A stretch of DNA of 25,591 bases, taken from a virus. The stretch spans positions 1 to 25,591 of the IMG/VR virus record IMGVR_UViG_3300021197_001570; one strand, written 5' to 3'. A model generated the notes under the pieces. That model searched no databases, was not told the DNA's origin, and was given only the letters and a program-made list of their open reading frames with translations. Of the stretch, positions 1 to 25,591 are shown one piece after another (position 1 is the first letter of the stretch; the number at the start of each line of letters is the position of its first letter). Position numbers and translations under genes: made by a program.

Positions 1-2
1 CC

Positions 3-1538
3 AATGAAATGGGCTTCATGCTTTGGTCAGCATGGTCAGCAGAGGATCCTGATTACGCCTCTGAATGGGAAGACTCCAACCCTTGTGCTGACGCCTGGAA
101 CACCTTCAAAGGCAACGGCATTGGCATCGGTACTTTAATTTTCTTGGCTGACAGGGAGGATCCAGAACGCCGTAGGTTTTCAGACGATCTGGCCAAAGTC
201 GTCAAATCAGCAGAAGAAAAAGTAGTCCAGGAAACGCGCCAAGCAACCCTGGATTTCGATGAAGTCATCCGCCGCGCCAAACACATCCTTGATCTGGATA
301 ACCCGGCTGAGGTTAATTACAAGCTCAATACCCTTGCCCTGCAGGCTGGTTACAGAGATCAATCAGCCCTTGAGAAATTAATCGTCGATCAACTGTCGTA
401 CGAAAAAGCTCAAGACCTCATGACCGTTAAGGAGCTAATGAAGCTGGACGCCAAACGTGATTACTTGATCCCTGATGTCCTGCCTCATCCTTCTGTCGTC
501 TTGATCTATGGCGCTGGTGGTGACGGTAAATCCATGTCCGCTTGGGCTCTTGCAAAGCACATTGCAACTGGTCAACCCTTCTTGGTTCGTGGCAATCACG
601 TCCCAGTCGAACAAGGCCCTGTTCTCCTGCTTAATGGTGATCAGCCTTTGGTTCAACTCAAAGAACAACTGGAAGAGATGGACTTCCCTATCACTGATCA
701 GACCCTGATCCAGACCGACTGGCAGCTTCAACGCTATGCACAGTTCATCAAGCTCATGGAGAAGCACCGCCCCAAGCTCGTTGTCATTGACTCGCTTATT
801 GGTTGCTCTGGTGGTCGAGCCTTTGATGAGAACAAATCTGAATTTGCTCAGCCCTTGTATTGGCTTACCAAAAACAATGGCGACCTCTTCCCCGCCACCA
901 CAATCCTCATCGTTCATCACGCCAACAAGAACGGTGGCTTCAGAGGCACCTCAGCCATCCGTGATGCAGTTGACGAGACTTGGGCGTTACGCAAGCCAAC
1001 TGACGAGGAGAAAGGCCGTGTAGGCGGTCATAGCCGTCTGATCACAATCGAAAAGTCACGCTCAGGTCGCATGGACACCCAGCTCGTCATGCAAATGCAA
1101 GATGACCTGTCCTTCACCATCAGTGACTTCACGCCCGAAGTGGATGAAAACAACACGTCACCAGCTTCCGTTGCTGATCGTGTCCTTCAAAAACTCAGAG
1201 TCGTTCACCCTGAATCACGCACTATCGAGGATCTGTTTTACGACCCACTCATCAATGGCAAAACAGCCGCTATACGCAAATCGCTCCAACGATTAGAAAA
1301 ACGAGGCTTAGTAGTCTCAAACGCCTCAGACAAGTCCCGTTCCAAACAACAAGTCAACTCCTATAAAGCAATACTCGCGCGTGGAGAGGGTAAGAAAGTG
1401 TCCCAACTAGGGGTAGATGCTAGTGCTGGAACGGTATCTGAGGTGGGACACAAGGTTGGGACACCCCTATCCTGTCCCAACCTTTCTGAGGGTTCTGTTG
1501 TTGTTGATATTGGTGCGGATGAGCTGGGACACATCTAA
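3..1538 (+). CDS. Primase/RecA-like ATPase replication protein (AAA_25/RepA type), 5' truncated
   Basis: The reading frame is open to the left window edge (codons before the first ATG at 9 read Asn-Glu), so the gene starts upstream. Numbering from that ATG, residues 5-47 (W..W, a later W..F and GIGIGTL) resemble the end of a PriCT-type primase C-terminal domain. A RecA-fold ATPase follows: Walker A GAGGDGKS at 168-175, Walker B KLVVIDSLI with Asp261, then IVHHANKNGG at 301-310 and RGTSAIRDAVD at 312-322, as in AAA_25/RepA helicases. Residues about 390-450 look like a winged helix. By family knowledge such proteins prime or unwind DNA at a phage or plasmid origin. The last 50 residues are low in structure and are encoded by iteron-like repeats, so origin and gene overlap. 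It could be a P4-type primase-helicase or a RepA-type helicase; the missing N-terminus would decide. Confidence 0.85.
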   Translation, partial: NEMGFMLWSAWSAEDPDYASEWEDSNPCADAWNTFKGNGIGIGTLIFLADREDPERRRFSDDLAKVVKSAEEKVVQETRQATLDFDEVIRRAKHILDLDNPAEVNYKLNTLALQAGYRDQSALEKLIVDQLSYEKAQDLMTVKELMKLDAKRDYLIPDVLPHPSVVLIYGAGGDGKSMSAWALAKHIATGQPFLVRGNHVPVEQGPVLLLNGDQPLVQLKEQLEEMDFPITDQTLIQTDWQLQRYAQFIKLMEKHRPKLVVIDSLIGCSGGRAFDENKSEFAQPLYWLTKNNGDLFPATTILIVHHANKNGGFRGTSAIRDAVDETWALRKPTDEEKGRVGGHSRLITIEKSRSGRMDTQLVMQMQDDLSFTISDFTPEVDENNTSPASVADRVLQKLRVVHPESRTIEDLFYDPLINGKTAAIRKSLQRLEKRGLVVSNASDKSRSKQQVNSYKAILARGEGKKVSQLGVDASAGTVSEVGHKVGTPLSCPNLSEGSVVVDIGADELGHI

Positions 1539-1604
1539 CTGTCCCAACCCCCTGTCCCAACCTTCTTCCATTGCTATCACTAGCATTTGGGGCGGTTGGG
1601 ACAC
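1398..1604. repeat. Eight GTTGGGACAC-like iterons, candidate replication origin
   Basis: Eight copies of a 10-base motif with consensus G-T/C-TGGGACA-C/G lie within 207 bases. Plus orientation: 1442-1451, 1455-1464, 1523-1532, 1595-1604. Minus orientation (read as NTGTCCCAAC): 1398-1407, 1472-1481, 1539-1548, 1552-1561. They span the last codons of the replication ATPase gene and the short non-coding stretch after it, and bias the protein tail toward SQLG, VGH, VGT, CPN and LGH. Clustered short repeats at the end of a replication gene are typical of initiator-binding iterons. A regulatory role, for example as sites for the nearby ribbon-helix-helix protein, is an alternative. Confidence 0.65.
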
Positions 1605-1636
1605 CTACGGCATCTATACGCGCGAGAAGCCTTTCG

Positions 1637-1834
1637 ATGAATTGGAGCGAAATCCTTAGCAAGGCTGGTGTTCCCGAACCTCCGGGCTACCTTGAAACCG
1701 TTGCTTTGGTACGCTCCAAACCCAGAGTTAAATCGTCCAACAAATCCAAGAAATCCAAAAAGAAACCCGTAAAATCACGGAATGAAAAGAGTCGAAACCT
1801 ACCTCCCCGAGGAAGTCGCCAAACGTCTTTCTGA
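1637..1834 (+). CDS. Small basic protein of unknown function, upstream partner of RHH gene
   Basis: This is a 65-residue protein if it starts at the ATG at 1637 (MNWSEILSKAGVPEPPGY), which has a weak GAGAAG about eight bases upstream. An in-frame ATG exists at 1571, but that start would run through the iteron region. The N-terminal half has a pattern (NWSEIL.KAGVPEPPG) that I recall in small cyanobacterial and cyanophage proteins without a function. The C-terminal half is very rich in Lys, Ser and Arg, suggesting nucleic-acid contact. The 3' end overlaps the next gene by 53 bases in another frame, so the two are probably co-translated. The function is not known. Confidence 0.6.
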   Translation: MNWSEILSKAGVPEPPGYLETVALVRSKPRVKSSNKSKKSKKKPVKSRNEKSRNLPPRGSRQTSF

Positions 1835-2054
1835 TCAAGCAGAAAGCATTGGCGTTGGAAGATCAGAATTGATCCGTGACCTCATCCTTAACTCTCAAAC
1901 AAGCTTTGATATTACGCCCGATGATTACAACAAAGCTGTTGTTAGGGTTCGTAAGCGTTGTGGCCATCTTATTGGTCGTCATCAGGCTGAAAGCGTTGTG
2001 GCATCAGTCTTTACAGAGTTCTCAGGAGCCAGTCTTCGTGCAGCAAAAAATTAA
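1782..2054 (+). CDS. Ribbon-helix-helix (CopG/MetJ-like) DNA-binding protein
   Basis: The protein has 90 residues. The N-terminus KRVETYLPEEVAKRLSDQAE followed by GVGRSELIRDLIL is a classical ribbon-helix-helix pattern: a beta strand with alternating basic and hydrophobic residues, helix 1, a turn with Gly, and helix 2 with S.LIR. The remaining 45 residues (ending SGASLRAAKN) are not recognised and may add oligomerisation. Such proteins bind operators as dimers and commonly control copy number or early genes. Its position directly after the replication gene and iteron cluster fits a regulator of replication. It overlaps the gene before (53 bases) and the likely start of the gene after (17 bases). 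Confidence 0.75.
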   Translation: MKRVETYLPEEVAKRLSDQAESIGVGRSELIRDLILNSQTSFDITPDDYNKAVVRVRKRCGHLIGRHQAESVVASVFTEFSGASLRAAKN

Positions 2055-2295
2055 TCTGTATTACTGCCAGGTTGATGATGATGACGAGCACTTCCCGCTA
2101 GCCATTGCTCGATTTACTGCCTACGACGAAGACCACAAACCCTTGTCTGTAGAGCAGGTAACTTACGAAAGTGACCCCAATTACTTTCAAGCCCAGGTCT
2201 CTGCTGCTCTTTCATGCGGGGTTGATGTAAGTGTCATCACCGCTTCACCAATGGAAGACTTTGCCTGGATTAAACAACTCTCGCAACAAGCTTGA
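2038..2295 (+). CDS. Small acidic protein of unknown function (GTG start)
   Basis: The open frame begins at 1876, but everything before 2038 overlaps the RHH gene. A GTG at 2038 preceded by AGGAG at 2024-2028 (nine-base spacing) gives an 85-residue product beginning with QQKINLYYCQVDDDDEHFPL and overlapping the RHH gene's end by 17 bases. I prefer this start. The sequence is acidic and soluble, with LYYC, HFPLAIARF and SVEQVTYES stretches suggesting an alpha/beta mini-domain. No function is recognised. The stop codon overlaps the next putative start as TTGA. The longer start would add an apparent membrane segment (LLLGFVSVVAILLVVIRL), which I consider an out-of-frame artefact of the RHH gene. 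Confidence 0.6.
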   Translation: MQQKINLYYCQVDDDDEHFPLAIARFTAYDEDHKPLSVEQVTYESDPNYFQAQVSAALSCGVDVSVITASPMEDFAWIKQLSQQA

Positions 2296-2447
2296 AACTT
2301 AAAATCTTTCGCAATGACAGCACATGGATTGTGCTAACAGAGAATAATGAGATAACGTTCCATCAAACGCTTGCTGGAGCGATGGCTGATGCCTCTACCA
2401 AAATCAGGGCGTCAACTGATGCTGGATCGTCTATATGCAGCAGTTAG
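2292..2447 (+). CDS. Putative 51-residue protein with TTG start
   Basis: A TTG codon at 2292 overlaps the preceding stop (TTGA) and opens a 51-codon frame ending at TAG 2445-2447. The product starts KLKIFRNDSTWIVLTENN and continues EITFHQTLAGAMADASTKIR. The strand-turn-strand plus helix pattern (KIFRNDSTWIV, then FHQTLAGAMADA) is what I expect of a small folded phage protein. Without it a gap of over 100 bases would stand in an otherwise gap-free operon. It overlaps the next gene's ATG at 2419. There is no strong ribosome site, so expression would rest on coupling. Function unknown. Confidence 0.45.
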   Translation: MKLKIFRNDSTWIVLTENNEITFHQTLAGAMADASTKIRASTDAGSSICSS

Positions 2448-2598
2448 ATCAGCCGCGACTGCTGACATCCAACGAGCTGCAATGCTCCTAGAAGGAGCCA
2501 AAAAGATTAGAGCAGGTTCAAGCCGTCAACGATCTTCCGCTCGAAAAGCACAGGCCAATGCTTGGGAGAAGAAGGTTGACAACTCAGTAACATGGTAA
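2419..2598 (+). CDS. Small basic helical protein, unknown function
   Basis: This is a 59-residue protein from the ATG at 2419 (MLDRLYAAVRSAATADIQRA). The frame is open back to 2371, but that stretch is better explained by the overlapping 2292-2447 frame. The product is highly helical, Ala- and Arg-rich, with a basic middle (KKIRAGSSRQRSSARKAQ) that could bind nucleic acid. No family is recognised. Its stop lies inside the tandem GTAACAT repeat that precedes the next gene. Real coding is likely from position and amino-acid make-up, but this is an inference. Confidence 0.45.
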   Translation: MLDRLYAAVRSAATADIQRAAMLLEGAKKIRAGSSRQRSSARKAQANAWEKKVDNSVTW

Positions 2599-2610
2599 CA
2601 TTACTGTACT
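2585..2610. promoter_or_regulatory. Tandem GTAACAT repeat and inverted CAGTAA/TTACTG, candidate RHH operator
   Basis: Two abutting 8-base direct repeats, GTAACATG (2587-2594) and GTAACATT (2595-2602), lie inside a short inverted repeat, CAGTAA (2585-2590) and TTACTG (2601-2606). The cluster is immediately upstream of the 2624 gene, which looks like a ribbon-helix-helix protein. Proteins of that family often bind tandem half-sites and repress their own gene. The role is inferred; only the repeat is seen. Confidence 0.4.
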
Positions 2611-2623
2611 ATTGTGCCGTTTG

Positions 2624-2899
2624 ATGGCAAGCAATCACGGCAAGCGTGTTTACATCCAAGTTCTCCTAGATCCAAATCGTGGAGCGTTGTTCTTACTTGA
2701 AGCCGCAGAAAAAAGCATTAAACCCTCGTCCTTAATGCGTGAAATTATTTATGACCACATCGCCAGTGAAAACAACCTGGAAACGTACGAACAAGCCCTA
2801 ATCCAAGACAAGCAAGAGTGGCAGAACTCTGTAGAAGCAAGAATTGCTGGACGTGCTGCCAAGCGACGTGAACGTGCTGGCCTCAAGGAAGAGCCCTAA
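2624..2899 (+). CDS. Probable ribbon-helix-helix-like small DNA-binding protein
   Basis: A 91-residue protein from the ATG at 2624; a TTG at 2612 in the same frame would add four residues. The N-terminal region reads like a degenerate ribbon-helix-helix fold: strand KRVYIQVLLD, helix LFLLEAAEKS, turn KPSS, helix SLMREIIYDHI. A charged helical tail ends with AKRRERAGLKEEP. It would act as a small transcription regulator or plasmid/phage copy-control protein. A tandem repeat sits 22-37 bases before the start and could be its operator. The gene ends facing the minus-strand gene at 2896, and the two stop codons overlap by three bases. Confidence 0.6.
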   Translation: MASNHGKRVYIQVLLDPNRGALFLLEAAEKSIKPSSLMREIIYDHIASENNLETYEQALIQDKQEWQNSVEARIAGRAAKRRERAGLKEEP

Positions 2900-3120
2900 A
2901 CCTGTTCCAGTCCAGCGATATGTCCAACAGCTTGTTTTAGCAACTTGCCCTGATGCCACTGTTGACGCGCCATAGCAACACAAAGCTGTGACAGCACATC
3001 TATGTTCTCGCAATCCTCAATCTCCCTAATGCTGCGTTCGAGTGTCAACTCCTCTTCAAGACTCTGTTCAACGACCATCCATTCCATTGATGGATCGTAA
3101 GGCCCGCTTTTCGGAAGCAT
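2896..3120 (-). CDS. Small conserved cyanobacterial/cyanophage-type protein, unknown function
   Basis: This is a 74-residue protein. The start at 3120 (MLPKSGPYDPSMEWMVVEQS) is chosen because GGAGG lies eight bases upstream on the minus strand; the frame is open to 3153 without a comparable site. The body is acidic and helical (EQSLEEELTLERSIREIEDC), then LCVAMARQQWHQGKLLKQAV and GHIAGLEQV. I recall this pattern in short hypothetical proteins of marine Synechococcus, Prochlorococcus and their phages; no function is known to me. It is the last gene of the minus-strand lysis-side cluster. Confidence 0.7.
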   Translation of the reverse strand: MLPKSGPYDPSMEWMVVEQSLEEELTLERSIREIEDCENIDVLSQLCVAMARQQWHQGKLLKQAVGHIAGLEQV

Positions 3121-3265
3121 AAGGTTCCTCCGTCTTGAACCGTATGTAATCACCTATAGCTGGAAATAACCAGTCCTGCACTGGTAAACAAGCCTGCCAA
3201 TTCACGGGTTGGACACAGTTCATCACGACTGTTGTCCAAAACGCACTGACATAACCCCAATTCAT
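3068..3265 (-). CDS. Possible 65-residue protein of unknown function
   Basis: The ATG at 3265 overlaps the stop of the peptidase gene as ATGA, the junction type used throughout this window. The product is rich in Trp, Cys and aromatic residues (QPVNWQACLPVQDWLFPAIG) and then polar (DYIRFKTEEPYASEKR). It fills a 140-base interval that would otherwise be empty. Against it, its 3' end overlaps the better-supported 2896-3120 gene by 53 bases, and its ribosome site is weak. A shorter internal ATG (before NCVQPV) is possible. Function unknown. Confidence 0.4.
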   Translation of the reverse strand: MNWGYVSAFWTTVVMNCVQPVNWQACLPVQDWLFPAIGDYIRFKTEEPYASEKRALRSINGMDGR

Positions 3266-3978
3266 CGATCAACAAATACAGCCCAGCCCGAGGCTTCTCC
3301 TTCGATAGACCAGCGTTGATAAAAAGCAGGACGCGACATCCTTATCAACTCACCTGACTTTGTAATGTCATGGCCGCCATGATCCATATCTGGCTTACCC
3401 ATTGGATCCATGGCAATGAAATCATCCTTGTCGTAGCCAATGATTACGCTCCAATGACCACAGCCTTCGCTGTCGCATACTGCTGGATTGCCTTTGGTTA
3501 GATCGCCTTTATGCAACCAGCCAACCATGATTGGCCTGCCAGCATCGATCTCAATCTCAATGTCTTCAACCCTGGCATCCCTGCGAAAATCAGCATCCAA
3601 GCCAAGTGATCTCAACGCAGAAACCTGAGCGTGGACTGCTGTCGTATCACCAAACTTTCGGCGTACATGACGATAAGCATCTTGGCTTCTTACGCCATGG
3701 TGGAACGCTACAACCATTGCAGCCGCTGCATCAAAGCATTCCCGGTAGCCATAGCCGGTAAGGCTATCCATTTGGTTGTAATACGGGACGCCGTAAACCT
3801 CTTGATGGATGCCACTAGCCTTCCACATCTCAAACCACTCAGACTCATCGTCAAGTAGATCTTGATCGATCGACTTCTCTAGCTCCGCAATCGCAGCTAG
3901 CTGATGGGGATCACCTTTTTTAAAGAACTGAAAGAAGGGGAGCAACGATAAAACCACAACTACGACCCAAACCCACAT
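3262..3978 (-). CDS. Membrane-anchored C39-like cysteine peptidase, candidate endolysin
   Basis: The protein has 238 residues. Residues 2-20 are strongly hydrophobic with a following KKGD, so an N-terminal signal-anchor is likely. The rest matches the papain-like peptidase C39-like fold (PF13529 type): PYYNQMD with Gln69 as oxyanion-hole residue, GYRECFDAAAAM with nucleophile Cys81, CGHWSVIIGYD with His175, and FIAMDPMG with Asp191. The active-site set therefore looks complete. In phages, enzymes of this fold can cut peptide cross-links of the cell wall, and a signal-anchor would deliver it to the periplasm. It sits beside holin-like genes (4177-4431 and 4455-4718), and no other lysozyme or amidase is visible in the window. 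The alternative is a host- or virion-directed protease. Lysin role is inferred. Confidence 0.75.
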   Translation of the reverse strand: MWVWVVVVVLSLLPFFQFFKKGDPHQLAAIAELEKSIDQDLLDDESEWFEMWKASGIHQEVYGVPYYNQMDSLTGYGYRECFDAAAAMVVAFHHGVRSQDAYRHVRRKFGDTTAVHAQVSALRSLGLDADFRRDARVEDIEIEIDAGRPIMVGWLHKGDLTKGNPAVCDSEGCGHWSVIIGYDKDDFIAMDPMGKPDMDHGGHDITKSGELIRMSRPAFYQRWSIEGEASGWAVFVDR

Positions 3979-4152
3979 TTACTTCTCAACGCGCTCTCCA
4001 GGGAACAGTAAATCCTGGACATACTTGCAAGCCACATCGTCTAGCTGGTTGTCTGTCTGCTCGCTGATCTTGATCAGACAGTCAAGTAGCAGTTGTTTTA
4101 CGGCCTTTGATTTGATGAAGCTAAACAGGATTGGCTTTAGAAGTAAAACCAT
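3979..4152 (-). CDS. Small conserved phage protein (57 residues)
   Basis: The ATG at 4152 opens 57 codons, and the stop at 3979-3981 abuts the peptidase start (TAAATG). The product begins MVLLLKPILFSFIKSKAVKQ, followed by LLLDCLIKISEQTDNQLDD, and ends DLLFPGERVEK. The pattern (LLKPILFSF.KS...K.L..D.L.K....TDN..DD) is one I associate with short proteins next to lysis genes in cyanophages. The first 14 residues are hydrophobic but too short and basic-flanked for a confident membrane helix. Function unknown; a lysis accessory role is a guess from position. No strong ribosome site is seen. Confidence 0.6.
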   Translation of the reverse strand: MVLLLKPILFSFIKSKAVKQLLLDCLIKISEQTDNQLDDVACKYVQDLLFPGERVEK

Positions 4153-4176
4153 GACAGCACTGTGTGTGCCGAAAGT

Positions 4177-4431
4177 CTAAACGCGGTTTTGATGTCCCTC
4201 AAGCCTTGCAACATTCTGCTCTAGGTCTGAGATTCGAGCGAATAGCTCCTGATCCCTTACTCGCAAGTCGGCATGGAGCACATCCATTCTTGACGCTAAA
4301 TTATCGACAGCTGAAGTGAGACGCACCAAAGAATCCCTTCCATGCTGTGTCTCACGGTTGGCACCTTTGATACCAGAAGCGGCCACGCCTATTGACGCTC
4401 CAGCTACAGCAGCCCAGATTTCAACCACCAT
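4177..4431 (-). CDS. Small membrane plus coiled-coil protein, possible holin/lysis accessory
   Basis: This is an 84-residue protein with an AGAGGT site just upstream of the ATG at 4431. Residues 4-21 (EIWAAVAGASIGVAASGI) form one membrane helix rich in small residues. From about residue 35 the sequence is a heptad-like coiled coil (SAVDNLASRMDVLHADL, ELFARISDLEQNVARLEG). One helix plus coiled coil resembles XhlA-like or pinholin-accessory proteins in general design, though with reversed domain order. It heads the minus-strand cluster that includes the C39-like peptidase and is divergent from the holin-like gene at 4455, with 23 bases between. Lysis role is inferred. Confidence 0.65.
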   Translation of the reverse strand: MVVEIWAAVAGASIGVAASGIKGANRETQHGRDSLVRLTSAVDNLASRMDVLHADLRVRDQELFARISDLEQNVARLEGHQNRV

Positions 4432-4454
4432 TCGACCTCTAGCGTGAACTCATC

Positions 4455-4718
4455 ATGGCAGAAGAACAAGCAAAGCAAGAACAAGAGAGCGACAACTCAC
4501 GCCTAGGCGATGTAATCAAGGTTGTCCTGCTTGCTTGGGCAATGGCGATCCTGACTGCTAATTACCTTGGCGTCTTCAAACAATCGCTTGACCCCACCTA
4601 CCCAGCTTCCATTTTGTCTGGCACGGCAGCGTCTTTTGGTCTAGCTGTTGGCAACAATAAAAAGAAGAAAGAGCAGCCTACACTTAAGGAAGAAACCCCT
4701 ACCTCCAAGCCAAAATGA
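4455..4718 (+). CDS. Holin-like protein with two membrane segments
   Basis: The protein has 87 residues: a charged N-terminus (MAEEQAKQEQESDNSRLGD), TM1 at about 19-40 (VIKVVLLAWAMAILTANYLG), a short polar loop (SLDPTYP), TM2 at about 50-66 (ASILSGTAASFGLAVG), and a highly basic tail (NNKKKKEQ...KPK). This is the layout of class II holins. I recall similar short proteins with the 'TAASFG' membrane segment in T4-like cyanophages. The stop overlaps the next start as ATGA. The role (timed inner-membrane hole formation, releasing the lysin) is inferred from topology and nearness to the peptidase; another membrane role is possible. Confidence 0.6.
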   Translation: MAEEQAKQEQESDNSRLGDVIKVVLLAWAMAILTANYLGVFKQSLDPTYPASILSGTAASFGLAVGNNKKKKEQPTLKEETPTSKPK

Positions 4719-5212
4719 GGCGTTTTCTTTTTGTATCGTGCCTAACATTCTTTGCGATAAGTCCTGCTTCGGCAGACATTACGCACGCTATTAAATCTTC
4801 AATTTCGCTAACTGTTGATGGAGCAGCGTCCCAAGCAAATCGCATCGGCTCTTCACTATCTGTATCTGGCTCTAACGTCACTTTGGGTACTGTGCCTAAG
4901 TTCGGGAGCTATAGCGCAGGGACCGCTCTTGGTTACACTCCTGGCGAGTTTACTATTACTACTGCTGGTGACAGCTTTTCATATTCAGAAACGTTTATAG
5001 GCGGCGATAACACCCCAGCTGCTCTTTCAACAACTGTTACTGCAGGCGTCGTCCCAGCACTACCTACATTCGGAAATACAACGACAACTGCAGGCGGTGT
5101 AGCTGGCACTTTGGCTGGAACGCTTGCTACAGATGGTGCAATGACAATTACAGCAGGTGGTGCTGGTACGACTGCAATCGGACAAGTTATTCAGGAGCTG
5201 ACTATTAAATGA
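4715..5212 (+). CDS. Secreted Thr/Gly-rich cyanophage-type protein
   Basis: A 165-residue protein with a clear signal peptide (RRFLFVSCLTFFAISPASA, cleavage after residue 20). The mature part is low in charge and rich in Thr, Ala, Gly and Ser: SLTVDGAASQANRIGSSLSV, TITTAGDSFSYSETFIGG, TTTTAGGVAGTLAGTLATDG, and a final GAGTTAIGQVIQEL. Such beta-rich repeats suggest an extracellular or periplasmic fibrous protein. I recall close relatives in cyanomyoviruses, where they are annotated as hypothetical or structural. The start overlaps the holin stop (ATGA), and the next gene starts by the same overlap. Function unknown; it may be exported to the host envelope. Confidence 0.7.
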   Translation: MRRFLFVSCLTFFAISPASADITHAIKSSISLTVDGAASQANRIGSSLSVSGSNVTLGTVPKFGSYSAGTALGYTPGEFTITTAGDSFSYSETFIGGDNTPAALSTTVTAGVVPALPTFGNTTTTAGGVAGTLAGTLATDGAMTITAGGAGTTAIGQVIQELTIK

Positions 5213-5631
5213 GAATCCTGCTGCTGTTGCTTTTGGCTGCTCCAGCTGCAGCAATTCCTGTAGTGCCAAATTTTCAGCAAGGTGTTCTGTCTTCCACGAC
5301 ACGCACCAAAACAAAAGTGACTGAAGTGATCAACTCTTACGAGTACAGAACAGGATATGAGTACAGCGCAAGCGGAACTAATATTGCTCCGATTGGTGGC
5401 AGCATTGCTCCGGCTAGTCTGACGACAACAACAAACACTCTCAATGGTGTTTCTAGTCGTTGGACTGGTCTTGACCCTGCTAGCAAACCTACTTGGAACA
5501 TCATCAACCAAGGTGCATCATTTCAGTTCGTCGAAACGCTCCAAGGGCCAGGGCTTACTTCCCACGCTCTCATTAACAGAGAAACAGACATTGAATCTTT
5601 AACAGAGACGACAAGCACCTTTAGTCAATGA
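5209..5631 (+). CDS. Secreted cyanophage-type protein, unknown function
   Basis: The protein has 140 residues, with a short, very hydrophobic signal peptide (MRILLLLLLAAPAAA, cleavage near residue 15). The mature protein starts IPVVPNFQQGVLSSTTRTKT and is polar and Thr/Ser-rich with no Cys. AGGAG lies at 5193-5197, eleven bases before the ATG, and the start overlaps the upstream stop as ATGA. I associate the 'VPNF.QG..SSTT.T.T' beginning with small exported proteins of T4-like cyanophages found beside the families at 4715 and 5628. Function unknown. Confidence 0.7.
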   Translation: MRILLLLLLAAPAAAIPVVPNFQQGVLSSTTRTKTKVTEVINSYEYRTGYEYSASGTNIAPIGGSIAPASLTTTTNTLNGVSSRWTGLDPASKPTWNIINQGASFQFVETLQGPGLTSHALINRETDIESLTETTSTFSQ

Positions 5632-6362
5632 AGCGAGTTATCGCAACGCTTTTGCTGCTAACCGCTCCAGCACAAGCACAGGTCTCAAGCACTGCCGCTC
5701 CAGTAGCAAACAGCTCTGGCTCAGTTACCAACCAAGCTGTTCAGGTCGTACCAGCAAGACAGTTCACTAATACTTACGGCGGTGGGATTAGCTGCCAAGG
5801 TGCAACGCTAAGCATCAACCCTTTCATCAGTACAACAACAGGTTGGGCACAACCGTACGAAAGCCATTACAACGAACCTGTATATGACACGATCGATGTT
5901 ATTGGTGCGTTTGACCCTGAAGGCAATCCTGTCCCAGATGGCAGACCAGACAATCCGGGCGATATCCTCTTTTACAAGCCAATTAGAACAGGACAAAAAA
6001 CTAACCTATCGATTAACGGCGGCATCACTGCCACAATTTCGATACCGCTGGATCGTCATCACGTACGAACTTGTCGCAAAGCCGCCGAAAAACAAGTGGC
6101 ACTTCTAGATGCAACACTTGCAGACAAAAGGTTGAACTACGAAATTGCAAGGCTTAAAAATTGCGCTGGTTTAATGAAAGAAGGCATCATGTTTCATCCC
6201 AAAAGCCCCTATGCGTCAATCTGCGCTGATGTTGTCCTGACTAACCCGCCAGGCGTCCTGCCGCCCCACATACATTCAATCCCTACTTCTTTAGAGACCT
6301 CTGAAACTTCCGGCGTTGCCAAGCCGACTCAACAACAACCTTCTTCCCCAGCTTCTCCTTAA
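5628..6362 (+). CDS. Secreted cyanophage-type protein with conserved VTNQAVQV region
   Basis: A 244-residue protein. The signal peptide is KRVIATLLLLTAPAQA, with cleavage after residue 17. The segment SGSVTNQAVQVVPARQFTNT followed by GGGISCQGATLSINPF is one I recognise from cyanomyovirus proteins of unknown function. Residues about 140-200 hold three Cys (HHVRTCRKAAEKQVALLD, LKNCAGLMKEG, YASICADVVL) within helical sequence, so disulfides in the periplasm are possible. The C-terminus is Pro/Ser/Thr-rich. The last 80 bases overlap the 3' end of the convergent gene at 6283-7041. Probably translated by coupling with 5209-5631 (ATGA). Confidence 0.7.
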   Translation: MKRVIATLLLLTAPAQAQVSSTAAPVANSSGSVTNQAVQVVPARQFTNTYGGGISCQGATLSINPFISTTTGWAQPYESHYNEPVYDTIDVIGAFDPEGNPVPDGRPDNPGDILFYKPIRTGQKTNLSINGGITATISIPLDRHHVRTCRKAAEKQVALLDATLADKRLNYEIARLKNCAGLMKEGIMFHPKSPYASICADVVLTNPPGVLPPHIHSIPTSLETSETSGVAKPTQQQPSSPASP

Positions 6363-7041
6363 TTTTTTTGATCGTCTTTTTGATAAGAGGCTTGATCACC
6401 TTCAGCAGGATGTCTCCTAATGGTTTGGCAAAGATTGCCGCTGTTGTTGCCACTGCCGCAATCGTTGCAGTCGTGACCACAACAGGTGTGCCAGGTAAGT
6501 GGTTGCCGAGGATCGCTGGTATGTCCAACGGGTCGAGCTGTGCTTTGCATTCTCCATCAATCCGCTCATAGCCAATGATCACAGCAGTCTGAAGCTTATT
6601 TTTAGCTCCGATAGGTATTGCGTCTGGTGGCGGACATGGCAACTCCGTGTCTACATTTGGAACGCCAGCAAGTTGGGAGGCTGCTGGTGAAGGGGACTTG
6701 GCCGGTTGCTTCGACTCAACCGGTTTTTCTTTTGGTGCCTCAATAGCTGGCGGCTTAGCTCTCCCATAAGTCAACGTGCCAGGCGTAAAATCCAGCGCGT
6801 CATAACTTGGCATCGTTCCATCGCAAACAACAAAGTTGCCCTTTGGGTCATTGGTGTAAGCGTCTGCGTTGCCGGGCTGTGAATTTCTTGTCTCAACGCA
6901 GCCAGGTATATCTGCGACTGGGAAACCCAGCATTAACGTAATTGGCGGCTCCTGCGGAATGCTTTGCGGTGGGATGCCTCTCCAAGCTGGTATTTCTGGG
7001 ACGTAAACACGCCCCACACCAATCTCAGGTATTTCAGGCAC
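6283..7041 (-). CDS. Cyanophage-conserved Pro-rich membrane-anchored protein
   Basis: This is a 252-residue protein; the start is GTG at 7041, five bases after the previous stop, with no good ribosome site, so coupling is likely. It begins PEIPEIGVGRVYVPEIPAW, followed by QEPPITLMLGFPVADIPGCV, DDPKG-like NDPKGNFVVCDG, a Pro/Lys-rich linker (about 90-125), one membrane helix at about 186-206 (TTATIAAVATTAAIFAKPLG), and a very basic amphipathic tail (LKVIKPLIKKTIKKIKEKL). I recognise this whole architecture from T4-like cyanophages, where it is an uncharacterised conserved protein. The tail could insert into or interact with membrane lipid. The 3' end overlaps the plus-strand gene ending at 6362 by 80 bases. 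Confidence 0.75.
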   Translation of the reverse strand: MPEIPEIGVGRVYVPEIPAWRGIPPQSIPQEPPITLMLGFPVADIPGCVETRNSQPGNADAYTNDPKGNFVVCDGTMPSYDALDFTPGTLTYGRAKPPAIEAPKEKPVESKQPAKSPSPAASQLAGVPNVDTELPCPPPDAIPIGAKNKLQTAVIIGYERIDGECKAQLDPLDIPAILGNHLPGTPVVVTTATIAAVATTAAIFAKPLGDILLKVIKPLIKKTIKKIKEKLGKKVVVESAWQRRKFQRSLKK

Positions 7042-7045
7042 CGAA

Positions 7046-7285
7046 TCAGAACGGTAATTTAGGCGTTTCGATTGCTGGCCCTGTTGCTGATGGCAGTTCA
7101 GGCATTACATCATCAAGCTTGGCTGGCACCATCTGAGTTACAACCTTGGTCAGCTCTAGCGTTAATTCACTCATGTAATACTTTGTCAGCGATGGGATCC
7201 TGGTGTAAAGCACCAACGACCCAACAACCATCGTTCCAGACATTACAAAACCTAGAACGCCAAGCAGGTTAAAAACCTTTTGCAT
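7046..7285 (-). CDS. Small single-helix membrane protein (cyanophage type)
   Basis: A 79-residue protein: one N-terminal membrane helix at about 5-27 (FNLLGVLGFVMSGTMVVGSL), a charged helical middle (YYMSELTLELTKVVTQMVPA), and a Pro-rich end (MPELPSATGPAIETPKLPF). I recall the same arrangement directly upstream of the PEIPEI-type gene in T4-like cyanophages, so the two likely act together. It starts 15 bases downstream of the terminator hairpin of the preceding gene, so transcription must read through or restart there. Function unknown. Confidence 0.7.
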   Translation of the reverse strand: MQKVFNLLGVLGFVMSGTMVVGSLVLYTRIPSLTKYYMSELTLELTKVVTQMVPAKLDDVMPELPSATGPAIETPKLPF

Positions 7286-7300
7286 GATCAGGATCCAAAG

Positions 7301-7335
7301 AAAAACCTCCCTTGCTGTGTGAGATCAAGGGAGGT
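7301..7335 (-). terminator. Intrinsic terminator after the outer-membrane-like gene
   Basis: A perfect 10-base-pair stem, ACCTCCCTTG (7305-7314) and CAAGGGAGGT (7326-7335), with an 11-base loop is followed on the minus strand by a run of T (the A run at 7301-7305). It lies 28 bases after the stop of the 7364-7726 gene. The shape is that of a Rho-independent terminator reading on the minus strand. Confidence 0.85.
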
Positions 7336-7363
7336 GCAGTTGCTCTTCCGGCTAAATGCTAGC

Positions 7364-7726
7364 TCAGAATGAGTACTTGAGGCCAAGCTTGGAACCCCAG
7401 CTAAATTCGTCGCCAGTTACGCCGCTGAGTTCTCCGTAGAAACTAACGTTTTCAGCAACTTCTACTGATCCACCGAATTTACCGGCAAACTCAACTTCGT
7501 TCTCGGAACCGTTTGGCATCAGGATTGCAGGGCCGCCTTGGATAAACCAGGAATAAGCGCCTTCACCGCCTTCATAGCCAACGTCAAGATTCAGCGCACC
7601 ACCTAAATAGTCGTCGCCAACAGTTGCACCGTTAAATTCTGGGTTCAGGTAAGGACCAGCGAGGGCAGACGTTGGTGCCAATGCAACTGCCGTAGCGGCT
7701 GCAGAAAGAACAAAAGACTTGATCAT
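7364..7726 (-). CDS. Small outer-membrane beta-barrel-like secreted protein
   Basis: This is a 120-residue protein with a signal peptide (IKSFVLSAAATAVALAPTSA, cleavage after ALA at 23). The mature part alternates hydrophobic and polar residues with many Gly: ALNLDVGYEGGEGAYSWFIQ, GGPAILMPNGSENEVEFAGK, NVSFYGELSGV. It ends in SKLGLKYSF, with a C-terminal Phe as in outer-membrane barrels recognised by the Bam machinery. At about 97 mature residues it could form only a minimal barrel of about six to eight strands. I recall similar proteins in cyanophages. It has its own terminator and a dyad upstream, so it may be expressed separately, perhaps to alter the infected cell's surface. Role inferred. 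Confidence 0.7.
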   Translation of the reverse strand: MIKSFVLSAAATAVALAPTSALAGPYLNPEFNGATVGDDYLGGALNLDVGYEGGEGAYSWFIQGGPAILMPNGSENEVEFAGKFGGSVEVAENVSFYGELSGVTGDEFSWGSKLGLKYSF

Positions 7727-7758
7727 TTTTAGAAGAGGATAGGTTTCCTTGCACCAGA

Positions 7759-7775
7759 TTAACTGGCCCAGTCAA
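7759..7775. promoter_or_regulatory. 17-base near-palindrome upstream of the outer-membrane-like gene
   Basis: TTAACTGG and CCAGTCAA flank a single C, with one mismatch across the dyad. It lies 33 bases before the ATG at 7726, in the 71-base gap that follows the 7798-8004 gene. It could be an operator. It lacks a T run, so it is not a terminator. I saw no convincing -35/-10 pair with correct spacing, although the minus strand has TTGACT within the dyad. Confidence 0.3.
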
Positions 7776-7797
7776 TGGACGGTTTTGAATGTGTTCT

Positions 7798-8004
7798 TCA
7801 GTTCTCATCCGTTCCAGGGAACGTTGAAAAGTGCTTCTTGTGTAGTCCGGTGTAAAGACCACGCCTTGGATGATCAGCTTTATCGCGACCTTCAAGCTTG
7901 TAAAGCATGTCGAGCCAGACATTGCGGTTGTTCATTGCTTCAAGATCTTCTGCCCCTGGCTTGCAAGGAATCAGTGGATCAGGTCTAGCAGTCACGTCGC
8001 TCAT
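7798..8004 (-). CDS. Small conserved cyanophage-type protein, unknown function
   Basis: A 68-residue protein if started at the ATG at 8004 (MSDVTARPDPLIPCKPGAED); the frame is open to 8031 with other ATG codons. The core (DPLIPCKPGAEDLEAMNNRN, then VWLDMLYKLEGRDKADHPRR and GLYTGL) is one I recall in small cyanophage proteins of unknown function. The spacing of Tyr/Trp/Leu suggests a compact helical fold. It overlaps the end of the 7985-8089 microprotein by 20 bases, so coupling is likely. Confidence 0.7.
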   Translation of the reverse strand: MSDVTARPDPLIPCKPGAEDLEAMNNRNVWLDMLYKLEGRDKADHPRRGLYTGLHKKHFSTFPGTDEN

Positions 8005-8089
8005 CCTCATAAAGGTCATCATCTGGATCAAAGGCTAAGACAAGGGTTGTTAGTACAACCCCAGCTAGCACCCCAAAAGCAAAGGTCAT
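7985..8089 (-). CDS. 34-residue single-helix membrane microprotein
   Basis: An ATG at 8089 overlaps the stop of the upstream 8086-8592 gene as ATGA and opens 34 codons ending at TAG 7985-7987. The product has one membrane helix at about 3-20 (FAFGVLAGVVLTTLVLAF) followed by a strongly acidic tail (DPDDDLYEDERRDC). The overlap type, clear topology and lack of any other frame filling 8005-8085 support coding. Possible roles are a lysis or membrane-modulating peptide; this is a guess. It is easily missed because of its size. Confidence 0.55.
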   Translation of the reverse strand: MTFAFGVLAGVVLTTLVLAFDPDDDLYEDERRDC

Positions 8090-8592
8090 GAAGGCTTAGT
8101 CGGCCAAGTCATCGTATGCGGAAAACCATCTGCTGACGGTAAATCGCGTAACGCTTGCCTATACGTTTTCATTGCAGCGGCAATGTTCGTTCCAGTCTCT
8201 TTTGCCATAACAACAACCCAGTCAGTCTCAGCAATAAGCCTGTCACGCTCTTTACGAACAGATCTGGCAGCATTTGCATCAACGCTTGCTCTATATGCCG
8301 CTTCGTTGTCGGCTGCTGTCGTTACGTTGCCCTCGTCATCAGTTGTGTCAGCAAAAACAGGACCGGCAATGAACTTGGTAAACCATTGCCCACTAACCTC
8401 TTCAACACCACTACGGGTGCTGACGCCATAAGGAGCAGTGACAGTTGCCGCCGCTCCATTCAAAACAGCGTCATAGCCAAAACTGTTTAAGACCTCTGTT
8501 GTGATCTGTTTTGGGAAGCTGGTGTTTGGGTACTCAGCTTTGAACTGACTGACAGTAGTGACAGCGCCTGTGGAGCGGTTGCGGATTTCCAT
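8086..8592 (-). CDS. Phage tail fibre/tail assembly-type protein (Phage_tail_APC-like C-terminus)
   Basis: A 168-residue protein. The N-terminus is MEIRNRSTGAVTTVSQFKAE, followed by NTSFPKQITTEVLNSFGYDA, a pattern seen at the start of many phage fibre-accessory proteins. The C-terminal 60 residues, with RKERDRLIAETDWVVVMAKE, then YRQALRDLP and a final FPHTMTWPTKP, match the tail assembly chaperone/APC-like domain (ERD.L...TDW..YR..LR..P..FP..V.WP..P). Such proteins are encoded beside fibre genes and may help fibre folding or attachment. It lies directly after the 647-residue fibre-region gene and is coupled to the microprotein by ATGA. Confidence 0.75.
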   Translation of the reverse strand: MEIRNRSTGAVTTVSQFKAEYPNTSFPKQITTEVLNSFGYDAVLNGAAATVTAPYGVSTRSGVEEVSGQWFTKFIAGPVFADTTDDEGNVTTAADNEAAYRASVDANAARSVRKERDRLIAETDWVVVMAKETGTNIAAAMKTYRQALRDLPSADGFPHTMTWPTKPS

Positions 8593-8594
8593 GA

Positions 8595-10538
8595 TTAGGC
8601 AATGGCGAGGAAAATGTAAGTGCCGCCAGTTGCATTAAGAGCAGCAGGGGCTGACGCAGTAACTGTAAAGCCGGTAGTAAGCGGATCGATATAATCAGTA
8701 TTTGTTACTTGAGGTACAGCGTCATCTAAAACTAGGTAAGGGTCATTACCACTTACAATGCCTCGCGTTGTATCCCAAACGTACCAATTACCACCAGGGC
8801 TATTTGTGCGTTTAATCAAGATAAATCTTGCACCTGCAGCAAACCCACAGTTAACGTCAACCGCGTTGCTTGAATAACCGCTGTAACTGCCTACTTTACT
8901 AATACCGGGTAGGGTCGCGAATAGGTAGGCAACAAAATCTCCCGCTGTCACCCAACCAGTACCAGTAGCATAACCAACAGTAAAGTTATTGGCATTTGGG
9001 GCTGTTGGGGATGAACTTGTCCCCCAAGCATTACTTGTAGCTGATGCATCACCAGAATCATTTAATACTAATTTTTGAGTTAAAGGATTAGTTAAAGCAT
9101 CACTATAAACATACCATTGAGTACTGCCAGTTCTTCGCTTTACAAGCATTAACTCAGGGGTTACACCTAAATTATGAGGAACAGTTTGAGAGTCGGAGTT
9201 GCCAGTAACTGTCCCGCTATATGCAACTACATCCATGAAACCAGGGGCACGTTTGAACATGTAAGAGAGAAAATTGTTATTAATTCCCTTTCCGTAGCCA
9301 GCCATAGAATCCCAAACTGTATCGTTATCAGTGGATTCGTTAACAGCTGAAGACGTAAACAAAGCTCGCTTTCCTTGTAGTCTTGAGAGTGCTCGGTGAT
9401 CGTTTCCATTCAGGGCAGGCGAGCAGCGAATCGCAAAATCAACAGGAAATACACTGTTAAAACATGGAATAGTAGAAGAGTCATCCCCGTAATCTATAGC
9501 AAACACTTCCGCCCCAGTTTCAGGCGGCTTATTAGGACGGCGGATTGCCATGTAGACGTATTGTTGACCACTGTCCCCGGAATCACTATTCCAGTCAAAA
9601 CCTGTGCTAGTAATTCTATATTTGGATATACCACCTTCTGCATCAGCTGAGTCAGCCTTTAAACTTCGAGGATCATTAGATGCTGTAAAACCTCTCATAG
9701 TATCCATCATGTACCATGAGCCTGAGCCATTGGTTCGTTTTACCATTACCCACTGAGGTTCAAATCCTAAATTAATATTTACGCCCGAAGAACTTCCCGT
9801 ATAACTCCCACATTTAATAATACTTTCATCCTCATCCGTGCCAAACTGTGCGTCGTCATGAGCAAAGACGTAGGCGACGTAATTATAGAATCCATTCGTG
9901 CCATTATTATTAGCAAGAGTAAAATGAGTGGATGTTGGTGTTGTACTGTTCCAGACAGTAACTCCAGTATTTTCTGCATTGGTACTATTTAAAAGTAAGT
10001 ATTTGGTGCTACCAAGAGACCTATGATAAACATGCCAACTTTCACTAGAAGTGTTATAGGCTTTTACGATAATCATACCCGGAACACTGCCGAGTGAATG
10101 AGGAATTTGTCTACCAACTACATCATTTCCCACCCAAGTAACTACATCAAAGAAACCAGGCGCTTTGCGGAATGTCCAGGAGACAATGTCTTCATTATTA
10201 TTATTAGTTCCACTATCAGTTCCAACTGAAAATCCATTTGAATTAAAGGCACTAAATCTAGCAGTGCTAAGAAACTGAGCATTTGCGGAATCAGATCTAA
10301 GCGTCTGACCAGCACCTCTTTCAGTATCGTTAAGTACGTGATCTTGATAACCATTATCTCTATTTTTTATCCAAACTAAACCACCTTCGCCTGCTAAATC
10401 AATTCCATTATTTATACTACGGGCTGTTCCATTGCCAGTATATACAAACGTACTAAAAACATCATCAACGTAAACCTTGCTTCCGCCACCTGCTGCGCCA
10501 GACGCTCCAGCAAGAATGCTGCTTCCAATAACGCTCAT
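8595..10538 (-). CDS. Large fibre-region structural protein with internal duplication (DUF7483-like)
   Basis: A 647-residue protein from the ATG at 10538, which overlaps the previous stop as ATGA. The open frame runs back to 10670, but that part is out-of-frame coding of the gene upstream. The N-terminus is a short Gly/Ala-rich linker (SSILAGASGAAGGGS). Two copies of a unit follow, about 305 residues apart: RKAPGFFDVVTWVG at about 124 and KRAPGFMDVVAYSG at about 429, then GSYTGSSSGVNINLGFEP at 244 and GSYSGYSSNAVDVNCGFA at 550, each followed by KRTN...WY..DT.RG. These units resemble DUF7483 repeats that I recall in phage fibre regions of marine viruses. Probably a virion-exposed beta-rich host-recognition protein. 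Confidence 0.7.
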   Translation of the reverse strand: MSVIGSSILAGASGAAGGGSKVYVDDVFSTFVYTGNGTARSINNGIDLAGEGGLVWIKNRDNGYQDHVLNDTERGAGQTLRSDSANAQFLSTARFSAFNSNGFSVGTDSGTNNNNEDIVSWTFRKAPGFFDVVTWVGNDVVGRQIPHSLGSVPGMIIVKAYNTSSESWHVYHRSLGSTKYLLLNSTNAENTGVTVWNSTTPTSTHFTLANNNGTNGFYNYVAYVFAHDDAQFGTDEDESIIKCGSYTGSSSGVNINLGFEPQWVMVKRTNGSGSWYMMDTMRGFTASNDPRSLKADSADAEGGISKYRITSTGFDWNSDSGDSGQQYVYMAIRRPNKPPETGAEVFAIDYGDDSSTIPCFNSVFPVDFAIRCSPALNGNDHRALSRLQGKRALFTSSAVNESTDNDTVWDSMAGYGKGINNNFLSYMFKRAPGFMDVVAYSGTVTGNSDSQTVPHNLGVTPELMLVKRRTGSTQWYVYSDALTNPLTQKLVLNDSGDASATSNAWGTSSSPTAPNANNFTVGYATGTGWVTAGDFVAYLFATLPGISKVGSYSGYSSNAVDVNCGFAAGARFILIKRTNSPGGNWYVWDTTRGIVSGNDPYLVLDDAVPQVTNTDYIDPLTTGFTVTASAPAALNATGGTYIFLAIA

Positions 10539-11008
10539 GAGTAAGCCAGAGTTACAACAGAATGAATTGAGCCTGTGGTGCGAACAATGTAATCCAAACG
10601 ATCCACCGAACTGGCAGCAGTGCTTAACGTTGGCGGCGTTCCACCAGCCCAGTCCCAGTAACTTTCCCAAGTAATAGTCCGCGATCCAGTGCCGTCTTGC
10701 ACTAAAAAGATTGATCCGGATTGACCAGCTACAAGGTTTGTTGGGTTAGCAAGCGTCAAGTTTTCGCCCAACGTCAACGTGAAATTATTACTTGCCGCAA
10801 AATCAGGCGTTACCGTCGAACCACTTGTCAGCGTTGTAATCTCACCGCGTTGGCTAGCGGTAAACGTCTGCGCTACATCAGTCTTTGCAGTGTCAGCGTC
10901 AAACCCCTGAACAGTGCTGCCAATAGCAGTTGAATCCAAGACGTTGTCAACTGTGACCGTCTTGGTGCTGGTCGTAATCGAATCGACCTTTACCGTTCCA
11001 AACGCCAT
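10535..11008 (-). CDS. Fibre-like structural protein
   Basis: A 157-residue protein. It begins AFGTVKVDSITTSTKTVTVD, a motif common at the N-terminus of cyanophage fibre-region proteins. The stretch AQTFTASQRGEITTLTSGST, then LTLGENLTLANPTNLVAGQS and GSIFLVQDGTGSRTITW, repeats a beta-strand module that I know from many marine phage fibres. It ends DYIVRTTGSIHSVVTLAYS. Likely a trimeric beta-rich fibre or adhesin segment. It is coupled to the following gene by ATGA and separated from the gene before it by 33 bases. Confidence 0.7.
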   Translation of the reverse strand: MAFGTVKVDSITTSTKTVTVDNVLDSTAIGSTVQGFDADTAKTDVAQTFTASQRGEITTLTSGSTVTPDFAASNNFTLTLGENLTLANPTNLVAGQSGSIFLVQDGTGSRTITWESYWDWAGGTPPTLSTAASSVDRLDYIVRTTGSIHSVVTLAYS

Positions 11009-11041
11009 TGCTAGGCCAGCCGTAGGGCAATTACACCAACA

Positions 11042-11497
11042 TTAGCTGACCAGTCCTAGCTGGGCACGTCCATCGTCAGAAAGTTGACCCTTAATGGCTT
11101 CAAGCTCTTCTGCTGTCGAAACAGTCGCTATAAGGTCAGCATCAGCTTGCGACAAATTAAAGCGTGTTGATACCTGCCAAGACGTACTGCTTTCGTCCCA
11201 CCCATGAACCTGAGTAGCTGTATCCACAGGCTTAGCTATTGGAGCCTCCCATGCTGCAGTTTCGCTATTTAAAATCCAGCTAGCAAATGGTTTGGCATAA
11301 ATGAATGCGTCTAAAGTCTCTGAATACGTCATTCCCACACCTGCAAATCTTTTGCGTTGCGACCCGTCACGGAACGTTTCAACACATCGCTTGCCAAATA
11401 CTGACTCATAGTGCGCTTTACTTTCTTCAGAATTACCAGAAGCAGTAACGACTTGCTCTACTAAATTCTCAGCTGAGATAATTGCGTAATACTTCAT
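11042..11497 (-). CDS. Fibre-accessory protein, unknown function
   Basis: A 151-residue protein. Motifs are KYYAIISAENLVEQVVTASG, FRDGSQRKRFAGVGMTYSET, LDAFIYAKPFASWILNSETA and AWEAPIAKPVD. The pattern (N..RK.FAG.G.TY....DAFI...P..SW.L......W..P...P) is common in marine phage proteins beside fibre genes, annotated as fibre, fibre assembly or hypothetical. A helical C-terminal region (SQADADLIATVSTAEELEAI) follows. Its ATG overlaps the previous stop (ATGA). I infer a role in fibre assembly or as a virion adaptor; there is no direct proof. Confidence 0.65.
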   Translation of the reverse strand: MKYYAIISAENLVEQVVTASGNSEESKAHYESVFGKRCVETFRDGSQRKRFAGVGMTYSETLDAFIYAKPFASWILNSETAAWEAPIAKPVDTATQVHGWDESSTSWQVSTRFNLSQADADLIATVSTAEELEAIKGQLSDDGRAQLGLVS

Positions 11498-12525
11498 GGG
11501 GATGTGAATGAGAGAGTTCCCGAACCAGCAGTAATTGAGCTGACTTTGTCAGTTCCGTCTGTGGTCGTGGAAATTGTCAAACCGCCGCCTGGGTTTGTCA
11601 ATGAAAATGTATTTGGATAACGCAAAATTACAATGCCATTGCCTCCAGCGTTTGAGCTATTTCCACCTTCACCGCCGCCGCCAATAGAGGAGCTGCCTGA
11701 CCCTGTAGGCATAGCTGGTAATGTTCCACTTCCAATCCCTCGCCCTGAACCCCCTGCCGCTCTTATTACGCTAGTTCCGGTAATTGATGATGCCAATCCA
11801 GCACCGCCCACGCCGGAGGTACTACTACTGCCATGTTGGCCGATAGCCCCAGCGCCACCACCACCAGCGCCTCTAATCCTCTCGGGATAACACCATGAAC
11901 CGCCAAATGCACTACACATGCTTGGGTTGCCGACAACAGCGTAAACCTGACCTCCATCATGACCTTGGAGAAGCGTGCCGTCGCCTTGGGGCCAAACGTT
12001 GCTACCAGTAGGGCCATCATATCCGCCACCACCCCCTGAGCCACCATCGCCACCTCCACCATCGGCTGCACTGGTGTTGTCTTCGTCACCACCACGACCG
12101 CCGCCTATAGCAATTAAAGATATGCTTGCGCCATCGATAGCAGTACCGGTTAAAGAGCTGTTGCTTCCGTTTGTAGCCTCTGCGCCACCTGCCCCGACAG
12201 TCACCGAATAGTTAAGTAGTGTTCCTAATGAAAGTGCGTTCAAGGAAGTAGAGTTTCTGCCGCTATTCTCTGACCCATAAGAATTTAAGTATCCTCCAGC
12301 GCCACCACCTGATTCAGCAGTAAAATTGTTAGACTGATTGGACCCATCATCTCCGCCGCCTCCACCGCCTGCAATAATTAAAAAATCTGTTAAAACAGTG
12401 ATTGCTTTATGCGTCGGCCAAATATTATCAAAACGACTATTAAATACCTGATTGACGCTCCAAACTCCCCCAGCCAACGTTAAGGTTGTAACGTTGCTTT
12501 TGCCAATAACACCACCATTTGACAT
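11494..12525 (-). CDS. Glycine-rich fibre/adhesin
   Basis: A 343-residue protein with extreme Gly content between residues about 50 and 290. It has runs such as IIAGGGGGGDD, GGGAGGYLNSYG, IGGGRGGDEDN, DGGGGDGGSGGGGGYDGPTG and AGGGGAGAIGQHGSSS, with spaced motifs LLNYSVTVGAGG. It ends FSLTNPGGGLTISTTTDGTD and AGSGTLSFTSP. This is the composition of polyglycine-helix receptor-binding tips (as in T4-like gp38 adhesins) and of the glycine-rich domain found in marine phage fibres. Host-surface recognition is likely. High Gly codon repetition makes this gene prone to length change. It overlaps neighbours by TAATG (upstream) and ATGA (downstream). Confidence 0.75.
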   Translation of the reverse strand: MSNGGVIGKSNVTTLTLAGGVWSVNQVFNSRFDNIWPTHKAITVLTDFLIIAGGGGGGDDGSNQSNNFTAESGGGAGGYLNSYGSENSGRNSTSLNALSLGTLLNYSVTVGAGGAEATNGSNSSLTGTAIDGASISLIAIGGGRGGDEDNTSAADGGGGDGGSGGGGGYDGPTGSNVWPQGDGTLLQGHDGGQVYAVVGNPSMCSAFGGSWCYPERIRGAGGGGAGAIGQHGSSSTSGVGGAGLASSITGTSVIRAAGGSGRGIGSGTLPAMPTGSGSSSIGGGGEGGNSSNAGGNGIVILRYPNTFSLTNPGGGLTISTTTDGTDKVSSITAGSGTLSFTSP

Positions 12526-12863
12526 TATGTAATCTCCAATGCACTGACTGTTACTTCAAGGTCGTTTGCAGCAGAAGCAGTTGCTCTCAACTTTTGCGAT
12601 TGTTTCATAATAACTTTGTTCGCGACTATCTCCAAAGAGGCATCGGCTGGAACAGAAACTGTACTGACTAAAGTGCTTAGAACTGCATCACTGCCGTCTG
12701 TCAACGTAATTGTAATTCCTGCATTGGAACTGCCATCAACGTTAGCGACTAGACAACTCAATACGATTGCTCGGTCTGTTGCCGCACCGGTTGGTGCTTG
12801 GTATAAATCTGTCGCATTTGTCGTCGTTAGTTTGACGGATGCGTTGTTAAAAGTTTCAGCCAT
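12525..12863 (-). CDS. Small beta-rich virion-type protein
   Basis: A 112-residue protein. It reads AETFNNASVKLTTTNATDLY, then APTGAATDRAIVLSCLVANV, DGSSNAGITITLTDG, TVSVPADASLEIVANKVIMK, and ends LEVTVSALEIT. The alternating pattern and the 'ANVDGS..A.I.I...D' and 'VPADASL' motifs are ones I recall from small structural proteins of cyanophages (probably beta-sandwich). Its exact place in the particle is unknown. It sits in the fibre block between two fibre genes, with TAATG coupling to the next. Confidence 0.65.
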   Translation of the reverse strand: MAETFNNASVKLTTTNATDLYQAPTGAATDRAIVLSCLVANVDGSSNAGITITLTDGSDAVLSTLVSTVSVPADASLEIVANKVIMKQSQKLRATASAANDLEVTVSALEIT

Positions 12864-12867
12864 GAGA

Positions 12868-13074
12868 TCAACCTAACGCAATAGCAAGTCCAAGGCTCAC
12901 CCCAGCAGCTGGAACCGATATTGTCGTAAACGACAAGCCGCCTGACCCGTCAGTCGTCAAAACTTGGCCATTCGTTCCGTTCCCGTTTGGCAGCGTCAGT
13001 GTGTTGTCAGCTGCTGTAGCAGGTGCCGCAAGCTCTACATAGCCTGTGGTCTGTCCTTTTAGTCGCAGTGCCAT
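12868..13074 (-). CDS. Short fibre module protein
   Basis: A 68-residue protein from the ATG at 13074, which shares one base with the previous stop (TAATG). The product ALRLKGQTTGYVELAAPATA, followed by ADNTLTLPNGNGTNGQVLTT and DGSGGLSF, is a repeat module that elsewhere appears inside large phage fibres. Here it is a free-standing gene ending VPAAGVSLGLAIALG. It may be a split-off segment of a fibre or an independent trimeric piece. The TNGQVLT.G...G.. motif also occurs in the neighbouring 13074-13685 product, pointing to shared origin. Confidence 0.6.
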   Translation of the reverse strand: MALRLKGQTTGYVELAAPATAADNTLTLPNGNGTNGQVLTTDGSGGLSFTTISVPAAGVSLGLAIALG

Positions 13075-13685
13075 TAGACAACCACCCAAAAACTATTTGC
13101 AGGCACTGTAATGGTTGCCGCTGCATTAATACTAAGCGGGCCAGCAGAAATCACATTCTTTCCAGTAGCAATCGTATAAGTCGTTGTGACCGTGTTGTCA
13201 TGCTCTAAAGCCCATTCGTCTGATCCACCACCAGTAGCCCCACCGCCAGCTGCTGTTGCCCAAGTAATCGCACCTGATGGCCCACCACTTGTTAAAACTT
13301 GACCGCTTGTACCGTAATTCGCTCCACCAACACCAATTTGACCAGCAGGCCCAACACGAAACCTTTCAGCGTTTTCGGTCGTAACTTTAAAGTGGCCATC
13401 CGAACCAGTGTCAACAACCTCAGCTTCCGTATCGCCTTCAACAATCTTGTCGGTGTCTGCAGCAGTTCCGTTTGAAGCTGCCGTAATTCGACCTTTAGCA
13501 TCAACAGTAATACTGCTTAGCGTGTAGCTCCCGGCAGTAACAGCAGTGTCTGATAAGCCGGTCGTGACCAGATTGACAACAGTAGCTTTTTTCGTTTGGT
13601 TGTTGAGCGTGTCAACAATTGGCACAACGTCTGAACCTTGAACAGATACCAGTTCGGTTAGTTCTGAAATCTTGGTATTTGCCAT
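13074..13685 (-). CDS. Fibre-like structural protein
   Basis: A 203-residue protein. The N-terminus is ANTKISELTELVSVQGSDVV, then PIVDTLNNQTKKATVVNL, a 'SELTE......D.IPIVD....TKK.T..NL' attachment motif common to cyanophage fibre proteins. In the middle are LSSITVDAKGRITAASNG, GHFKVTTENAERFRVGPAGQ and GTSGQVLTSGG. The C-terminus carries ALEHDNTVTTTYTIATGKNV and ITVPANSFWVVV. Likely a trimeric fibre or whisker subunit in the virion. Neighbours on both sides are fibre genes, and a 32-base gap separates it from the gene before it. Confidence 0.7.
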   Translation of the reverse strand: MANTKISELTELVSVQGSDVVPIVDTLNNQTKKATVVNLVTTGLSDTAVTAGSYTLSSITVDAKGRITAASNGTAADTDKIVEGDTEAEVVDTGSDGHFKVTTENAERFRVGPAGQIGVGGANYGTSGQVLTSGGPSGAITWATAAGGGATGGGSDEWALEHDNTVTTTYTIATGKNVISAGPLSINAAATITVPANSFWVVV

Positions 13686-13717
13686 AGCGCCTCAGACTTT
13701 TCCTGATATTACTGGCA

Positions 13718-14818
13718 TCACGACCAAGTTGAAATAGCAACCCGTTTCCAGGTGTTAGCCGCAGTGCAAACGTAAATGTAGTTTGCGTCCCATGCCACCT
13801 CACCAGCAATACCAGTAGCAGTTGCAGAAGCAGGCGTCAGGGTCGGCAAAATTGGGCGGCTTCCAAGCGTTACGTTTGCTGCTGTAATCGCAGCCATGCT
13901 CGTCAACGTTCCAGCTGCCTGAACCTTGAAATCAAGCTTGCCGTCTTCTGACGTGTCAGTCGCATCAACAATTGACGACTCAATCGTTCCAAACAACACA
14001 AGCTCTGGTGTCGTTGCGTCGTTATTGCCCTGGAAATTGATACTGCTTAAAACGTCAGCGTCTTGACCGGCAACAGCATCACCACGATGGTGATACAAAG
14101 TGATGTCAGCTGCGCTTACTGAAACGGCTTCCGCTGATTCAATAAAAAGACCAGTGTTAGCAACAGACTCAGTGATGTGGAGCGGGTGCTCAGGGTTAGC
14201 CTCGTTTACGCCAACCCTGTTGCTTTTTAACGTAAGGCGAGCAGCAAGCGAACCAGCCGCCATCGACATCAACTGCAGCGTGCCGTCTTCACTGGCATCA
14301 GTTGTATCTGCAATCTGCGTCGTAATTTGCGCGTAGGCAACATATTCGCTTGCATCATTTTTACCGCGAAACTCAAGGTTGCCTAAGTTGTCGCCTGCGG
14401 TAGGTGTCGCTGAATTGCGGAACAACACAACATCTGGTGCTGTATCAAGCCCAGTGTCAGCGTTCTCAATAATGACTTGATCAGTAGTGTCAGTGCTGAA
14501 CAGATGTAGCTGCGCTGCCGCCGTTCCAGCACCTATTTGAAACCCGGTAGTCGTGAATTTAGCGACAAAAGCATCATTAGCACTAATCCCAATCTCATTC
14601 GCACCACTGCGATAAAACCCGGTCAGATTTACGTCGCTAAGAAAACCAATTGATGGTGAAGTAACCGATCCATCAGGCGCTGTTTTGTGCAGCGTACTGA
14701 AAGATAATTGTTTGTTTTTGTCGGCGCTAGCGGGCTCACTAGCGTCAACTACAACGAAAACATCGTTGCTAGCTGGCGCGGTTAGCGCCACTAAGGTCGA
14801 AATAGCTCGATCAGCCAT
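13718..14818 (-). CDS. Tail fibre-like protein with two internal repeats
   Basis: A 366-residue protein. The N-terminal motif MADRAISTLVALTAPASNDV and then FVVVDASEPA is the same attachment-type motif as in the previous fibre (TL......D...VVD). Two repeats of about 80 residues lie at about 128-203 and 237-314; both run from VLF/TLY through GNLEFRGKNDAS or SSINFQGNNDAT to IADTTDASEDGTLQL or IVDATDTSEDGKLDF and an AAG.L end. The C-terminus is TGIAGEVAWDANYIYVCTAA followed by NTWKRVAISTW, a typical fibre end module. TAATG overlap joins it to the upstream chaperone-tipped fibre. Host recognition is likely. Confidence 0.75.
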   Translation of the reverse strand: MADRAISTLVALTAPASNDVFVVVDASEPASADKNKQLSFSTLHKTAPDGSVTSPSIGFLSDVNLTGFYRSGANEIGISANDAFVAKFTTTGFQIGAGTAAAQLHLFSTDTTDQVIIENADTGLDTAPDVVLFRNSATPTAGDNLGNLEFRGKNDASEYVAYAQITTQIADTTDASEDGTLQLMSMAAGSLAARLTLKSNRVGVNEANPEHPLHITESVANTGLFIESAEAVSVSAADITLYHHRGDAVAGQDADVLSSINFQGNNDATTPELVLFGTIESSIVDATDTSEDGKLDFKVQAAGTLTSMAAITAANVTLGSRPILPTLTPASATATGIAGEVAWDANYIYVCTAANTWKRVAISTWS

Positions 14819-15786
14819 TAGGCAGCCTCCAAGGTTGCAACACGGGTTTCAAGAGCTTCAATCTTTGTAATTGATTCTTGTAATGCTGCAGTTAAGAGCG
14901 GAACAAGCATTTTTAGAAAAACGCTTTGAGGTTCGATATCGCCGTTTTCGTCAACAGCATCTTTTGCCCCGCAAATGCTTTCAGGGACTACTTCGCCAAT
15001 TTCGTGTGCAATAAATCCGTCTAAAGTCGTGCCAGGGTTATCAATAAAGTTAAACCTTACAGGTCGCGCTTGTTTAATTCTATCGATGGCGCTAGTCAGG
15101 CTGACTACGTTTTCTTTAATTCGATAGTCAGAAGAAAGAGTAAAATCACCGGCAGTGCCATTCCATATAATACCAAACCTAAAAATTCCATTTGTGTTGA
15201 AGTTCAGGTGTTTGCCAACACTTGCATCGTTAGTGCCATAGCTACCCATCATGTTGAGGGTTAAGGGGCGCTTGGAATCAGCCGTTCCAATATGAAGAGG
15301 CCCATCATCCTGAATTGACAGTCCTTTAACAGTGTCCTTATTTGAATTAGTACCGTTGGTTGGATTGACAGTTGTTGTCTGTCTGGCACAAGGGCCAAAC
15401 GTAATTGCGTTGGTTTGACCGTCCAACGTTCTGCCAAAAACAGATTGCTTAACTCCACCTCGGATAAACGCCAAGGAGGTATAGGCACTGTCGTACCTAA
15501 TACCCACGTTAGTGTCAGAGCTGAAGAACAATGAAGGTGCAGCGTCTGTTCCGTCTGGAAGGGATGTTCTTCCGTCTAAGGTTCCAAATAAGGAATAAGC
15601 GGTGTTGTCAGAATTACGGATCTTTAACTGATTTGCGCTTGTGTCAGCCCAAAATTGGTAGGCAAAAGTCGTCGCTGGTGGCGTTTCCCCGCTGTGATTT
15701 GTAAAAGCTGCAGCTATCTGCGAATTAATGTCAGCTCTTACTGCTGCGCCGCTTCCGTTAGCGACAACGCCATCTGCTTGAGCCAT
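14818..15786 (-). CDS. Tail fibre with C-terminal S74-type intramolecular chaperone
   Basis: A 322-residue protein. The N-terminal region (SGAAVRADINSQIAAAFTNH, QFWADTSANQLKIRNSDN) is a known fibre start module. The C-terminal 105 residues form an intramolecular chaperone of the peptidase S74 type: LSSDYRIKENVVSLTSAIDR at 218-235 with Ser219-Asp220 at the predicted self-cleavage position, RPVRFNF, GFIAHEIGEVVPESICG, then a coiled-coil trimer end (ESITKIEALETRVATLEAA). By family knowledge it folds the fibre as a trimer and then cleaves off. It lies directly after the J gene, so it may sit at the tail tip as a receptor-binding fibre or side fibre. Confidence 0.85.
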   Translation of the reverse strand: MAQADGVVANGSGAAVRADINSQIAAAFTNHSGETPPATTFAYQFWADTSANQLKIRNSDNTAYSLFGTLDGRTSLPDGTDAAPSLFFSSDTNVGIRYDSAYTSLAFIRGGVKQSVFGRTLDGQTNAITFGPCARQTTTVNPTNGTNSNKDTVKGLSIQDDGPLHIGTADSKRPLTLNMMGSYGTNDASVGKHLNFNTNGIFRFGIIWNGTAGDFTLSSDYRIKENVVSLTSAIDRIKQARPVRFNFIDNPGTTLDGFIAHEIGEVVPESICGAKDAVDENGDIEPQSVFLKMLVPLLTAALQESITKIEALETRVATLEAA

Positions 15787-18700
15787 TAGTCCTCGCGTGT
15801 GCCGTATCCCACCGCAGTATAGCTGAAGCGTCGATTCACAAAAGTGTTACTGCCTGAAGTGCCCTTAAACGTGATCGTGAAACCTTCTGCGGTCGGTTCC
15901 GGCATTACGTAATAATCTTGCGAATCAAAATCTAAAGCAGTTATACCAACCGAAACGCTTGTATTACCGTCAACGTAAAAGGCTTTGTCAAAAGTCACGC
16001 TCTTAGGACCAAGGCCAGAATCTATGTACTTGCTGTTTTCAGAGCGGCGTTCAAGCTGGAACGTTACGCCCAGCTCGTCAACAAGCGGAGTTTGGTCGTT
16101 TCGCTCTGTTATAAGTTCAGCCTTGAATTGGAAATAACGTCCCACATACGAATTGTTTTCAAGCGGTATCCACTCTTCAAAGAAAATATCTGATTCCTGC
16201 CGTATATACGAAGCACCAACGTCTGTGTTCAACTGCCCTCCCATGCCTGAATGGGCTGAGCAGTAGTAATAAAGAGTCGGAGCACCGGCATTTAAAACAA
16301 TTTGCGTGTATGCGCCTGCGGTCCCTGGCGTTCCAACCGTTGTCACTCCTGTTGTGTAGGCAGAGCCCCCGTTATGCGTTCCGTCACTTACTTCGCTTAT
16401 CTTTAGCGGATGCCCAGAATTGCTTGCATCTGATTGGTCAAAAACATAAATATTGCCTTCTTTCAAGGTTAAAGTTTCATTGTCAGTGCTAGAGCCATCA
16501 ATTCGATACTTGTTCCCCCCGGAACTAACAACTGTTACAGCCAAAGTAACTGTGCTGCCTTCAAACTGAATTTTTGATCCATCTTCGTACAGGATTTCTG
16601 GATCGGCTACAGAAGGGTTAGCTGTCATTTTTACTTGGTTTTCTCTCCTGAAATAGACTTGAACGTCTGTGCCGTCAGGGATTTCGCCATCGAAATCAGA
16701 CCAGATGTCAATATTTTCTGTTCGGTCATCAATTAAGTCGCTTAAATAAAGACCTCGCGCCGTTAGGACACGTCGCATCTTGACGCTGTATCTAGCCCCT
16801 AAATCGACAATGTTGTAAAAGAAGTATTCACCCTTAAGGACTTGCTCTCCAATAAAGTCAAAGTACCCATAGACCGTTCCTGTACCTGAACCTGGCCCTG
16901 TAGCTGTAAAAATAGTTCCTATATTATTATCGCTAGCACCAATAACAGTAAAGTCGGTCGTGCCTGCAGACAGTATGGCGTATTGTTCGCCGTCTACTAA
17001 AGCCGTAGCAGCCAAAGTGTTTACTGAATCAAATTGATCAACGTTTAAAACCGCATCAAAGTCACCGTTACCACTTAGCATTAACCCATCGTAGGTGTCG
17101 TTGTAGTAAACATTGCTTGACTGGCCTGGAAACGCTCCATAATCTGCGTCTTCCCTGAAGACTTCAAAGTTAAACCTAGGGATAGCATCAGGCAAATTAA
17201 TAAGGGCGCTAACTGCATTTCTGCTGCGTTGTTTCTGTGCATTCTCAAACTTGACTAAATACTCACCATTCATTAATGGCAATAAAACTGATGTCGTTCT
17301 TGCCGATACCTTCCTAAGCAAAGTGCTGTTAGGCCATATACCTGTTCCATCAAGCTTGCTTGAATGCCTAATAACAGCAACAAAGTTTGCAACGTTTTGG
17401 CCGCTAGCTGTTGGAGACCAACGCAAAATAACTTGATCAACACCAGAAGCTTCAATAGTTACTTCTTCCGGGTCAGGCGGAATGACAATTTTCGAGACAC
17501 CATCAACCCCGTCGCTCGTTCCAGGAACAGGCATTTCTCGCGATTGGCTGCCAATCTCAGATCTTTTCCTATCTGGCTGTGGGCCTCTTGCCGTAACTTC
17601 TGCGTACAATATTTCGCCAGGAAGTATGTTTGTATCTATATCAACAGAAGTGTTGGCGGTAAATACAATATTCCAGTTACCTGCGTTCCCTATTCTCCAT
17701 CTAACCTCAAAGTCTGCGACTGGCCCAGTCAAGCCTCTAGACCATGAGATAGTGGCACGATTTGTTGTGCTGGTGCCGTTATCAATTTGCTGGAATGTAA
17801 TGTTTACATCGCTTACTGAATCAGGTTGCCGACCGTAGATAAATGGTTTAGGTAGATCTAAAGTTGCGCTATCGCCCTCGACAAATTTGTAAAGGCCGTC
17901 AACGTGACGAACGCCAATGACGGAATAAACGCCACCGTCTCCTTCCGCTACTGATAGACACCGATATTTTCTAAGAACTGCCGAATCATTGGTGATTGAA
18001 TACAGAGCGTCATCAGGAGGTACTTGGGTAAAAGGAGAAACAAGCGTGACCCTATTCCCGCTAATTTGATCGCTAAAAATTGGACGGGTTTCAATTGTGC
18101 CATCTTTCATGACAACACTTATCTTGTCATTCGCTCCAGATGGCATCACTGGAGGTTGGTCTAAATCCACAAACCCTCTTCGCGCACCAACAATGCGCCC
18201 AGCCAAACGAGTTGATAGGCGCATCTCGTCGGACACTTCAAATATTTGGCCTGGCAATACGTTTAATCCTTCAAGCCCAACTGAGAAATTAACTGTGTCG
18301 TCATGCACCGTTTCTGAATGCAAAACCCAACGAGCCATACGTTGCGCTTGATATTTTGAAGTGCAGCCAAAAGCCACAACACTTTTCTCTTGTACCCCAT
18401 ACTTTTCAATCGCAGCCTGATCTTCAATAATTAGAAAATTAGGTTTATAAAAATTGTCAGGATCGTTATACCTTACGCGAACCCTAGTGCTTCTGGCTTT
18501 TAACGAAGAGCCGTTGTAAGAGAAACTTCCATTAACAACATTGGAGTTACTAAAAACATGAATAGCTGCTAGTGGTTCTGCATTGTGTTCGCCAAGATTG
18601 CCATGGTCAGCAGCAATCTGAACATTGTCTGCCTTCCAAAAGATCATTCCACGGAAGACGCTTGCCATGTCTTGCAAGACGTTATACGCCTCAGCCTGCG

Positions 18701-19823
18701 AGCCAAGCACTGTGTTAATCGCAAATCTTGGCTGCCTCCCCTCAGGCGTATCAATTTCCTCGTTGCAGTATTTTGCAAGGTCAATTAAGTCAACCCAGTT
18801 AACTTTGGCCTTGTCTACAAAATCGCCTGCCCCATAACGATCATTTGTAAGCAAGTCATAGAAGCAACAAATCGGGCAGGTGGTCCAATGTAAGTTGGTG
18901 GTAAGACTGCCGTCGAAAGGAATACTAGTGTCGAATCTAAGGCTACCGTCTCTCCTAACAGTTGCATTTGATGGGATCTGTACTTTTAAACCCTTGATGT
19001 CATACGCCCTCGCAGGCAAGGTGTTGTATTCTTCAGAGTCAATACTTAAATGGACAAGAGCAGTGTGAGGGTAACTGACCTTTATTCTTTTGCCAACAAT
19101 AATGCTGTTCCAGATAATAGTGTCTGCCCTGTTGTTAGCTAACGGTGTCGTCCTAGGCAGATCCTGAAAATCGGTGTACTTGATCTCAAAAGCGTCTTCT
19201 GCGCTGTCAAATTCTACTTTTCTAACGCGAATTTTATACGGGGCTTTGTTCCGTGAAAGATTAAATGGTTTAGTCTTAAATTGATATTGGGACGTAGAAA
19301 CACCTTTGATGATATTTCTCTGTGCTTGCCCTTCAACCCTGAACCATTTGTCTTCAAAAGCACCGCCGTCTTCGCTAAGTGCAATGTCTAATTTAATTTG
19401 AGCAAAGAACAATTGACCCCGCGCCAGCCCTTCCCTGGCAGTGCAGTACAGCTTTGGAATCGTAAACACAAGTACAACAAAGTCAGCCTCGCTGTCGTTT
19501 ATTGCGCGAGTTATCTGCCCCGTACCATAATCACGTTTTACGACCTGATTGTTGTCATTAAGCTCTTCAGAATAATTACTACCAAGCTGTTCATTAACGT
19601 CAATAATTGTTGTCTGGTCATTGCCTAGCAAAGAACTTTCGTCAAAACGTTTTTGATCTTGAGTTCCTTCCCTTGTTGCAAAACTAACTGTCTGCCCAAT
19701 TTGCCGACCTGTAACTAAAGTTTCATTCAACAAAACGCTTTTACGCCATTCAGCAAGTCCTTCAATTGGACCCTCGCAAATTGCGTCAATTATTTTAAGG
19801 TTGGTTTTTGAGTTGAGGGCCAT
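15786..19823 (-). CDS. J: Tail tip / host specificity protein J homologue
   Basis: A 1345-residue protein in the J position after I. The N-terminus contains ICEGPIEGLAEWRKSVLLNE, the standard start of lambda gpJ-like proteins. The first about 640 residues are the tail-hub part; two fibronectin III-like domains follow at about 670-870 (SDVNITFQQIDN, ATISWSRGLTGPVADFEVRW, EVTIEASGVDQVILRWSP). At about 942-984 is a small module (YAILSAGTTDFTVIGASDNN) found in many marine phage proteins. At about 1095-1204 is a cupredoxin-like domain with His1138, Cys1188, His1191 and Met1194. The protein caps the tail tip, contacts the host receptor and probably the ejection path. It overlaps the next fibre gene by TAATG. 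It is slightly longer than lambda gpJ (1132 residues). Confidence 0.88.
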   Translation of the reverse strand: MALNSKTNLKIIDAICEGPIEGLAEWRKSVLLNETLVTGRQIGQTVSFATREGTQDQKRFDESSLLGNDQTTIIDVNEQLGSNYSEELNDNNQVVKRDYGTGQITRAINDSEADFVVLVFTIPKLYCTAREGLARGQLFFAQIKLDIALSEDGGAFEDKWFRVEGQAQRNIIKGVSTSQYQFKTKPFNLSRNKAPYKIRVRKVEFDSAEDAFEIKYTDFQDLPRTTPLANNRADTIIWNSIIVGKRIKVSYPHTALVHLSIDSEEYNTLPARAYDIKGLKVQIPSNATVRRDGSLRFDTSIPFDGSLTTNLHWTTCPICCFYDLLTNDRYGAGDFVDKAKVNWVDLIDLAKYCNEEIDTPEGRQPRFAINTVLGSQAEAYNVLQDMASVFRGMIFWKADNVQIAADHGNLGEHNAEPLAAIHVFSNSNVVNGSFSYNGSSLKARSTRVRVRYNDPDNFYKPNFLIIEDQAAIEKYGVQEKSVVAFGCTSKYQAQRMARWVLHSETVHDDTVNFSVGLEGLNVLPGQIFEVSDEMRLSTRLAGRIVGARRGFVDLDQPPVMPSGANDKISVVMKDGTIETRPIFSDQISGNRVTLVSPFTQVPPDDALYSITNDSAVLRKYRCLSVAEGDGGVYSVIGVRHVDGLYKFVEGDSATLDLPKPFIYGRQPDSVSDVNITFQQIDNGTSTTNRATISWSRGLTGPVADFEVRWRIGNAGNWNIVFTANTSVDIDTNILPGEILYAEVTARGPQPDRKRSEIGSQSREMPVPGTSDGVDGVSKIVIPPDPEEVTIEASGVDQVILRWSPTASGQNVANFVAVIRHSSKLDGTGIWPNSTLLRKVSARTTSVLLPLMNGEYLVKFENAQKQRSRNAVSALINLPDAIPRFNFEVFREDADYGAFPGQSSNVYYNDTYDGLMLSGNGDFDAVLNVDQFDSVNTLAATALVDGEQYAILSAGTTDFTVIGASDNNIGTIFTATGPGSGTGTVYGYFDFIGEQVLKGEYFFYNIVDLGARYSVKMRRVLTARGLYLSDLIDDRTENIDIWSDFDGEIPDGTDVQVYFRRENQVKMTANPSVADPEILYEDGSKIQFEGSTVTLAVTVVSSGGNKYRIDGSSTDNETLTLKEGNIYVFDQSDASNSGHPLKISEVSDGTHNGGSAYTTGVTTVGTPGTAGAYTQIVLNAGAPTLYYYCSAHSGMGGQLNTDVGASYIRQESDIFFEEWIPLENNSYVGRYFQFKAELITERNDQTPLVDELGVTFQLERRSENSKYIDSGLGPKSVTFDKAFYVDGNTSVSVGITALDFDSQDYYVMPEPTAEGFTITFKGTSGSNTFVNRRFSYTAVGYGTRED

Positions 19824-19829
19824 AGTTTT

Positions 19830-21113
19830 TTAAATCAGGTTGTAGCCGTAGCCTTGAACTTTGAGTTTTGTCCTTTCACTAGCCTGGACATCAATAATTT
19901 CAACCGCAAGCTTAACTCGCTTGCCTCCCTTAATTTTAGGAATCTCAAGCCTATGACCAAAGCTAAATTCTTGGGTCTCGTTGACTAAGCCTTGCAATGT
20001 GCCGCGAGCAACCGCCGCTTGAATGTCCTCTCCACTTACAGAGACAGTCAATGTCATTTCGTAAGTAATAAAACCATCAATTTTTGTCGTGCCTGGCGCT
20101 CCAGCATTGTCGTACAAGCCTCGAATGACTTCAAAAAGCACGTCAATGTTTTTTCTTTTACTTGAACCGCCCTTGTAGTCAAGACCGTTTGCTGAGATGA
20201 TTTCTCCAGGTTGCAACAACTTATCACTACTAAAATCGCCAAAGGTTTCTTCAACTCTTATTCTTTTATCTTCATTGCTGCTTTGCACGTCTCTTACGCC
20301 TAACTTGCTTTCCAAACCTCCCAGCGAGTGAAACCTTCTTGTAAGTTTTTCCCCATTAATTGTTACAGTGCCCACACCTGGCGTTTGCGTAGCCATTAGC
20401 AGCGGGTCGGACGTGTCAGAAACTTCTAAATTAGCTGCTAATAAATGACTTCCGGTGATCACACGGCCATAGATAACAGGCAATGTTGCGCCTGTCCCAA
20501 CCGTATTTGCAGGCCCGGTAAACGCATAAGACTGAATACCTGAAGCACCTCTAGTAATTCCACTTGGCCCTACGCCTCTTACGCTGGTGCCCTCGCCTTT
20601 AATTCTTCCTTTGCCAAGGGTAGGAAGTTGCGGCTGTGGCGAAATAAGACTTGCCGTTCCAGAAAGAATCAAGCTTGCGCCGACTGCACTTAATGCTGTG
20701 CCAAGCGTTGTTGCAAGAGTGGCTGTACCCGCTGCAGTGGTTAACGCACCTACGCCAAAAGCACTGGTCGCCCCAAACAGGCCCGCACCTGGCAGCAAGA
20801 ACGAAGCTGCAACCAAGCCAATGCCAAGCAAAATTTGTCCTGTACCTTGGCCACCAGAACCTGAGATGACAGGCACTACCAGCAATGGCTTGCTGCCAAA
20901 CGGTAATTGCAACTCGTCATATCCCATTGCCGCACCGCCCTGGATTACCTTGTACCCAACGCCGTTTTGGTGCGCTTCAATTAACTCGCCTTTTAACGCT
21001 GGATAGTTGATGCAAAGCAGCTTTATTGCATCAGCAGGCGTTTGAAGGTTGTAATACTCGTGTTGCTGGCCATACTTTTCGCCCAGCTCACCCGCCAACA
21101 GAACTAGCTGCAT
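19830..21113 (-). CDS. I: Tail assembly protein I homologue with long C-terminal extension
   Basis: The start is taken at the ATG at 21113 (MQLVLLAGELGEKYGQQ), giving 427 residues; a TTG at 21131 is in frame but has no ribosome site. The first about 165 residues match lambda gpI: a ubiquitin-like part with TPADAIKLLCINYPALKGEL and YKVIQGGAAMGYDELQLPFG, then LLVVPVISGSGGQGTGQILL and a Gly/Ala-rich hydrophobic segment ending SLISPQPQLP. The remaining about 250 residues are an extra domain starting QSYAFTGPANTVGTGATLPV IYGRV, beta-rich and not present in lambda gpI (223 residues). It overlaps the NlpC gene by 26 bases. Role: tail tip assembly, by family. Confidence 0.82.
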   Translation of the reverse strand: MQLVLLAGELGEKYGQQHEYYNLQTPADAIKLLCINYPALKGELIEAHQNGVGYKVIQGGAAMGYDELQLPFGSKPLLVVPVISGSGGQGTGQILLGIGLVAASFLLPGAGLFGATSAFGVGALTTAAGTATLATTLGTALSAVGASLILSGTASLISPQPQLPTLGKGRIKGEGTSVRGVGPSGITRGASGIQSYAFTGPANTVGTGATLPVIYGRVITGSHLLAANLEVSDTSDPLLMATQTPGVGTVTINGEKLTRRFHSLGGLESKLGVRDVQSSNEDKRIRVEETFGDFSSDKLLQPGEIISANGLDYKGGSSKRKNIDVLFEVIRGLYDNAGAPGTTKIDGFITYEMTLTVSVSGEDIQAAVARGTLQGLVNETQEFSFGHRLEIPKIKGGKRVKLAVEIIDVQASERTKLKVQGYGYNLI

Positions 21114-21477
21114 GGCGAAAAACTGCCGCAACGCTTTGCCTATAGTAACGCCCTAAAGGCTCTAAAGCACTGATGCTGTTCATTCGCTGGTGCAAAATCT
21201 TATCGTCTCCCACATAAATTGCTGCGTGCATTGGGTTCTTAGTGCCAAGCCGCATGATCAAAACATCATGCTCACACCGCTCATCAAAAGGCACCAGCTC
21301 AAAGCCAATAGCCCGTGCATACTTTAAAAAGATGCTGTGGGTACGCTCCAAAGACTCAGGACGCGGAAAGTCTGGCAAGTCGATTCCAAGCAACCCGTAA
21401 TACTCGCGAAGCAAGGAGTAGCAATCAGTCTTGCCGTAATCCCATTGACGGCCTAGCAAGGCTCGATAGTTAACCAT
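21088..21477 (-). CDS. NlpC/P60 peptidase, C-terminal half of tail protein K
   Basis: A 129-residue protein. YGKTDCYSLLREYYGL contains the nucleophile Cys19, NPMHAAIYVGDDKILHQ contains His84 and the following strand, and His96 may be the third polar residue. This is the papain-like NlpC/P60 fold, which cuts peptidoglycan peptides. In lambda it is the C-terminal domain of gpK; here it is a separate gene that overlaps the JAB-domain gene by 25 bases. It may act at the tail tip during DNA entry. Overlaps on both sides imply coupling with the K N-terminal part and I. Confidence 0.85.
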   Translation of the reverse strand: MVNYRALLGRQWDYGKTDCYSLLREYYGLLGIDLPDFPRPESLERTHSIFLKYARAIGFELVPFDERCEHDVLIMRLGTKNPMHAAIYVGDDKILHQRMNSISALEPLGRYYRQSVAAVFRHAASSVGG

Positions 21478-21767
21478 TGATCATCTGGCACAGAGTAAAC
21501 GTACCAAGGAACCTTGGTTTGCGTGCAGGCTTTGCGATCTTCTTCGCTTACAGGTGTTCCAGCTGGGTGTGAATGCACCACGGCTTCAATCGTTCCAGCA
21601 AACATCGCACGGGCATAGTCAGCAGGATTGATTGCAAAATCTGTACTGGGGTCTAGCGCGATGTTGCGACAAGGAAAGTACCGTCCATTAACAACCAAAC
21701 CGCAAGCCTCTTCAGGACAGACAGTCTTGGCGTGCTTTACCGCGTTAAGCCTGAAGTCTTGCCCCAT
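21453..21767 (-). CDS. JAB/MPN metalloprotease, N-terminal half of tail protein K
   Basis: A 104-residue protein from the ATG at 21767, preceded by a GGTGG ribosome-site-like sequence; the frame is open to 21860 but would then overlap the L gene more. The JAMM motif is complete: PEEACGLVV with Glu19/Glu20, and HSHPAGTPVSEED with His65, His67, Ser74 and Asp77 (HxHx6SxxD). In lambda this domain is the N-terminal part of gpK. Here K is split in two genes, as in several other siphoviruses. It overlaps L by 23 bases and the NlpC gene by 25. The JAB domain likely processes a protein during tail tip maturation. Confidence 0.87.
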   Translation of the reverse strand: MGQDFRLNAVKHAKTVCPEEACGLVVNGRYFPCRNIALDPSTDFAINPADYARAMFAGTIEAVVHSHPAGTPVSEEDRKACTQTKVPWYVYSVPDDQWLTIEPC

Positions 21768-22770
21768 AAAACCCACCGAAAGGGAGAGTGTCTGCCCTGC
21801 CAAATCTTGCCTGGCAACTGGACACACGTTTGCCGCAAATATCGTTAATAACGACACCATTTACTATCACCTTTTCTGAATCGGAAAGGGTCGAATCGTT
21901 AACAGTGAAGCAAGATCTTCCTTTGTAACCGCACCTCTCGCCTCGGTACTTCCACGGGCAAAACTCTTCGATTGTTCGCCGGGGCAGCCCAACATTAACA
22001 AGGTCAATCTTTGGTGCTAGCTCAAATTCAACAAATTGCGGGTTTTCAGCTGACACACGATCGATGTACCAAGTTTCGACCATTTTTGCATTAGGGTCGG
22101 AAGTATCGTTAAAGGTTTGTGCGATCAAACGGTTATTGTTTTCTGCTACCAAAAAATCTTCAATATCTTCTTCTGGGGCAAACGGGACTTGCTGATTAAA
22201 GTTTACCGTATCAATAAACTTGGCAAATGTGCGAATTCTTTGGACCTTAGCCGCTAAAGGATTATATAAGAGTATTAACGCCGTAATAGCATTGTTGACG
22301 TTGGCTACTTTCAGCCTAGGACGAGGTAATGTTCCGTTTGACGCAAACTCAAACCCATCAATTTCAACAGGTACTGCGGGGTAAGAGTTGCCGTCAAATT
22401 TAATCTCTTCAGTTAATCCATTTTTGCCGGGGTGATACCTTATTATGGCGTCAGTACCGTTTACTGCTGTCGTTAAAACAATCTCATAAAGATCAATAAC
22501 TGCTGTTGGGGCAAGGCGAAGTAGCTCTTCTGCTAATGGCTCAAACGCTTCCCAAGTACACGTTCCATCAACTAACGTCTGCGTAATTTTGAATGGAAAA
22601 GCAGGCTCGTCGTACTCAAACTCTGAGTAAGTATCAAGGGTGTCTGTCGTTCCAGCAACAATGCACTTAAACGCAAGCGTGTTACCCCTGTTGGGGTTGG
22701 CACGAACAACATCGCCAAACGCGTAAGCTTTTGCAGCTTCCCATTTATGTAAGTCGTACCGATAAGCCAT
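21745..22770 (-). CDS. L: Minor tail protein L homologue with iron-sulfur Cys set and N-terminal extension
   Basis: A 341-residue protein. Residues about 90-341 match lambda gpL: LYEIVLTTAVNGTDAIIRYH, EIDGFEFASNGTLPRPRLKV, NIDL-type KIDLVNVGLPRRTIEEFCPW and a Cys-rich tail. Cys271 and Cys280 (spacing 9) and Cys312 and Cys319 (spacing 7) have the same pair spacings as the four Cys that bind a [4Fe-4S] cluster in lambda gpL (173/182 and 205/212). An extra N-terminal part (1-85, HKWEAAKAYAFGDVVRANP, AFKCIVAGTTDT, LVDGTCTWEAFEPL) is absent in lambda gpL and looks like a carbohydrate-binding module. It forms part of the tail tip. Joined to M by TAATG. Confidence 0.88.
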   Translation of the reverse strand: MAYRYDLHKWEAAKAYAFGDVVRANPNRGNTLAFKCIVAGTTDTLDTYSEFEYDEPAFPFKITQTLVDGTCTWEAFEPLAEELLRLAPTAVIDLYEIVLTTAVNGTDAIIRYHPGKNGLTEEIKFDGNSYPAVPVEIDGFEFASNGTLPRPRLKVANVNNAITALILLYNPLAAKVQRIRTFAKFIDTVNFNQQVPFAPEEDIEDFLVAENNNRLIAQTFNDTSDPNAKMVETWYIDRVSAENPQFVEFELAPKIDLVNVGLPRRTIEEFCPWKYRGERCGYKGRSCFTVNDSTLSDSEKVIVNGVVINDICGKRVSSCQARFGRADTLPFGGFYGARLQA

Positions 22771-23108
22771 TAGGTTTCAAATACCTGAACGAAAGTAGCG
22801 ATGACTTCAGCTCGATCAACGAAGGAAATCGTCTTTGTCCATTCCTGGCAAACGAATTTACTGCTGGATGCTTCGCCTGGTGGCGTGTAGCTAAAACTTT
22901 CGACGCCACCACGCGCATCTAGGAATGCTTCGATGGTGTCGGCTTCCGTCTCAGATATTCGGAACGTCAGGTTATAGATCTTGGGATTCTGGTTAATGCC
23001 AAACGTTGCTCGCTGGCTATAACCACTCCCAAACTGAATTGAGCGCACCGCTGGCGCACTTTGCTTTGTCATCCCTGGTGCGGGATCAAAATCGGGGAAG
23101 GTACTCAT
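22770..23108 (-). CDS. M: Minor tail protein M homologue
   Basis: A 112-residue protein, close to the lambda gpM length (109). Motifs are PAVRSIQFGSGYSQRATFGI, NQNPKIYNLTFRISETEADT, IEAFLDARGGVESFSYTPPG, and FVCQEWTKTISFVDRAEVI, matching the minor tail protein M pattern (FG.GY.QR...G......L.F...E...I..FL...GG...F...PP). It sits directly after the tape measure gene with TAATG overlap, as in lambda. The protein helps tail tip assembly around the tape measure. Confident. Confidence 0.9.
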   Translation of the reverse strand: MSTFPDFDPAPGMTKQSAPAVRSIQFGSGYSQRATFGINQNPKIYNLTFRISETEADTIEAFLDARGGVESFSYTPPGEASSSKFVCQEWTKTISFVDRAEVIATFVQVFET

Positions 23109-25438
23109 TAGCTAGACAATAAGCCTCCAGGTCGTTGTTGCTTGATCAATTCTGCCTGCACAGCCGCTCCAATCAACCCTCCGAGCTGTTTACCGGCACC
23201 ACTGTCACCTGAAGCGGAACTGCCTTTGGCATCGACGTTGACGACAACGTTTGTCGCACCACCACCGCCAAGTTTGTTGTTTGGAACGATTGTGCCAGAA
23301 GTGTTTGGAACGAATAGCTCAGGCCCGCGCTCACCCACGATTGAAGGCTTGCCAACTGGCGGGCGGCCTCCATCTGCAAATCCTGTAAGACCGCTAAACA
23401 GGCTAGACCCGGTGCCCTTGAGAGCAGTATTGACACCAAGTTGCAAAAGGATGCTTGCAACGTTACGAAGCGTGTTTGCGGCAGCGTCCGCAAGAGATTT
23501 AGTTTGGTCTACTGCAGCACTGAGGGTATCAACAACACCGCTAGCAATGCTTTGACCAATTTGGTCATAAATTTTTTGCATTTTGTCTGCAATAGCAGCT
23601 TGCTCTTTTAGTTGAGCGTTGCCTCTAATTAGACTTTCAACTCTTGCTGCGTCTCCCTTTTCTAGCCCTTCGGTTTTTTCAGCAATCTCTTGCGTCAACC
23701 TAACTTCATCCTCCCTGCCATCTAACTTGGCCTGTATCAAAGCTCCTTCATTCTCTAAGTTTCCAACAAGCTCTTCTACTTTTTTCGCTTCTTGGGCTTT
23801 AGCTTGCGCTGCTTTGCTGTCGATGTTTTGAATCTTTTGCGCTGCGTCAACTCTAGAGATAGCAATCTCTTTAGCCTCTACTTCTGCCTTAAGGCCTTTT
23901 GTTTTAATTTTATCTATATCAGCGGCAAGGACTTCTCTAACTTTTTCTTTTTCAAGAAGAGTCTGAGTTACCTTGTCCTCATCAAGCACTGCTTGTGCAA
24001 TTTGTTTATTAAGAACGAGCAGTTTTTCTTTTAGACCAAGCTCAATGTCCAGGCTTGGAAGACGATCTTTTTTAGTACGTCCGCCACTGATTGAAAAGTC
24101 TCTTTGGTCTTGTTTTGTGATCGGGAGCGGCTTGGCAGTAACTTGGAATGGGGCTTCACCCAAAGCTTGCGTCCGGGCTTCAGTCTTACTTAACCCTCCA
24201 GCACCTTTGAATCCCCTACGTTTCCTTTTCTCGGTTATTCCGGAGTCGTCACCCGCCACTAACTCAGCAATTCGAGCGTCCAGCGCCGCTGCGCCATCCG
24301 CTCCAAGGTCTGCCTTTCGAGCCTCAACTTGTTGTTGTACCGTAATGCCACCAAGAGCTTCATTGACAACTTCTAAGAAGGCATTAAGTGGGCCAGAAAT
24401 CAACCTAAATAACTGCACAGTCAGTAAGTTCCAAAGCCTTGTTGTTTCTTTTGTTGTATCGCCTAAGTCCTGCAATGCCTTGACGCCTTCATTACCAATT
24501 GCATTTGCCATTTCCTTGCCAAGATGTGCCGCTAACTCCTCTACTTGCCCCAGATTCTCCAATTCAACAGCACGCTCTTTTGCTGCATCGGTGCTAAACA
24601 AAGATTTTTCACGCATTAACTCCAACGCACCACTGGTTGAGTTCAACGCTTGGCCAACCTTTGCCGCTTCTTTCGCGAATGCTTCGACCTGTGCAGTAAT
24701 TGCGCTGGCAGCGATTGATCCGCCTAAGCCACCTGCCGCTCCACCAATACCACCTGCTAATGCCTGGAGCGGGCCTCCGCCAAACAACAGTGGGAAGCCA
24801 GCGCCTGTAAGGATGTCTCGTCTTCTGGTCTCACTTCTTCTTGCAGCGTCTCGCCTCCTGCTTCTTGCCGAGGCGATAGCTTCTTTATCTAAACGCTCTT
24901 GTTTTCTCTTTTCTTCTGTTATTTGTTTTTCATAGTATGTTCTTTTTTGTAGCTCTGCCTCCAAAGTTCCTAACTCTGTTGCAGGGCCAATAGCAAGACC
25001 TTCTGCTTGTCGCGCAGCCTGAAGCAGCCCTTGATATCTTTTTTGTAACTCTCCGGCCTTCCCTTCGGCTTTTGCAAACGCTGAAGCTAGTTCCCGAACT
25101 TCTGCATTTTGAGACTCTAAAAGAGTCTTTCCTGCTTTTAATTTGTCAATTTTAACGTTTGCAAGAATTTCGCTAAAAGCAGACGCTTGGCTTGATGCGC
25201 CAGCAAAAGTTGCTGAAATTCCGGCTATAGAATTATTTGCTAACTTCGCTTTCTTGATAACCTCCGTCATTGCGGTCCTGACCGCATCCGCCCCAGAACC
25301 AGAGCCTGGAGCAAGAAGATTGATTGGTTTTAATTGTTTAATTAAACTGTTAAGCCTGCCTACAGTCGCAACCGTTCTTTCAAGACTTTTCTGATTCTGG
25401 ACGTTTACAACAATATTTGCGCTATACGAGGAAGTCAC
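23108..25438 (-). CDS. H: Tail tape measure protein
   Basis: A 776-residue protein. It is mainly helical with heptad patterns, from residue about 100 to 200 and about 440 to 620 (Lys/Glu-rich, no Cys). A hydrophobic Gly/Ala-rich stretch lies at about 209-246 (ILTGAGFPLLFGGGPLQALA followed by GGIGGAAGG). A conserved C-terminal motif sits at about 686-711 (GFADGGRPPVGKPSIVGERG, then PELFVP), common in tape measure proteins of the lambda and HK97 tail types. It sets the tail length and enters the cell with DNA. If the usual 0.15 nm per residue applies, the tail would be near 115 nm; this is inference. M follows with TAATG overlap. The region before it (25439-25468) is a 30-base gap. Confidence 0.9.
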   Translation of the reverse strand: MTSSYSANIVVNVQNQKSLERTVATVGRLNSLIKQLKPINLLAPGSGSGADAVRTAMTEVIKKAKLANNSIAGISATFAGASSQASAFSEILANVKIDKLKAGKTLLESQNAEVRELASAFAKAEGKAGELQKRYQGLLQAARQAEGLAIGPATELGTLEAELQKRTYYEKQITEEKRKQERLDKEAIASARSRRRDAARRSETRRRDILTGAGFPLLFGGGPLQALAGGIGGAAGGLGGSIAASAITAQVEAFAKEAAKVGQALNSTSGALELMREKSLFSTDAAKERAVELENLGQVEELAAHLGKEMANAIGNEGVKALQDLGDTTKETTRLWNLLTVQLFRLISGPLNAFLEVVNEALGGITVQQQVEARKADLGADGAAALDARIAELVAGDDSGITEKRKRRGFKGAGGLSKTEARTQALGEAPFQVTAKPLPITKQDQRDFSISGGRTKKDRLPSLDIELGLKEKLLVLNKQIAQAVLDEDKVTQTLLEKEKVREVLAADIDKIKTKGLKAEVEAKEIAISRVDAAQKIQNIDSKAAQAKAQEAKKVEELVGNLENEGALIQAKLDGREDEVRLTQEIAEKTEGLEKGDAARVESLIRGNAQLKEQAAIADKMQKIYDQIGQSIASGVVDTLSAAVDQTKSLADAAANTLRNVASILLQLGVNTALKGTGSSLFSGLTGFADGGRPPVGKPSIVGERGPELFVPNTSGTIVPNNKLGGGGATNVVVNVDAKGSSASGDSGAGKQLGGLIGAAVQAELIKQQRPGGLLSS

Positions 25439-25468
25439 GCGGCAAAACTCACGACCTGTCGTAACACT

Positions 25469-25591
25469 CTACCTGCGCCTACGGGCCTTTGCTAATTCCT
25501 TCTCCTGCTCTTCGTTCAAAATTTTAAAATACGCGCTCCAACCCAAAACCTCTTCTGCTGTCATCGTTGACCGTAGCTCCGACAAGCTCAT
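25469..25591 (-). CDS. Possible tail assembly chaperone end (T-like), reaching the window edge
   Basis: A 40-codon frame starts at an ATG in the last three bases of the window (product MSLSELRSTMTAEEVLGWSA followed by YFKILNEEQEKELAKARRRR). The frame may begin further upstream. Position directly before the tape measure gene and the pattern MTAEEVLGWSAYF fit the T part of a lambda-type G/GT chaperone or a short gpT-like gene. If it is the T part, it would be made by a programmed ribosomal frameshift outside this window. The Arg-rich C-terminus is typical. It is partial or complete depending on sequence not shown. Confidence 0.5.
   Translation of the reverse strand: MSLSELRSTMTAEEVLGWSAYFKILNEEQEKELAKARRRR

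Follow-up and report, generated by a model that had tools for sequence, protein, structure and literature searches.

A predicted cupredoxin module with a type-1 copper ligand set in the phage tail-tip protein J

The tail-tip protein J and its optional module

The window analysed here is a whole virus record of 25.6 kb, for which megablast against isolated phages gave no match. Its minus strand encodes a protein of 1345 aa that matches PHROG 31 ('central tail fiber J') with an E-value of 1.5e-132 and lies above the Pfam cut-off for the Phage-tail_3 and GpJ FNIII-A domains. The nearest J proteins of isolates include those of the Prochlorococcus siphoviruses MED4-117 and P-HS2, at 27% and alignable only as far as aa 1045. 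The features of J that concern us are as follows.

15786..19823, minus strand: tail-tip (host-specificity) protein J, 1345 aa (PHROG 31; Pfam PF13550 and PF24801 above cut-off)
17577..19817, minus strand: conserved J core, aa 3-749 (PHROG 31 match)
16557..16718, minus strand: J segment before the insertion point, aa 1036-1089, ...WSDFDGEIPD...DGSKIQFEG (runs straight into the downstream part in module-less J homologues)
16212..16556, minus strand: cupredoxin-like module, aa 1090-1204, an optional J insertion (alignment with module-less J homologues; AlphaFold2 and Foldseek)
16410..16412, minus strand: His1138, codon CAT, in SGHPLKIS, putative copper ligand 1 (alignment, profile alignment, conservation)
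16260..16262, minus strand: Cys1188, codon TGC, in YYYC, putative copper ligand 2 (alignment, profile alignment, conservation)
16251..16253, minus strand: His1191, codon CAT, putative copper ligand 3 (alignment, profile alignment, conservation)
16242..16244, minus strand: Met1194, codon ATG, putative axial ligand (alignment, conservation)
15789..16211, minus strand: J segment after the insertion point, aa 1205-1345, SYIRQESDIFFEEWIPLENN... to the C-terminus (common to J with and without the module)

The original prediction had placed a probably copper-binding domain at 16210-16530 and had named H1138, C1188, H1191 and M1194 as its ligands. Each of these residues occurs in the J translation at exactly the position claimed, and the C-x2-H-x2-M arrangement at amicyanin-type spacing is present in J and kept in most of its relatives. 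The module does lie in the interval given, which has to be extended by about 26 nt on the N-terminal side (nt 16212-16556). Beyond residue 622, Cys1188 is the sole Cys of J.

Through the J core we fetched 69 J homologues with a complete C-terminus, of which 29 carry the module and 40 have an empty site. In the alignment of these homologues the junction in the window reads ...EDGSKIQFEG[STVTLAVTV...QLNTDVGA]SYIRQESDIFFEEWIPLENN, with the module in square brackets, and at the same junction the module-less homologue L236 reads ...EDGSKILLEGSTDSHLRQESDLFFDEWIPLENN. J is about 1305 aa long with the module and about 1190 aa without it, and the framing sequences match. On the tree of the J core, the presence of the module changes at least four times. 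Two of the 29 module-bearing homologues, L243 and L246, are ligand-degenerate, and in their lineage such versions and an empty one (L250) are found among close relatives. As judged from these alignments, the module in J is a clean optional insertion.

Another short stretch of J, 'LVDGEQYAILSAGTTDFTVIGASDNNIGTIFTATGPGSGTGTV' (aa ~943-990; window 16854-16997, minus strand), looks like a second mobile module, because similar stretches are found at a different place in the J proteins of L240, L245 and L255, directly ahead of the cupredoxin site.

Predicted fold and relation to known cupredoxins

The structure of the module was predicted with AlphaFold2 from a 120-aa stretch (16195-16556) and 60 homologues (61 sequences). 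The resulting model is mostly beta, with a mean pLDDT of 90.3 and a pTM of 0.85. The ligand residues fall within blocks of pLDDT 93-98, and confidence is lower (pLDDT 76-80) in the loop that follows the first His (P0002 residues ~51-70). This His lies just ahead of the strand formed by residues 51-54, and the Cys ends the strand at 95-99, which is followed by a loop and then by the strand at 106-112, an order of elements consistent with ligands that lie close together in space. When the model was compared with the PDB by Foldseek, ranks 1-27 were all cupredoxins. The best match was rusticyanin (1rcy; E 2.5e-4, probability 1.00, TM 0.57), and the others included AcoP, pseudoazurin (one of them engineered with an amicyanin loop), laccase domains and a nitrite reductase with an amicyanin loop. 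A second model, of J 881-1345, was built on a different alignment of 41 J proteins. Rusticyanin was again the first Foldseek match (E 4.7e-4), and the module formed a separate confident block amid low-confidence linkers; the C-terminal half of J outside the module was modelled poorly (mean pLDDT 65 for J 881-1345). AlphaFold2 and Foldseek thus agree on the fold that had been claimed, also in the J context, and the outcome named beforehand as refuting it, a fold other than a cupredoxin, did not occur in structure prediction and fold matching. The module has the Greek-key beta-sandwich of cupredoxins in these models, with TM-scores against solved members that are moderate (0.5-0.6) and a high rmsd. 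The module model is also matched by the giant-virus 'beta-sandwich proteins' A0A481YVH3 and A0A481Z6J5 (E about 1e-6 to 1e-5), the viruses being Marseillevirus LCMAC201 and Pithovirus LCPAC302.

The relation to known cupredoxins was also examined at the level of profiles, with 14 genuine PF00127 proteins as reference, all taken from genomes of the bacterial class to which the Maricaulis MAG G009 belongs. The hhalign comparison gave a score of 30.5 and an E-value of 1.4e-4 at a reported probability of only 53%; 100 column-shuffled controls all scored below this, the maximum being 18.5 (E 0.02). The alignment pairs 'EGNxYxFDQSD..GHP' of the module with 'GDTVxFxxxD..HN', and 'YYYCxxHSGMG' with 'YxYxCxPHxxMG', so that the module residues His, Cys and His fall on genuine ligands (His on HN, Cys on Cys and His on His). 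The Met is paired with the first Met of MGM and misses the one that serves as ligand in pseudoazurin. Searches with single sequences and standard families gave little. PF00127 (Copper-bind, plastocyanin/azurin) had no match at E<=1 in the window and its record, and 6 of 61 relatives matched it weakly (best E 0.015), which leaves the module short of the family cut-off. No relevant Pfam or NCBIfam family was above cut-off for the module, phmmer with the single domain gave no meaningful match among PDB sequences, and the module profile reached pseudoazurin only at E 0.37, among antibody chains.

The J module carries the cupredoxin set of His ... Cys ... His ... Met/Gln with a short Cys-His-Met loop. 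It resembles rusticyanin, pseudoazurin, amicyanin and AcoP in its predicted fold and its His ... Cys-x2-His-x2-Met set, and its C-x2-H-x2-M spacing is that of amicyanin. Unlike the single-domain cupredoxins, which are free periplasmic electron carriers and usually have Asn after the first His ('HN'), the module is found inside virion proteins and has Pro at this position. 'HP' after the first ligand is also found in laccase type-1 sites. By predicted fold and ligand alignment, then, the J module is a cupredoxin that stands outside the Pfam PF00127 family.

Conservation, loss and spread of the ligand set

The H, C, H and M residues are invariant in the 61-sequence alignment. Among 258 distinct near-full copies, taken from viral contigs, isolates and genomes, 228 have all four, as do 91 of 103 representatives after clustering at 80% identity. 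These shares are inflated, because the first loci were collected with six peptide patterns, three of which include ligand residues and so favour ligand-bearing members. Second copies in the same proteins, the differently queried J homologues and the GenBank tblastn matches are free of this bias. Among the remaining representatives, 7 keep none of the ligands, 3 keep one, 1 keeps two and 1 keeps three. If the columns were independent, about 68 of the 103 would have all four ligands and about 30 exactly three, where 91 and 1 were seen; these counts are of sequences, and independent loss events are few, as the ligand-degenerate copies form three clades in a weakly resolved tree. One clade consists of second copies in gp7-like baseplate proteins of cyanomyoviruses, another of stand-alone proteins like PSS2 gp080, and the third of one J lineage (L243, L246 and L262) in which the Cys is kept and both His are gone.

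These patterns indicate that the four-residue set in the module is not due to chance. Because the ligands are lost jointly, they appear to act as one metal site. The persistence of ligand-less versions suggests that copper is dispensable for the mere folding of the domain, and we infer that strict ligand retention elsewhere is more simply explained by a function that the bound metal performs.

Several individual cases deserve mention. PSS2 gp080 (L105, 2992-3330) and L121-L124 are stand-alone domains of ~112 aa that have lost the ligand set and are annotated 'baseplate wedge subunit'; in PSS2 the gene adjoins the tape measure gene. In S-CAM22 and P-SSM7 (L108 and L116), neighbouring gp9-like and gp7-like baseplate genes both have the domain, the gp7-like protein with one ligand-bearing and one ligand-less copy. 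The only single loss is in L293, where Gln replaces the axial Met (HCHQ). Gln is known as an axial ligand from stellacyanin-type sites.

At least 597 matches to the domain were found in IMG/VR alone. Matches in 52 GenBank phage records, nearly all of them from marine cyanophages, pelagiphages and methylophages, bear out the statement in the original prediction that the motif recurs in other cyanophage proteins; the matching proteins are labelled tail fiber, baseplate wedge subunit, virion structural protein or hypothetical. Carriers among the isolates include Synechococcus phage S-TIM5, P-HM2, Syn1 and pelagiphage HTVC028P. The domain also occurs within PHROGs 27200, 30742, 693, 677 and 708, and as tandem copies in L039, L087 and L132. 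Several genome records carry it as well, on contigs that are possibly viral. The domain is probably not confined to viruses: a 335-kb contig from a Neomarinimicrobiota MAG encodes a long protein that has a full-ligand copy. The two loci on this contig (L288 and L289) encode cellular-looking long proteins, one with the full-ligand copy; the other is about 5,267 aa long and matches only in part.

A proposed copper site on the virion and its alternatives

Our main reading, to which we give a probability of about 0.6, is that the module is an independently folding cupredoxin with a complete type-1 ligand set, carried as an optional module in the host-facing C-terminal half of J. The predicted fold, the jointly conserved ligand set and the clean insertion are what the sequence analysis shows; copper binding goes beyond these, and we consider it quite likely. 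An exposed virion module with a predicted type-1 copper site is the most likely description of what lies in J. Because J is made in a reducing, copper-poor cytosol, the predicted site would probably be filled after lysis, with copper taken up from seawater, freed as the host lyses or met in the envelope of the next host. The module would be exposed at the surface of the tail tip as a rigid decoration or adhesion unit, used much as other phages use Ig-like domains. Phages might keep the copper site because it helps in contacting the cell envelope or makes the particle more durable, and might lose the whole site where such help is not called for. This role is the least certain part of the reading, put forward tentatively and with more doubt than belief; the stabilising of the tip or sensing of the host that had been proposed earlier are guesses.

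One could envision several other explanations for a conserved ligand set in this position. The fold and ligands might be those of a cupredoxin while the site in the virion holds another soft metal (zinc or nickel) or is empty, the residues serving zinc-stabilised folding or loop structure. Zinc is far easier to come by than copper in the cytosol, the site of phage protein assembly, and the ligand-less versions still match the same profile. Against it, Cys and an axial Met at amicyanin spacing are what textbooks give for copper, Met is rare among zinc ligands, and the joint loss of the ligands implies that the residues work as one metal site. We regard this explanation as unlikely, though worth weighing. 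It is also conceivable that the Cys1188 thiol forms an inter-subunit disulfide or covalent link in the J trimer and that no metal is involved. The solitary position of this Cys after residue 622 would suit such a link, as would its retention in the L243/L246/L262 lineage despite the loss of both His, but elsewhere the His and Met ligands are conserved as well as the Cys and vanish with it, and we find the proposal very improbable. A chance motif in an ordinary Ig-like domain, a thought invited by the abundance of beta-sandwich modules in tail proteins and by the antibody chains among the weak PDB profile matches, is scarcely credible and was rejected, since Foldseek twice placed cupredoxins above all Ig folds and the ligand set is conserved across hundreds of sequences.

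Two further explanations accept the copper and differ in its use. A copper-uptake or periplasmic copper system of the host might recognise the tail copper or receive it, as a copper 'Trojan horse' or a form of scavenging. The module does reside in host-contacting proteins (J, tail fibres and baseplate), and an iron counterpart has been proposed for marine phages (PMC11705849). Yet no receptor is known, the module is also found in gp7/gp9-like baseplate parts that do not obviously face a receptor, and many J proteins manage without it, all of which makes this use improbable. Electron transfer, with the module as a plastocyanin-like redox partner at or in the cell envelope during entry, has in its favour that the fold and ligands are those of electron carriers. 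This seems to us hardly plausible, given that the module is embedded in structural proteins with no redox partner in sight, and that true phage plastocyanins (petE) are separate small genes (PMC3037559).

The virion copper site proposed in the main reading can be set beside other phage systems. Ig-like and FNIII decoration domains are optional, recombining beta-sandwich modules of phage tail and baseplate proteins; the J module is similarly optional and mobile but differs in its conserved set of metal ligands. The petE plastocyanin, an auxiliary metabolic gene of cyanophages, is likewise a cupredoxin in marine phages, described in PMC3037559 as a small stand-alone gene from host photosynthesis. 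Unlike this stand-alone electron carrier, the J module is a domain within a 1345-aa tail protein, and J is not a petE gene. HxH iron sites in T4-like tail fibres (T4 gp37 tip, Alteromonas phage R22Y), together with the 'Ferrojan horse' idea, are described in PMC11705849. They resemble what is proposed for the J module in placing metal ligands in the host-contacting tail of marine phages and differ from it in fold and ligands; J has no HxH (His-x-His) motif and does not belong with the HxH iron-binding tail fibres. We found no paper in the open-licence literature that describes a cupredoxin domain in phage virion proteins. One paper that mentions both copper binding and tail fibers concerns viral nirK, which is unrelated to the J domain. 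Superfamily-level automatic annotations elsewhere could already flag the domain. The novelty lies in the location: a well-known fold and ligand site turn up where they were not expected, as a widespread module.

If the main reading is true, a type-1 copper domain is part of the virus particle. The domain is common in marine phages and yet is labelled only 'tail fiber' or 'virion structural protein', and it gives a handle for naming parts of several uncharacterised PHROGs. Its natural ligand-less and module-less versions amount to built-in controls. The recurrence of the predicted site in ocean phages suggests that copper sites are a built-in part of the infection machinery in some of them, with a possible link between trace-metal chemistry and phage adsorption. 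A more far-reaching claim, that a wide range of ocean phages bear blue-copper domains, loaded outside the cell, on their tail tips, fibres and baseplates and that adsorption or entry depends on this copper, is in our view decidedly unlikely; if it were true, infection would include a metal-gated step, and phage particles would form a pool of copper ligands in seawater.
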